Below, piece by piece: positions 1 through 64,000 of a stretch of DNA of 64,000 nt. Location of the stretch: contig OX637337.1 of assembly GCA_951799405.1 (NCBI GenBank), forward strand, positions 18,784,347 through 18,848,346. Reading direction: 5' to 3'. Position 1 is the stretch's first letter. Each line of letters begins with the position of its first letter. A program made the translations under genes and the position numbers. The notes below the pieces were generated by a model that did not search any database, was not told the origin of the DNA, and saw only the letters and a list, made by a program, of their open reading frames with translations. The DNA comes from Agapetus fuscipes (lineage: Eukaryota > Arthropoda > Insecta > Trichoptera > Glossosomatidae).

Positions 1-49
1 AAGGTATTTAAATAATTATATTTTATGATGCTTCGTAATGAACAGAATA

Positions 50-770
50 TAATACAACAAAGATGCGGTGTGTTTAAACTTATATGCGATGCAGTGAATC
101 AAGAACAACTTGCTATGTGTTTCAAGATTTATAAACGAGATGTATGTAAATGTGTATGCGATGCGATAAATCAAGAACAACTTGCTATGTGTTTTTTTTT
201 TTTTTTTTAGATTTATAAACGAGATGTATGTAAATATGTATGCGATGCGATAAATCAAGAACAACTTGCTATGTGTTTCAAGATTTATAAACGAGATGTA
301 TGTAAATATGTATGCGATGCGATAAATCAAGAACAACTTGCTATGTGTTTCAAGATTTATAAACGAGATGTATGTAAATATGTATGCGATGCGATAAATC
401 AAGAACAACTTGCTATGTGTTTCAAGATTTATAAACGAGATGTATGTAAATATGTATGCGATGCGATAAATCAAGAACAACTTGCTATGTGTTTCAAGAT
501 TTATAAACGAGATGTATGTAAATATGTATGCGATGCGATAAATCAAGAACAACTTGCTATGTGTTTCAAGATTTATAAACGAGATGTATGTAAATATGTA
601 TGCGATGCGATAAATCAAGAAAAACTTGCTATGTGTTTCAAGATTTATAAACGAGATGTAATAAACAAAATGTATGTAAGTAAGGACGCGGTATGTAAAA
701 ACATATATGCGATGCGATAAATCAAGAACTTTTGTGTTTCAAGATTTATAAACAATATGAAGAATTAAAT
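50..770. repeat. 72-bp tandem minisatellite
   Basis: About nine head-to-tail copies of a 72-bp unit. The core GCGATGCGATAAATCAAGAA recurs near 86, 157, 241, 313, 385, 457, 529, 601 and 706. The middle copies are nearly identical and the outer ones are diverged. One copy is interrupted by a T-run at about 192-208. Because 72 is a multiple of 3, long repetitive open frames appear on both strands (16-618 minus, 271-720 plus). I regard these as by-products of the repeat rather than genes. Confidence 0.93.
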
Positions 771-1029
771 CTTCAAACGATGCGATGAAGTATTAAATTT
801 AAATAAATTTAAATTTAAAAATGCGATGCGTTTTTACTACAGTAGGTACCCGAGTACAGTAAGTACCTACTCAAAGCTCGTACGTATTCTGCGGCGACAA
901 TAATAATTATTTAAAACAAGTTAATTATCAATACGAATAATTATGCAATAACTACGTATGCAGGACTTATAAAGTACCTACCTATAGGAATGACGGTGTT
1001 TGAATATTGGTAATAATTACTTGCAATAA
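771..1029. other. AT-rich spacer
   Basis: No gene or repeat family recognised. It holds a short direct repeat of GTACC-containing words near 845-870. Confidence 0.4.
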
Positions 1030-1530
1030 TTAATACTCTGTGGCAGAGTTCGTTGCATCCAAAAATGAGAAAAAGGGAATAAACAAATCCGGGACGAATG
1101 GACCATCAAATGGTTGGGCGTATGCGGAATGGACTGTAATTATCGATTTCTTCCTTAGGGAGTTCAACCTCAAGATCTGTAGATTCCCAATGACGCGAGA
1201 GCATCGGGCCGAGACGAAACTTTCAGCACATGGAATAGTAAAAGTTGACTCACCAATATGCTGATTTGGATTGTGGTCCGGCCGTGGTCCTGATGGATGG
1301 GGATGATGTTGATGGAGATGCACTTTTGATTTCTCTGCTGGCGCTTGCGGCCGGTAACAGGTCGATATTTGGATGCGGAGCGGTGTTGCGGGTTTCGCGT
1401 CGTAATTCGTACTGTTTTTGCGTGCTCGCGTGCGTGTCCGCTATGAATACCTACCCGCCGAATGCTGGTAGGTATATTGCCAGAGCGCAAATGGATTGCC
1501 CAAAATTCACCAAACCAAATACCTAATCAT
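1030..1530. other. GC/CpG-rich patch, possible exon or promoter
   Basis: This roughly 500-bp stretch is clearly richer in GC and CpG than its surroundings and is open in several frames on both strands. On the minus strand, a His/Pro-rich frame starting at about 1323 runs into ATTG|GTGAGT, with the donor-like GTGAGT at 1254-1249. That would suit a first exon of a gene extending off the left edge. On the plus strand a pyrimidine tract ending in TTAG (about 1147-1159) looks like a splice acceptor. I recognise no protein family in any frame, so function and strand are unknown. Confidence 0.3.
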
Positions 1531-2330
1531 TTCGTCCCTACCACTCTCATTAACCTATTTTTTACATACTGTATTCATTTCATTTACAACAGTATCAAAA
1601 TTTACACAATAAATACAAATTAAAACAACTTTTTTTTTTAATATGAGTTTTATGGATGCTAGCATAAATTCAACAATTTCATCCTTTACTACTTACAAAT
1701 TCACCTTGTTATCTCTTGTAAATTTAAGATACTTCAAGTCTGTGGCTAAAGGCAATTAGCAAGCAAGTATATAATACTAAAACACAAGTAAATAGCTCAT
1801 TTATTATGTAATTATGTACATTATACATACGGCACAATTATCACATGGAAACCGAAGTATATAACGGATAATAATTCAAACGCTTCGAACATAAACTGCC
1901 GTATCTGCAAATATGTAACTTAACTAGAAAGTGCTTAGTGTATTGTTTAAATTAAGAGCATTCGAGCTTGGAGCTTTCCGGTACATCCCACATTATATAT
2001 AGTTGGGAAATTGAATTTATTTGAGTACAACATTTGCAATGAAGTTTGAGAACAATGTATCATTGTTTAATAAGATCAATGAAATTGATGAAAATGTTTT
2101 GTTTTAGGATATAAAAGAAAAATTGGGTATGGTACAAGAAAGCTTTGATGAGCTTGTATACCTATTATTTCGTAATCAGGTTTTTTATCATTAATTATTA
2201 TCTAATAAGGCATTTACTATGTAGCCTTTCATTTAATAAAAAAATGTTAATTATCTACGAGTATAATCAGAGACAACCGTTTTTTTCGTCACACCTCAAG
2301 AGTCCTTTAAGATAACGGAGAAGACTTTTT
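1531..2330. other. Unannotated AT-rich region
   Basis: No coding frame, RNA or repeat family recognised. Confidence 0.4.
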
Positions 2331-2334
2331 AAAA

Positions 2335-2545
2335 TATATATTTCGTGAGCGCTCTGTTCTACTTCAACGAATCCGCAAACATACTGACGCGGAATATGTA
2401 CATGCCAAGATAACCATAAGATTTTCATAACAGTTTCATCAACGTTATCGTGACACTGAAGAAGCACCTCGCCGACACGGGCGAAATGTCCGGAAGCTCT
2501 AGCTCTAATAGACCACGGCAACAAATCCCGTAAAGCAGCTCTCCA
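2335..2545 (+). repeat. Dispersed repeat with degenerate hammerhead-like core
   Basis: The block around 2456-2535 is a diverged relative of the palindrome arms at 44977-45238. It shares the CTGAAGA box (2456-2462), GCGAAA (2481-2486), the following GTCCGGAAGCTC and the downstream ACCACGGCAAC word. Helix II is only partly paired here and the stem I strand is decayed. A minus-strand 85-residue frame across it is a by-product. Confidence 0.6.
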
Positions 2546-2789
2546 GTAACATAAGATTGTCTAAGAACGCAATTTTAGCTTATTCTTTATTTTGTCTATT
2601 TAATTTTTTTTTTTTTTTGCCAATCTGAACATCTTGGTTGGCAGGTATTCTAAAAAAGCCTACGAATTAATTTACTGTTTCAGAAGGAATGGGTTCTGAA
2701 AAATTGTGTATGTTAAATATATTGCATTCATTTCATGCGCATCGCTTCACTGAGTCAATGAAATCCTACGTCCATGTGATATGATGATG
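2546..2789. other. Unannotated spacer
   Basis: Contains a T-run near 2600-2617. Nothing else recognised. Confidence 0.35.
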
Positions 2790-3075
2790 ATGGATGATTT
2801 CTTTCCTGTGGCGCCATTTAATGGTCCCGGACCATCTCAAGGGTGCCATGGCTTCTGGAGAATAGTAGTGTCTTCAGTTCCTATCTGAAGGTGGTGGTAG
2901 GCTGGTTCGCGCGAACACCGATGGGCAAATTGTTACAGGCAACCGGCCCGGCCCATGTAAAACCCATGTCAAAGATCCGGCTTGGTAGGACCATGTCAAA
3001 GATCCTGGTGGCTTGATTAAAGTTTGTTCTTGATGGTGGTGTAGATGATCTGGTTCCTCGAAGGTTTCATAGTTA
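2790..3075 (-). pseudogene. LINE 3' end fragment (RT C-terminus)
   Basis: Read on the minus strand, about 2865-2965 translates with one internal stop to a peptide of the form WAGPVACNNLP...LKTLLFSR. This is the usual C-terminal tail of CR1/Jockey-like non-LTR reverse transcriptases (W-x-x-LP ... F-K-x-x-LK-x-x-LF). The downstream GCGCC...AAGGGTGCC inverted pair (about 2810-2850) also occurs in the LINE tails at 39.4, 59.2 and 63.8 kb. It is a 5'-truncated, inactive copy. Confidence 0.65.
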
Positions 3076-3342
3076 ATTAAATTCAGATGTATGTTTGATT
3101 TGAAGATTTATTTCGATGTTTTTACGATAAAACAGTAGAAGCGATGTTTAATGTTTCACAGTCAAGAAGAAAGAAGGAAGATGATCTTGAAAATAGCAAG
3201 TGGGTATATAATTGGAGCTTCTAAAAACTTGTTTTAATCTCTACATAAAAAAATACTTGCGTGAACAAAACTTGATGATAGTTTCATACAGTTATTTTAG
3301 TCGTTACATAGAAACTCGTAAGTTCAGGATATTAAAAAATTA
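3076..3342. other. Unannotated spacer
   Basis: No feature recognised. Confidence 0.35.
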
Positions 3343-3600
3343 AATTAGGCTGATTTATTTGGTGAGCGCTTTTTTTGTGTGCGCCAATTCTCAAGCAAGA
3401 CCCAGTTGTTGTAAGGCTGGATGGAACTTTTTGATGACCGGTCTTTGGTAAAGGTTTATGAATTTTTCAACCCAGCGAAGAGCAAATTTGAAAATATAAA
3501 TGGTAGATTTTTTGTGCTCCGCCGGGATTCGAACCCACGACCTTCCAGTTACGAGTCCGAAGTGTTACCACCTGGACTACGGACCGGCCGTCATCGGTCG
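3343..3600 (-). mobile_element. S1 tRNA-derived SINE, minus strand
   Basis: Read on the minus strand it begins GGTCCGTAGTCCAGGTGG (box A-like) and carries GGGTTCGAATCCCGGCGG (box B-like), as in a tRNA. A shared body follows, containing GCTGGGTTGAAAAATTC and CTTGCTTGAGAATTGG. The 3' tail is shorter than in the 43.8 and 61.8 kb copies. Confidence 0.8.
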
Positions 3601-3605
3601 ATATC

Positions 3606-4372
3606 CCATGGCTAAATGAAAACACTTTATAAATATCAATTCAATTTGAAACACTAATTTACAATAAATCTTTTTAGGCTTTCACGGCCGGATCCAAATG
3701 CTTGATATTGTTCTAACGAGCTTTGACCTTAATCTATAGTTTCTTTGATCATTTTTATTGTCTTGCTTAGATTGAGTTACCGCTGTGCGTTACTTCTTCG
3801 GAGATCTGCTCCCTTCTGATGCGAATTGGAACGCAAGCTTCTATTTTTCGGTCTTTGGAAAAAGTGGGCGTGGCTTGATTCTTAAGTGTAGGACTACTTT
3901 GTTTCAAAAGTGTAATGACCTGCAACCGTGATTTAATTATTTTAAGGTCCATTTTTTCCCTGTTGAAATTTAAGTATTATAGATTACATTATTTCACAAA
4001 GTTTTGAAAATTAAAATGACAGGAATTTTAGAAGCAGTTACTTCTCTGGAAACATTCCGTATCCAACTAAATATAGAATATTGAACTAGTGTTGTGCCTC
4101 CGTCGTTAATAGAGTTACCGGTTTATGTGATAGGAATATCAAATAGGGTTGGGCCTCCCCGATAAACGTCATTCTAAGTTTCCACATAGATTGAGAGTTC
4201 TTCACGCTTGTTAGTTTCCATTCAAATCGTCCTATAAAGTTTTATCTTTAATTGTGTTATCGGGGAGCGCTAGAGAATTTCTAATTATTATCTTATATCT
4301 ATCTATAATACTTTTGCAGTTTAAACATGTATCTATAATTAGGTTGCGAAGATACATTGATATTTAAGATTT
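3606..4372. other. Unannotated AT-rich region
   Basis: No coding frame or repeat recognised. Confidence 0.35.
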
Positions 4373-4560
4373 AAGTCGATAGCTCAGTTGGTGGAATGGT
4401 TGCGCTTCTTACCAGAAGGCTAGGGTTTGATTGGAACTAAGGAGCCAGAAATTATGTATTGGTTTCGTGTTTATTTCAACCCTTAAATACTTATACTAGC
4501 AAGGTGAAACTTTCAGCTTCAAAATTCTTTATAAGTACCAAGATTCTTTCCTGTATGAAT
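4373..4560 (+). mobile_element. S2 tRNA-derived SINE, diverged
   Basis: Head GTCGATAGCTCAGTTGGTGG with a tRNA box A shape. The degraded box B region is at about 4425-4440, followed by the S2 body word TTCGTGTTTATTTCAACCC. The 3' half is missing or too diverged to follow. Confidence 0.65.
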
Positions 4561-6588
4561 ACTAGAACAGAATTTCAGATTAACGTGAAAAGGCAAAAAT
4601 TGACTTATTTCCGCCATTTAATACGAGTAAGAAATTAAAAATATTAGCTCTTACGTCTCATCATATATTGAAAAATTCAAGCACAAGTCAAAGGTCGCAG
4701 TAAAAAATGTTGATTCAAGATCCTAAGGCAGGAGAGTTTAGCATTTGCACATAATTTTTTTTTCAAGCAGTAGTACTGGAGGGACGAATCTCAATGATAA
4801 TGGCCAATCTTTAATTAAGAAAAAGAATATTTGAGAGGAATTTTCGATTACAAAGTGACGAATAAGCTCACATGGTCTGGAAGCGTGATTCATACGTCGA
4901 AAGCTCTCTGAATAACATAATATATACATGGCCCTGAGAGATATACCTCTTGCATTATTTGTCATTGCAAGTCTCCTGACAACTTTACTCACGCTAAAAA
5001 CTTAGCATCGAGAATAAACTTATTTCTCCAATATCGGAGCGTCTAATATCCTTTTTGTTTGTGGTTGTAAACAGACATAATTTAATTTGTAAACAGACAA
5101 TCACGATAAGGATAAAATCAATGAGTAAATAAATATTGTTTCACGCAGGAGTAAAGTATTAAAATTGCATTAACCTGAAAAAGTTTTTTTTTTAATTTCT
5201 CAAACCACATTATAACAGAAACACTCGTTATTTTTAGAAGCAAACAACACGGCTAAGCTCATTGTTGGAGTAGAATTTAAATAATCGCGTCTTGAGCAAG
5301 TCGAGGGGCGATATACATTTGAATTAAAAAGTTAAATTACAAAGCAACGAATAAAGTTGTGTTGGGCGCGAGAGCTGGGAGCAAAACTTTGTATTATAAT
5401 TGAATATGTAAATAGTGTGTTGATTTTCCTCACAGAGCCCCCGAGGGCAAAGAAAACACAAACAAAATTTTATTAACTTTTTAAATTTTCACAAAAAAAT
5501 GTTAGTAAACAATGGCTGGTGGTGAGCCAAGTTGACTCCACTAAGTGAATGAGGGAGTTGAGTTTATTTTGAAGCGTTTTGAGCGAACAGATCAATTGGC
5601 ACATCTGCTGTGTCGCAGTCCATCTGCAGGAAACGAGTATTATTAACATTGAAATTTATTATATAATTTGTAAATATGACAAACGACTGTAACACCAGCT
5701 TAAACTTAACTATTTATAATACTCGTTCTTTGATTAATGGGCGTGAAATAAAAAATCTTCACGACTGGCAAATTACTCAGTCTCGTTTGTCATTCATACT
5801 TCACGTAACTCTTTTCTCGGTACATAGCAACACACGTAAGCTTGCGTGTATATATGCCGCATGAACACTATCCATGTACCATATCCATACCTTCACAATT
5901 TTACTAATTTGATCAAGGCAATCCTTTCTCGGTATGGACAGCTATCCTCATTTAAATTTATAAATATCAAAAAGCAGATGTTTTAGGCATAATTTTTTTA
6001 AGTACCTATCAAATGTTTAAGTATTCAATTTATAAGTATCAAAAAGCAGATAGAAGGACAATATTTTTTATCAGTCGAACAAATGAATTGTATCAACTTT
6101 AATCGAATTATTTTACGAACAAAATTTTATGTGAATTCAATTTGTTTTAATTCCGATTTTAATAAGTGATTTTATGTGAGAGGTTGTTTGTATTTTGAGC
6201 ATATAGGATACAATGTTATACCAAATTTACATACTGGAATTTTCCTGTAAACATGGGCTTGGGATTTTTGGGGCCCTTAAAAATAGATACTATGTGGTAT
6301 ATCATACCTTATAATCTTATTAATCTGATATACATAGATACGCTGAGGGATTATAATCTACCTACTCGTCCAAGGAAAAACCCATTACAAAAATAAACCT
6401 TTTTTTTTTTATCATTATTTAGACCATAAGATAATAATCAGGGTTATAGTGATCAGTTTGCAAGTAGATAATAATGAAAATAAAGTAGAACTTACCAAGC
6501 ACTGATGAACTTGAATAATCTCGACATTTCTACCAATATCTAGGAATAAGCAAAATGGACCATTCTGGTAGAACAAGTAAGCAAGTAT
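4561..6588. other. Unannotated 2-kb AT-rich region
   Basis: Only short incidental frames and A/T runs. I see no recognisable gene, RNA or repeat family. Confidence 0.4.
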
Positions 6589-6592
6589 GTAT

Positions 6593-6973
6593 TGTTATGT
6601 AAATATTAGAATAGGTATTAGATATAGTTATAGGAATTCTGTATTATATTGTGTGGGTAGGAATCATTGAATAAAAATACATGAAGCATCGAGAAATAAT
6701 GATTACTACGCCTTTCTGGAACTGTCTAGCGAATATAGATCTAGATTGTACTGTTTTGAAGAGTATAAGAAGGGTGCGAGTTGTTTGCAGAGCGAGTATC
6801 CTACGAGCTTTACAACTACATTGAACTAAGTTAACCAGTAAACAAAATCAAGTGTAATGGAATAGTCGAGACTATCTTTGTTAAAAATAATTTATTAAAA
6901 GTGTAAAATAAGCAACTGTATAAGAAGACCAGTATTTTTAATTGAAAGACTTTTGGACCCTAAATTCGTAACA
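6593..6973 (+). mobile_element. Solo LTR related to the 23.9-kb Ty3/gypsy element
   Basis: Starts TGTTATGTAAAT and ends TTCGTAACA, matching both ends of the 518-bp LTRs of the intact element. It shares the internal landmarks CATCGAGAA, GAGTATAA, AGGGTGC and GAAGACC. At 381 bp it lacks the 44-bp U3 duplication and further U3 sequence. It is flanked on both sides by GTAT (6589-6592 and 6974-6977). A TG...CA LTR with a target duplication and no internal region is the product of LTR-LTR recombination. Confidence 0.88.
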
Positions 6974-6977
6974 GTAT

Positions 6978-7320
6978 AATCCCGAATTTTGTGTGGAACA
7001 CAGAGTACGTTGATTCAAAGTGACAGCCAAGAGTCGAGAGTGACCACTAATTGTAAAATAAATTATCTTAAAAAATGAAGTAAACTTCTTTGTTTTTAAT
7101 GTTAAATGAGCCCTGAAAATTATAAAAGTATTAAAGATTATTATACGAGATAAATTTGCTTTTTCACATTTCTTTACAAGTTTTTAATTCAAATTCCTGT
7201 CGCAATAAAATCGATATTTTACATTCTAAGCAAGAATCATGTGCTCGTAAGCAGTGATGGATTTGGTTGTATTCCTTCAAAGGTTGGAAACGACTAGGTT
7301 TATTTTAGCCATAAAGGTTA
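6978..7320. other. Unannotated spacer
   Basis: No feature recognised. It does not resemble the internal leader of the gypsy element. Confidence 0.35.
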
Positions 7321-7324
7321 AAAT

Positions 7325-7655
7325 TACTCATCAATAGAACCGCTACATTGGCTTCGCGTTCCATGACGCATTGAGTATAAACTGTGCTTAATGACAGATA
7401 GGGCTCTCTTTGAAAAGAAACTACTGATTCTCACGGAAATCATCAAGAAAAGTAATTGAAATATCAGACGGTTGACTTTGCATTCTGCAGAAAGTGGAGC
7501 CAGAACATGGTCAATGAGCCTTTGCGCTACTCTGCAACAGTGTTTAGTGAGCGTGCTTTTGGAGTGGTGGCTCCAAGGGCATGAAACTGACTGCTTGTGG
7601 TTTGAGAGATTGAAGATAGCAGTCATTTAAACAGACTTTTTAACCCTTTGAATGG
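7325..7655 (+). pseudogene. CR1/L2-like LINE RT C-terminal remnant
   Basis: Plus-strand translation in broken frames gives LHWL...RIEYKLCLMTDRALFEKK (about 7341-7415) and then SERAFGVVAPRA with stops and LNRLFNPL (about 7548-7650). These are the conserved LHWLPVxxRIxYKL and ERxFxxxAPRLWN...FKxxLKTxLF blocks at the end of CR1/L2-like reverse transcriptases. Several stop codons show it is dead. The open frame on the opposite strand is a shadow. Confidence 0.65.
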
Positions 7656-7659
7656 CAGT

Positions 7660-9300
7660 GCTACCAAACGACGCCAATAAAAAGTCAACTGATATTTTTT
7701 TTATTTCTCAAAAAAAAGGTTCGGCGTCTTTTTTGAGAATTTTACTTAAAGAAGTGTGCAATTATTACAAGAAAATATGTAGGTATCACAAGAAAAAAAA
7801 ACATTTGAGCACAAAAAAAAAAAAAAGTACTGTAATACAAACCTGAAACGTATTGCAGAGCTTTTTAATGATTATTTGAGTTTCATGCAAGGAAAAATAT
7901 TCTTTAAACACGGCATTATAAGAGTGTAAGTATTACTTTCTCTCAGATATAAAATTTACGTTCAAACTCAATCATAACGTTTCACAGGATAATTTTGTAA
8001 AAGTAAAATATTCACATAAGTCGCTATTTTAGTTTCCGTTCATTTTCTGGTACATATGGTGAAAATATTTTTTGGGGTTCATTTAAAATACAAAACACAA
8101 GTTTTAATGTTTTCATTTAAGTAAATTGGGGTCCCTCTTGAATGACTGGCTTTCTATTGCAACTACCTCTCTTGTGAAATTCGTCCTTTTTATAGGTATA
8201 CTTATTCTACCAGAAAGGTCCATTTAGTTTGGTCACAGAAATTAGTAAAAAGCTCAAGATGATTCTAGGACATTTTTGCATTATTAATTGTACTTCATTT
8301 AAATTATTATAATCAATTAATATATTATAATCATTTAAATAACCATTACTTAAAATATTATCTCATAAATAGGCATATCAAAATTATGTATGAAGTTGAG
8401 CGTTATGCTTTATTCTTAGGGTAGAGGACAAAGTTTACGTATGAGGTTACGTCCACAAAGTGCGATATTAAAAAGAGGAAAAGAAAAAAGAAAACTCTGT
8501 TCCGGTCAGGCTGACGGAAAACTTCACCGGGGAAGAGCGTTTGCAGACAGAATCCGGCAGACCGAGTGTAATCAATATTCCCAACAAAGAGGAAACTTAA
8601 TAAAACCCCATGGTAATATACAAAAACTTCCTCTTCATATTTTATTGGAAATCTCACTCACTTTTACAGGTATTTACATTTTTTTTACTTGCTGAAGTTC
8701 AGGTACAATTTTCGCTTTTTTTCTCCTAGTTTTCTAGCACATGGTACTAAAATTGTATTAGCATATTTTTACGATGAATATTTAAGATTTTATAGCAAAA
8801 GGATACTGTTTTATCAAAAGGTCGATAGAGATTTTTTTAAAGCTTTTTTATTACATTGTAACAAACATAATTTTTATTTACTCTCAAAGTGTTTTTTTTT
8901 TAATATTAAAATATATACATTTTAAAATACAATTTTTTTTTTCGTGTTTTTCTTTAAAGAAATAAAAAGTATGAATTTATGTTTTATGTTATTGAAAATG
9001 AAAGATAATTTGTTTATTTAAATGTAAAAAAAACATTATGAAAAGCCATTTTTTCCTAAATAAATAATTCTGAAATGAATCATTGTTATTCTATGAAATT
9101 AATATGCACAATGAAAAACATTGTGCATATTGTCAAAAAGGCCAGAATGTGAAAGGCTAGAAATAAAGTTAAATTTTTGGAACGAGGAAGGGAAATTCAT
9201 GTCACCCCTTCTTCAGGAGCATACTCCAAAAATTTCTGTATTACTGTTTACATGAGATATGTTTGTATCCATTAGTATTAATACAAATGCAGCATGTGTA
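7660..9300. other. Unannotated AT-rich region with A- and T-runs
   Basis: Contains poly-A/T runs (7790-7826, 8893-8941) and a perfect short inverted repeat at 9103-9129 (TATGCACAATG / CATTGTGCATA). Overlapping frames of 84 residues near 8403-8695 have no recognisable similarity. Confidence 0.4.
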
Positions 9301-9312
9301 CGCGTAGAGTTC

Positions 9313-9495
9313 AGGATGGCTCACGCTAGACCGTGTCAGATCCGAGCCGAGCTTCAACCGTAGCACAGTTACCGAAGATACGTTGTGTGTTGCTCAGCCT
9401 TCCCTCGGTGTATCGTTAGTGTGCCCACATATTAGTTGACCGTGCTTCGACCAGAGCTCGGCTCGGACCCGACACGGTCTAACGTGAGCCATCCT
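9313..9495. mobile_element. Short inverted-repeat element (MITE-like)
   Basis: A 183-bp segment bounded by inverted repeats of about 42 bp. The left end starts AGGATGGCTCACGCTAGACC and the right end, at about 9454-9495, reads as its reverse complement with a few mismatches. The ends enclose about 100 bp of unrelated GC-richer sequence. No unambiguous target duplication is visible, so superfamily is unassigned. Confidence 0.75.
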
Positions 9496-9499
9496 TTAC

Positions 9500-10450
9500 A
9501 CGTGTTTTCTAGCGGCCGTGCATTGAGTGTAAATCTCCAATATTTATCTGGATGTCTTTGCAATTATGACGGTGGAATATTCATATAAAATAAAAATTAA
9601 ATGAAATCAACAAAAAATGTTTAAAAGTAATTAAATTGTAAGCGTCCCACAGTCCAATTTTACTGTTCATTCAATTCATGGACTGGTATTTCAATTGAAG
9701 GAAAAACAAATATTACTTGACAAAATAATGACAGTATTGTCTCTTGAAAACTTTTATCATCTAAGACTGTAACTTCATTCACAATGTAAATATGCAATTT
9801 ATTTTGTGATTGAATTTACGTCTACTTTTGAATTAGACAAAATATGTAACATCTTCATTCTTTACAAACTAAACTACAGGCTAGACTTTTCACCTTCAAA
9901 CACATTTTATTATTCGAATTGCTTATAATCAATGTGGGAAATCTAGGTTTGTTTAAAAAACTGAGATAAATGTATGTAAATAGAGAAAATGGCAGTCTTG
10001 CGATTTCTATGTATTTTATAATCTTCAAAATAAAACTTGTTTGCTACTTTAGGTTTTACACGACTTACATATTATTTGCTTTCGTGAATACTTTTTACAA
10101 CACCTGGTACATGTTTTGTTCGATTGAAAATACATTAGTGAGAGAAAAGTGTGAACTTTTGTCATGAAATACAAATAAAAATATCTGACCAATGCTGTAA
10201 AGAGCAAATAGAAATATAACAGGATGACGATATTTGTAAAAGTATAAATGGAAATTTATAAAAAAAAAATCATAAAAATATGATCATTTTTCAAAACGGA
10301 GTAATCTGAAACCAAATGAAAAGCTGATTTATTTTCACTTTTTTGATTCCATGTAATAATAATTTTTATTTATACTCTAGTCATATTTTTTCTTCTGAAC
10401 ATACTACTCATTACTTTCATATTTAGTTTCATTATTATTTTAAGCAGTCG
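9500..10450. other. Unannotated AT-rich region
   Basis: A 65-residue frame at 9970-10167 has no recognisable features. Nothing else seen. Confidence 0.35.
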
Positions 10451-10451
10451 T

Positions 10452-10605
10452 TTCTTAACTTATAGGCTAGAATGCGGCCGACCACCCATACTGTAAAAAA
10501 TGGTCCCTTTTGCCAATGTCACCCCTTTTACAGGGAAGAGTTGAAGGTCTTATTTTATTCTTGCCTCATTTGAGATTTTGGTTGTAATGCATACATTATA
10601 TACAG
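10452..10605 (+). repeat. R1 repeat, 5' part
   Basis: Carries the R1 landmarks CCACCCATACTGTAAAAAATGG, split by few changes, and CCAATGTCACCCC. It ends before the R1 3' half. Confidence 0.8.
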
Positions 10606-11329
10606 TAGTATTTTAGTACTTTATTCAGTTCAACACTGAACCATTATAATATTTATGTTCCACACATTTGCGAGGTTGACCCAATCATAAAATACAAACA
10701 ATTCGAAATTTTAAACTAAAAAAACTTATTTTTCATTTTTTTTTAAAATATGCTGACTGTGAAATATCGAACGATATATTTTTCATAGCACTCAACTTAT
10801 AATTTTAAATATCTTAGAGGTTTGGGTCTCTGAAGCGCCTCTGCTACAATTTCTCTTAGACTAGTCGTAGGCCTATACTTCAAGACAAAACTGAAACGTA
10901 GAGTCAATTAAAAATGTATTGAAATTTTAAAAAGCGCATCTAGTGAGAGTTTTAGTTTTGACACACTTTTGGATACATTTTACGGTTGAATTTAAGAGTA
11001 CAGTTTAATACTTACGTTATTGGCGTAGACCTATCGTAGAGGCTGTTCGGGTAAATTTATATTAGTGGAAATTGACACATTTCAAGTAAACTGAAAAGAC
11101 GTTATTTCCAGTTAATTACGGGTGTCTGGAGGTAGATGGAAAAACGAGGTGAGAGGTAGAAAGCCGTATAGCAGAAGGCTTTTGTAAATTTGAGACTTAA
11201 AATATACCCATCGAAGTTTGTAAAAAGAGCTTTTTTAGTCTCAAAGTATTTTTTTATATATATAATTGTTAGTTATTTTTAATGTTACTTTGCAATGCAA
11301 CTTCTCACCGCATTCGCAAATTAAAATAC
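10606..11329. other. Unannotated spacer
   Basis: No feature recognised. Confidence 0.35.
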
Positions 11330-11427
11330 GAACTTTCCCTAAAACAGGGGTGATATTGGCAGAGAGAACCATTTTTTGCAGAAATGGTGGAAAACCACAA
11401 ACGTACCAATCTATAAGCTAAGGAACA
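11330..11427 (-). repeat. R1 repeat fragment, minus strand
   Basis: Contains the reverse-complement landmarks CTTTCCCTAAAACAGGGGTG, GAACCATTTTTTGCAG and ACCAATCTATAAGC, which correspond to the R1 5' half. Confidence 0.75.
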
Positions 11428-11429
11428 AC

Positions 11430-11928
11430 GTTGCCTGTGTAACATATACATTTACCCACACATGAGATATTTGCAACTTTGATGAAAAAAAACATTGTGT
11501 GAATAACTTTCTTGACCTCTTTTCGACTCATTACAATTTTAACGACTTTTTAGTTTTCAAAAGGGCTAAAAATTATATTATTATTGTTGTATACTTGATT
11601 ATTTGAGGTTTGGTATTACAAATATACAATAAGAATACTTTGGTGTATTTGTTGGTTTATTATCACTATGGACTGTAACTACTCACATGTGAGATATATC
11701 AAAAGATGAATTCTCTCTGGGCAGTGCTGTCAACACTCTTATATTGATAGTGCTGCCAACAATTATTAATTGTCAGTTATTTTCAGACATGAAAAATGAG
11801 CGCTTAGAATAACAGAGTTATTTCACTTAAGACGCTTATAACTCTACTAAATGCAATTGTAGAGAGAAAAAAAAACTTTTAGATTTGACAATTATTGTGA
11901 ACATTTGTTTCAATGTAAGTCAAAGTAT
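11430..11928. other. Unannotated spacer
   Basis: No feature recognised. Confidence 0.35.
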
Positions 11929-11929
11929 C

Positions 11930-12100
11930 TCAAGTAATGAGTACCTCCTCGTTAGCAGGGAAGCCCCTATTTGTAGTGAAGTGGCTTGCAAAAAGCTAAC
12001 CTCTTTACCTACGAAAATAAATTGGTTTCACTCATCACAAGCGATCTCTTTGGGAATAATTGTGCAGAAAGTAACACAACTGTTTAAGCATAGTTATACG
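11930..12100 (+). mobile_element. S2 SINE 3' half, diverged
   Basis: Matches the S2 body in order: AATGAGTACC, AGTGAAGTGGCTTG, CTCTTTACCTACGAAAATAA, TTTCACTCATCACAAGCGA, GGGAATAA and AGAAAGTAAC. The tRNA-like head is absent. Confidence 0.65.
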
Positions 12101-12187
12101 AAACTAAATTGAATAATCCGTATGAAATTTATTCAAATGTATGCAAGCCGATATGAGAGAACAAAGTTAAATTGAAATTGTAATACG

Positions 12188-13155
12188 TCGAATGGGTTTC
12201 ACGAGAAACTGGTCACTGACAACTTGCCCACAGATAGCTCGGCAACATATAACTCGTCCACAGGTACATCGGTCACGGGCAATTTGGTCAAATGGCAATT
12301 TGTCTACACGACTTTTTGGTCAACGAGATTTCGGTCACATACAATTAGGTCGACAGAGAATTTTATCACTGAAAACTACAGTCATTACAAAGGCTTTAGG
12401 GAGTGTTAGCGGTTCGGATTTCTTATACAATAATAAAAATCAACTTGAATTTAAAATCACACCAACAATATGATGCACCGACAAGCTATTTTTTTTTTAA
12501 TTTTTGAAAAGTTTTAGCGGAAACAGTAGAACTAAACAAAGTTTGTTATCATTTTTTAAAATTTTTTTTTTTTTTTTATTAGGCTAGCTGAGTGGTAGTA
12601 TGCAGGTTCATTAAATTAGGTTAGATTATTTTTAATTTTGAACTTTTTTCTCGGTGAGTTAACATCAGTCTTGTAAGGAATGCTGTCCTTAGCAAACAAT
12701 AACAAAATATTTATATGTCTTTTCCCTAGCAACCTGACCGTGTGATGACACAATACTATCTATGCCAATTCACGAGCCGATCTCATTCTATGGCGAACTG
12801 TTTTTTTTTCTGTAAGATGGTATTACTCGTAATGTTAAAAAAACTTTGTTATTGTGAAAGGTGAACGTGCCCATGTCAAAAGATGAAGTTGGTCTTAAAA
12901 TACATCGTCAATCAGTAAGAAAAAACCGCACGTGAGCTTTAGTGCACTCTCATCATATCCCTAACATCAAAATATAACCACAAATTTTCTGTGATGGAGC
13001 TGTCTGTGAACCTTTATTGCATGTGACCAAAAAATTGTGACTAAAAGTCATGTGGATGACCTGTCGTGTGACGGATTTGTCTATGGACGAGCTTTCTGTA
13101 AACGAGTTATCCTTGACCGATTTGTCATGAAACGCGTGGTATGTGGAGTGGGATT
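12188..13155. mobile_element. F2 foldback element with long inverted arms
   Basis: The left arm (about 12190-12400) and right arm (about 12970-13150, reverse complement) share words such as CGGTCACAGACAA, AACTCGTCCACAG, ACACGACTTTTTGGTC and GGTCACATACAAT. Each arm is itself built of short degenerate repeats of a GGTCACNGACAANTCGTCCAC type. The centre holds unrelated sequence, including a D repeat (12655-12765). A second, more compact copy lies at 56035-56365. No transposase is visible. Confidence 0.7.
12655..12765 (-). repeat. D repeat, minus strand, inside F2
   Basis: Shares with 31785-31890 (opposite strand) the ordered words TGACG/TGATGACA, GGGTTGCTAGGG/CCCTAGCAACC, TTGTTTGCTAAGGAC and GTTA-CTAACAT. 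It is a diverged copy of an unclassified short repeat. Confidence 0.55.
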
Positions 13156-13321
13156 TGAGAGCGCATTCTACGCCCGCTGCTGCATATAATTTGAGGATAT
13201 TTCTTGCCCCACATTGTGAAGTATCCCACGCTTGGTTCGTGCATATGCACACAGAATGTTGTGGTACACGGTGGAGCATATGCTTTGTGTCGAATCTAGT
13301 TTCATGCTTAAAACTACTCTT

Positions 13322-13411
13322 TTCGACCTTCCCTGAAACAGGGGGGGCATTTGCAGAGTGAACCAGTTTTTTACAGTATCGGTGGTCAACCTCATACCAA
13401 TACATAAGTCA
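13322..13411 (-). repeat. R1 repeat fragment, minus strand
   Basis: CGACCTTCCCTGAAACAGGG, AGTGAACCAG, TTTTTTACAGTATCGGTGG and CCTCATACCAATACATAAGTC match the R1 5' half on the minus strand. Confidence 0.8.
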
Positions 13412-13457
13412 AAAAAATTAGATTAATATTATACGAATTATTTATTTAGCTCACGAC

Positions 13458-13540
13458 AAATCCGGTCACAGACTAGTGGTTACCGCTACGGTCTACAAAT
13501 CGGAGGTTCGTAGGTTTGATGATCAAGTGCAGCAAAAAAC
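13458..13540 (+). repeat. Possible decayed tRNA-like SINE head
   Basis: GACTAGTGGTTACCGC resembles an S1 box A region and GGAGGTTCGTAGGTTTGAT a box B region. The remainder does not clearly follow the S1 body. Confidence 0.35.
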
Positions 13541-14596
13541 CACTTGATTGAGAAAATGCCCTTTTTTGGGTTAAAAAATGTAAGACAGGTCCCCCTAGCA
13601 CTACAACACATAAGTATGACGTGCAATAGCGACCAAAATTATACAGAGCTCTTGAGAGTGTTTTTTAAGCAATTTATTAAAGTAAATGTTACGCCAAATA
13701 GGAATTTACGCTGATATTCCTGAATTCCGAGACTCCAATCCTTATTCCTGGATGGTCTGTACAATGGGTAGATTTTCTAAGCTAAATCGCACAGAACTTG
13801 TAGGTTTTATTGAACCAGGACCTTATTTTCTTTTGACAAAATTAAAATTGGCATCAGAAACCAAAATCGACACTCGACAAATAAATCGTCATTTTAAAAC
13901 ATACGTGAAATTATAATAATAAATGTCTTGGGGGTTAATTTTGTCGAAAATTTACGGTAAAGAAGAACGAAGCTAAAAAAGTAACAAAACTCTTGCTACA
14001 CCCTGCGTTAGTAGTTGTGAGTAGATACTCAGTAAACGCTAACTGCAAGTTGCTTAAACAAACAGATAATCAGTCCGTGTGTCGCGGGCGGTCCGAGCGT
14101 AGAGGCAATTCAATTCCACTGCCATGGACAAGAAATGCCAGGAGAGTATTGTTTATTTGAACAACGTCAATGCCAGCAAGAGGACCGTGCAACCATTTAA
14201 ATTAATTATTTAGCTCAAAAAACAAAGCGAGTTGTTTGTGTATGCAAATTTGTTTGAAGACTAAGAAAAATAATGGTAGATTTTTAAATCAAATTTGGGA
14301 CAATTTGTCAGTAGGTACCTAACCGCATAAATTTACCAAAGAAACAAAATACTAAATTTTTCATGAAATAGGTAAGCAGTTTGTTTCCATATGCCAAGTG
14401 GAGTAAGTGAGTTAGAAATTTGGCAAAGCACAATTAAAATAGTTACACATATATCCATATTTTTAAATTTAACTCATCTCTGAGTTAAATGTGAGAAAAA
14501 TAATCTATCATTATCAAACAGCTACTTATACTACTAAACTTAAGGTCTATTCAGCCTTACAGCATTGGATTCAGTCTTGCCATTTGTGAACGGTAT
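13541..14596. other. Unannotated AT-rich region
   Basis: Contains a 76-residue open frame at 13686-13916 with no recognised domain. No other feature seen. Confidence 0.35.
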
Positions 14597-14597
14597 T

Positions 14598-14712
14598 AAA
14601 AAAGGCTGATAAACAAGTCAGTTGATTGAACCCCTGCGTTCAAAGCCAGAGGGCTATCAGGTTTGATAGTCACCAAGGATTCCAGAAATAACTTATTTCA
14701 TTTCAGTGTCAA
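14598..14712 (+). mobile_element. S2 SINE head fragment
   Basis: AGTCAGTTGATTG, GCGTTCAAAGCCAGAGGGCT, AGGTTTGATAGTCACC and CCAGAAATAACTT...TTTCAGTGT follow the order of the S2 tRNA-like head and early body. Confidence 0.6.
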
Positions 14713-15166
14713 TTATAGTACCGATATCTAACCGGCAAGTAAAAGTAATTAATTTTCCTTTGCTACATGCGACCCTTTCAGGAAAAATCAGTAAGAAGAA
14801 ACACTTTACGAGCAGCTTAGTTGCGTTTTTTCTCAGATTGAATAAAAAAAAAAAAGATCTCAATTATAAAAGTTCTTTTGCGTCGCAGAATTTGCATGTT
14901 CTTTCCTATTTTTAAGTAAATTGCGTAAGTAAGAATTGTCCGTAATCATTAGACTAATTACGTTTCCCAGCATGAAGCCTGTGGGAACATTTAATCTGAT
15001 TTGTATCTACGAGACACGAACAAGAATTAAAGACTCTTTTTAGCTTTAAGGGAATAAAAAATGTAAGAAGTTTCAGCTTTTACTTTCGTTAAATTTCCTT
15101 GTAGCTGAATCTTTGCATTTAAAAGAGAAAACTTGCAAAAATGTAAGTAATAAAGTAAAAACTTGT
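14713..15166. other. Unannotated spacer
   Basis: No feature recognised. Confidence 0.35.
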
Positions 15167-15167
15167 C

Positions 15168-15372
15168 ATTAGACCGGTCTGTAGTCTAGTGGTTAATGCT
15201 TCGGACTAGTGATTGGAAGGTAGAGGGTGCGATTCTCGGGAGAAAACGAAAAAAAATAAGATTTTCAAAATATGCTCTCCGCTGGGTTCAAATATTAACT
15301 TACCTTAACAAAAAACGGTAACCATAGGTCCATCTAGTCCATAAACTGAATTTTGCTTGAGAATTGACGATT
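15168..15372 (+). mobile_element. S1 tRNA-derived SINE
   Basis: Head ACCGGTCTGTAGTCTAGTGG (box A) and GGGTGCGATTCTCGGG (box B position), then CTCCGCTGGGTTCAAA and TTTTGCTTGAGAATTG from the S1 body. The distal tail is missing. Confidence 0.75.
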
Positions 15373-15472
15373 ACTTCAGAGATGCAAGCAAAAAAAACTC
15401 TTTTTAGGATATCTAGATATTTTTTTTAACGTTGCTTTCGTACGACACATTTTATTCAGCTATTATTTTTTA

Positions 15473-15573
15473 AAATAAAATTATTTTTTCTTGAACGTAG
15501 TTTAATTTTCACAATAATATTTTATATCTCGAGCACTTTTGACCGTCAATATTCAGGTAATTATCAAGAGTGA
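15473..15573 (-). repeat. F1 foldback repeat, left arm
   Basis: About 101 bp that is the reverse complement, with few mismatches, of 16741-16841. The pair brackets the LINE RT fragment. The sequence contains, on the minus strand, the F1 core TTGAT-ATNACCTGAATATTG followed by GTCGAAAG-like sequence (see findings). Confidence 0.85.
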
Positions 15574-15610
15574 TGTATGTTAGATAAATGGTTTTACCTC
15601 TAATACCTTT

Positions 15611-16549
15611 CAGCCATTTTCCGGCGTTCCTCAAGGATCAAATCTGGGTCCATTGGCCTTTATTATAATCATTAATGATATAGTAGATATCATTAAGTAC
15701 AGCTCTTGTCTTCTTTATGCAGACGATTTGAAGGTTTACACGAAAGTTGTAGATATTCACGACTGCATAAATCTGCAACATGATTTAGATGCATTAGCAG
15801 CTTGGGCTGAGAAAAACAAGCTCTTCTTTAACTCAAAGAAATGTGTCTCAATGTCGTTCACTAAATCTTTCAGACCCATCTTGTATGAGTACAGTATTGG
15901 TGGGCAATTACTGTCTCGTGTGAAATCAATGCGGGATCTGGGAGTTGTGTTTGATCCTGGACTGAAGTTCTCCGATCATATAACGCAGCTGATGACGAAG
16001 TGCTACCAGCTGCTGGGATTAGTAATCAGAGTGAGCAAACAACTCACTGACCCCAGAGCGATGGTTGACGTCTTCAGCTGCGTTATACGATCCAAATTAG
16101 AGTACGCTGTCGAGGTTTGGACTCCTTTTCAGCGGAAGTACATAGATATGATAGAACAAGTCCAAAAAAAGTTTCTCAGGTATCTCCTCATGAGGCGGTG
16201 TGGAAGTTACCCACAATTCATGCATCATGAGGAGCTACTTCGGGAGACTGGATTTAGAAGCCTTGAAACGAGGCGCAACAGGTCCCTTATGGTGCTCACT
16301 CATAAGGTCATCAACGGCTTAATTGACAGTCCCACCCTGTTGGAGGGCTACAGGTTGTATGTGCCTGACGACTACACCCGAGGGCGAGGACATGATCTAT
16401 TTCATGTACCGAAAAGCCGTACTGATGTCGTGGCGCAACACCCTGTGACTCGGAGTATAAAGTTCTTAAATAAGTCAAATATAGACATTTTTGAATGTAA
16501 TTTATTAAGATTTAAAAATTTAGCAAAAGAGTTCCTCCCAGCGTGTTGA
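15611..16549 (+). pseudogene. 5'-truncated LINE reverse transcriptase, open frame
   Basis: Continuous reading frame of about 312 residues covering the second half of a Jockey/I-like non-LTR reverse transcriptase. It opens inside the SGVPQGSNLGPL block at about 15620-15652. The catalytic YADD lies at about 15716-15727, followed by LAAWAEKNKLFFNSKKC, DLGVVFDPGLKFSDHI, IRSKLEYAVEVWTPF and IEQVQKKFLRYL blocks. The endonuclease, the first ORF and the N-terminal RT domains are missing, so it cannot be autonomous. A short poly-A run at 16590-16608 follows the stop codon, as expected of a target-primed insertion. The absence of stops suggests a fairly young copy. Confidence 0.88.
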
Positions 16550-16589
16550 TAGCTGTGAGGGTGCACTGTAATTAGGGTAACCTGTTGTG

Positions 16590-16608
16590 CACAAAAAAAA
16601 AAAAAAAA
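16590..16608 (+). other. Poly-A tail of the LINE fragment
   Basis: Short A-run 40 bases after the RT stop codon, marking the 3' end of the retrotransposed copy. Confidence 0.7.
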
Positions 16609-16740
16609 GTCAAATTAAAATTATTAAGAACAAACCATATAGGTAGGTACAATAAAGATGAACTTAATTTAAATTAAATATAACAGTCCACAATTTCAAA
16701 AATTAAAAGAAAGAAAACATAAAATAATGACCTTCACTCT

Positions 16741-16895
16741 TCACTCTTGATAATGACCTGAATATTGATGGTCGAAAGTGCTCGAGATATAAAATATTAT
16801 TGTGAAAATTAAACTACGTTCAAGAAAAAATAATTTTATTTAAAAAAAATGAATTTTCACTGTGTGAATACACAAACCCTACAAAATATTATTTT
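16741..16895 (+). repeat. F1 foldback repeat, right arm
   Basis: The arm at 16741-16841 pairs with 15473-15573. It then continues through TGAATTTTCACTGTGTGAAT and ACACAAACCCTACAAAAT (to about 16895), which is the outer end of F1, seen in the opposite orientation at 18960-19015 and 58672-58715. Confidence 0.85.
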
Positions 16896-17145
16896 TTACA
16901 CTACAAAAATTCATTTTGTCATGAAAAAAACAATTTTTAATCAGGTTGAAAACCAAAACCAATAATAATTGGATCGTGATTGGATCTCTTGGAATTCAAA
17001 CCATTTATATTCATGGCGATATAGCGCAATAAACATACAAGGCCACTTTTTAATTGATTTTGATTTATTAAGTTTTTTATTGAACACGAGTTGCATTGGT
17101 TTATATCCATAAAAAGAGCAGTGACATATGTCTGCATTAAAAAGA
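16896..17145. other. Unannotated spacer
   Basis: No feature recognised. Confidence 0.35.
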
Positions 17146-17320
17146 GTACCGTACCCCGAGTGTAAAATATTTACACAAACTACCCCCAATCGCGTAAATC
17201 AAAAATGTATTGAATATACGACGGCACTCCAAGTGAGTGATATAGTAGTTTATACGGTTTTTCAATTTATGCAATCGATGGGAGTTTACGGAAGGTTTAA
17301 TACTCGAGGCGCTGTATGCA
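17146..17320. mobile_element. F3 hairpin element (MITE-like)
   Basis: Ends GTACCCCGAGTGTAAAATAT and its reverse complement near TTTAATACTCGAGG. Inner arms are CGCGTAAATCAAAAATGTAT and ATTTATGCAATCGATGGGAG. The overall palindromic shape matches eight other F3 copies in the window. Confidence 0.7.
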
Positions 17321-17460
17321 GAAGGCACTATCGGGAAATCAAGCTGTATTCATATTTTACTCCTGGTCCCACAAATGACTTTGTCTTGGGGTTTCAACAC
17401 AATAAAAAACATATTTCTACTCGTAGTGTCTGTAATTCTACGATGATATTATTGGCAAAG

Positions 17461-17517
17461 TGAACCATTTTTTACATTCACATGTCTACCTATAAGTCGA
17501 GGAATACAAATAATAAA
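17461..17517 (-). repeat. R1 repeat 5' end fragment, minus strand
   Basis: GTGAACCATTTTTTACA and CTACCTATAAGTCGAGGAAT match the outer R1 end. Confidence 0.65.
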
Positions 17518-17592
17518 TAACATTTAAGTACATCCAACGACAATACCTTATAAATAATTTTGTAATTTTTTTTTAAGTGTGTCAATTACCAA

Positions 17593-17685
17593 AAATGATA
17601 ATGACTCTGGATGAAATGAAAGAAGTATGCAAGGACAGGAAGAAGTGGCGGCTAATCTGCAATGCTGATTTGTAATGTTGGTTTA
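17593..17685 (+). pseudogene. LINE RT C-terminal tail fragment
   Basis: Translates to MTLDEMKEVCKDRKKWRL, nearly identical to the C-terminal end of the minus-strand LINE ORF at 42665-43228. Only the last 25 or so codons remain. Confidence 0.75.
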
Positions 17686-17800
17686 TTAGTTTGCTACATT
17701 TTTTGCATAAGAAATTTTTGACTTTTTTTGTATAGATTTATTTTTAAGGTTTTGTTGTTTTTTTTTTTTTTGTAAACTTAAATGTCATTTATTACTCGTA

Positions 17801-18055
17801 TTCCTTGACTTATAGGTTGGTATGAGGCTGACCACCCATACTGTAAAAAATGGTTCACTTTGCCAATGTCACCCCTGTTTCAGGGAATGTCGGCAGGAGT
17901 TGCAGGGCTTATGTTCATTTGAGTTTGGATTTTATTTGTAAGTACACATTCAGCATTTGTAAGCGCGAACTACACGTGTTTGTTTGTTGGCATACATCTG
18001 AGAGCTTTAAATGAATATATGCTTGCAACTTAGATTATAGATTATAGATTATAGA
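17801..18055 (+). repeat. R1 repeat, full-length copy
   Basis: Representative copy of the family. It starts TTCCTTGACTTATAGGTTGG, has GAGGCTGACCACCCATACTG, CCAATGTCACCCCTGTTTCA and GCAGGGCTTATGTTCATTTG, and ends GCAACTTAGATTATAG. The TTATAGAT motif is then iterated three times, like the variable tails of SINEs. I could not identify box A/box B or long terminal inverted repeats, so SINE versus other non-autonomous class is undecided. Confidence 0.92.
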
Positions 18056-18404
18056 TAACAATACAAAAACCAATCAATCAATCAAATAATCATTGGTGTA
18101 AATGTACAGCATATGCAAAGTGTAGATCACAATGTAAATTTATGGGAATAATGAATTACAAAGACAACTTAGGATACGAATGATACGAAACATACGGAGG
18201 ATACCCCGCGAGGATAAGAATTTTGAAATATTTGCCAATTTTGAATTGTTTTTGAAAGTACAATATTAAAAATCACATAATCATGTGAAGGTAATAAAAG
18301 CAAGGTTATTTCGTAAAGGTTTATTGAGATAGGTTGATTAACGACTGAGTTTATAAAGGTGGCATCCCTCTATGTCAATGTATGCCACAGACAAGCAGAA
18401 AAGC
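18056..18404. other. Unannotated spacer
   Basis: No feature recognised. Confidence 0.35.
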
Positions 18405-18540
18405 AGTGCCCCAAGTATGACAAACAACGTCTGTCGTTAATCTTAAAGCATCTCTAGATGTGCTGTTGATTTTTTGGTTAACGCTATGGTTGAGTTTGAA
18501 CGTAATGTTTTAGAGTTACGGTACAGCTAGCTTCAGAAAC
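18405..18540. repeat. F3 hairpin element, diverged
   Basis: CCCCAAGTATGACAAACAAC at one end and ACGTAATGTTTTAGAGTTAC at the other echo the F3 termini. The loop word TCTCTAGATGTGCTG resembles other F3 centres. Confidence 0.45.
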
Positions 18541-18914
18541 ACACGAGGGACCTGGCTGATTGAAATGCGGTCAACTTCTCAACTAACTTCTTAGACGAGC
18601 AAATAAATATGGTGCAGAGAATCTGTGGATTTATTGCTCTAGGAATAGTTGTGCATGTGAAGTACAATAAATTGTTTTGTGGTTGTGGGGATATTTGCTG
18701 AATGTATTGGAACAGTGTTGGATTTTGTTTTAGCTCTACAATGTTTGGGCGTTTTTCAATAGAATACATACCAAGTGGGACTGTCTAGAACTTCATACAT
18801 TTTGTAAAGGCTTCTAAAACTACGAATAAAACAACTTTTTTTAGTTGATATTGTAATATCAACTGGAAAAACATGGCCTTATGATTTTTTAAATTGTTTT
18901 TTTGAAGACCAAAA
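18541..18914. other. Unannotated spacer
   Basis: Short inverted pair TTGATATTG/CAATATCAA near 18846-18862. Nothing else seen. Confidence 0.35.
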
Positions 18915-19310
18915 TGTAATTCATCAACCTATCTTGCCGGGGCAGAAATATAGATCATAAATAAATAGATTTTGTAGGGTTTGTGTATTCACACAGTGAA
19001 AATTCATTTTATTTAAAATTAAATTATTTTTTATTACTCTTGATAATGACCTGAATATTGAAGGTCGAAAGTACTCGAGATTCAAAATATTATTGTGAAA
19101 ATAAAACAACGTTTAATAAAAAATAATTTGATTTTACATAAATAAATAATTGATTATTTTATATTTTAATGGTTTGTTTCTTAAATAACCAAAAGGCATC
19201 TGTTGATCCAGGATCAAAATTGTGGTCAGGAGCCAGATGGTATTCAGTGTTATTGTATTCCATATACGCTAATCCAAGTTAGCGACCCCTCTGCCATAGC
19301 ACCGACATTG
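18915..19310 (-). mobile_element. S3 SINE-like repeat interrupted by F1
   Basis: The two halves, CATCAACCTATCTTGCC (about 18922) and GGCATCTGTTGATCCAGG (19195) to CTCTGCCATAGCACC (19290), match 49640-49860 in order. There they are separated by only about 60 bp. Here an F1 element (18960-19135) lies between them. The tRNA-like head seen at 49.8 kb is decayed. Confidence 0.65.
18960..19135 (+). repeat. F1 foldback repeat nested in S3
   Basis: Outer end GGGTTTGTGTATTCACACAG, core CTTGATAATGACCTGAATAT, then GGTCGAAAGTACTCGAGA and ATATTATTGTGAAAAT. The matching left inner arm is absent, so this is one half of the foldback. Confidence 0.8.
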
Positions 19311-19367
19311 TCATGGAAAGAAGAAATGGAAAGAGATGATTTTATGAATATTTATTGTTTATTGAAT

Positions 19368-19612
19368 TATGTATAGGTTGGTTTGAGGCTGTCTGACGAC
19401 ACAGTAAAAAAAATATTATCTTTGCCAATGTCAATCATAATTCAGGGAAAGACGTCAAAAGTTGCAGGACTTATTGATTATTTGTGTTTTTATTTTGTAA
19501 ATAACTTCCCACGAGTTTTTTTAAAAACACTAACCCACACGTGTCTGCTTGTTGGCATGCATTTAATATAAATATTTAATGTTAATTTTTCTTTGCAACT
19601 TATATCATAGGC
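19368..19612 (+). repeat. R1 repeat, full length, diverged
   Basis: Has TATAGGTTGGTTTGAGGCTG, TTTGCCAATGTCAATCAT, TTGCAGGACTTATT, CACGTGTCTGCTTGTTGGCA and the end CTTTGCAACTTATATCATAG. Confidence 0.85.
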
Positions 19613-19787
19613 GTTAAGAAGTATACCTTTTGTCGTATGCCAAAAGTCTGTGCAGACCTATTAAAGCATATTAGGGTTAAAATACGTTTTTGCCATGTAC
19701 GGGTATTCCGCCTTGATTAAAAAAAAAATACTACAATGAAAATCTATCTGAAATCTAAAATCTTAGTTTCAAAGATGTACATACAAA
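19613..19787. other. Unannotated spacer
   Basis: No feature recognised. Confidence 0.3.
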
Positions 19788-20171
19788 TCTGTACCTTAGA
19801 GCATAAACAACGGTAGTCACATTTAGTAAAATGTGCAGGAGACGAGTTTTAGTGAAAATGTGCACTTTTATAAAACCATCATAACTTCTAAACTAGACGA
19901 GATATTTTTGATCTGTAAAAACTGTTTATCTTCTTTTATCGATATTTATTTAATGTGAAGTAATGTGAACCACGTATTTGGAAATTCCGTGGTTTATGCG
20001 CGCATTTATATGTGCATTCCATATTTATTACACTTGATATCTCAGTAACTATGAGTCCGAGGAATCCAATATTTTTACCACTTATAGAACAGCTAATTGT
20101 TATAATTACTGCATCATTAACTCAAAAACGCAAAAAAGTGGACTACCGTTGTTTATGCTCTAAGGTACAGA
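19788..20171. mobile_element. Inverted-repeat element (MITE-like)
   Basis: A 384-bp segment whose ends, TCTGTACCTTAGAGCATAAA at 19788 and its exact reverse complement ending at 20171, form terminal inverted repeats of at least 31 bp (through CAACGGTAGTC). The interior is AT-rich without a transposase. No clear target duplication was found. Confidence 0.8.
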
Positions 20172-20893
20172 AATTATGTCAAATCTTTTTTAAACAGTAT
20201 GGAGAGTCACCCTCGTACAAACATATCACATAAAGCAGTCTCCATACATTAAACTTCTATTAAAAAAGCACCAATTGACATTTTGATTACGTTTTATTTT
20301 CTGCTGACAAAAATGGTATGAAATGAACGTTTGAGTTGAAATCGTCAATTTCAAGTGTTCATGTGTTGACAAATAAAATTTATGCGATTTTTTATTGAGC
20401 TAATAAATTTCGTACCATCAAAAACGTCCAAAAAATGCAGTGGACAAAATAAATACTAGATAAAAATATGAGGGTAATAAAAATTATACTACAAATTTCA
20501 TGATCGGGGAACATTTTATTTATTTTATTGGGGTAAATTAAATTTATTTTTAATGCTAACATTCTACTTGAATGGGGGTAAACCAACAAAATAATAGGAC
20601 ATCAAAAAATACATTTGAAAGAGAAAGAGCTGAAATGACGATTAAATTTTAGTCTATAAAGCTCGAAATTTTATTAGTATTTTTTCAGAATAATCTGGAG
20701 TTGATCAAACACTGCTTCTTTAAATTAAGGTCTCTATGGTTTGGAGAAATTATTGCTTGATTATATAAATCATTACGTCCTATCAATAGCCAGAAAAAAT
20801 AACCAGCTACCTTCATAGCAGAGAAATCCCGATTTCAAGTTAAGTTGTTTAAAGACCACAGGTGTAGTGTCTTTTTGTGATCTGATACTTTGG
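20172..20893. other. Unannotated spacer
   Basis: No feature recognised. Confidence 0.35.
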
Positions 20894-20894
20894 A

Positions 20895-21045
20895 GTTCCT
20901 TAATTAGTAGGTTGGTATGAGGCTAACTGCTGTGCAAGCTTGGTTCACTTTTACCAATGCCACTTTGGTTTCATTGAGAGGGGGCGGGAGGTATAGGTGT
21001 GTGTACTTACGAACTTACATGTCTGTGCTTGTGGACATTTTTTTA
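20895..21045 (+). repeat. R1 repeat, internally shortened
   Basis: TTAGTAGGTTGGTATGAGGC, AATGCCACTTTGGTTTCA and TACGAACTTACATGTCTGTG follow the R1 order with a gap in the middle. Confidence 0.7.
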
Positions 21046-21054
21046 TTTTTAGAA

Positions 21055-21122
21055 AGCCTATGCGGGAGACTCCCTAGATTCAAGAGACTCTAAGGGTCTG
21101 TGACACTTGTTATAGTGCCGCA
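21055..21122 (-). repeat. S1 SINE tail fragment
   Basis: TGCGGGAGACTCCCTAGATT and AGTGCCGCAGAGGT match the 3' tail of the longest S1 copies (43.85 and 62.05 kb). Confidence 0.7.
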
Positions 21123-21134
21123 GAGGTATATACT

Positions 21135-21290
21135 CGTAAAGTGAGCGTAAAAGAAGAAAATGCATGAAAAAGGTAATGGATATGAAGGAATTGAAAGAGG
21201 TATGTCAGGATAGGAAAAAATGGAGGCGACCCTGCAGAGGCTCTGGCCACCCCTAGCGGAATGGCGACAGAGTTATAGTTACAGTTACAG
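21135..21290 (+). pseudogene. LINE RT C-terminal tail fragment
   Basis: Translates to a KKRKCMKKVMDMKELKE-like tail followed by a stop, then the shared 3' UTR words GCAGAGGCTCTGGCCACC and TAGTTACAGTTACAG. It is almost the same as 35150-35275. Confidence 0.75.
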
Positions 21291-22678
21291 TATAATAGTA
21301 AATTGTGGATACCATTCATCCTACACCATTCTGATTTATTTTATTCTTACAATTTAAAGTGAACTTTTCCTAAAAATGTTGTTACAATTTACCCATAAAA
21401 ATTCTGGACATTCACATTGCTATAAATAACACTTACCACCATTTCCTTTGCAAGACGACAAAATACAAAAAAACCGAGTTGGAATAAAACCCACCTGGGT
21501 TTCGCTTACACGGAAATATATTATTTCTTTGTACGTATTTAATGCGTGGAATTTTGCTCACAGCTCGGAGTATTACCCTCTCCTTTCTTAGCTCAGTGAT
21601 CGGAAACATATGGCTTACGGGAAAAATGTGTTGCTGGAGACGCGTGCTTCCATGCATGAGTTCCATGGACAGTTTGATATAGCTACGAGTCCATCTGTCG
21701 ACAGCTGTGCTTGGATAACTTGACAAATATACGAATGTGTGCGCCGTATTTTTCAGTTCTTTGGACACGTTATATTTGGCAATGAGGATGGCCTTGAGTA
21801 TTTGCTGGTGCAGGACTTGCCAGCTGAAGTTTAAAAAAACAACAGAGAAGATTATTATTTAATAAGCAAAATCTTATCTATTCAACAAAAAATATCTGAA
21901 CTACGATCAAAATTTAACTTCATCATTTAGCTCCGTGGTTACTTTTAAATACTGACATCCGATGCTCCGATTCGATGAGATTGGTTTTAATTACGATTTA
22001 TCATCCAAATGATTATAAAAAGTTCTCATTCGCAGCTAGGATTTGATTTGTTAAATTAAAAAAAAATGTGTTTAAACAGACGCTTAAAATACTATTTTAG
22101 AAAATATTATCTTGAACCCATAATTTTTCCAATACTTTGAAGGACGTTTTGCTTTTAAAGTTTGCAGATCACTGTCTAGCTCAAGAAAAAACCTTCACGA
22201 TGTATTACCGTTCGCCAGGATTAGGGTGGTGTTTCAGGTAGGTAAAAGTAAAATTTACTCTTCCCTCTTCCACACAGTCCCCTCGCCACCCAACTATCGA
22301 CTAAATATCAAAACGTTGTAAATTTCAACTCGGATACGTGACTTTGCCGGAAAATTATTCCACTTTTTCAAGTTGTTTGAAAAGTTTTCCGGGCACGAAA
22401 CGTATTTGAATGTATTATTTTGCAATTAGCAATAAAATTGTGTGAATTGTTGTCGAAACATGACACGGAAAATTCGAGATTTTTTTTCGGTGTCGTTACT
22501 ATAATTATAACGCAACTGAGCAAAAAAAAAACGAAGAAAAAAATAAGTTTCATTATACTAGTAACACTGTTGTATCTTTACTAAGGTTGGCTATTACGTC
22601 TTCAGACTTCAGATGTATGGAAAGATTAAAGTTTGCACACAGAGAACATAATAAAAATCACATATTTTACGATGATTA
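21291..22678. other. Unannotated region, possible old LINE trace
   Basis: At about 21735-21835 the plus strand reads FFGHVIFGNEDGLEYLLVQ in a broken context, reminiscent of LINE RT C-termini (xxFGHVxRxxGLExLxLQ). A 111-residue minus-strand frame at 21433-21768 has no recognised domain. The rest is AT-rich with no visible feature. Confidence 0.3.
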
Positions 22679-22931
22679 TTCCTTGACTTATAGGTTGGTA
22701 TGAGGCTGACCACCCATACTGTAAAAAATGGTTCATTTTGCCAATGTCACCCCTGTTTCAGGGAACGTCGGCAAGAGCTGCAGGGCTTATGTTCATTTGA
22801 GATTGGGTTTTTTATATTGTATGTCCACATGTGGCATGTGTGAGCGCGAAATTATGCGTGTCTGCTTATGGGAATGCATATAATATGAATCTCAAATGAT
22901 ACATATCTTTGCAACTTAGATTTAGATTTAG
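22679..22931 (+). repeat. R1 repeat, full length
   Basis: Begins TTCCTTGACTTATAGGTTGG and ends GCAACTTAGATTTAGATTTA. Its tail motif is TTTAGA rather than TTATAGAT, so tails differ between copies. Confidence 0.9.
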
Positions 22932-22934
22932 ATC

Positions 22935-23105
22935 CAGCCAATAGCTCAGTTGGTACAATGCTTCCGGTTTTAACCAAAAATCTTAAGTTTAGGCCCCGTC
23001 GCAAGAGTCAGAAATGATCTCCCGTTTCAGTGTTTATTTCTAACCCAAAACATGTTGCTGGTAAGGCTTACTCAGCTTTCATGGAAAATTAGAACCCGCT
23101 CAAGA
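22935..23105 (+). mobile_element. S2 SINE, 5' part
   Basis: CCAATAGCTCAGTTGGTACA (box A region), TCAGAAATGATCTCCCGTTT, CAGTGTTTATTTCTAACCC, GGTAAGGCTTACTCAGC and CCCGCTCAAGAG follow S2 order. It abuts the R1 tail directly. Confidence 0.75.
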
Positions 23106-23379
23106 GATTGAACTATATGTGCAACTTAGTTTTGTTTCTCATTTTCGTGATCAACCACTACCAGGAGTGTATATTGTAAGTCTTTCCTTAAATACCACAT
23201 GACAATTATTTGCCTCTCATATTATATAAAAAAATATAATAATTTAAGTTGCTGAACTATTTTGATTTTTGAGGTTTACTTCTTATGCACATACAGATAT
23301 ACAGTGGTTATTCTTAGATTTCACACATACCAGTTTATAATATGGTTTTGAAAAACCATTTTTAATCTTTACCAGTCCA
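23106..23379. other. Unannotated spacer
   Basis: No feature recognised. Confidence 0.3.
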
Positions 23380-23632
23380 TAATCTATAATCTATAATCTA
23401 AGTTGCAAGGATATATTCATTTAAAGCTCTCAGATGTATGCCCACAAACCAACAAGTGTAGTTCGCGCTTACAAATGCTGATTGTGTACTTACAAATAAA
23501 ATCCAAACCTCAAATGAACATAAGCCCCACAACTTTTGCCGACCTTCCCTGAAACAGGGGTGACATTGGCAAAGTGAACCATTTTTTACAGTATGGGTGG
23601 TCAGCCTCATACCAACCTATAAGTCAAGGAAT
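23380..23632 (-). repeat. R1 repeat, full length, minus strand
   Basis: Reads TCTATAATCTAAGTTGCAAG at one end and ACCAACCTATAAGTCAAGGA at the other. All internal landmarks are present. Confidence 0.92.
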
Positions 23633-23884
23633 ATGAATAATAAATTACATTTAAATATAAAAAAGAACAAAACCTTACAAAGAAATCTATACCGTATAGT
23701 CCGCTTACTAAAAAAAAAGGTTGTACATTAGCGAGGTAATATTATTTTTTCGTCTTACTCAAATCTGCTCAAATCTACATCCGGTAGGTTTTTCTAAATG
23801 TAAAACGTACAAAATACTCGACATTTTGATAGACACCTAATTTTGCTTCAATTTTAATGCACCCAGAAAAAAAACAACATAATT

Positions 23885-23888
23885 GTAT
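23885..23888. other. Target-site duplication, left copy
   Basis: GTAT, repeated at 31116-31119 immediately after the 3' LTR. Confidence 0.85.
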
Positions 23889-24406
23889 TGTTATGTAAAT
23901 ATAAATATTGAAATAAGTATGGGTAGTTATAGTGTTATGTAAATATAAATATTGAAATAAGTATGGATAGTTATAGTTATAAGAATCCTCAAAAGTATTG
24001 GTAGGTAAGATCGATAATTATGTATAAGTGTAGAATTCTCTAGGCTAAGTAGGTATTTGTTATAATTATAGGAATACTGTATTGCATTGGTAGGTAGGAT
24101 TTTGGTTGTGTCTAGGTAGTACGTGAAACATCGAGAAGTAATAATTACTCTGGAACCTTCTAGCAACTATAGGTCTAGATTATACTGCTCTAAAGAGTAT
24201 AAAGGGTGCAAATGGCCTGCAGAGCGGCCAGTATCATAGCGACCAACAAACACATCGAAGCCATCTGATCAGTGAACCGAAACCAAGTAGAATAATCGAG
24301 AAAGTAGTGTGAAAATAAATTTTGTAACAGTGTAAAATAAATAACTATTGAAGAAGACCTGTGTATTTTTTTAATTTGAAGACAATTGAACCCTAATTTC
24401 GTAACA
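23889..24406 (+). repeat. 5' LTR (518 bp)
   Basis: Starts TGTTATG and ends GTAACA (TG...CA). The first 44 bp are tandemly duplicated (23889-23932 and 23933-23976). It contains a TATA-like box at 24198-24203 and AATAAA signals at 24314-24319 and 24336-24341. I found no difference from the 3' LTR. Confidence 0.96.
24198..24203 (+). promoter_or_regulatory. Candidate LTR TATA box
   Basis: TATAAA followed by GGGTGCAAATGG in the middle of the LTR, at a suitable place for the U3/R boundary. The same site lies at 30907-30912 in the 3' LTR. The solo LTR at 6.6 kb keeps GTATAAGAAGGGTGC. Confidence 0.5.
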
Positions 24407-24408
24407 AT

Positions 24409-24425
24409 TGGTGTCAGGTGTGGGG
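24409..24425 (+). other. Primer-binding site
   Basis: TGGTGTCAGGTGTGGGG begins 2 bases after the LTR end. The TGG start complements a tRNA CCA 3' terminus. I did not assign the tRNA. Confidence 0.75.
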
Positions 24426-25072
24426 TTGTCAAGAAAAATTAAGATCTTCTGTCTAAAAATAAATAAAATAAATTAAATAGTGTTAAAATGAACTTTATTC
24501 AAATTGAACTTTGTGTGAACTGACTTTTGTGAAAACAAGTGTTTAAATAAATTTTTGTTAAAAGAAAAGACGCAAAAAGCAAGTTCAAAAAAAATTCTGG
24601 AACATCATATGGAACATAATTCTGGACATAACATAATGACTATTTTACCGCATTGAGAAAGTCATCAAATTGGACCATAGTTTTTTTTTTATTATTGTGT
24701 GTGATTAAAAAATAAAATAAATAAATAAAAATCTTGAAAAATATTACAAAAGAACGTTCCAGATTCATCGAGAAAAAGTTTTTGAATAACTGCCCTTCGT
24801 TTACCAGTGTGTGAATGTACATTAAGTACCTACCTGTGTGTTTGAAAGACTTGAGACGAAATAAATAATTATGTACTATCAGACATTATTATGTAAAAAA
24901 ATATTGGTGAATTAAAAATAAATATTAAAAGACAGTACCTACTCACAGTGTAATCAGATAAATTATTATTTTTGCTAAAGTACGTATTCAAAACAGCTAT
25001 ATATATAAAACTCAAAACTTGTATTAAATAAATTTGAAAATATTTTTGTTTTGACGTAAATTTTGAAAAAAA
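24426..25072 (+). other. 5' untranslated leader of the gypsy element
   Basis: About 650 bp of AT-rich sequence between the PBS and the gag start. It contains no long plus-strand frame and no evident splice-dependent ORF. Confidence 0.7.
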
Positions 25073-26380
25073 ATGGCAACTAAAGTGAACGTCAAGGACC
25101 TCAAAGTCACTGAGCTTAAAAATGAGCTTCTGGAGAGGGACCTGGAGACCTCAGGAGGAAAGGCAGCCTTACAAGCACGCCTCATAGAGGCCTTGGAACA
25201 GTCAGGCGAAGACCCGGCATATTTTGTCATGGCGTCTGGAGGGGACCGCGCCTTGGACGAGCTAAATATCAGCATCAACAGTAACCTGACAGGACTGAAG
25301 ACTGAGATGGCTGACAACGCCAAGACCCTGGAGGAGAAGATGGCTGACAACGCCAAGACCCTGGAGGAGAAGATGACCACCAACCTGAAGGAAGTGGTGA
25401 CCGACCTGAAGGTGGAAATGGCTGACAACGCCAGGAATCTGGAGGAAAAGGTGTCCCGAAATCTCACAACCCTGAAAGGAGAAATGGAAGAGAAGATGAC
25501 AGCCCTGAAGGGGGAAATGGAGACTCGTATATCAAGCCTGGAGGACCGTCTGCGTGCCGAGCTGGCTGACAAGTGCCAGATGGAGTCCACCAGAATATCC
25601 CCCAAAGACGGCCTTCACGACGAGACCGACCAGGGATGCTCAACTCCAACCAGGGTCACTAGAGGGGATGACGACCCTTCGCTGTCGAAGCACAACCTTC
25701 CGACCTTCGACGGGAAGACGTCGTGGGAGGAGTATTTGACCCTCTTTGAGACGGCTGCCATGATGGGAGCCTGGAGCCAGCAGAAGAAGGCTTCGGTTCT
25801 CAGCCTGTCGCTCCGAGGAGACGCTCTCAGGGTTCTGCAGGCCATACCCCTGGACAACCGTGGTGACTTTGGGCAGCTGAAGCAGCGCTTGGATATGCGC
25901 TATGGCCACAAGTGCCTGGAGCAGCTGTACAAGTCGCAGCTGAACACAAGGGTGCAGAAGCCCAACGAGAGCCTCCAGGAGTTTGAAATGGACATCGCCC
26001 GCCTGGTACGAGACGCTTACCCGACAGCCTCCGACGACATCTGTGAGAGCTTGGCAGTGGACAAGTTCCTAAATGGATTGCGGGAATGGGAGACGCAACA
26101 AGCCGTAAAACTGGCCCATCCCAAGGCTTTGAACGAGGCGCTCAGCCAAGCTCTCGAGTTTGAGGCTGTCAAACAGTCCATCAGGGGCCACGCCAGGGTT
26201 CGTGCAGTCGAGGCAGAGGAGGTCAAGCTACCTACAACCGAGGAGCTAATTGAAAAAGTGCTGGAACGTCTGAGACCTCGAAGACGAGACCCACGCTGCT
26301 GGAACTGCGGACAGCTGGGCCACCTTAGCACCAAGTGTCCCAAGCCTCAGAAACCCAGAAAACAGGCTGCGGAAAACTAG
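25073..26380 (+). CDS. gag: Gag polyprotein with SAP domain and CCHC knuckle
   Basis: 435 residues. The start ATG is in a good context (AAAAAAAATGG). Residues about 7-43 form a SAP-type helix-turn-helix (LKVTELKNELLERDL, GGKAALQARLIEAL), a DNA-binding module of chromatin proteins. Residues 79 to about 170 are charged heptad-like repeats with three near-copies of MADNAKTLEEK, predicting a coiled coil. Residues about 208-355 are a retrotransposon Gag (capsid) region with WEEYL, LRG, L-x-x-RY and FLNGL motifs. Residues 409-422 are one CX2CX4HX4C zinc knuckle that should bind genomic RNA. It likely assembles cytoplasmic particles. Its last 52 nt overlap the pol frame, which is -1 relative to gag. 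Confidence 0.95.
   Translation: MATKVNVKDLKVTELKNELLERDLETSGGKAALQARLIEALEQSGEDPAYFVMASGGDRALDELNISINSNLTGLKTEMADNAKTLEEKMADNAKTLEEKMTTNLKEVVTDLKVEMADNARNLEEKVSRNLTTLKGEMEEKMTALKGEMETRISSLEDRLRAELADKCQMESTRISPKDGLHDETDQGCSTPTRVTRGDDDPSLSKHNLPTFDGKTSWEEYLTLFETAAMMGAWSQQKKASVLSLSLRGDALRVLQAIPLDNRGDFGQLKQRLDMRYGHKCLEQLYKSQLNTRVQKPNESLQEFEMDIARLVRDAYPTASDDICESLAVDKFLNGLREWETQQAVKLAHPKALNEALSQALEFEAVKQSIRGHARVRAVEAEEVKLPTTEELIEKVLERLRPRRRDPRCWNCGQLGHLSTKCPKPQKPRKQAAEN
26329..26380 (+). other. gag-pol overlap, presumed -1 frameshift zone
   Basis: The pol frame opens at 26329 (after TAG at 26326-26328) and gag stops at 26378-26380. The best slip candidate is G-GAA-AAC, immediately before the gag TAG, which shifts to CTA GAA. 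It is not a perfect X-XXY-YYZ heptamer. No better site is visible in the overlap. Confidence 0.6.
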
Positions 26381-29300
26381 AAAGGGTTAATGGGAAGGGG
26401 CAACCGTTGACCCACGCTGGAGAGGCCCTGAAATCTGCTGCTACTGTCGCAACCGTGAGAGGAAAAGCCAGCAGCATTTTTATCAATGGCATAATAGATG
26501 GAGTAACTCGTGAACTACTGGTGGACACGGGAGCAACCAGGACAATTCTGAGACGCGACATAGTGGCACGAGGTAAGCAGATTGCACCAACAAAGTGGTC
26601 TCTGCACACCGCCACGGGAGAGTCAGCACAGGTGTATGGGGAGACGATTGCCACCTTCCAAATTGGCAGCACCACTTTTGATCATCGGACGTTGGTGGCC
26701 AACATTGAAGAAGACGTTATATTGGGAATGGACATACTGGACAGATTTGGGTGCAGTTTAAATTTAAAGAAAGGGTCCATTAAAATTGGAAATGAAGAAG
26801 TCATCCTGCAAAGACGGAAAGAACTGGCTGCACGTGTTATCCTAGCCAAGAATACCGAAGTGAAGGGGCGATCCGAGATGATAGTGAGTGCCCGCCTGGA
26901 TTCCAGTAGTACAAATGACCAAATCTGTATGATAGAACCGGAGAACATGGACAATGTTAACAAAGGAGTCATGGTGGCAAGAACAGTGATTCGCGCAAAG
27001 GAGACCATTCCTGTCAAGATCATGAATGTGAACAGCTACCCAGTTAAAATGAATGAAGGTTTTGTTTTGGGCAGATGTGAGAGGATAACTTCCATTGTGC
27101 AACAGATGACAAACATGTCATGCGAAGGAAACAAATTGTCAACACAATTGGAAGCCCTGGTCCACGACGCTTCCCAAGGTCTAACCGAGGAAAACAAACG
27201 GAGAGTGAGGAGTTTGATCTGCCGCTACCAGAACATTTTCGAGGACTCTAATGGCCGTCTGGGAAGAACCAAGGTAGTGCGACATAGCTTAGACACCGGA
27301 GAAGCGAGACCAATAAAACAGGCTCCAAGAAGACTACCCTTTGCAAAGCGGGAAGAAGCTGACAAGATCATCAAAGACCTGAGCAAGGATGGCATCATAG
27401 AACCATCAAGTAGCCCTTGGACATCCCCGGTGGTACTGGTGAAAAAGAAGGATGGTACCACGAGATTTTGTGTGGACTACAGACTGCTCAACGATGTTAC
27501 GAAAAAGGATAGTTACCCTCTGCCAAGGATTGACGACACCTTGGACACATTGGCAGGATGCACCATTTTTTCCACATTGGACCTGAAAAGTGGCTACTGG
27601 CAAGTTGAATTGGATGCCAAAGATAAGGAGAAAACTGCATTCTCGACTGGATCTGGACTTTGGCAGTTCACCGTGATGCCATTTGGCTTATGCAATGCCC
27701 CCGCCACGTTTGAAAGGCTGATGGAGAATGTGCTGCGAGGACTGTCATGGGAAACCTGCCTGGTATACTTGGATGACATAATAATCCTGGGAAAGGACTT
27801 CAACCATCAGTTGAGAAATCTGGAGCAAGTTTTCGGGCGACTACAAGACGCTGGACTGAAGCTCAACCCGAAAAAGTGTAACCTGTTCAAGAAACAAGTA
27901 AATTACCTGGGACACATAGTTTCTCAACGTGGAGTTGAAGTTGACCCTGCCAAAATCAAGGCAGTAAGAGACTGGCCCGTGCTGAAGGACAAACATGAAA
28001 CTAGGAGTTTCCTGGGGCTGTGCACTTATTACAGGAGGTTTGTGCCAAGATTTGCGGACATTGCAAAACCGCTCACCAAGCTTACGGAAGAAAACACTCG
28101 CTTCCATTGGAGTGATTCCTGCGCACAAGCATTTGAAGAGCTTAAGGGAAGATTAACAAGTGCCCCCATCTTGAGCTACCCACGAAAAGATGGAAAGTTC
28201 ATCCTGGATACCGACGCTAGTAATGTGGGGATAGGAGGCGTCCTTTCCCAAATACAGGATGGGCATGAGACTGTTCTGGGTTACTTCAGTAAAGTGCTTT
28301 CCAAGCCAGAACGAAATTATTGCGTGACCAGACGAGAGCTTCTTGCCGTGATAAAATCGGTGGAACACTTCCGCAAATACTTGTACGGGAGAAAATTCAC
28401 ACTACGGACTGATCATGCTGCACTGGTTTGGCTTCTGAAATTCAAAAACCCAGAAGGGCAAGTGGCTAGATGGATTGAAAGGCTCCAGGAGTATGATTAT
28501 GACTCCGAACATAGACCTGGCACGCTTCATCGAAATGCGGATGCATTATCCAGACGACCATGCGCCAGTGACTGCAAACATTGCAGCAAGATGGAGGACA
28601 AGGTAGCAATTGTCCAAAGGACGACCACCGAAGATGAGGACTGGCAAGATGAAAAATTGGCGCAAGACCAACTGAATGATCCGGACTTGAAGTATGTGAT
28701 GGAATGGGCGCGAGAAGGAGAAAGGCCAACCTGGGAAAAACTCGCCCCCTTATCACCAACTGTCAAGGCTTATTGGGCTCAATGGGGATCCATAGTGATA
28801 GAAGGAGGGTTTCTGAAACGAAAGATCGAGAAGGAAGACGGCACACTTAGAAGAAAGCAAACCCTCGTTCCGAGGAGCCGAGTACCGGAAATCCTTGGAC
28901 TGCTGCATGGAGGAACTTCTGGAGGACATCTAGGCGTTAAGAAGACGCTGGAGAAAGTGAAAGAGCGATTTTACTGGATCAACTGCAGCGAAGACGTCAA
29001 AGATTGGTGTCGAAAATGTGTAACCTGTGCAACGGCCAATGGACCGCAAAGGAAAAGGCGAGCACCAATGCGTCAGTACAATGTTGGCAGCCCCTTTGAA
29101 AGAATTGCCATCGACATAGCTGGCCCATTTCCTACAACTGAGAAGGGTAACAAGTACATCATGGTGGTGATGGATTACTTCAGCAAGTGGGTGGAAGCTT
29201 ACTCAATCCCTAACCAAGAGGCCGTAACCGTGACTGAAGTTCTAGTTACCGAATTTATCAGCAGGTTTGGCGTACCCCTGGAATTACATTCTGATCAGGG

Positions 29301-30597
29301 AAGGAACTTTGAAGCTGCTATCTTCCAGCAAATGTGTGAGCGGCTAGGGATCTACAAGACCAGGACCACTGCGCTACATCCACAGTCTGATGGAATGGTG
29401 GAAAGGATGAACCGTACCGTGGGGAGGTACTTAGCCAAAGTAGTGTCCAGCCATCAGCGGGACTGGGACCGACATCTGCCTTTGTTCTTATTGGCTTACC
29501 GGTCGGCTGTTCAGGAAACGACGAAGAAGACTCCCAGCAGCATACTGTTTGGGCGAGAAATGCGACTTCCTTGTGATCTCAAATTTGGCTGCAAACCAGG
29601 TGAAGACCTAGCCGGAGAAGACTATGTGACAGACCTTCGCAGGAGGCTGGATGACATCCATGATCAGGTCCGCATGAACATCGGGGAAGCCAGCGATCAA
29701 ATGAAGGAGCGCTATGACACCAGAGCTGACAGCATGGGGTACAAAGCTGGTGACTGGGTGTGGCTTTTTGACCCCAAGAGGCGCCAAGGATACTGTCCGA
29801 AACTTCAGCGTTCCTGGGACGGGCCGTACGAGATCTTGGAGCGCATCAACGATGTGGTCTACCGCATAAAAAAGAGACCAAACGGAAAACCAAGGGTCGT
29901 GCACTACAATCGCCTCTCACCATACCTAGGCGATAATGATGACCAACCAGCCCAAAAAGTACGACAGTGCGTCGCATCCGAAAGATCACCAGCCTTTGAG
30001 ACGTTTTGGGAGAACGCGAAGGCAGGGCAGAAGTTTCGCCATGGAGTGACCACAGAAGTCCACAAGGACTTATTTGAGGTCACTAGGGACCACACACTGG
30101 CATGCAGTGTACCGGAAGATCTAGATATGTCTAGAGGAATTGCACGGGTCTTCCGATACAAATTCGGAGAACCGCAACCCTCGAGCAGCCCGCAAGGAAG
30201 AGCTCTGAGACTACCGAAGGGGCGTCAACAAGCATACTGCCTGGTTGTCCCGGATTCCAGCAACCTGGAAGAGGACTACAAGGCATTGTGGGACGGCCTT
30301 GTTGAGCTGCGTGACTACATGTTGGAGGATCAGCAGGCGCGTCTGGCAATACCGAAGATGGGTGGCGGCCGCGCTAATCGAGACTGGCGGATAATCCGGA
30401 GTATGATTGAAGCAGTGTTCTCGGGAGTCGGCATCAGCGTCATGGTGTGCTGCGAGCAAGCGCAGCCGAGAGCCAGTGGGGAGAAATCCGTGGACTGCCA
30501 CTTCTTCCTGACCACAGGGTGTCGACGTGGATCAGCATGCCCCTACCTACACAGAGTCAAGACTGTTCCGGGACGAAACAGTCTAGGTGGGGGGTAG
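26329..30597 (+). CDS. pol: Pol polyprotein: PR-RT-RNaseH-IN plus macro domain and CCCH finger
   Basis: About 1420 residues, numbered here from the GTG at 26335, although expression is probably by frameshift from gag. Aspartic protease: LLVDTGA with D64. Reverse transcriptase: about 340-520, with YLDD at 478-481. RNase H: about 620-740, with acidic residues D625/D627, E668, D693 and D736. Integrase: HHCC finger H858, H865, C895, C898; DDE core D927, D987, E1023 (35-residue D-E spacing); GPYE at 1163. Typical gypsy Pol proteins end soon after this point. This one continues for about 240 residues with a macro-like domain (about 1243-1378) and a CCCH finger (1388-1406). All listed catalytic residues are intact and no stops interrupt the frame. 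The stop TAG directly abuts the 3' LTR. Confidence 0.95.
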   Translation, partial: HQVSQASETQKTGCGKLERVNGKGQPLTHAGEALKSAATVATVRGKASSIFINGIIDGVTRELLVDTGATRTILRRDIVARGKQIAPTKWSLHTATGESAQVYGETIATFQIGSTTFDHRTLVANIEEDVILGMDILDRFGCSLNLKKGSIKIGNEEVILQRRKELAARVILAKNTEVKGRSEMIVSARLDSSSTNDQICMIEPENMDNVNKGVMVARTVIRAKETIPVKIMNVNSYPVKMNEGFVLGRCERITSIVQQMTNMSCEGNKLSTQLEALVHDASQGLTEENKRRVRSLICRYQNIFEDSNGRLGRTKVVRHSLDTGEARPIKQAPRRLPFAKREEADKIIKDLSKDGIIEPSSSPWTSPVVLVKKKDGTTRFCVDYRLLNDVTKKDSYPLPRIDDTLDTLAGCTIFSTLDLKSGYWQVELDAKDKEKTAFSTGSGLWQFTVMPFGLCNAPATFERLMENVLRGLSWETCLVYLDDIIILGKDFNHQLRNLEQVFGRLQDAGLKLNPKKCNLFKKQVNYLGHIVSQRGVEVDPAKIKAVRDWPVLKDKHETRSFLGLCTYYRRFVPRFADIAKPLTKLTEENTRFHWSDSCAQAFEELKGRLTSAPILSYPRKDGKFILDTDASNVGIGGVLSQIQDGHETVLGYFSKVLSKPERNYCVTRRELLAVIKSVEHFRKYLYGRKFTLRTDHAALVWLLKFKNPEGQVARWIERLQEYDYDSEHRPGTLHRNADALSRRPCASDCKHCSKMEDKVAIVQRTTTEDEDWQDEKLAQDQLNDPDLKYVMEWAREGERPTWEKLAPLSPTVKAYWAQWGSIVIEGGFLKRKIEKEDGTLRRKQTLVPRSRVPEILGLLHGGTSGGHLGVKKTLEKVKERFYWINCSEDVKDWCRKCVTCATANGPQRKRRAPMRQYNVGSPFERIAIDIAGPFPTTEKGNKYIMVVMDYFSKWVEAYSIPNQEAVTVTEVLVTEFISRFGVPLELHSDQGRNFEAAIFQQMCERLGIYKTRTTALHPQSDGMVERMNRTVGRYLAKVVSSHQRDWDRHLPLFLLAYRSAVQETTKKTPSSILFGREMRLPCDLKFGCKPGEDLAGEDYVTDLRRRLDDIHDQVRMNIGEASDQMKERYDTRADSMGYKAGDWVWLFDPKRRQGYCPKLQRSWDGPYEILERINDVVYRIKKRPNGKPRVVHYNRLSPYLGDNDDQPAQKVRQCVASERSPAFETFWENAKAGQKFRHGVTTEVHKDLFEVTRDHTLACSVPEDLDMSRGIARVFRYKFGEPQPSSSPQGRALRLPKGRQQAYCLVVPDSSNLEEDYKALWDGLVELRDYMLEDQQARLAIPKMGGGRANRDWRIIRSMIEAVFSGVGISVMVCCEQAQPRASGEKSVDCHFFLTTGCRRGSACPYLHRVKTVPGRNSLGGG
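30052..30468 (+). other. Pol segment encoding a TARG1/OARD1-like macro domain
   Basis: Pol residues about 1240-1378. The order of motifs follows the TARG1/OARD1/ALC1-like macro fold: a DLF strand at 1245-1247; a TLACSVPEDLDMSRGIARVF segment aligned to the family's SLAHC-S-D-xxMGAGIA loop; KFG; an AYCLVV strand; YKALWDGLVELRDYM helix; LAIPKMGGGR (family AMPRIGCG, glycine loop at 1343-1345); DW; MIEAVF; and a final GISVMV strand. As I recall TARG1, its catalytic Lys84 aligns with proline here, and Asp125 has no exact match (nearest acidic residue one or more positions away in the RANRDW loop). Binding without hydrolysis, or a changed chemistry, is possible. The fold assignment is by motif reading only. 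Confidence 0.7.
30496..30552 (+). other. Pol segment encoding a CCCH zinc finger
   Basis: C1388-x7-C1396-x5-C1402-x3-H1406, the spacing of CCCH (C-x7/8-C-x5-C-x3-H) RNA-binding fingers, with the usual aromatic residues and GxxCPYxH ending. It lies 14 residues before the C-terminus of Pol and follows the macro-like domain. Confidence 0.8.
30585..30597 (+). other. Polypurine tract
   Basis: AGGTGGGGGGTAG directly precedes the 3' LTR. It overlaps the end of the pol frame, and its TAG is the pol stop codon. Confidence 0.85.
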
Positions 30598-31115
30598 TGT
30601 TATGTAAATATAAATATTGAAATAAGTATGGGTAGTTATAGTGTTATGTAAATATAAATATTGAAATAAGTATGGATAGTTATAGTTATAAGAATCCTCA
30701 AAAGTATTGGTAGGTAAGATCGATAATTATGTATAAGTGTAGAATTCTCTAGGCTAAGTAGGTATTTGTTATAATTATAGGAATACTGTATTGCATTGGT
30801 AGGTAGGATTTTGGTTGTGTCTAGGTAGTACGTGAAACATCGAGAAGTAATAATTACTCTGGAACCTTCTAGCAACTATAGGTCTAGATTATACTGCTCT
30901 AAAGAGTATAAAGGGTGCAAATGGCCTGCAGAGCGGCCAGTATCATAGCGACCAACAAACACATCGAAGCCATCTGATCAGTGAACCGAAACCAAGTAGA
31001 ATAATCGAGAAAGTAGTGTGAAAATAAATTTTGTAACAGTGTAAAATAAATAACTATTGAAGAAGACCTGTGTATTTTTTTAATTTGAAGACAATTGAAC
31101 CCTAATTTCGTAACA
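30598..31115 (+). repeat. 3' LTR (518 bp)
   Basis: Same length as the 5' LTR and, by eye, the same sequence, including the 44-bp duplication. The AATAAA polyadenylation signals fall at 31023-31028 and 31045-31050. It is followed by the GTAT duplication at 31116-31119. Confidence 0.96.
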
Positions 31116-31324
31116 GTATCATTATACTTGCTGTACATAGTTTGTTTTCCCTTTGTGGTTAAAAATAAGAAAAAACGAAAAAATAGCGTGAGTAATACAA
31201 TATGCCTGCAAAAAAAGAAAATAATACAAAAAAGAATACAGATTGAAAGAAAGACAGAGTTATGGGGAAATGAACTTAAGCCAGGCTTGAAAGTGTCTGT
31301 TCTTTTTTAGTGAAAGAAAAAAAT

Positions 31325-31500
31325 CTTTACCCTGAGTATAAAACATTGCGTGAACTCACTTCGGCTGCGTAAATCGAAAAGATGTATGAAAACTAAATCA
31401 TTCTCAAAGAGTGCCGTCGTATATTTCATACATTTTCATTTTACGCAATCGAGGTGAGATCTACGTAATGTGTCATACTCGGAGTACTTTTTGTGAGAAG
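31325..31500. mobile_element. F3 hairpin element (MITE-like), well preserved
   Basis: CCCTGAGTATAAAACATTGC and GTAATGTGTCATACTCGGAG are the inverted ends. CTGCGTAAATCGAAAAGATG and CATTTTCATTTTACGCAATC are the inner arms. No coding capacity. Confidence 0.8.
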
Positions 31501-31784
31501 ACGGCTTTAAGTTAAATATGAAATTAAGAATGTGGTGTTGAAAATTGTTAAAAATATTTACTTAACAAGGCTTTGTGAAATATTGTTCATATTTTTTGAC
31601 AAAAATGGGTTTATTTATCAAAAAAAAAAAACCGTAGACATTGTTATTTATTCTGAAGACTGAATGAATCTTGCCGGTATTTAAATCAAACCGTGAAATT
31701 CATACAAAAGAAAAAGGGTTAAATCTATCAACTAAGCAGTCGAACGGACGCATCTAAGATATGAATGAGGTCTGCACATTTGAT
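31501..31784. other. Unannotated spacer
   Basis: No feature recognised. Confidence 0.3.
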
Positions 31785-31890
31785 GATAAAAAAAGTTGTG
31801 ACGTCACGCAGCCGGGTTGCTAGGGCAGAGGATAACTAGTATGTATGATTGTTTGCTAAGGACGTTACTAACATGGAGCTATTTAAATGG
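31785..31890 (+). repeat. D repeat
   Basis: GTGACGTCACGCAGCCGGGT, TGCTAGGGCAGAGGATAA and TTGTTTGCTAAGGACGTTAC are shared with the minus-strand copy at 12655-12765. Confidence 0.55.
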
Positions 31891-32745
31891 ACTGATAAGG
31901 TGTTTTGTAAATTGCTATACAAATCTTATTTGTTTAAATTTCAGTACGTTTACAAACCATTAGCAATAAAAAAAACCGTATTCCCTTATATTGCGTAGGG
32001 TAAACAAAACAAAAAATACAGATGCGAAAAATTCCCGTATCATGGCTGACGTTTTATGTGACAAGGACCGCACCGCTCGGAAATCCATATTGAAAAATTT
32101 GCATTCCAAATTAAATTTTTGCAAAAAGAAAAGTCATTTTTCACGTTCAGAAAAAGTTTTCACTCGTAACTCAACAATGAGTGAGGAAATGACATTTTTC
32201 CTACTCGGTGTCCCTTACAGCGAATATATTTTTTACAACTTCGCGAAGTGAATATAAAAGTTGGAAGTTTGTGTGAAAAACTGGATTATTCTATTCCACG
32301 TACTTGCCAGGAGTAAAGTGGGTGAAATAAAAAAAATGAATGAAGAATGGGAAAGATAAATAAACAACGTGTTTGATGGAAACTAGCTCTTACATAATCT
32401 TGAGAAGCACGGAAAGGGGATAAATGACGGCAAATATTCAAGATGAGATTTAAAAAAAAATACTAAATATGAAATTTATATAGGTTCTTCAAGACCACCA
32501 AACTTTGACAATTACAGGTCATATTATGTTGAAACAACTGTCAAATTGGTTGTCATTTATTCAGTCTTTTTTGCAAAATCCCCATGGTCGGATGGAGCTT
32601 TCAAAATTCCGTGAAAATGATAAAAAAAATTGTATTAAAAATGGGTGCTCTGTACAGGCAACGTTCATCGCGCTTCGCCCGATTTACTGTCAATATAGGC
32701 TTCCTACCTAGAAGCCCATTTCTGGATGAATGGGTACGTATATAA
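31891..32745. other. Unannotated AT-rich region
   Basis: Small frames at 31991-32251 and 32505-32711 have no recognised domain. Confidence 0.35.
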
Positions 32746-32747
32746 TT

Positions 32748-32980
32748 ATAATCAATATAGTCTATGTGGCAAAGTATTAACATTTCAAATTCATATTACA
32801 TGCATGCCCACAAACAGACACGGGCACTTTGACATATAGTAGAAAAACCCAATCTCAAATGCAAATAAGCCCTGCAAATCTTGCTGACCTTCTCTGAAAC
32901 AGGTGTGGCATTGGCAAAGTGAACATTTTTTTAAATATATGGGTGGTCAGCCTCATACCAACCTATAAGTCAAGGAAAAT
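32748..32980 (-). repeat. R1 repeat, minus strand
   Basis: ATGCCCACAAACAGACACG, CCCAATCTCAAATGCA, GTGGCATTGGCAAAGTGAAC and ACCAACCTATAAGTCAAGGA. Complete but diverged. Confidence 0.85.
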
Positions 32981-32999
32981 GAATGGTACGTATATAGTT

Positions 33000-33230
33000 A
33001 TAATCTATAATATAAGTTGCGAAGATATGTAAACATTTCAAATTCATATAAAATGTATGGTCACAAACAGACACGCGTAAATTCGCGCTTACAGATGCTG
33101 CATGTGTTCTTATAAATTCATTTCCGAACCTCAAATGAACATAAATCCCGCTACTTTTGCCGACCCTATTTGAATCAGAGGTGATACGATATTTGGTAAG
33201 TGAACCATTTCTTACAGGAATTCGTCAGTA
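33000..33230 (-). repeat. R1 repeat, minus strand, adjacent copy
   Basis: Starts only 20 bp after the previous copy, in the same orientation. TATAATATAAGTTGCGAAG, GACACGCGTAAATTCGCGC and AAGTGAACCATTTCTTACAG are visible. The terminal part is decayed. Confidence 0.8.
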
Positions 33231-33261
33231 ACCAAAATGATGGTCGGAACGCTACTATCGA

Positions 33262-33490
33262 CATGAGATATAAAAGCGTTCAACGCTTTCCGAAAAAGTT
33301 TATGTTTTGTGTGGATTTTGCGCTGGCAGCATATCGGCCCATATTTTGTTGAGAATGACGTTGCCCAGGCCATCACCGTCAACGGCGAGTGCTAAAAGTT
33401 GGCCTGGGTTTGATGATATGGGCACAAACGACATGTGGTTTTAACAAGAGATGCTTCTTGCCATACACCTCACACAGGATTTAAAGCATT
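33262..33490 (+). pseudogene. Tc1/mariner-superfamily transposase remnant
   Basis: Plus-strand frames give HIGPYFVENDVAQAITVNGE (about 33328-33390) and, after stops and a frame change, DMWF (33431-33442) and DASCHT (about 33453-33470). These match the IGPYFFE...VTVNGERY and MWFQQDGATCHTA blocks around the second catalytic Asp of IS630/Tc1/mariner-type DDE transposases in arthropods. Stops and a shifted frame show it is inactive. Neither end of the transposon was found. Confidence 0.65.
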
Positions 33491-34550
33491 TTTTTTTCCT
33501 TTACAGCATTTATTTTCTGACATTTTAAAAAATAACATTATGATTTTACGTGGTTCAATTTAAGAAGAATTGCGGTTATTTATTTTTCACTAAAATAAGT
33601 AAATTTATTTTAAGAAACGGTTCACATACGGTACTAACACAGAGTTGCTTTTGAACTGTATAGCTCGGCAGCTCAGATACAAGTCTAGCTACAGAGAATT
33701 TCGGTCTCTATTTATATGTGAGAATAAGAGTTATTCTCGAAGTATGAGTATGGGGTAAGAGATAAGTATGAGGTAAGTATGAGGACTTGCACATGCGAGA
33801 CCTCGACAGAACATTCTACTTACAATATTCGAGTAAATACTCACACAATATATATGACTAATACAAGTACAATAATGTAAGTACCGAACGTCTGGAGACT
33901 TCACAAACTCACACAGACACAATATATACCAACTCACACAGACACACAATTACACATTCGCAACAATATTATGATCCCACTAGCTTGATTTATAAATAGC
34001 TTTGAAGCGCCTCGAGAGTAGGGGAAAAGGCAAACAAAGAACCTGGAGAAAAGGAGGAATTTATATTCGCCAAGCCAATGGTGAGATTGATTGATTCTGG
34101 TACAAAAAAATAACTACACACAATAGAACTTTCTAAGTATACACAAAAAGTACTGTAGATTTTTTTATTGATTTACCAATTTGTGAACACAAATGTTTTT
34201 AGAAAATGAAAATAAAATATTTTTAATTGTTTGCGCATTTTCGTATTATGTGAAAAATAGTTAATGAAACATTAAGTAATTTTGAAAATATTTTGTGGTT
34301 TTACATGGTTTAATTAATAAGGCTAAATTAATACTTGTATTTATATGTATATAATATGTTTTTAATGATCTTTGGTTATGGTCGTATACCGTTGACTACC
34401 ATATGGATTGGTTCATCCATCTTTGGAGCCGATTTTTCACATCTAGGACAAGATACTTCATTTAAAAGGATTTTTGGTATTTAAAAAACTTGCTCTTTTT
34501 TTCATTTCATAGTATTTTTATTCCCTTTAAGAATGATTTAAAATTTTTTT
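33491..34550. other. Unannotated AT-rich region with simple repeats
   Basis: Short iterations of GTATGAG/GGTAAG (33745-33785) and of ACTCACACAGACACA (33904-33945). No gene recognised. Confidence 0.4.
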
Positions 34551-34562
34551 TTTTTGAAAATA

Positions 34563-34705
34563 GGCGATAGTGAAATGAGTAAAGTATGTACGGTGGAAAT
34601 GAAGCATTTGAGAATCATGACAGGAAAAACTCTGAAGGATAGAGTTAGGAATGAATGGGTAAAAAAAGAATGTAATTTGAAAGAGGATGTTATTTATTAA
34701 AAAAA
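34563..34705 (+). pseudogene. LINE RT fragment, upstream half
   Basis: Translates to SEMSKVCTVEMKHLRIMTGK and DRVRNEWVKKECNLKEDV-like sequence. This aligns with SEISKVHTVEMDYLRSMIGK...DRVRNDFVREE in the 42665-43228 ORF. The remainder of the same LINE resumes at 34950. Confidence 0.75.
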
Positions 34706-34730
34706 TGTTAAATGTTAATTATTACTCGTA

Positions 34731-34949
34731 TTCCTTGACTTATAGGTTGGTATGAGGCTGACCACCCATACTGTAAAAAATGGTTCACTTTGCCAATGTC
34801 ACCCCTGTTTCAGGGAATGTCGGCAAGAGTTGCAGGGCTTATGTTCATTTGAGGTTTGGATTTTATTTGTAAGTACACAATCAGCATTTGTAAGCGCGAA
34901 CTTTGTGAGAGCTTTGAATGAATATATCCTTGCAACTTAGATTATAGAT
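34731..34949 (+). repeat. R1 repeat inserted in a LINE
   Basis: Both R1 ends are complete (TTCCTTGACTTATAGGTTGG to GCAACTTAGATTATAGAT), with a roughly 27-bp internal deletion after GCGCGAACT. It separates two consecutive parts of one LINE reading frame, which makes it younger than the LINE. Confidence 0.88.
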
Positions 34950-35280
34950 GTGAAAGTTAAGGTACAAAAGAATGTGATGAGATGGTTTGGGCACGTGGAA
35001 AGAATAAATGATGATAGACTGACAAAGTATGTAAAGAAAGAAAGTGTGAAAGGAAAAAGAGGAAAGGGACGACCGAGAAAAGTATGGAGGGATCAGATTG
35101 AAAAAATTGTGAAAGAATGGGATAAACAAAGTCAGCGTAAAAAAAGAAAATGCATGAAAAAGGTGATGGATATGAATGAATTGAAAGAGATATATAAGGA
35201 TAGGAAAAAATGGAGGCTCTGCAGAGGCTCTGGCCACCTCTAGCAGAATGGTGACAGAGTTACAGTTACAGTTACAGGCA
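34950..35280 (+). pseudogene. LINE RT fragment, downstream half and 3' UTR
   Basis: Frame VKVKVQKNVMRWFGHVERIN, RGKGRPRKVWRDQIEKI and KKRKCMKKVMDMNELKE, then a stop and the family's 3' words GGCTCTGGCCACC and TTACAGTTACAG. It is the C-terminal region of a non-LTR RT (RWFGHxER ... GRGRP motif). Confidence 0.82.
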
Positions 35281-35575
35281 GTTTGAAAATCTAACATAGG
35301 TTCTTTGTAAGGAAATCTCAAAAGCATTTCCAAAACTCGAGAGAGACTTTGATTCACGAGAGCCAATTAATCGGCTCAAAAAAATCTGATACGGTATTGA
35401 GGTGTGAATAAAAAAATTCTATATTTCATGAAAAAAATCGAATTAAATCTTATTCTCAAACCATTAATGTATTTTTAAACATTCTCGTAAATATCAGCTA
35501 TAATCTTAGATAAATTTCGTACAATATAAAATTAAAATTCATTTTCCTGAATTTAATTGTAACTCTTATTTACTT
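35281..35575. other. Unannotated spacer
   Basis: No feature recognised. Confidence 0.3.
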
Positions 35576-35579
35576 TATG

Positions 35580-35790
35580 CTTATAAATACGAGTACCAGA
35601 CGGCTAGCCACCAGGCTGATCACCCAAGAGATGGAAGAGCAGCTGGTCTTCTGCATCACAGGAATGAGTTCCACAATTTGTAGAATACAGTAATAGGCGA
35701 CATGAATTGTAAAAAATATCTTATATATGTATACAAAATTATATTCAATGCTGTTGTATTCTTGTTTAAACAATAAAATAGACAGATCTA
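35580..35790 (+). repeat. LINE 3' UTR fragment
   Basis: About 35690-35775 is the reverse complement of 59565-59650, the 3' UTR of the minus-strand LINE at 59.5-60.9 kb. Shared words are TAATAGGCGA, AATTGTAAAAAATATCTTAT and CAATGCTGTTGTATTCTTGT. It ends in AATAAAAT. Confidence 0.7.
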
Positions 35791-36488
35791 ATATCTAATA
35801 TAGGAAGAAGAAGTTAAAAAGTTATTTGTTTTAAGTTTAAAAACTAATAAGCAATGCCGGCTTTGAATCGACTGCCTTCAATAAATCTTGTCTTGTAGCT
35901 AATTCTCCTACTACATGGGCCTTCTAATTCTAATCGTGGCTTCACGTTTCCTTGGGCGTAGTCTCCCTAAGATCCCACTTGGTAAACTGGATTAATTGAC
36001 TAATATGTGTACCTTGTATGTAGGTACGCCCATTCGTTTGTGTGTTTGCCTAGTAATTTTATTAGACAAGACATTTTATGGGAGGATCAATTTCCTTAGC
36101 TTTGTACGAGAATGTATGAAACTTGGCTGCGCTTAATATTAGCAAATTAAAAACATTTTTATGAAACATAAACTTTTGAAAAAAAAAAACATTGAGATTA
36201 AAAACCGAAAAAATGCCTCTTAATCAAATTTTGGAAATTTTGAAAGGTTACAATATCAAGGGGTGCTTTTTAAACAGTACTCCTGATTTTTTGAAAAAAA
36301 AGTGAAGACATAACGCACTTAGGCCAGCCTTTGTAGCTTCATTGTTATTTTTTCTACAAACTGCTTTCGCACGCAAGCAATAAACTTATACTGAACATTT
36401 TTTGTTTTGTTATCTGTCTGCCTTGACCTTCCTCACTTTGAATTTATCCGTCCTTTTTCCTCGCGTGATAAATCGAAATAGCACCAGA
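35791..36488. other. Unannotated region
   Basis: No feature recognised. Confidence 0.35.
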
Positions 36489-36489
36489 G

Positions 36490-36625
36490 TGAATGTGACA
36501 ATCGGAACAGTGATGGATATGATTAAATTCAAAGAAAAGGATAAGAAAGCATGGGAAAAAGTGGAGGCAACTCTGCAGAAGTTTTGTACACCTCTAATGG
36601 AATGACAACTTAGTCACAGTTATAA
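36490..36625 (+). pseudogene. LINE RT C-terminal tail fragment, diverged
   Basis: VMDMIKFKEKDKKAWEKVEA corresponds to VMDMNELKEIYKDRKKWR of the 35-kb copy. The following CTCTAATGGAATGACAAC and AGTCACAGTTATA echo the same 3' UTR. Confidence 0.6.
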
Positions 36626-37869
36626 TCACCCTACAGGACTTCGTAAAATGAAGTCTTTTACAAATTGAAGAAACGATGAAAACGCGTTTTTTTTTTAAGT
36701 TAAGCATAATATGGAACTTAATAACGTGAGTGCATGGAAACACGGGTCATCATTTTCTCAACATTTTCAGATACTTTTTTGAAAAGTCATTTTCAAAAAG
36801 TTAAATATGAATCAACGTCCATACACTGGTAATCTTATATATAAAAAAGGAGAGGGTATTTGCGTCTGTTTTTTTCGAATTTGCAAAACTGTTTTTCTAA
36901 AAAGTGTTTCTCTTGACAAACTGAACTAACGCTCGATTCCAGAATTTTTGGTGTTTGTTTGTTTGTTTGTATATTTGTACCATTATAGGCGCCCAGACCG
37001 TTCGCAGCACGATGCTGAAATTTTGCACACCCCCATAAAATGCTCAAACTTACACAACTGTCAGGGTCCGGATGACGTCACGTGCATATTTCGCATACCT
37101 GCCATACAGACTCAAAATTGAAATCTTGCCGCTGGCGGCCATTTTAAATTTACAGGCTTGATATTCGAAACAGTCATGTTTCTCAGTAATTTTAACAACT
37201 TTTGGAAGAAACTTTTTCGCAAAAAGTAAATTCTTCAAACAAAATTTGTAAATACCTACATAGAAAAGAATAAAAAACAATAACTTTCAGGTGGCACAAC
37301 GGGCGTATGCATTAAGTTGGAACATTGAAATTAAGCATGCCACCTGAGCATAAACAGACTTACATATTTAAAAAAAAAAAACAAAAAATACATGAAGGAT
37401 TAAGAGTAGCTGCCATACGTTTTTTTTGGTTTCTCTAATAATAAGAGGTCTGCTGGCGTCCATTTTGAATTTTGGAGGTTAACTTTTACATTTTTGAGTT
37501 TGTTTCGATTATGTCAACAACTTTCGAAAGATTTTTTTTTTCAATGGCAATATTTTTCTAACAAAACATTAAAATACCTAATTCTTCACAAAGTCATTTT
37601 CTTTCTTGGAACTATTGTTTTATATACATTGTGTGAGGTAAATAGGCAGATACTTTTGACCAATGAAATCCATTATTGTTGTATACCAACATGCCTTATG
37701 TACTGTACAGCCAATGAAATGTTGGTTTCGCGACAAAATGGTGGAAAATTAAAAAGTTATTTTCTATCGACCAATCACAAAATCTCTTATGTAATATGTA
37801 CCTATATACTGACATGTTATATACTCCAACAGCCAATCACATACCATTACCGTCTATGTAATCGTGGAA
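36626..37869. other. Unannotated region
   Basis: Contains a GTTT run (36950-36971) and a GC-richer section at 36980-37150. A 194-residue plus-strand frame (37494-38078) ends inside the A-rich tract. Its second half is low-complexity Lys/Asn and its first half has no recognised domain, so I do not call it a gene. Confidence 0.35.
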
Positions 37870-38850
37870 AATTTAAAGAGTGGATTTATATGCCAAAAAA
37901 AAAATGTAAAAGAATCCTTTTTATAAAAAATCAAAAATGGTCAAAAATAAAAAATGTACACAACTTAATAAAAAAAAAACAAAAATCAAAAAGTATTTCG
38001 GGTTACAGAAAAAAACTTTTAACACAGAAAAAAACGCAAAATCAAAATTTAATACAAAAATTAAATAAAATAACATGAAATCTAACATTAAAAAAAACTT
38101 TAAACAAAAAAAAAAGAAACACGAAATCAAATGTTAAAAAAAAACAAAAAAAGTAATCGAAAAACATGAAATCAAAAATTAAAAAAAAAAACCTTGAAAA
38201 AAAACGAAAAAAAAAAGAATTTTAAAATTAAAATAAAAAAACGCAAAATCAAAAATTAATAAAAAAAGTTAATTAAAATAACATGAAATCTAACATTAAA
38301 AAAAACTAACAAAAAAAAAAAAAGAAACACGAAATCAAATAATACAAAAAAAACAAATTAATAATCGAAAAACATGAAATCAAAAATAAAAAAAATGAAT
38401 TTTAAAATTGAAAAAAAAACCGCAAAATCAAAAATAAATAAACAAATATGAAATAAAATAACATGAAATCTAACATTAAAAAAAACTTACAACATCAACA
38501 AAAATAAAGAAATACGTAATCAAATATTTAAAAAAAAAAAAATACCTAAAAACATGAAACCAAAACTTGAATTACCGAAAAACATGAAACCAAAACATGA
38601 AAGAAACATGAATTTTAAAATTAAACAAAAAAAACAAAAATTAATGAAAACTTAGAGACATAAAAAAACAGAAAATACAAAAAATCATGAAATCAAACAT
38701 TTTGAAATAAAATAACATGAAATTCATCCTTACCAGAAAATTACAACAATAGAAACGGGAAATAAAAAAAATAAAAAACTAATTTTGAAAGTAAGTAATA
38801 GAAAAACATGAAAAAAAAACGAAGCATTCAATTAAATAAAGAACATAAGG
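37870..38850. repeat. A-rich degenerate tandem region
   Basis: About 1 kb strongly biased to A on the plus strand. It is built from loose iterations of words such as ACATGAAATCAAAAATTAAA and AACACGAAATCAAA. The period is irregular. It ends near a GC-rich hairpin at about 38893-38935 (CTAGCAGCCAA / TTTGGTCTGCTAG). Confidence 0.8.
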
Positions 38851-39121
38851 GCAAAAAATTATGGTGAAGCTAGACTAACCAGCCCGGAGGGCCTAGCAGC
38901 CAACCGTGCGAGAGCGCGGTTTGGTCTGCTAGTCTTACATAAAAAAGTGCTTTAAAAAGTATTCCTATCACTAAAAGTGTATTATTTTTCAATTATACCT
39001 GATATACGTTTTTTTCTAATAGTTTTTTTATTTTTTCAGATAAGGAGACAAAACTACTCGTAGGTACTTGCTTGTTGCAAGCGCATGGTGAGTAAACCTC
39101 ATTTAAAGAAATATTAGTATT

Positions 39122-39298
39122 TCAAGTTCGCAACAATATCGTGTAGGCACGAACTTACACGTGTGTGCTGCGGGTCCTTAGGACGCAAACATACAGGACG
39201 TTTATGAGCAGGGTTTGAGTATAAGCGTCTGTTTGTGGACATGTAACAAAAAATAATCTTAAATGTTTAATTATCGCTGCAACTTAGAAGATATATTA
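39122..39298 (+). repeat. R1 repeat 3' half, rearranged
   Basis: CACGAACTTACACGTGTGTG, GCGTCTGTTTGTGGACATG, AAATGTTTAATTATCGC and TGCAACTTAGAAGAT. The CTTACACGTGT/CGTCTGTTTGTG region occurs twice with an insert. Confidence 0.65.
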
Positions 39299-39399
39299 AA
39301 GATCAAATATATATTTAATGTCATTTGCAAATTTGTATTCATTTTGAAGGTGGACGCGTTTTGCAGACACGGGATATTTCGCACTTCCACATACTGCAT

Positions 39400-39475
39400 A
39401 ATAATAATAATAATAATTGGACAATTTGTATACAGCGCCGTTTAGTGGCACTAGCCACCCCAAGGGTAATCCTTT
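39400..39475 (-). repeat. LINE tail remnant with AAT microsatellite
   Basis: An (AAT)n run at 39399-39418, then GCGCCGTTTAGTGGCACTAG and CCACCCCAAGGG, the terminal hairpin words of the LINE end at 59.2 kb. Confidence 0.6.
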
Positions 39476-39694
39476 ACAAAATAAAATCCCAATCTCAACT
39501 GTCGCTTGACATATTAAATAATATATTTAAAAAATAATAGGTAATGTAAAAATTAAACACAATCAACTCGTGAAGAAAAACTGTGTTTAATTTTTACATT
39601 ATTATTTTTAAAATGAATCTTCACAATGTCAATACACAAGCCCTTAAACTTTTAATATAATTCAATTTTAAGGTAAATTATAAATATTCGTGCA

Positions 39695-39795
39695 GAGAAG
39701 AGGCCTCCCGAAGACGTTGGCTACGTCGTAAACTAAACGACGAGAATAATGTAATTTCTAACGTTCATCTTATATCCAAAAAGTGTAATAAACAT
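39695..39795 (+). repeat. E repeat
   Basis: CCTCCCGAAGACGTTGGCTA, CGTCGTAAAC and GACGAGAATAATGTAA. The same order is seen at 46125-46210 and on the minus strand at 56842-56945. Short unclassified dispersed repeat. Confidence 0.6.
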
Positions 39796-40270
39796 TGCAC
39801 TTTAATTATAATTTGTAAGTATGTACAACTCTTACCGCCTTTCCTTAAAACTAAGACAATAATACAAATTACACATAGTTTTGAGGGGTTCATAAAATGA
39901 GATCGTAACACAAGTAGTAAAATGTATCAGAACTATGTCAATACGCGTTTAGAGTTGTTCATTGAAGCGGTACATTGTGCTCAGGGCCCGATGGAAGATT
40001 TAACAAGTCTAGGGGTCCGATGGGAATTTCATTATTGCGATCAGAGTAGATTCTGCATGTACCCAAAAACAATACACACACGGGCTTGGGAATGCGCAAT
40101 ATCAAAATATATACTCGTACTTACTCTTGTTACAGCGTGTAGCTTAGTGAATCATCGTCATCATTATCATCTTCATCACATGCAGTATTTTTAAGCATAA
40201 ACCTACAGGCGTCTTGATTGATTTTATGTTAAAAAAAAAAAAAAAATCTGACTAAAAACATTGTTTTTTT
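39796..40270. other. Unannotated region
   Basis: A 90-residue frame at 39922-40194 has no recognised domain. Confidence 0.3.
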
Positions 40271-40271
40271 T

Positions 40272-40365
40272 TCACACACGATGTGTCACAGGCGTCTGTT
40301 TGTGGGCATGCATTTAGTACCAATCTTAAATTTTTATATTTCATTGGGTCTTAGATCGAATAATA
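40272..40365 (+). repeat. R1 repeat 3' fragment
   Basis: GCGTCTGTTTGTGGGCATGC, then TTAGTACCAATCTTAAATTT as in the R1 3' half. Confidence 0.6.
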
Positions 40366-40630
40366 TTTAAGGTTGATTTGAGGAACACTTAAAACCTGAG
40401 TAATGTGACACAAATTTTATTTCTCTAACGTAATTATTAGAAAAAATAATTTAAAAAATTTCGGTAACGATTTTTTTGGTAATTGTGGAAAACTGTTCAT
40501 AGTTGTAATTCAGTTTGAGATATTTGTAAAGAACATATTTTCTTAAAATCTATAAGGAACATCTTCGTAACAAATTTCATTAAATTCTGATGTGTTGACG
40601 CTTACACCATGTGTTGATTTAACGCAGAAT
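40366..40630. other. Unannotated spacer
   Basis: No feature recognised. Confidence 0.3.
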
Positions 40631-40775
40631 GACTTGTTGATATGAAACTGACCACTTTTAATGTAAAAAATCGTTCGCTTTGCCGATGTCCCCCATGTTT
40701 CAGAGAGGGTAGGAAAAAATTTCAATGCTTATGTTCATTTGTGATTTATGTTTTTATTTTGTCAGTGATGAACTG
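40631..40775 (+). repeat. R1 repeat 5' half, diverged
   Basis: GACTTGTTGATATGAAACTG, AATGTAAAAAATCG, TTTGCCGATGTCCCCCATG and GCTTATGTTCATTTGTGA. Confidence 0.75.
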
Positions 40776-40899
40776 ACAGTCAAGTCAAAAGTCAAGAAAT
40801 GATGAATGTCAAGGCATGAACTACGGCAAACAGAAAAATCGCTAATACTCGATGGAAGTAACACTAGAAGACGAAAAACAAGGTACCTATAATAATTGT

Positions 40900-41122
40900 C
40901 TATAACCTAAGTTGCAACGATAAATAACATTTATGATTTATATTACACGTATTCCAACAAGCAGACACGCTTAAGTTCGCTCTTAAACATGCCGCATGTG
41001 AGCCTACAATATAAAATACAATCTCGAATGAACATAAGCCCTGCAACTCTTGCCGACCTTCCCCGAAACAGGGGTGACATTGGCAAAGCGAACCAGTTTT
41101 TACAGTATGGGGATTATTACCT
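40900..41122 (-). repeat. R1 repeat, minus strand
   Basis: CTAAGTTGCAACGATAAA, CAAGCAGACACGC, GCCCTGCAACTCTTGCCGAC and ATTGGCAAAGCGAACCAG. The outermost 5' end is missing. Confidence 0.85.
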
Positions 41123-41237
41123 ACTTGCAAAATAATCCAATGGTACTTACCTATTGATACATACATCAAAGCTTAAAAAATATTTGATTAAAGTCTAGTT
41201 GGTTTCAATATTGAACAACGCAACTAAACATTTCTAC

Positions 41238-41420
41238 GTTCATTGTACTCTGAGTATTAAACATTGCAAACATAATACTCAACCATCGCGTTAACAGAAA
41301 ACATGTACGAATGATACAGCAGCTCCTTTAGTGGACGTTTGAGTTTTCATACATTTATTGTGTTTACGCGACAGTTGAGTAGTTACTAGTAAGTAATGTT
41401 TTATACTCAGGGTACTGCAA
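41238..41420. mobile_element. F3 hairpin element (MITE-like)
   Basis: TGTACTCTGAGTATTAAACA and TGTTTTATACTCAGGGTACT form inverted ends, both flanked by GTAC-containing sequence. CGCGTTAACAGAAAACATG is one inner arm. Confidence 0.75.
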
Positions 41421-41611
41421 TCAATGTTTGCTTCCGGATATTTGTCATCAAGTTATAGTGCATTGTGGATTTGTTGATACATCACCAATTATCAATGCCA
41501 TGTCAATTTTGGCTATTGTTCTATTTGACATGTTTTCGATTGGAATGTTTCGGGATGGATATCTAGCTTTGATCTCTAAAATAAAAATAAAATATGCAAG
41601 GTTAATTTAGA
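41421..41611. other. Unannotated spacer
   Basis: No feature recognised. Confidence 0.25.
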
Positions 41612-41690
41612 GTCCAGGCACAAACACAATCAAGCACGCGTAAGTTTACGATTATACATGCTGCATGTGTCCTTTCAAAATAAATAGTTT
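41612..41690 (-). repeat. R1 repeat 3' fragment, minus strand
   Basis: CACAAACACAATCAAGCACG, TAAGTTTACGATTATACATG and CTGCATGTGTCC correspond to the R1 3' half. Confidence 0.6.
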
Positions 41691-41884
41691 ACCACAGCGC
41701 CTTCATAAAAAGAGTTGTTTATCGGGATACAGAGCAGACCAGATAAGTCATCAAACCAGATACTCATTGTGTGAAGTGACCAAATCGTGTAAAATATATT
41801 CAAAACAAAAGAAGTTAATAAAGATTACACCTGCGTTTTAATTCTAGAAGAACCTGAAAAATATGGTGAAATACACAATAAGTA

Positions 41885-42215
41885 CTTCGGTCGATAGCTC
41901 AGTTGGAAGAGTGCTTGCATTCCAAGCCGCGCGCGGTGAGCTCGGGTTTGCATCCCGCCGAGGTTGTCAGAAATGATTTCCCGTTTCGGTGTTTATTTCA
42001 AACCTCAAAATAAAATACCGGCTAGGTTTACTCAGCCTTCACAAGAAATGAGTACCAGCCCCCTCGAGAGTTGGGAAACCCCCACTTCAAATGAAGTGGT
42101 TGGCGTAAGGCCGGCCCCTTTACCTGTAAAAAGAAATAGGTTCCACTCGCCACATGCAAAACCCTTCGGGGATAACGCGGCAAGAAGTTACGCTATATTT
42201 GTAGCTTAATTGCGT
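41885..42215 (+). mobile_element. S2 tRNA-derived SINE, full length
   Basis: Best S2 copy. The head CGGTCGATAGCTCAGTTGGA with box A is followed by GAGCTCGGGTTTGCATCCCG at the box B position. The body runs through TGATTTCCCGTTTCGGTG, CTCAGCCTTCACAAGAAAT, CCCCCTCGAGAGTTGGG, AAATGAAGTGGTTGGCGTAA, GGCCGGCCCC and CTTCGGGGATAACGCGG. No coding capacity. It would be transcribed by RNA polymerase III from the internal promoter. Confidence 0.88.
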
Positions 42216-42289
42216 TAGTTGCGTACTCGTAAATAAATCTTCAAAGCAACATTGCTTTTGATAATGTTATGTATGCATTTATTTGACTA

Positions 42290-42547
42290 ATCTAAATCTA
42301 AATCTAAGCTGCAAAGATATGTATCATTTGAGATTCATATTAAATGCATTCCCACAAGCAGAAATGCATAATTTCGCGCTAAAACATGCCGCATGTGGAC
42401 CTACAATATAAAAAACCCAATCTCAAATGAACATAAGCCCTGCAACTCTTGCCGAACTTCCCTGAAGCAGGGGGGACATTGGAAAAGTGAACCATTTTGT
42501 ACAGTATGGGTGGTCAGCCGCATACCAACCTATCAGTCAAGGAATAC
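42290..42547 (-). repeat. R1 repeat, full length, minus strand
   Basis: Tail AATCTAAATCTAAATCTAAG (three TCTAAA units), then GCAAAGATATG, GCCCTGCAACTCTTGCCGAA and ACCAACCTATCAGTCAAGGA. Confidence 0.9.
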
Positions 42548-42664
42548 AAGCAATTAATACATTCAAATTTATAAAACAAATAAACTCTAAACAATCAAAA
42601 ACAGTAAAAAATTTAAAAACTACAAAACATATTTAAAAAAAAAAAAAAATTATAAGCCTCAGCT

Positions 42665-43228
42665 TTAACCGCCAGCATTACAGGTCAACCGCCATTTCTT
42701 TCGATCCTTGCATACTTCTTTCATTTCATCCAGAGTCATAACCTTTTTCATACAAGCTCTCCTTTTATTATGACTCTGGATATCCCATTCACTCGCTATT
42801 TCGAAAATTTGGTCCATCCATACATTTCTCGGTCTTCCTCTTCCACGACATCCATCAATTCTCGCAGCATATACTTTCTTCGTCAATATTTCCTCATTCA
42901 TTCTCTCTAAATGTCCAAACCATCTAAGTATACTTCTTTTAATCTTTACTTTCACACTTTCTCTTACACAACATTCCTCTCTAACAAAATCATTCCTCAC
43001 CCTATCACTCCGTCTTTTCCCAATCATACTTCTTAAGTAGTCCATTTCTACTGTATGGACTTTACTAATCTCACTTTCCTTCACCGCACAGGCTTCACTT
43101 CCATACATCAGAGTGGGCACTAGTATACCACCGTGCACCGCCAGTCGAACATTTTTTGAAAGATTCTGGTTCTTGGCGATGCTAGCGGTAGCACCCAGTA
43201 CGCACCTGACTTTTTCTTTCAAATTCAC
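42665..43228 (-). pseudogene. LINE reverse transcriptase C-terminal region
   Basis: An open frame of 187 residues giving only the end of a non-LTR retrotransposon RT. It includes NLSKNVRLAVHGGILVPTLM, YGSEACAVKE, VEMDYLRSMIGKRRSDRVRN, RSILRWFGHLERMN and the RGRGRPRNVWMDQI block, which is typical of LINE-encoded RT C-termini in arthropods. YADD and everything upstream are missing, so it is 5'-truncated. The stop is at the low-coordinate end and is followed on the minus strand by an A/T-rich tail. Parts of the same family occur at 17.6, 21.1, 34.6-35.3 and 36.5 kb. Confidence 0.85.
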
Positions 43229-43230
43229 CG

Positions 43231-43844
43231 GTCAAATAATAGCAATTAGCATTCTATACCTTAATAGTGGAAAATGAACCCATTCATTTAAATCTCCTTA
43301 AATAGCGATCATAGTTATCAATTACACTTATGCTCAAAAATGGTCTGGAACCTTTATCAACCGCACCTTTGGAAACAATGCTCATATACAATGAGGGTGC
43401 CGTATCACAAAATAGTACGAGTTAGAGCTCTTGTACTGGGTAGCCAATAACTCAACCTTAACAAAAAGTTTCGCAATGAAACTTTTAAAATCACTAGTTT
43501 ACCCACGTAAAGAGAAAGTTTTTTTTATTTTTTCAAAATGTAAGGTACTACAATCGCTTCATTTTTAAGGTCTGATAACACTAATGAGACCTAATTTGTT
43601 CCAGATAATAAATAATTCGTTATCCTACTAACTTATATACAACATAATGGTATGTGTATTTTTTTAGTGTCAAAACACAACATGGTGAAAGCAAAAAAAT
43701 ATGACATACAATTTCGCATGATTATTTCGAATTGTGTGTTTTTTGACAGTTCCGGCTGACAGGTTTGTCTCAAAGTATGTTTCAATGCCACGAGTTTCGT
43801 TTCTACAAATATTGAAACTCAATTATATAACACATTTTTTTTAA
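43231..43844. other. Unannotated spacer
   Basis: No feature recognised. Confidence 0.35.
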
Positions 43845-43845
43845 G

Positions 43846-44155
43846 AAATCCTGTGCGGGAGCTTCCTAGATTTCAGAGATTCTAGGGGTCTATGACACTT
43901 GTTGTAGTGCCGCAGAGGTGTTTACAAGCTTGGTCGTCGCTACAAAGCGCCAATACTCTAGCAAGACCCAGTTGCTGTAAGGCTGGATGGACCTTTTGAT
44001 GACTAGTCTTTGGAAAAGGTTAATAAATTTTCCAACCCAGCGAAAAGACAACTTAAAAATAAAAATAGTAAATTTCGTGCGCTCCACCTTGAATCGAACC
44101 CACAAACTTCCATTTACGAGTCAGAAGTGTTAACCACTAGACTACGGACCGGTCC
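43846..44155 (-). mobile_element. S1 tRNA-derived SINE, full length, minus strand
   Basis: On the minus strand it has GGTCCGTAGTCTAGTGGTTA (box A), GGGTTCGATTCAAGGTGG (box B region), the CTGGGTTGGAAAATTTA body, and the tail AGTGTCATAGACCCCTAGAA to AGGATTTCTTAAAAAA. Confidence 0.88.
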
Positions 44156-44704
44156 AAACCTTATTGTATACATTACAAATGTGGTATTTTTTTTAAATAA
44201 GCTTTGACTTCCTCGTTTAAATTGTCCAATACATTTGACAGAATATATTAATTAGAGTTTATCTGTAACCCCCCGCCCGGGCCCCTTGGGTTATACTTTT
44301 CGCTAACTGGAGGTGATATTTCAGTATTGGCTGAAAGCGCGCGGGAAAAGTGGAAGGGTGATTAAGCGAAATTGCCAATCGAGGTTTGGCTGATTAATTT
44401 ATTTCACTTTGCCAAAACCACAATTAGTTTTGAGGTTTCAAAATGTTACCTTTTAAAGTACGCAGGTGAACCCACGAATAAAAGGTTCGATGATGTAAAA
44501 TTGATTCGGAAGTAAATGATTGAGCAAATGAATTTATCTACAATTTTTTTTAAGAAACTTGTAAAAAAAAAGGAACGCACTTCATTAATTTATTTTGGGC
44601 TGGTTCAGCAGCAGGTATTGAAATAAGTCGAAAAAATATCTTAATATTTAAGATTCATATTTCATACCACACCCAAAATCAGTTTATTTTTTATTTATTT
44701 AAGT
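44156..44704. other. Unannotated spacer
   Basis: No feature recognised. Confidence 0.35.
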
Positions 44705-44953
44705 TCTTTGACTTGGTATGAGGCTGACCCTCCAAACTGTGAATTTATTATTTTGTCAAGACAACCCCTGTTTCAGGGAACGGCAGCAAGAGTTGAAGGG
44801 TTCATTTTGATTTGAGGTTTATATTTTTATTTATTTTTTTATCCATTGTAGTGTGTGTGTATTTAATATTGATGCGTGAGCTAACACGTATGTTTTAACA
44901 TTTGTGTGAGCATTTATTAAAAATGAACCTTACATCCTTGCAACTTAGGTAAA
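44705..44953 (+). repeat. R1 repeat, full length, diverged
   Basis: CTTTGACTTGGTATGAGGCT, ACCCCTGTTTCAGGGAACGG, AAGAGTTGAAGGG and TCCTTGCAACTTAGG. Confidence 0.85.
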
Positions 44954-44976
44954 TAATATTTCAGATAGTATCTACG

Positions 44977-45238
44977 TGCTGGAGTGAAGTTTTCCGGGAT
45001 CTGTTACCGTGGTCTGTGGGAGCTGGAGCTTCCGGACGTTTCGCCCATTTCTACGATGGGCATCTTCAGCGTGAAGTATGATGATGATGAAGATCTTGAT
45101 GATTCACAGTTCTTATCAAGATCTTCATCATCATCATACTTCACGCTGAAGATGCCCATCGTAGAAATGGGCGAAACGTCCGGAAGCTCCAGCTCCCAGA
45201 GACCACGGCAACAGATCCCGGAAAACTTCACTCCAGCA
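44977..45238. repeat. Near-perfect 124-bp palindrome with hammerhead-like motifs
   Basis: Arms 44977-45100 and 45115-45238 with a 14-bp centre. I count two mismatched pairs in 124. Because the arms are mirror copies, both strands translate to nearly the same peptide, which I treat as incidental. Each arm contains the fold described in the next entry. A diverged relative is at 2335-2545. Confidence 0.93.
45139..45186 (+). ncRNA. Hammerhead-ribozyme-like fold (right arm)
   Basis: Stem I: CTTC(45139-45142), bulged A, CG(45144-45145), pairing with CG(45081+100, i.e. 45181-45182) and GAAG(45183-45186). Core box: CTGAAGA at 45146-45152. Stem II: GCCCAT 45154-45159 with ATGGGC 45167-45172. Second core box: GAAA at 45173-45176. 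Then ACGTC with predicted cleavage after C45180. Departures from the textbook core are one extra U (45153) between the core and stem II and a stem III with no loop (self-complementary ACGU, as in dimeric hammerheads). Penelope-like elements and retrozymes are known to carry such motifs. Activity is not shown. The left arm has the same fold on the minus strand. Confidence 0.6.
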
Positions 45239-45239
45239 T

Positions 45240-46124
45240 CATCAGCCGGCCGTGTAAGCCTAAAACTCTTATTCAGTATCTACGTGTTTTGTTATTTTTT
45301 ATTATTTTACGATTACGTTTAGTACGTTAAATTTTATTACTATTTTTACGTTAGTGTAGTGCAAAATTAAAATGTTATAGAGTATTCGAATAAAAACACG
45401 TTGCCTATTTTTTTCTAGGAAATACGAATACAAGCGTCAGGTAATTGCAAAGCAGACACACATGTCAAAATTTAATTTTTCTGACTCGGAAAAATTTCAA
45501 AGCGCTACGGTGCGCGTACAAAAATAATAAAAAAACACACAAACATGACAGGTCATAAATAATAGTCAGATCTGAAAGCTTGCTTGCTAAATTTTTAGGA
45601 GTTTTCAAAAATTATTTGTTTGTACATATTTACATACTTAAAACTCACGAAAAGGCACTTTAGAAAACGATTAGATAATAGGAATGTCATGGAGAGAAAA
45701 AATATATATACCTAGGTAAGTTTTTCTTTCAATTTTAATAGTAAAGACAAATCTAGTTTATTGATGAGTTAATCAAGAAGTTGTTTTCGTTAAATTCATG
45801 TTTCTTATTTTTACAACAATTCTCCTTATATATTTTTTCAAATGTAGGTATTCAAACAAACATAAATCCATATGAATATTTCACTTATCGATTGATCACA
45901 TGCTCATTTAACATTCACAATAAGTATTTTTTTTTATTCAATTTAATGCCAAAAGAAATCGTTTAAGCAAAAAAAATAGTACGTACCTAGATCGATAGGA
46001 TTCAAACTAAGACCGTCCTGACACCAGCTGACACCTGACCCAACCGACTGGTTTAACAAGATTGAATTGTATTTAAAAAATAGGTTATAAAACATCTTAT
46101 CGTTCATCCTCATTTGTTATGCAG
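45240..46124. other. Unannotated AT-rich region
   Basis: No feature recognised. Confidence 0.35.
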
Positions 46125-46210
46125 ACAGGGTGTCTCGTGACGACGTGAGCTACGTCGCTAAGGAGATGTTGAGAATAATGTAAGTTCTCTTATAATGGTT
46201 TGTCTAATAT
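46125..46210 (+). repeat. E repeat
   Basis: CGTGACGACGTGAGCTACGT, CGCTAAGGAGATGTTGAGAA and TAATGTAAG match 39695-39795 in order. Confidence 0.55.
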
Positions 46211-48589
46211 CCAATTATTTTTTTAACTGAGTAGTTATTATAATTGTAAGCATTATTATAATAATTGTAAACAGCTAAAACATGAGATTTTACGTTTTAA
46301 AATAAACCTCAAAATGCGTGGACAATATTTTTATTCCTATTGTTTTTTCGAAATCCCAATGTTCACAACAAAGCATGAATGCTTAATTGTTTTCATATAA
46401 ACCAAACGTAGAACGCTATCGCGTGAATTCAGTCGAACATTTCTAATAACAATATAAACTGGTGTATTGTATGGGAGCAGTTCGCGGATTTTGAATTAAT
46501 TTAATTTTACCACTATCGGCGCCGTAAAATTACAACTTTACACATTAAATGGGCGAAGTTATAATCAAAGCTGACGCAAGTACAATAATAATGATGATGG
46601 TGGTGATCATAATACAGGGTGGAGCGCGGGAGTTTGTGCTTTTGTTGGGTTAAGAGCAAACAGGGGTAATAATTCTAATTAAATCGCATTGATCGAAGTT
46701 TTTGAGTCATAAATATGCAGTTACTGATGAAAATTTGTACGTTTCCTATAAAGGCCGTCTTTTACGTCCAAGTTTTATCTTTATAATGTTGTATTTTTTC
46801 CGTGTTGGAAATTAATAGAAAATTAGAAAATTCCTTTCATTTCTTTATAAACAACATATTTACAGGTTCATGTAGTCTTATTTTGGCAGTTATTTATGAG
46901 AAAACTATGAGTCAAACACATTTATCAATTGCCACAAACAACGTGGCATTTGCGTGGGAAATCTACCAATTTCTTTATCAAAGAAAGGTGACTGGTTAAC
47001 GCCAACGTTTTTTCTTGATGTGGAAACTTTCGCAGATGTCGATTATAAGGCATAATTTTAAACAAGGCTCAAAAATGGGAAAATATACTCGTAACCCAAG
47101 TATTTGAACGTGAAACAAAACTTTCCAGAAAAAAAATTCAGGCCTTCCTAAATTAACAAAAAAAATCAATCAATCCGCATGAAGTAATGCGAAAAACCAT
47201 CGAATAAATGTTTTGAGCAAATTTTAAGAGAGAAGTAGTGATAATTTAATTTTTAAGATGTATGTTCTTCTTTTCGTCTTAGATCCATGATATGTTGAAA
47301 ATCAGGAATAATCAACCTGTTCGGAAGTACAGAACTGGTTTGTTGTTTTTTTTAGGTCAAAAAAAGGTTTGAAACGAGGTTTAAAAAAAGTACAGGGAAA
47401 GAAAAATACATGTGAGAAAATTAAAAAAATCATGAAAAAAATAATACAGAGAAAAAGCATGCACCTACATAGGTATACGGAAAATAAATAAATAAAAAGA
47501 AAAGAGAGATTACTACTATAGAGAAGTAATCAAAGCGATGGCCCCTCTCATTCTCTTGCAGCCGGGTTTGATACCGGCAAATGGTGGAGTTTTATGGAAG
47601 ACTTCAAATGTGATATTAAAATAAAAGCCTTTAAGTATCTTTCGACTTTAAAAAGAAGACACAAAGCTTGATCCACCCAGTATCAATAATACTTACCGAG
47701 GGAAAATTGTTTGGTCAAGAAATCGAGACAAGTTCCCAAAGTGTATTAGAGTTGGAAATGAATTAGGAGTGTATTGAGAAAAATATGACAGAGGTGAGCA
47801 ATATTTCATCCCCTAATAAACTTAGCTGGCGTGTAAATCCTTCCGCCCCTCACTAAATGAAATATATGTGAAAGTTTCCGTACAAGTTTACCGCCTACCA
47901 CGTGTCCAATCAATTACCTCCCGTTTGATACTATTTCATTAGTGATTCGCTTGTCGTAAACAGAAATACAAAATATTAATATTAGTTAATAAGGCCAAAC
48001 TAACAAAAAAGTTTATCTTCACCAGTTGAGTTTAACACCTCGAGCGCTTTGGAAGTGTTAATACACCACTTTCTTTATAACATTGTATAGCCTACCTAAC
48101 AAAAAAAACATGATAAATACCAAGGTGGTGACGGCCATTATAAATATTGTTGTTTTATCTGTAAAAGTTGTTCAGAAAATAGAGTTTATTTCTGTGAAAA
48201 TAACCTATCATTTTTCGTTTTTTTTTGTGAAACTGTAAATTCTTAAATAAGCCCTCCGGAGTGAAAATGCAACCCCGTGAAGTTTTCAATTGAAAGATGG
48301 ATGTCTTTTGACAAGCTTTAAAGGCCTTAATGATTTTTGAAACCTTGGAAGTTCCAGATACAATGTTTCTTAAAATATCCGTCAAAAATTAAGATCAAAA
48401 TTTGTCAATAGAAAATAAAGATCATTATCACTAAGTACAACCAATTTCTAATGTAAGTCTAGTAATTAAGATGAGTACATAGGAAGTTTGAAGGCAAACT
48501 TACTCGTATTAGTCGAGGGTTAGTTGGGACATGTGGTGAATACTGCAGAAGACAGCAAATGCACTAAACTTGGTGTGGATAAACAGTAA
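46211..48589. other. Unannotated 2.4-kb region
   Basis: Short AAT/GAT iterations near 46588-46610. At about 47540-47590 the text GGCCCCTCTCATTCTCTTGC...GGGTTTGATACC vaguely recalls a decayed tRNA-like head, but too weakly to call. No gene recognised. Confidence 0.35.
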
Positions 48590-48745
48590 ATACTATAAGA
48601 TATCGAACATGCACACATCTCAAACGTAGCGTTTAACCAAAAACGTATTCAAACTAAAACGCTCCTAAGAGGTGCTGTTTTAGTCTCCATACATTTTTGG
48701 TAAAACGTTAAGCTAAAGTCTTACTGCAAAGTTGTACACTTGGGG
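48590..48745. repeat. F3 hairpin element, diverged
   Basis: Inner arms GCGTTTAACCAAAAACGTAT and CATTTTTGGTAAAACGTTAA form an inverted pair around a centre resembling other F3 copies (AAACGCTCCTAAGAGGTGCT). Confidence 0.6.
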
Positions 48746-49093
48746 TTCTGAAGATAGCAAACTCGGTCAGCAGCGGGCACTCGTGTGATTGGAAAATTGA
48801 ATTGAATATTTTATACGGTGGTTGTTTTTATGTGTTAGCTTAATTAAATGAATAAAATCCAGAAGCAATCGCAATGATTCTACAAACTTAACTGTTTTAT
48901 CCAGTCAATTGGTTAAGAGTTAAATTGCTTGGGTTCAAGTCGAAGTGTGTTTGGTATTTATTTTTTTATTGAAATTATAGGTTTGATTTTATAACACAAA
49001 TATCAGCAAGGATATATCATTTTTGACTGAAGTTTTTATTCCTTTACCTTAAAATTAATCGATAACAAAACACTGATAAGAACAATTAATATG
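48746..49093. other. Unannotated spacer
   Basis: Possible decayed tRNA-like words at 48900-48950 (CAGTCAATTGGTTAAGAG, TGGGTTCAAGTCG). Too short to assign. Confidence 0.3.
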
Positions 49094-49338
49094 TAATCTA
49101 TAATCTAAGTTGCAAGAATATATTCATTTAAAGCTCTCAGATGTATGCCCACAAACCAACACGTGTAGTTCGCGCTTACAAATTCTGAATGTGTACTTAC
49201 AAATAAAATCCAAACCTCAAATGAACATAAGCCCCACAACTTTTGCCGACCTTCCCTGAAACAGGGGTGACATTGGCAAAGCGAACCATTTTTTACAGTA
49301 TGGGTGGTCAGCCTTATATCAACCTATAAGACAAGGAA
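49094..49338 (-). repeat. R1 repeat, full length, minus strand
   Basis: TATAATCTAAGTTGCAAGAA, CACGTGTAGTTCGCGCTTAC, GCCGACCTTCCCTGAAACAG and TATCAACCTATAAGACAAGG. Very close to the 23.4-kb copy. Confidence 0.92.
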
Positions 49339-49639
49339 TCAATGGTGAGTATAACATTTGATAAATACAATATGAATGAATTGAATCGTCAATCATCTAT
49401 GAAAAAATCGACAGTATTTAGACAGATAATTATTCATTTGTATTTCTTGTTTTCGAATCCTTTTTAGTTTTTTCCGGAATTAATAAGTGTATAATTATTA
49501 AAATTAAATTGAAAATCCAAAAGTTTTTAGAGAAACACGATGCAGTCCTTTCAAGTTTTTCAATATAATAAAAATGTCACGAAATAATGATTTTTTTTGT
49601 TAAAAACCACTTTTTTTTTAATAGATTTGTGAAGAGGAA
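49339..49639. other. Unannotated spacer
   Basis: No feature recognised. Confidence 0.3.
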
Positions 49640-49860
49640 TGCAATTCACCAACCTATTCTGCCTGGCCAGAAACATCAATTAATAATTAATTATTGTTTA
49701 TTTTAATGAATTATTAATTAATAATTACCCAATAACATCTGTTGAACCAGGGTCAAAGTTATGGTCAAATGACCCAGGCGGGGATCGAACCAGCGCTGTT
49801 CTATTCCAAACACACTAGAAAGATCAGCCCACTTAGCCCCCTCGGCCATAACACTTACAA
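49640..49860 (-). mobile_element. S3 SINE-like repeat, minus strand
   Basis: CACCAACCTATTCTGCCTGG, ACATCTGTTGAACCAGGGTC and GGCGGGGATCGAACCAGCGC. Read on the minus strand, the last gives a box B-like GGTTCGATCCCCGCC, and GGCCGAGGGGGCTAAGTGGG lies near the head. A palindromic TAATTAATAAT stretch occupies 49679-49730. The other copy is 18915-19310. Confidence 0.65.
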
Positions 49861-50164
49861 TGTATCAATGTTTCATACCACAAAGTTGTGCGATTTTTTT
49901 CTTCATTTCACAATGTTTTTATTATATCAAAAACCATAAAATTTCAAATATTCTAGTAAATATACCTACTGATATGTCCATGGATTTATAAGGAACTCCA
50001 TGGATATGTCTACATTATTCCTACCAAGCTTTACAAATAGAAAATCAATCCATTATTTATTTCACATTCTTTCAACGGAAAAGAGTAAATATTTTGTCAA
50101 CCAATCTATCCCAGATACGTTTTACAGGAAACTATCCATTTAGAGAAGAGAGCGTGCTTCACGC
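49861..50164. other. Unannotated spacer
   Basis: No feature recognised. Confidence 0.3.
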
Positions 50165-50345
50165 CGCGTATAAAACATTTACATAAACTCCCTTCGACTG
50201 CGTATCGGTTTAGAAATATAAAATTGTATGGAAGATACGAACGGGACTCTAAGGGAATGATTTAGTTTCCAAACATTTTCTACAAACGCGATCGAGGAGA
50301 GTTGTAGAGATGCTTTGTACTTGGACGTATTTGTGTCTCGTATAA
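50165..50345. repeat. F3 hairpin element
   Basis: GCGTATAAAACATTTACATA, CTGCGTATCGGTTTAGAAAT and the inverse arm ACAAACGCGATCGAGGAGAG. Confidence 0.6.
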
Positions 50346-50977
50346 ATAAGAGGGTAAGGCTTTCACACCTGAGGCTATATGGGGGATACGTGGAAAAATG
50401 CAGTTGTCTAAATGCACCGGTAAATTGGATTGTACACGTTCAATTTTCCGCAATAAAAGTGCACAAAATAAAAGTGCACACTAACAGGCTCGTTAGCGAG
50501 ATGGGAAAACAGTAGTGCTATACAAGAAATAAGGTTACGTTTTTCTATTTGATTTTTTTATAAATGTGTATATTATTTTCATGTACACAAGGAAAAAATA
50601 CTTTATTCTGTTATTAAAGATAATAGTAGGTACACTTAGTTGAAAATATACTGTCTTATTTTTTGGGTTCATTTATAGTGTCCTCTTCTTAATGATGTGA
50701 TAACATCGAAAGCGCTCAAGGAAATAAATCAGCTTGTGAAAAAAATCTTTATGTTTTATTTTAACATTGTTTTTTATTACTTTTATCAAACCTAAATAAC
50801 GTTTTTGAATTCAATTGTACCTGAAGATGATCGAGGGATCTGAAACACTGGTTTATATTAATTAAAATGAAATCAAAAAAAAAAAAACTAAACTGTGTTT
50901 TAGTAGAATTGTTTTGATTCTAAAAAAAATATTAGATATTTTTTAAGTTTAAATTTATTTTTACACAAAAATTTTCA
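50346..50977. other. Unannotated spacer
   Basis: No feature recognised. Confidence 0.35.
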
Positions 50978-51107
50978 CCACTTATGATCGCCTGCCGCTT
51001 TTCTGTGAAACAGAGATACGAGTAGCATTGGCAAAAATGAAAATGAACCGTGCTGTAAAAACTTGAGCGGAAGGTCAGCCTCATACCAAACTTTTAGTTG
51101 GTTATAA
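50978..51107 (-). repeat. R1 repeat 5' half, minus strand, diverged
   Basis: CGCTTTTCTGTGAAACAGAG, GCATTGGCAAAAATGAA and GGTCAGCCTCATACCAAACT. Confidence 0.7.
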
Positions 51108-51267
51108 TTTGAATAATCGAAAAAAATCTCTATGTCACAAGGAGAAAACTGTTATAAAATTCTCCTCCTTGTGTCCTTTTGAAATATAAGTTTCAAAGTG
51201 AATCAACATTGCAGAGCCAAGACAATTCAGGCCTCCAAGAATTATTCGGATCCCAACATTTCAGCCT

Positions 51268-51425
51268 TCCGAGTATACAATTTTGCGTAAATTTCCCTAG
51301 AATCGGGTAAATCGAAACGTATGGAAGATATGAGGGTACTCCTAGAGAGTGATTTAGTTTTCGTACATTTTTAGATTTACGCAATCGAGGGGAGCTCACG
51401 CAGTGTTTTATACTCGCGGTATAGG
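51268..51425. mobile_element. F3 hairpin element (MITE-like)
   Basis: CCGAGTATACAATTTTGCGT and CACGCAGTGTTTTATACTCG are inverted ends. ATCGGGTAAATCGAAACGTA pairs with ATTTACGCAATCGAGG. Confidence 0.75.
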
Positions 51426-51667
51426 TCTCGGCGACAATGTAGGGATATTTTGTTTAGGAGTAAAGTCACTTCCTTCCTAAATGAATCATGTCGAGCGGGG
51501 ACAAACTTGCTGATTTATTTTATCGGGTACTTAAGCGAGGCAGTAATTTCAAACATTTTCCTAATGATTTTAATTTTTATTTGATTTAATAAATGTAATT
51601 TAAATTTGATTTGTTTTTTTTTGTGTAAGCTCTTTTCTTCGACACCACATGCCCATTTATTTTTACG

Positions 51668-51895
51668 TTGACTTATAGGTTGATGTAAAGCTGAACCCCT
51701 TTAAAATCGCTGTACTTCTTGGAATCAACCACTCAGGAGTTGTAAAATTTATGTTCATGTGAAGTTTGGTTTATTTTATAAGTAGGTATACATGCAGCAT
51801 GTGTTTGCGTAAACTAACATGTGTCTGATTGTGGGCGAGCATTAAATATGAGCCTTATGTCAGTATATGCAACTATATGCAACTATCGAAATCTA
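51668..51895 (+). repeat. R1 repeat, diverged
   Basis: GTTGACTTATAGGTTGATGT, AGGAGTTGTAAAATTTATGT and CATGTGTCTGATTGTGGGC. Directly followed at 51893-51935 by the tail of a second R1 in the opposite orientation (AATCTAAATCTAAGCTGCAA). Confidence 0.75.
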
Positions 51896-51935
51896 AATCT
51901 AAGCTGCAAGGAAATGTATCATTTGAGATTCAACT

Positions 51936-52769
51936 ATGATTATTGATTATAAACGAAATGAAATAATTAAGTGATATGTATCAATAAAAGTTTTTAATTG
52001 TCTTAAACATTAGAAATAACGATACGAGAAACACTTTAAATTAATGGAATTTAGGGGAGAAATCAAAATTCATGACTTAAAAATATAAAGATAATATCTG
52101 GGATAAAGTTTTTTAGCCAATGATATTCACTAAAGGGTATTTGGAAATATTTGCATGACGAATATTAATTATACTTTAGAAATGTTAAAATAATAATAAA
52201 CAGATTTTTTTTATTCATTTATTCTCATTCATTGCAAGTTAAATATTCACTTAAACAGAAGGACAAAGATATTTTTTAAAGAGAAATAAATATTAAATTT
52301 GAAACAATCGTTTTTTTATGATTTCTTCAACACAAAAAAATGAACAAATTTTTACTATTTTTAAGGGTTTGGTGGTTTTAAATTTTTTTACTGGTTACAA
52401 ATGTTTCAACAAGATTGAATCACTATTCACTAAATTTAATTGTGTTCACAATTCAAAAATTCACATTACTCATATTTTCAAATATTATTTCTACTTTATC
52501 ATCCATCAAATATTCACTGCGAGTTTTCTGTATAAAATTTTCAGGTGAATATAATATTTTCAATTTGATTTTGCAAAAATCAATAAAACAAATAATTCTT
52601 CAAGTTAACCGTAGCTAAACTTTTTACGTTATTCCCGTGGTATTGGAAAAACAGTCAGACTCAACTATTTTCAAGCTAAACCGAGTTTCTTCGTGAATTC
52701 TTAATTACTTGTATAACTTTAAAATTCAACAAGAATAATTAAAGATGATTTGAACTAGGTAATATTACT
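51936..52769. other. Unannotated AT-rich region
   Basis: Two overlapping small frames (52318-52618) have no recognised domain. Confidence 0.35.
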
Positions 52770-52925
52770 CCAAGTATAAAACTAGACACAAAAACTCAAC
52801 CATGCTACTTACTAAAAAACGTATGAAAACTAAAACAGCGCGTTAAGTGAGCGTTTTTGTTTAGCATTAACTTATTGTATTGTTGAGCTTAAGTCTAAAG
52901 TTTCATACTTAGAGAACAGTTAGAT
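52770..52925. repeat. F3 hairpin element, diverged
   Basis: CCAAGTATAAAACTAGACAC and AAAGTTTCATACTTAGAG are inverted ends. ACGTATGAAAACTAAAACAG is the shared inner word. Confidence 0.6.
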
Positions 52926-54529
52926 TCCTGTCTAAGTTTTCACTGAGAGATCAACGTCAGGTGGTGAAAAGAAAATTCTTAACATGATGAATATTTAACA
53001 AAGCAATCTACACGTGAAACTGTGTAACATGAAAAGTAGTTTAAATGAACAACTTTTAGTTAAAGTAATTTAATTAAAAACTGGTCTGAACTGACTGACT
53101 TAAATTGTTCTGAGAGAAGTAATTTCAAATGGTCTTATTTTTATCTTTTTTCTTCTTGGAAGCATCCATTAGATGGCTTACTTGGTTGATAGTCCGCTTT
53201 TTTGTCGAAGGGCTAGATTTGAATACTTTTAGTGGTAAAATGACCTCCTTAAATACAAAAAAGATTTTTAAAGAAGTTAAGAATCAACCCTTTTGTTTCT
53301 ATGAAAAAATTCAGATATGTATCTATCGTCTTAGGTTATCATTTATCATGTTTTCGAATGTGATGTTTTTTTAATTTGTTTATGTGTTCTCGAATTCGTG
53401 AATTCATTTTTATGTGTAAACGTAAAAATAAAGACAAATCAGTACTTCGTGTTGTGATTAAACGGTCGGGAAAAATAGTGGCGTCGCTCAACCAAGTTGC
53501 TTAACAAAGTATATAACTTTTATTGCTAATGAATCCAGTCACCATGACATGTGACGTTCCCCCGCCGAGTAAACGTAAATGTTCAGACTCCACTCAGGTG
53601 CAAATATAAAAAAAAATGTTTCCAACCACTGCGTACTAAAAATATTAAATGAGTAAGGTAGATGTGGATTTGCACACTGACTTCTCTCTGGTTTTGTACA
53701 ACCGCACAAATAAAGAACTTGATAATTTATGCAAAAACGTATTCTACCTAGGTTTTCCTTGCAAAATAAAACAAAAGCGGGGAAAAATTCCCCAACATTC
53801 GTTGCATACAAACTGAGTTATATTTAGACAATAATTTAAACATCCTTCGTTAGTTTCGTTTTTGAAAGAGAAAAATAATGTCGCCACGATATGAAATTCT
53901 AGTTGAGAAATATTTTAGAATTTGTGTGGTATTTTTTCGGTCGGAAAATACGAGGGGAAAAATTAAAAGTTCTCGGTTCTAAAATTAAATTAGTTTTGGC
54001 TCGGCCCGTTGGAAGTTGGGTGAAATAAAGACATACAGAAATGTATGCGCGCACATTTTTTATGCGTCTGTAAAGACTGCATTTGCATTGGCTAATTGCT
54101 TTTTGAAAATTTTGTTCATTCTGAATAATGGTTTACAAAGGAGGGTATAAAGGTTTTTTAATGTTAATTTATGGTTAATTTTTTGTAAAAAAACGCTTTA
54201 TGAAAATGACCAGTGTTGGAAATAATTGATATTGTAATGACTTTCATTAGAATATTGTATTTATTCTGTTTGTTTATATGAATGTATTAGATAACCAGTC
54301 AAAAAATGAATAAGTTTGAAAGAGTGTTACTATTTTTTAACGTAAATGCTTAATTTTCCCATGCGAACTAAGCACACGATAAGATCGGCAAACAGTTAAG
54401 TTCAATCAAGTACAACATTGAGTTCATACGGAAAATTTTGTTTTATGGGATTGCATGTTAATCATTGGAACTCTGATTTTATTTAATTTTAATCTAATCG
54501 TTCATTATTTTAATATTCATAGTTTTTTA
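52926..54529. other. Unannotated 1.6-kb region
   Basis: Small frames at 53129-53374 and 53539-53811 show no recognised domain. No repeats identified. Confidence 0.35.
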
Positions 54530-54720
54530 ACTGATAAGTTGATATTAGGCTAAGTACCAATACTGTAAAATTTGCATCACTTTTGACAATCTTGCCCCTG
54601 TGTTAACGGGTAAAAGTTAATAGTGGCAGGGTTTATGTTCACTTGAGATAAAAGTTAAATTTTAAAGTAAAGTGTACCTACAGTATGTGTTAGCAAAACC
54701 TTAAACAAAAAAAAATAAAA
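54530..54720 (+). repeat. R1 repeat, diverged
   Basis: CTGATAAGTTGATATTAGGC, CTGTAAAATTTGCATCACTT, TTGACAATCTTGCCCC and GGCAGGGTTTATGTTCACTT. Confidence 0.65.
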
Positions 54721-54839
54721 CAAACGTTTTTGCTTTCAAGCATAAGTTGCATATAGATTTTTAAGGTTTACTATACTTATCAAGATATATTTTAATTAGA
54801 TCGTGATTATTCTTGGTATAAAAATCTAATGAGGGACTT

Positions 54840-55260
54840 TCATCAAATGAAAAACTCCAACAGGAATTGAACCCTTTGTGTCGAGAAAATTGTTTTGGAA
54901 AATATTTCGCACCACCCATCGCAAGAGCATCTCAAAAACTACAGTAAATTTGTAAGCAAAACCATTATTGCTCGCCTTAAATCAACGCAGTTGTTTGTTT
55001 CCTTGTTTGCAGCTAACCATGGTGTAATGTATGTGCAGGCAAGCAGTCTTGCTGGGCATTTGCAGCGTGGTAAGCACTTTTCTCTTGGCAACATGTGCAT
55101 CATTGGTTTTGTGTTTTATTCTCTGAAAAATGTAGCTCCGTTTCTGCGCAAGCCATCCCAAAAAACGCGCGCGCTAAAAATGCCGTTATTGAAATTCTTC
55201 TGCAAGCAATCTGTTGTGCGTTTCTCTAGAAAGAAATATATGTTTTGAAGCTTTTACGAG
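54840..55260 (+). other. Uncharacterised open frame region
   Basis: An open frame of up to 117 codons (54895-55248) begins at a non-ATG codon and is somewhat less AT-rich than its flanks. I recognise no domain, signal peptide or membrane segment. It could be an old repeat or exon fragment. There is no evidence of expression. Confidence 0.2.
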
Positions 55261-55277
55261 AAATTCAAAATTCCTTG

Positions 55278-55440
55278 GTTTATGTGTTAGTAAGAGGCTG
55301 ACCACGCATATTGTATTTTTTTTTGACAAGTTCGCATTCAGCGTTTGTAAACGCTACACGTGTTTGTTTGTGGGCATGCATTCGATATGAGCCTAAAATG
55401 TTAGCATATCTTTGCAGCTTAGATTATAGATTATTATAGA
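55278..55440 (+). repeat. R1 repeat with internal deletion
   Basis: GTAAGAGGCTGACCACGCAT joins directly to CATTCAGCGTTTGTAAACGC, then CACGTGTTTGTTTGTGGGC and GCAGCTTAGATTATAGATTA. Confidence 0.75.
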
Positions 55441-55569
55441 TAGAAATTCGCAACTAAGATTACATAACATTACATTATCTTATTATAGATTAACGATATA
55501 AAGCAATATACTGCTTCTGTATGTGTATTGAAAATCAACCTCAGATAGCAATATATCTCTGCATCCTAA

Positions 55570-55790
55570 GTCTGGCAGATGGTTTAGTTAGTAGAACCTT
55601 CTCCCTTGGGAGCAGGAAAACCCCACGTCAGCTTAAGTTACTGGTTTCCGGTCGATAACTCAGTTTGGCAGAACGCTTGCATTCAAAGCCACAGAGTTAA
55701 GTTTCTCGCCAAATACCATACTATCGGGGACAACCAGGCCAGAAGTTGTATTCAATACGTTAAATTAATAAAGAAAACTGAATATTAATT
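55570..55790 (+). mobile_element. S2-like SINE fragments
   Basis: Two tRNA-like heads in a row: GGCAGATGGTTTAGTTAGTA at 55573 and CCGGTCGATAACTCAGTTTG at 55647. The S2 end words CTATCGGGGACAACCAGGCC and AGAAGTTG follow. The body is mostly deleted. Confidence 0.55.
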
Positions 55791-55934
55791 TTTAGCAAGC
55801 ATCTATGAATGAGACGTTAAGTGGCCCACTTTAAGAAGAGCGTACATAATTTACGTGGTACGCCCAACTGGGCCAAGTGCTTCATTTCTTTGGAGAGACC
55901 TCTGCCAGAAAACTTTGAAGAACCCTCTTGTGTA

Positions 55935-56035
55935 CCCCGAATAAACATCTCTACGCTTATACTCAATCACAGCGTTTCACCAAAAATGTACTGAAAATAA
56001 ATCTCTCACTATATGCGCTGTTAAACTTCGTGTCA
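55935..56035. repeat. F3 hairpin element, partial
   Basis: GTACCCCGAATAAACATCTC and CAATCACAGCGTTTCACCAAA match the F3 left half. It abuts the F2 copy. Confidence 0.5.
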
Positions 56036-56365
56036 CGACAAATCAAACAACGATAACTCGTGCACAGACAGCTCATCTATTGATAAATCGGTCACAAGAC
56101 AGTTAATCTACATGACTTTTTAGTTTACAACATTTATGTCACATGCAATATAGGTCCACAAACAGCTCCATCATAAAAAACTTGCTCTGCAACAAACATT
56201 TGTGTTTTGTAATTTCTGTACTTTTCATTAACTGTAGTTTTATGAGATGAAGCTGTTAGTGGACCATGCATTGTTTGTAAGCGAAATGTCAATGACTTAA
56301 AAGTCGTGTGGACGAGCTGTCGTGTGATCGATTTGTCAAAGGCTGAGTTTTTTGTGGACCTGAGT
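56036..56365. mobile_element. F2 foldback element, compact copy
   Basis: Left arm ATAACTCGTGCACAGACAGC, ACATGACTTTTTAGTTTACA and ATGTCACATGCAATATAGG. The inverse arm is GTCAATGACTTAAAAGTCGT, GGACGAGCTGTCGTGTGATC and GATTTGTC. Arms about 130 bp. Confidence 0.7.
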
Positions 56366-56841
56366 CTGGGACCAATATAACGTGGAATCGTTTTTGTTTG
56401 CAAATCTTTTTGTTAACGCCGTGTTTGAGTCAAAACGATTTCTTATATACTTGTGTAGTGCACGGTTTGTTCTCATTTCTGGTACACAATATCAATGAAA
56501 AACATCGACAAGATTGATGGCGTCTTCACCTTAATGATTTTGGCAGAGAAATCTGCTGTAAAGTATTTTGTTTGTCTTCCTACTTCAAAATGTTGATAAC
56601 AATAGAGCTTCAGATCTTGCCTACTTTAGGTAGTTAGTGGTTTCATTCTTTTAAAGAAAAAAGTAACTCAAAGGAAATTTATCTACACTCTGAGAAAGTA
56701 AAAGGCGTAATTAGACTCTCTGTTCGTTTGAAGTTTAAGCAGAGTTGCGATCATTTGCCACATTTGTAAATTATCATTAATTTCAAGGTTAATTGCGCAT
56801 TTTATATATTGGATGAATCGTTATGGGAAAACTTACGTTAT
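56366..56841. other. Unannotated spacer
   Basis: No feature recognised. Confidence 0.3.
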
Positions 56842-56945
56842 TCTCGATGTTTTGTTGGCGACGTAGCTGACGTCTTCAATCAGTTCATCCTCAGTCGTTG
56901 TTCAAAGAAGGTGCCTCCTGAAGACGCTTTTTTTACATTGTCGCT
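56842..56945 (-). repeat. E repeat, minus strand
   Basis: TTACGTTATTCTCGATGTTT, GGCGACGTAGCTGACGTCTT and AGGTGCCTCCTGAAGACG, a rearranged reverse complement of the 39.7-kb copy. Confidence 0.5.
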
Positions 56946-57057
56946 GTTTGTAGTTTACATCCACTTTTTCTAGAAACTCGAACCACTAAACGCAAACGCA
57001 ACTAAACTGCAAATACACTCATAGTAAAAAAAATTACACTGTTATTCTCAAAAAAGT

Positions 57058-57298
57058 TATAATCTATCAATAATCTAATTTGCAAAGATATATAAACATT
57101 TAAAGCTCATATCAAATGCATGCCCACAAACAAACACGTGTAGTTCGCGCTTATAAATGCTGAATGATAAACTTACAGATAAAATCCAAACCTCAAATGA
57201 ACATTAGTCCTACAACTTTTGGCGACATTCCCTGACACAGGGGTGACATTGGCAAAGTGAACCGTTTTTTACGTATGGGTGGTGAGCCTCATATCAAA
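57058..57298 (-). repeat. R1 repeat, full length, minus strand
   Basis: ATAATCTAATTTGCAAAGAT, ACAAACACGTGTAGTTCGCG, GACATTGGCAAAGTGAACCG and GAGCCTCATATCAAA. Confidence 0.88.
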
Positions 57299-57310
57299 TA
57301 AATAAATAAT

Positions 57311-57605
57311 ATTAGGATGATTTATTTGGTGAGCGCTGTTTTTGTGTGTATCATACCTCAAGAGCCCTCTGCGAGCTTGGTCGTCGCTGTAGAAAGCGCC
57401 GATTCTCAAGCAAGACCCAGCTGTTGTAAGGTTGGATGGACCTTTCAGTGACCGGTCTTTGGTAAAGGTTTATGAATTTTTCAACTCAGCGAAGAGCACA
57501 TTCGAAATATAAATGGTATATTTTTTGTGCTCCGCCGGGATCCGAATCCACAACCTTCCATTAAAGAGTCCGAAGTGTTGCCACTGGACTACGGACCGGT
57601 CCAAG
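57311..57605 (-). mobile_element. S1 tRNA-derived SINE, minus strand
   Basis: Minus-strand head GGACCGGTCCGTAGTCCAGT, box B region GTGGATTCGGATCCCGGC, and body words shared with the copies at 3.3 and 43.8 kb. Same 3' junction (GCGCTCACCAAATAAATC) as the 3.3-kb copy, suggesting a subfamily. Confidence 0.85.
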
Positions 57606-57789
57606 ATGCCAACGACACGCGTTGTACCTGAGCGGTCATCCATCCAAGTACTATCCGCGCCCAATGTTGCTTAACTTCATCAACCTATAAGTCAAGTAAT
57701 AAAAGGAGTTGCAAATGGAAAATGAAATTTATTTATGTTCTAATGTAAAAAGACCAGCCTAACGCCAATAATCTCATCTTGAAATGGAA

Positions 57790-57955
57790 GTTTCCTTGGC
57801 GTCGATGGAACCTGGTAGGTGCAATGATTTAGGGCATTAAATAAACACCAAAATGGGTAATCATTTTGTACACCCATGGTGGAGATATTTCATCTTAACC
57901 ATTCAATTTGGACGCAATTACTTTATCAACTGAGCTATTCATAGAGCAATGGATG
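57790..57955 (-). mobile_element. S2-like SINE, minus strand, decayed
   Basis: ACCAAAATGGGTAATCATTT, GTACACCCATGGTGG and TATCAACTGAGCTATTCATA. The last is the reverse complement of the GATAGCTCAGTTG head. Confidence 0.55.
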
Positions 57956-58671
57956 AATAAAATAATAGATGGATAACAAAAATTGTTATGAAACGACCAC
58001 GTAGACCACATGAGTGAAATTAAGATAGCTCAAATCATAATATAGGAGGTTGTTATGGAATAAAAAGAACTAAGAACAACCATGAGACGAAAAAGGAGGA
58101 GATTTTTTTTTTCAAAATACTTTGGTCTCTCAAATAGATAAGAAAACTCAATCGGAAAAATATCTTTTATTTTACTAACTACTTGAAATAATCATAAAAA
58201 TCATAACAACAAAAATCTAAAAGCAATAAGAACGTTTTTAAAAAGCTTTGGATTTTTGTATGAGGAAACAAAAAAAAAGCAATAATAATCCAAGCACAGC
58301 ACAAAAGCCCAAGAAATACATATTTTGTATTGACAAAAATAAAACATTTCACCTTCGTATTTTTCCGTGTTTTATTTGAGATTTCTCTCCGTTTGATACA
58401 ATGTGATTGAAATGATTTCGCGACGCTCTCTGGATGAGCAGGAGCGGCACAAATACAAATAGATGTCGTCGAGATGATTTTCCTTTGGAGAAGTGTCTGC
58501 CAGTTATTAAATGTATATATCTATGATGATTGCCGCTTCGAAGGGGAGGTCTTTCCCCAAGATGCGAGCTGAGATGAAAGAAGCGTGAAGTATTTGAATA
58601 CAAATAAATATTTTATTTTGAAGTATTTTCTGTAACTTGAAAGATTATATCATTAGCGAATAATTTTAATA
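57956..58671. other. Unannotated spacer
   Basis: A minus-strand 84-residue frame (58349-58603) has no recognised domain. Confidence 0.35.
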
Positions 58672-58885
58672 GATTTGGTAGGGTTTGTGTATTCACACAG
58701 TGAAAATTCTTTTTATTTAAAATAATGTTTTTTTTTTCTAAAACGTAGTTTAATTTTCACAATAATATTTTATATCTCATTAAATAAATCTTGATAATGA
58801 CCTGAGTATTGAAGGTCGAAAGTGCTAGAGATATAAAATATTATTGTGAAAATGAAACTACGTTTTAGAAAAAAAATATTTTATT
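58672..58885 (+). mobile_element. F1 foldback element, compact complete copy
   Basis: Outer word GGGTTTGTGTATTCACACAG, then an exact or near-exact hairpin with arms 58736-58778 and 58828-58870 (43 bp). The loop carries CTTGATAATGACCTGAGTAT and GAAGGTCGAAAGTGC. This copy defines the F1 unit: arm, core, inverted arm. Confidence 0.85.
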
Positions 58886-58982
58886 TTAAATAATTTTAAT
58901 CCTTAATTTTCTATGTTTTTTGTTTTTAGTTTATGCAGTTTAAAAAAAAAAGGAAAACACGCCACTACGCTAAATAAATAGT

Positions 58983-59115
58983 GTAACTTCTTGACGCCTT
59001 CTCACCGAAGGAGTCGTATGTGGCGAGTAGAACTTATTTGTTTTGCAGATAATAGGGCCGGCCCTATGCGAACCACTTCACTTGAAGTGGGAATTTTCCA
59101 GCTCCCGAGGTGGCA
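58983..59115 (-). mobile_element. S2 SINE 3' half, minus strand
   Basis: GTGTAACTTCTTGACGCCTT, TATGTGGCGAGTAGAACTTA, GGGCCGGCCCTATGCGAACC, ACTTGAAGTGGGAATTTTCC and AGCTCCCGAGG. Confidence 0.8.
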
Positions 59116-59194
59116 AGATAAAATAAAATCAAAAATATTAAAGGAAAACACAAAATGGAGCTTTAAAAATTACTATATAAATTTGGATAACTTT

Positions 59195-59345
59195 TCTTCT
59201 TTTGGGCGCCGTTTAGTGGCTCCAGCCACCCCAAGGGCGCCCACCGCTCACTCTCTTCTTGTGAAGATGGTGGTCTTCAGCTCCTTCCTGAAGCGCTCCT
59301 CGCTGGTTACTATGTCACTTTTAGCAAGATAATCTTTAAATACTT
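59195..59345 (-). pseudogene. LINE 3' end fragment
   Basis: The minus strand translates to TSEERFRKELKTTIFTRRE followed by stop TGA, then the terminal GGGCGCCCTTGGGGTGGCTG...GGCGCCC hairpin. This is the RT C-terminal tail plus 3' end, as at 2.8, 39.4 and 63.8 kb. Confidence 0.65.
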
Positions 59346-59549
59346 GCTATGTTGTACTAAGTACTTTTACATTAAATTGATTAAAATTCGCTTAAAATAA
59401 AGCTCCAATACATATAATCGCTGATTTTTCTTAGTAAATAATATTAACAAAAAAAATATTACAATTTTAATTGATAACGGTTTGTACCTTACCATAAAAA
59501 TGTAAAAACAGCCTGCTGAATCCAAAAAGTATTATTATTATTTTTTATT
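59346..59549. other. Unannotated spacer
   Basis: No feature recognised. Confidence 0.25.
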
Positions 59550-60911
59550 TTTTTATTTAAACAAGAATACAACAGCATTGAATAGAATTTTGTACATAAA
59601 TAAGATATTTTTTACAATTCATATCGCCTATTACGGTATTCTACGATTGATATTTTAAATTACAAATCATGCGAGGTAAATAAATAAAAAGTAAAGAAAA
59701 ACAAAAAAGAAGCAGCATCCAAAACCAAGAACAAACAAATACACATATCAAAACAGAATAAAAAAAAAAAAAAAAAAAATCTCGTCCTCATGATGGGATA
59801 ATGAAAGAAAGGTCAGGAGAAAGGGAAGGGAGTAGAAATACAATGCGCACACCAAACACGTCAATGATGATTAATAAGCAATAAAAATAAAATAAGAATT
59901 GGGAATGATTAAAAAAAAATTAAAAATTAGATTCAAAAATGAAATTCAAATCCTGCAAGATTCAAAATCCTCTTTTTCAATGACTGTGCAGACAGAAAGA
60001 AAATGTCCAACTTAGGATCAGTCCGTTGGACACTATTTACTGCAACGCAGGCTCTACTTATAAAATAATTTTGCTTATAATTTGTCCTGGCTGCACCCAC
60101 ATAAAATAAGGATTTGTCTCGATGAGTTCTGATTGGACAATGAAATGGAAGGAGGCTTGTGAGAGGCGCACTATCGATTTTGTTATTAACTATCTTATAT
60201 ATGAAGCTGATGTCAAGCATATTTCTCCTTGCCTCCAAAGATCGTCTACCATAATGCTCCAATGCTTGGGAATAACTATTGAAATGTTGTCTATTGCGAA
60301 AGTTCAGTTGCTTGATAAGTTTTTTTTGGACCATTTCAATAGCATTAATATGGACAACATAATTGGGGTTCCAAACAGTTGAACAAAACTCAAGTACACT
60401 TCTAATATATGAATTGAACAAGAAGGGCAATACTTGGGGATTCCTGAAAAGTTTAGTATTCCTAACAACAAAATATAACGTCTTCATCGCTCTTTCAGTA
60501 ATATGCTCATAATGGTTGATAAAACTCAGTCTCTCGTCCAACAATACACCCAAATCATTGACCACTAATTTTCTTCTGAGGCCATCAACACCAAAAATGT
60601 AGTCAAAAAGTATTTTACTACGATTTCTTGTGTAAGTAATGACATTACATTTGCTGAGGTACACCAGAGTAGATACATCTATATACTGACTCATAGCCGT
60701 GAAGTGCCACAGCTTGGGATCTATTTTTAAGATAGGATACAAACCACCTTAAGAGATCCCCCCTTATACCGATGTGCCAGAGCTTACTCAACAATATATT
60801 ATGACTTATCTTGTCAGTTACAAAAATGACTTTTTTTATTAAGATCTGATTTAAAAATCTGATACTCCATTCATTGCTCATCCCTATTTCTGTAGCGTGC
60901 GCCCTGCTCAT
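59550..60911 (-). pseudogene. Decayed LINE with internally deleted reverse transcriptase
   Basis: Minus-strand frame 60911-60645 carries the middle RT blocks (FVTDKISHNILLSKLW, LRWFVSYLKNRSQAV, YSGVPQ). A second frame, from about 60742 to 59933, carries the last ones (VNDLGVLLDERLSF, YIRSVLEFCSTVWNPNY, IEMVQKKLIKQLNFRNR, RRSLEARRNM). The catalytic YADD block should fall between GVPQ and DLGV but is absent. The frames meet directly at about 60650, so a deletion plus frameshift has removed it. The 3' UTR (59550-59932) contains an A-rich run at 59761-59780 and shares its end with 35.6-35.8 kb. It cannot be active. The family is Jockey/I-like. Confidence 0.82.
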
Positions 60912-61126
60912 TAGGGGAATATCTTTTGGGTTTAAAATACCAACAAGAGAAGAAGCATATTAGCAGAGGCTGCTCTAGTAATACCATACAGCCCTAGCGG
61001 GGTAATTATGCAATAAAAGATTATGCTGACGTTATATTTTATACATTTTCAAATACTATTATGTGCAAAATAATGGTTACATTTTTGTATTTAAAGTAAG
61101 TTGCTAATATGATTAAAACGCAACTA
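60912..61126. other. Unannotated spacer
   Basis: No feature recognised. Confidence 0.25.
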
Positions 61127-61442
61127 AGCTACTCAGTGTAACTTCTTGCCGCGTTATCCCCGAAGGGTTTCGCATGTGGCGAGTGGAACCTTTTTATGTT
61201 TACAAATAAGGGGGCCGGCCTAACGCCAACCACTTTATTTGAAGTAAGGGTTTTCCAGCTCACGAGGGGGCTGGTACTGATTTCTTGTGAAGGATGAATA
61301 AACCTTGCCGGTATTTTATTTTGAGGTTTGAAATAACCACTGAAACGGGAAATCATTTCTGACACCCTCGGTGGGATTCGAACCCCAGCTCTTGACATGG
61401 AATGCAAGCACTCTACCACCGGACCGATACATCTCCGCAAAA
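61127..61442 (-). mobile_element. S2 tRNA-derived SINE, full length, minus strand
   Basis: Reverse complement of the 41.9-kb copy: AACTTCTTGCCGCGTTATCC at one end and GGTGGGATTCGAACCCCAGC (box B), GCAAGCACTCTACCACCGGA at the tRNA-like head. The 108-residue frame across it is incidental. Confidence 0.88.
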
Positions 61443-61487
61443 ATAAGCTGCACATATTTTAAGCTTTTAATTTTCATTGCTAAGGTT

Positions 61488-61728
61488 CCTTAACTAATAT
61501 GTTGGTATGAGGCTGACCCCTATGCTGTAAAAGCTTGGTCCACTATTGCCGATGCCACTCCGGTTTCAGGAAAGGGCCCCAGGAGTTGCGAGGTTAATAT
61601 CAATGTTCTTTTTTGTAAATACGTATGCAGCTTACGTAAGCGTGAACTTAGAAGTGTCTGCCTGTGGGCGTTCATTGAGTATATGCCTTAAATGTTGATA
61701 TATCTTTGCAAAGTAGATTATATATGGT
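61488..61728 (+). repeat. R1 repeat, full length, diverged
   Basis: TTCCTTAACTAATATGTTGG, TATGAGGCTGACCCCTATGC, CAGGAGTTGCGAGG, GTGTCTGCCTGTGGGCG and ATCTTTGCAAAGTAGATTA. Confidence 0.82.
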
Positions 61729-61782
61729 TAAAAAATATTGTGAGTATTACCAACTGAACTACAAATAAGTTAATTAATTTCT

Positions 61783-62105
61783 AGGACTGATCCGTAGTCC
61801 AGTGGCAACCCTTTGGACTCGTAAATGGAAAATTGTGGATTCGGATCCCGGCGGAGCACAAAAATATACAATTTATATTTCCAAATCTGCTCTTCGCTGG
61901 GTTGAAAAAATTCATAAAACCTTTACCAAACACCGGTCACTAAAAGGTCCATCCAGCCTCACAGCACCTGGGTCTTGCTTGAGTATTGGCGCTTTGTAGC
62001 GACGACCAAGCTCGTACACCTCTGCGGCACTTCAACAAGTGTCATAGACCCCTAGAGCCTCCAGAATCTAGGGAGTCTCCCGCACAGGATTTCTTAAAAA
62101 AAAAG
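61783..62105 (+). mobile_element. S1 tRNA-derived SINE, full length
   Basis: GACTGATCCGTAGTCCAGTG (box A), GTGGATTCGGATCCCGGCGG (box B), CTTCGCTGGGTTGAAAAAAT, CTTGCTTGAGTATTGGCGCT, AAGTGTCATAGACCCCTAGA and ending CAGGATTTCTTAAAAAAAA. It ends in an A-run typical of LINE-mobilised SINEs. Confidence 0.88.
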
Positions 62106-62585
62106 GTAAAAAAAACCTTACCATATAATAAAAGAGCAGTAGGTAATAAAAACATTGTCATTAATATTTCCAATAAAAATTACAATTTTTCAAAGGCAAA
62201 TACTTTGTTTTTCCAAGAATAAAATTAAGGATATTAAGCATTGATGTTTTTCTTAAAAAAGTTTTACAATTTCAAATGGAGATATTATAAACGAGTAAAA
62301 TACATTTTCAAAGCAATATTCAAAATTAAAGAAAAAAACAATTTCATGATAAACTGTTCGTGAATAATAATTGCTCAGTTTCTTTTCGGAGAATGTTATT
62401 TTTTTTGCATTTCTTTCATATTTGATCAAAGAAAAAAGTTAATTTATTACCTTACTTTGTATGAAAAATTGATAAAAAAAAATTGTTAGAAATTTAAACT
62501 TACACATCATAAGGATTGTACATAAAAAAGTAAACGTATTAATAATAAATGATAAACAAGACGGCAAAGCCATGTTTCTTTTGTT
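62106..62585. other. Unannotated spacer
   Basis: No feature recognised. Confidence 0.3.
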
Positions 62586-62678
62586 TCAGGAAAAGGCGAT
62601 TAAAGTTGCAAGTTCACTTTCATCAATAATGTATTTGCTGCATTGGTGGTCAGTCTCACACCAAAAATTAAGTCATCA
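62586..62678 (-). repeat. R1 repeat fragment, minus strand, decayed
   Basis: TTTGTTTCAGGAAAAGGCG, GTTCACTTTCATC and TGGTGGTCAGTCTCACACCA. Confidence 0.5.
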
Positions 62679-63094
62679 AACAGAAATTTTTTTTTGAAAG
62701 AGAATAATGGGAGCTAATTCTGCTACCCTCAGCGGAAAGAACGCGTAGTCACAACAACAGAATTGGCCAAAATGAAAATATCGAAAAATGACTTAATGCT
62801 GTAGGCTGAAAATAATTACACTTTTGTAAAAGTTGGGAGCGATTTCAGATTTAGTGTTTTAATTATAAATCCTCACTTATCAATTAAATTACTTTTGCTG
62901 GAGTTTTCCCCTCTCTCAAATAATTTCATTTCTCAAACGCACGATTTCACTAGGGCGAGCATTTCTTTAAAATTTTGTTATGAAAAAGCGTACATACAGT
63001 TCTAGTATTTTATTATGTTTTTTTGTGGGAAAAAAATGTTAAAAAAAAAATATTACTCGTCTTAAGTTCATCGGCTTTTATTTTGTAGTTCATC
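62679..63094. other. Unannotated spacer
   Basis: No feature recognised. Confidence 0.3.
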
Positions 63095-63325
63095 CAACCA
63101 CTTAAGTACCACCCATTTATGTTTTATGAACTGGTTCATTTTTCCGAAGTCTCCCTGTTTCAGGGAAGGTCGGCAAAAATTGAAGGTTTTATGTTTATTT
63201 TATATTTGTGTTTTTAATTTGTTTGTACATATGCGGCATGGGTAAACGGGAACTTACACGTGGCTGCTTGGGGGCATTTATTTACCATAAATTGCTAAAA
63301 TATCCTTGCAACTTAGATTATCAAT
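63095..63325 (+). repeat. R1 repeat, diverged
   Basis: CCACCCATTTATG, CTCCCTGTTTCAGGGAAGGT, CGGCAAAAATTGAAGG, ACTTACACGTGGCTGCTTG and ATCCTTGCAACTTAGATTAT. Confidence 0.82.
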
Positions 63326-63712
63326 TGATGCAAATGAAATTTGCTTACGTAATTTATATTTAAAGAATATCTCTAAAAATACTTAAAACACAAATATTAA
63401 AATTACAACTATTTGGAAATTATACAAAACTTTTATCTCATTATTTTTTTGATATATTTTTACAGTACTTTGTTGGAATCTGATACTTCAAGATGATTGT
63501 CATAGTGTCATAAATATTAAATGTCAGATTCAAACAATTTCAAGACGCAAGAAAAAGGAAAATTATTTAAGAGTCTTAAAATTACAGCTTCAAGCGGTTC
63601 GGTTAACTCCTTAGTGTTCGGGCGTTTTTAAAACATAAATGGTTGATAGCTTAGTTTGAATAGTTTTTGCGTTCAATGTTAGGGCTAAGGTCCCTATCAA
63701 GGGCGTCATACA

Positions 63713-63715
<3 letters not shown>
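63326..63715. other. Unannotated spacer with a possible SINE head
   Basis: At 63641-63700, GGTTGATAGCTTAGTTTGAA and GCGTTCAATGTTAGGGCTAA recall an S2 head. Too decayed to be sure. Confidence 0.3.
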
Positions 63716-63747
<32 letters not shown>

Positions 63748-63757
63748 ATGATGATTT
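63716..63757. repeat. GAT microsatellite
   Basis: About 13 units of GAT with one interruption, directly next to the LINE 3' end. Such iterated tails are usual at the 3' termini of some LINE clades. Confidence 0.9.
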
Positions 63758-64000
63758 CCTTATAAGCGCCGTTTCGTAACTCAATGTCACTCCAAGGGCG
63801 CTTAGTTTTTTATTGGGCGAAGAAAAATGTCTTCATCCTCCTCTTTAGGTCCTCAATCGTCTTAGACCTCCGGATTTCTGGTGGTAGTTGATTCCAGGTC
63901 GCAGGGCCGGCCACTGCAAAAAGCACGGTCTCCGAAAACAGTGGCAATTTTTCTTCTAGGTTCATTTAGCAGGGTTTCCGCTCCGTTCTCTGCTGATCTT
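63758..64000 (-). pseudogene. LINE 3' end, runs off the window
   Basis: The minus strand translates without a break from about 63940 to a stop near 63814. It reads LFSETVLFAVAGPATWNQLP then PEIRRSKTIEDLKRRMKTFF and FAQ-stop. This is the standard WNxLPxxIR...FKxxLKTxLF C-terminus of a non-LTR RT, followed by the GCGCCC...GGGCGC terminal hairpin. It is intact up to the window edge, so the rest of the element may continue beyond 64000. Confidence 0.8.

What the first reader, a model, noticed from the sequence alone, without database searches (positions are those of the whole stretch)
30052..30468. TARG1/OARD1-like macro domain fused to the C-terminus of a Ty3/gypsy Pol
After the integrase GPY/F region (Pol residue about 1163), where gypsy Pol normally ends soon, the same uninterrupted frame continues. 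It shows, in order, DLF, TLAC-x-VPED-x-DMSRGIA-x-VF, KFG, a hydrophobic strand, an LxELRDYM helix, LAIPKMGGGR, DW, MIEAVF and GISVMV. That is the motif order and length (about 135 residues) of ADP-ribose-binding macro domains of the TARG1/OARD1/ALC1-like class. As I recall TARG1, its catalytic Lys and Asp are not in register here, so it may bind rather than hydrolyse. Viral macrodomains counter host ADP-ribosylation. A retrotransposon using one against host silencing, or to bind chromatin ADP-ribose, would be a new arrangement as far as I know. The role is inference.
Basis: partly seen in the sequence, partly recalled or inferred. Interest (0 to 1): 0.88.

Follow-up and report, generated by a model that had tools for sequence, protein, structure and literature searches.

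The report
Retrotransposon Pol with ADP-ribose-binding macro domain
A young, abundant insect-type jumping gene carries, at the end of its replication enzyme, a captured copy of a cellular domain that binds or removes ADP-ribose tags plus a small zinc finger, and relatives carry the same domain with its catalytic residues still in place, which hints at a conflict between retrotransposons and host ADP-ribose signalling.

Summary
The finding is real. Pol (26335-30597, +) of an env-less Ty3/gypsy LTR element continues past the integrase GPY/F module into a TARG1/OARD1-class macro domain (about 30052-30453): E 8e-11 to human TARG1; the eight best Foldseek hits are TARG1. Seventeen relatives carry the domain behind integrase; six other gypsy-type Pols carry one, five of them elsewhere in Pol. 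TARG1's catalytic Lys and Asp are kept in 23 of 23 other retroelement Pols and 28 of 28 other proteins, but are Pro and Ala in the window and Arg and Ala in a sister family. Divergent copies show purifying selection. A derivative in this genome lacks protease, RT, RNase H and integrase but keeps Gag fused to a myosin-tail coil and this macro-CCCH module. Best reading: an ancestral ADP-ribosyl hydrolase turned here into a Gag-associated ADP-ribose or nucleic-acid binder; the role is untested. Nine literature searches found no macro domain in a Ty3/gypsy element.

The parts
23885..23888 (.). target-site duplication GTAT, left copy
   Evidence: GTAT directly before the 5' LTR and directly after the 3' LTR
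23889..24406 (+). 5' LTR, 518 nt, TG...CA; begins with a 44-nt tandem duplication
   Evidence: identical over 518 nt to 30598-31115; tandem repeat
24409..24426 (+). candidate primer-binding site (TGGTGTCAGG...), two bases after the LTR
   Evidence: read from the sequence; primer tRNA not identified
25073..26380 (+). Gag, 435 aa: SAP domain, coiled stretch, Retrotrans_gag, CCHC knuckle
   Evidence: Pfam SAP 3.6e-8, zf-CCHC 1.5e-5, Retrotrans_gag 2.1e-5
25091..25198 (+). SAP domain in Gag (aa 7-42)
   Evidence: PF02037 33.3 bits, cut-off 23.9
26335..30597 (+). Pol, 1420 aa as listed (frame opens after the stop at 26326), -1 frame relative to Gag and overlapping it
29821..29922 (+). Integrase_p58_C (GPY/F-type) module, Pol 1163-1196
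   Evidence: PF22938 3e-12
30052..30453 (+). TARG1/OARD1-class macro domain (Pol about 1240-1373); Pro and Ala at the TARG1 Lys84 and Asp125 positions
30496..30552 (+). CCCH zinc finger C-x7-C-x5-C-x3-H (Pol 1388-1406)
   Evidence: PF00642 E 0.004 in full Pol (17.5 bits, under the cut-off 20.5), 2.8e-4 (21.2 bits) on the cut piece
30586..30597 (+). polypurine tract ggtggggggtag containing the Pol stop codon
   Evidence: read from the sequence
30598..31115 (+). 3' LTR, 518 nt, identical to the 5' LTR
31116..31119 (.). target-site duplication GTAT, right copy

Best explanation
Shown: an intact-looking, env-less Ty3/gypsy element with identical LTRs whose Pol ends in a TARG1-class macro domain plus a CCCH finger, a module shared by related elements, some of them from named insects. 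Inferred: the module arose by capture of an insect TARG1 gene and first worked as an ADP-ribosyl hydrolase that removed ADP-ribose put by the host on element proteins, RNA or cDNA ends (TARG1 is reported to clean terminal phosphates of dsDNA and ssRNA). In the branch leading to the window family and its sister family the Lys/Asp pair was lost while the domain stayed under purifying selection, so here it most likely binds ADP-ribose or ADP-ribosylated nucleic acid or protein without TARG1-type hydrolysis, with the CCCH finger contacting RNA. Because a derivative keeps the module fused to Gag after losing protease, RT, RNase H and integrase, it most likely works in or with the Gag particle and not only as an integrase tether.
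For: Identity. CCCH; found in 11 of 17 related C-terminal Pols. Conservation. Lys/Asp kept in 23 of 23 other retroelement Pols and 28 of 28 other proteins and in the three copies read of another gypsy lineage in this genome; lost in the window and in 27 of 27 sister-family loci L072-L098. The window is nested among K/D-intact Pols, so the loss is derived. Constraint: dN/dS 0.21 and 0.20 (window against L101 and L102, linker plus macro), excess of synonymous change p 3.8e-5 and 2.5e-6. Derivative Gag-coil-macro-CCCH. Abundance: the 150 scored of 1412 candidates are 100% identical over 223 aa, 106 of them (the window included) in frames of exactly 1422 aa (my count); 26 of 30 loci identical at DNA level over the extension. 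TARG1 acts on dsDNA and ssRNA ends and binds RNA (passages of PMC8053099).
Against: No binding or enzyme data. Loss of Lys/Asp does not prove loss of hydrolysis (SCO6735). The domain evolves fast where the pair is lost: mean macro identity 41.9% against 55.6% for intact pairs at similar integrase identity, which also fits relaxed constraint. Other comparisons are weaker: window against L104 0.41 (linker plus macro), macro alone 0 synonymous and 2 other changes; tail plus CCCH against L102 0.94 on four changes. The derivative could keep this 3' part for a cis reason, and its constraint may partly reflect the autonomous source through recombination (gag dS about 0.55 but extension dS about 0.17 in L102 against L104).
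Confidence: 0.5

Rival explanations
1. Integration-targeting module: the macro domain at the integrase C-terminus reads ADP-ribosylated chromatin or PARP-active damage sites and steers insertion, as chromodomains do in chromoviruses (recalled).
For: Position directly after GPY/F, the place where chromodomains sit in chromoviruses (recalled); catalytic pair lost, as in a reader; SAP domain in Gag suggests nuclear targeting (inference).
Against: In other Pols the macro domain sits between RNase H and integrase, before the protease, or before RT; a derivative keeps it with Gag and without integrase.
Confidence: 0.2
2. It is still an ADP-ribosyl hydrolase, using different residues, as SCO6735 does.
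For: SCO6735 lacks both TARG1 catalytic residues and hydrolyses DNA-linked ADP-ribose (passages of PMC9411070); domain constrained.
Against: SCO6735 needs Gln at the Lys position; here it is Pro, in the sister family Arg; the loop with the Asp is also changed (GGGRANRDW against, for example, GCGLDGLDW).
Confidence: 0.12
3. RNA-binding or packaging module: macro fold and CCCH finger bind element RNA and ADP-ribose no longer matters.
For: CCCH finger kept together with the macro domain in the window, in the sister family and in the Gag derivative; TARG1 binds RNA oligomers (passages).
Against: Five related C-terminal Pols keep the macro domain and show no CCCH pattern (P0013, P0015, P0016, P0017, P0020; P0012 ends too early to tell); K/D-intact relatives argue for enzymatic use elsewhere.
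Confidence: 0.2
4. Passenger: a decayed captured domain without a function, retained by chance or because the DNA near the polypurine tract is needed in cis.
For: Fast amino-acid change in the K/D-less branch; the 3' position next to the polypurine tract.
Against: Synonymous excess in the seven pairs and regions tested; long open frames in the window family, sister family and derivative; CCCH residues kept between window and sister family at about 50% identity; derivative keeps the module in frame with Gag.
Confidence: 0.08

Closest known systems
TARG1/OARD1 (C6orf130) ADP-ribosyl hydrolases and the insect proteins that carry this domain
   Same: domain-length sequence match and fold; insect proteins are also hit by a relative's macro domain
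   Different: here fused to a gypsy Pol with a CCCH finger; catalytic Lys and Asp replaced; the host-like gene of this genome keeps both and is split, presumably by an intron
Ty3/gypsy elements with added C-terminal integrase domains (chromoviruses; recalled)
   Same: extra domain behind GPY/F
   Different: macro plus CCCH; no chromodomain reported
Fish epsilon-like endogenous retroviruses with macro-domain ORFs (Basta et al. 2009, seen only as cited in a passage of PMC4977317)
   Same: an LTR retroelement with a macro domain
   Different: retrovirus of fish with an additional ORF; here a Ty3/gypsy Pol fusion of another host group; the macro subclass of the fish protein was not checked
Viral macro domains (alphavirus nsP3, rubella; coronavirus Mac1)
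   Same: fold (alphaviruses and rubella; a coronavirus); genetic parasite with a macro domain

Membership tests
TARG1/ALC1-like macro domain class | domain-length sequence similarity to TARG1 | tested here: met
   phmmer E 8e-11 (2eee_A, residues 12-146)
TARG1/ALC1-like macro domain class | macro fold closest to TARG1 | tested here: met
TARG1-type hydrolase | catalytic Lys84/Asp125 pair | tested here: not met
   Pro and Ala in the window; pair named in PMC9411070 passages
TARG1-type hydrolase | ADP-ribose binding and removal | not testable with these tools
   needs purified protein
Pfam Macro (PF01661) | score over the curated cut-off | tested here: not met
   not listed for the window Pol or its cut end up to E 10
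Ty3/gypsy LTR retrotransposon | gag, then PR-RT-RH-IN order, LTRs, target-site duplication | tested here: met
Retrovirus/errantivirus | env gene | tested here: not met
   Pol stop is followed directly by the 3' LTR; no further + strand ORF of 140 aa or more within the element
CCCH zinc finger | C-x7/8-C-x5-C-x3-H | tested here: met
   CHFFLTTGCRRGSACPYLH; PF00642 21.2 bits on the piece (cut-off 20.5) but 17.5 on the full Pol
Chromovirus | chromodomain after integrase | tested here: not met
   no chromodomain among the Pfam hits up to E 10

The most novel reading that the evidence does not exclude
Insect Ty3/gypsy elements have repeatedly taken up TARG1 macro domains at different places in Pol as a counter-measure against ADP-ribosylation of their particles, RNA or cDNA ends; in the window lineage the eraser became a Gag-associated reader or decoy. 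This would mean that insects use ADP-ribosylation against retrotransposons.
Probability: 0.35. Interest if true: 0.92.

Novelty: new variant of a known kind. Interest (0 to 1): 0.82.

Why it matters
Macro domains are known in RNA viruses, where they reverse ADP-ribosylation and support replication (passages of PMC8053099). Finding the TARG1 class fused to Pol in many gypsy-type elements, with catalytic residues kept in all 23 other Pols looked at, lost but constrained in two families of this genome, and kept with Gag alone in a derivative, points to ADP-ribosylation as a front in the conflict between hosts and LTR retrotransposons, and supplies a natural active/inactive series for testing it.

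Tried and rejected
Tried and rejected: (1) chance resemblance or another fold: rejected. (2) Neighbouring host gene running into Pol: rejected, since the frame ends at the LTR and the same 223 residues recur in at least 149 other places. (3) The window extension as direct query in public proteins gave one hit only, P0001; the K/D-intact P0001 region gave 51 including itself, and a third query, P0044, gave 4 including itself. The relatives are thus picked by an intact query and the 23 of 23 count may lean towards intact ones; the sister family shows that K/D-less ones exist. (4) genome contigs gave no relative; viral contigs gave 18 loci with a macro domain that I did not examine further. (5) One origin of all 27 retroelement macro domains in the tree: not rejected, AU p 0.0516, so 'repeated capture' is not proven; the different places in Pol still require relocation or recapture. 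(6) No canonical X XXY YYZ slippery site in the part of the gag-pol overlap scanned. (7) The number of derivative copies could not be counted: that search did not complete. (8) Synonymous-excess p values use seven pairs or regions that I chose, not independent of each other, and Nei-Gojobori counts without correction for transition bias.

Literature: ten searches, listings only; one search was for the TARG1 residues, the other nine bear on novelty. Passages only: PMC4977317, PMC9411070, PMC8053099, PMC4245714 (nothing on retroelements), PMC12440569 (terms absent). Basta et al. 2009 is not held. 'Not in print' is limited to these searches of open PMC papers; no preprints are held.

Full report
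What is there. The window lies in a 618-Mb genome of 148 contigs; size, chromosome-like contigs and the insect kin of the sequences suggest an insect, which is inference. An LTR retrotransposon spans 23889-31115: two identical 518-nt LTRs flanked by GTAT on both sides, a 435-aa Gag with SAP, gag and CCHC modules, and a Pol in the -1 frame with protease, RT, RNase H, H2C2, rve and p58_C in the order of Ty3/gypsy. No env: the Pol stop codon lies in the polypurine tract and the LTR starts at the next base.

Relatives. The window extension as query finds one protein, P0001, in an assembly labelled Erysiphe pulchra, 38% identical over 98%; the label is probably contamination by an arthropod (inference). 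P0001's own macro region finds 51 proteins, itself included: 23 gypsy-type Pols or Pol fragments, from beetles (Aromia, Callosobruchus), a sawfly (Athalia), the Erysiphe assembly and unnamed contigs, and 28 others (25 named insect proteins, two unnamed, one labelled Banna virus VP5). In 17 of the 23 the macro domain lies behind the integrase p58_C region as in the window; P0001 itself continues into a Gag-like stretch, so its record is unusual, and four (P0009-P0011, P0014) are gene models with much of Pol missing. Twelve of the C-terminal set, the window included, could be placed in an RT-RNase H-integrase tree; the window falls with P0013, P0015, P0016, P0017 and P0020 (99/98), and the C-terminal set needs two label changes because P0043 falls inside on a weak branch. 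In the macro tree the C-terminal set with the sister family is one group in 94% of 200 bootstrap trees (branch support 92/62). In six other Pols the domain is C-terminal in a distant Pol (P0036), before the protease (P0037), between RNase H and integrase (P0039, P0043, P0044), or before RT and behind what looks by eye like the end of a protease without a Pfam hit (P0051). P0039 carries a second, partial macro match, as several insect proteins do. A single origin of all retroelement macro domains is not rejected (AU p 0.0516).

Catalytic residues. TARG1's Lys84 and Asp125 (pair described in PMC9411070, passages) are kept in 23 of 23 other retroelement Pols and 28 of 28 other proteins; the window has Pro and Ala. 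In the same genome a sister family (27 of 27 loci L072-L098) has Arg and Ala, a host-like TARG1 gene keeps both (L069-L071), and another gypsy lineage with the macro domain between RNase H and integrase keeps both (three of three read, L099, L100, L103). The window nests among K/D-intact Pols, so the loss is derived. Loss of the pair does not exclude hydrolysis (SCO6735).

Constraint. The 150 scored of 1412 candidates in the genome are 100% identical over the 223 residues (only the best candidates are scored, so this is not a distribution); 106 of 150, the window included, lie in frames of exactly 1422 aa by my count. At DNA level 26 of 30 loci are identical over the extension. Divergent copies, which belong to the derivative described below, allow a test: window against L101 and L102, linker plus macro, dN/dS 0.21 and 0.20; against L105 0.24 and L104 0.41 on fewer changes; tail plus CCCH against L102 0.94 on four changes. 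For L101 and L102 18 of 32 and 22 of 38 changes are synonymous where about 22% is expected (p 3.8e-5, 2.5e-6); all seven pairs or regions that I tested gave p under 0.01 (chosen by me, not independent). Against the sister family synonymous sites are saturated (pS 0.71-0.75, pN 0.33). The domain changes faster than integrase: intact pairs 73.2% integrase and 55.6% macro identity (55 pairs), pairs with one K/D-less member 71.3% and 41.9% (22 pairs), the two K/D-less families 82.0% and 52.2%. That fits either adaptation to a new use or weaker constraint.

A telling derivative. Two copies (L104, L105, about 3.5 kb each) encode one frame of 795 and 776 aa: Gag to residue 430 (83% and 80% identical to the window Gag), about 125 residues of coil, then Pol 1201-1420 (92.7% and 97.7%), followed by sequence like the window's 3' LTR; protease, RT, RNase H and integrase are absent between Gag and the extension. 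The coil is a myosin tail by Pfam (E 7.4e-12, 44.4 bits, cut-off 38.1). Of six further frames of 770-836 aa chosen, four have the same arrangement and two are Pol copies with short frames; L102 shows it too over the part read, and L101 has coil plus extension without Gag in the stretch read. L102 compared with six others gives dN/dS 0.20-0.28 (gag, 87-89 codons), 0.27-0.38 (coil), 0.26-0.39 (extension) (script stopped after six pairs). So the macro-CCCH module is kept in frame with Gag when the enzymes are gone. Much lower synonymous divergence in the extension than in gag for the same pairs suggests recombination, so part of the constraint may come from the autonomous elements.

How it may work. 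TARG1 removes ADP-ribose from acidic residues and from terminal phosphates of dsDNA and ssRNA and binds RNA (passages of PMC8053099). A retrotransposon makes both substrates, linear cDNA with free ends and an RNA genome, inside its particle (established knowledge). I infer that the ancestral module protected these or particle proteins from host ADP-ribosylation and that the window lineage turned it into a binder. The chromatin-tether alternative loses weight from the varied places in Pol and from the Gag-only derivative. None of this has been tested at the bench.

Novelty. Macro domains in fish endogenous retroviruses are on record (PMC4977317 passage citing Basta et al. 2009; the original is not held). 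In nine searches (listings) I saw no report of macro domains in Ty3/gypsy elements. I rate it a new variant of a known kind: host-domain capture by LTR elements, with a TARG1-class macro domain, a catalytic-loss series and a Gag-only derivative.

Noticed in passing
L104:596-2983, L105:583-2913 (also L102, L106, L107, L109, L111): Non-autonomous derivative: Gag fused to a myosin-tail coil and to the macro-CCCH extension, without protease, RT, RNase H and integrase.
   Followed up: yes
L099, L100, L103: A second gypsy lineage in the same genome with a TARG1-like macro domain between RNase H and integrase, catalytic Lys and Asp kept.
   Followed up: partly
P0050, P0052: TARG1-like macro domain in a protein labelled Banna virus VP5 and in an RdRp-bearing polyprotein on an unnamed contig; they pair in the macro tree next to the host-like gene of this genome.
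   Followed up: no
P0001, P0013: Insect-type gypsy Pols in an assembly labelled Erysiphe pulchra: probable contamination.
   Followed up: no
L069, L070, L071: Two places on contig C31 and one on C52 encode a host-like TARG1 domain, in L070 seen split over two frames, presumably by an intron.
   Followed up: partly
23889-23977 and 30595-30686: Both LTRs begin with a 44-nt tandem duplication; alignment without gaps to other copies often breaks at +45, which suggests length variants.
   Followed up: no
five rows with frames of 1834-1861 aa: Frame length suggests Gag and Pol in one continuous frame in these copies; not inspected.
   Followed up: no
83-660: Tandem array of a 72-nt unit, 7.9 copies.
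   Followed up: no
15653-16549: ORF with a weak reverse-transcriptase match (RVT_1 6.3e-6, under the cut-off), probably another retroelement remnant.
   Followed up: no
L031-L048: 18 IMG/VR loci encode macro domains 31-40% identical to the first sequence of the retroelement alignment.
   Followed up: no
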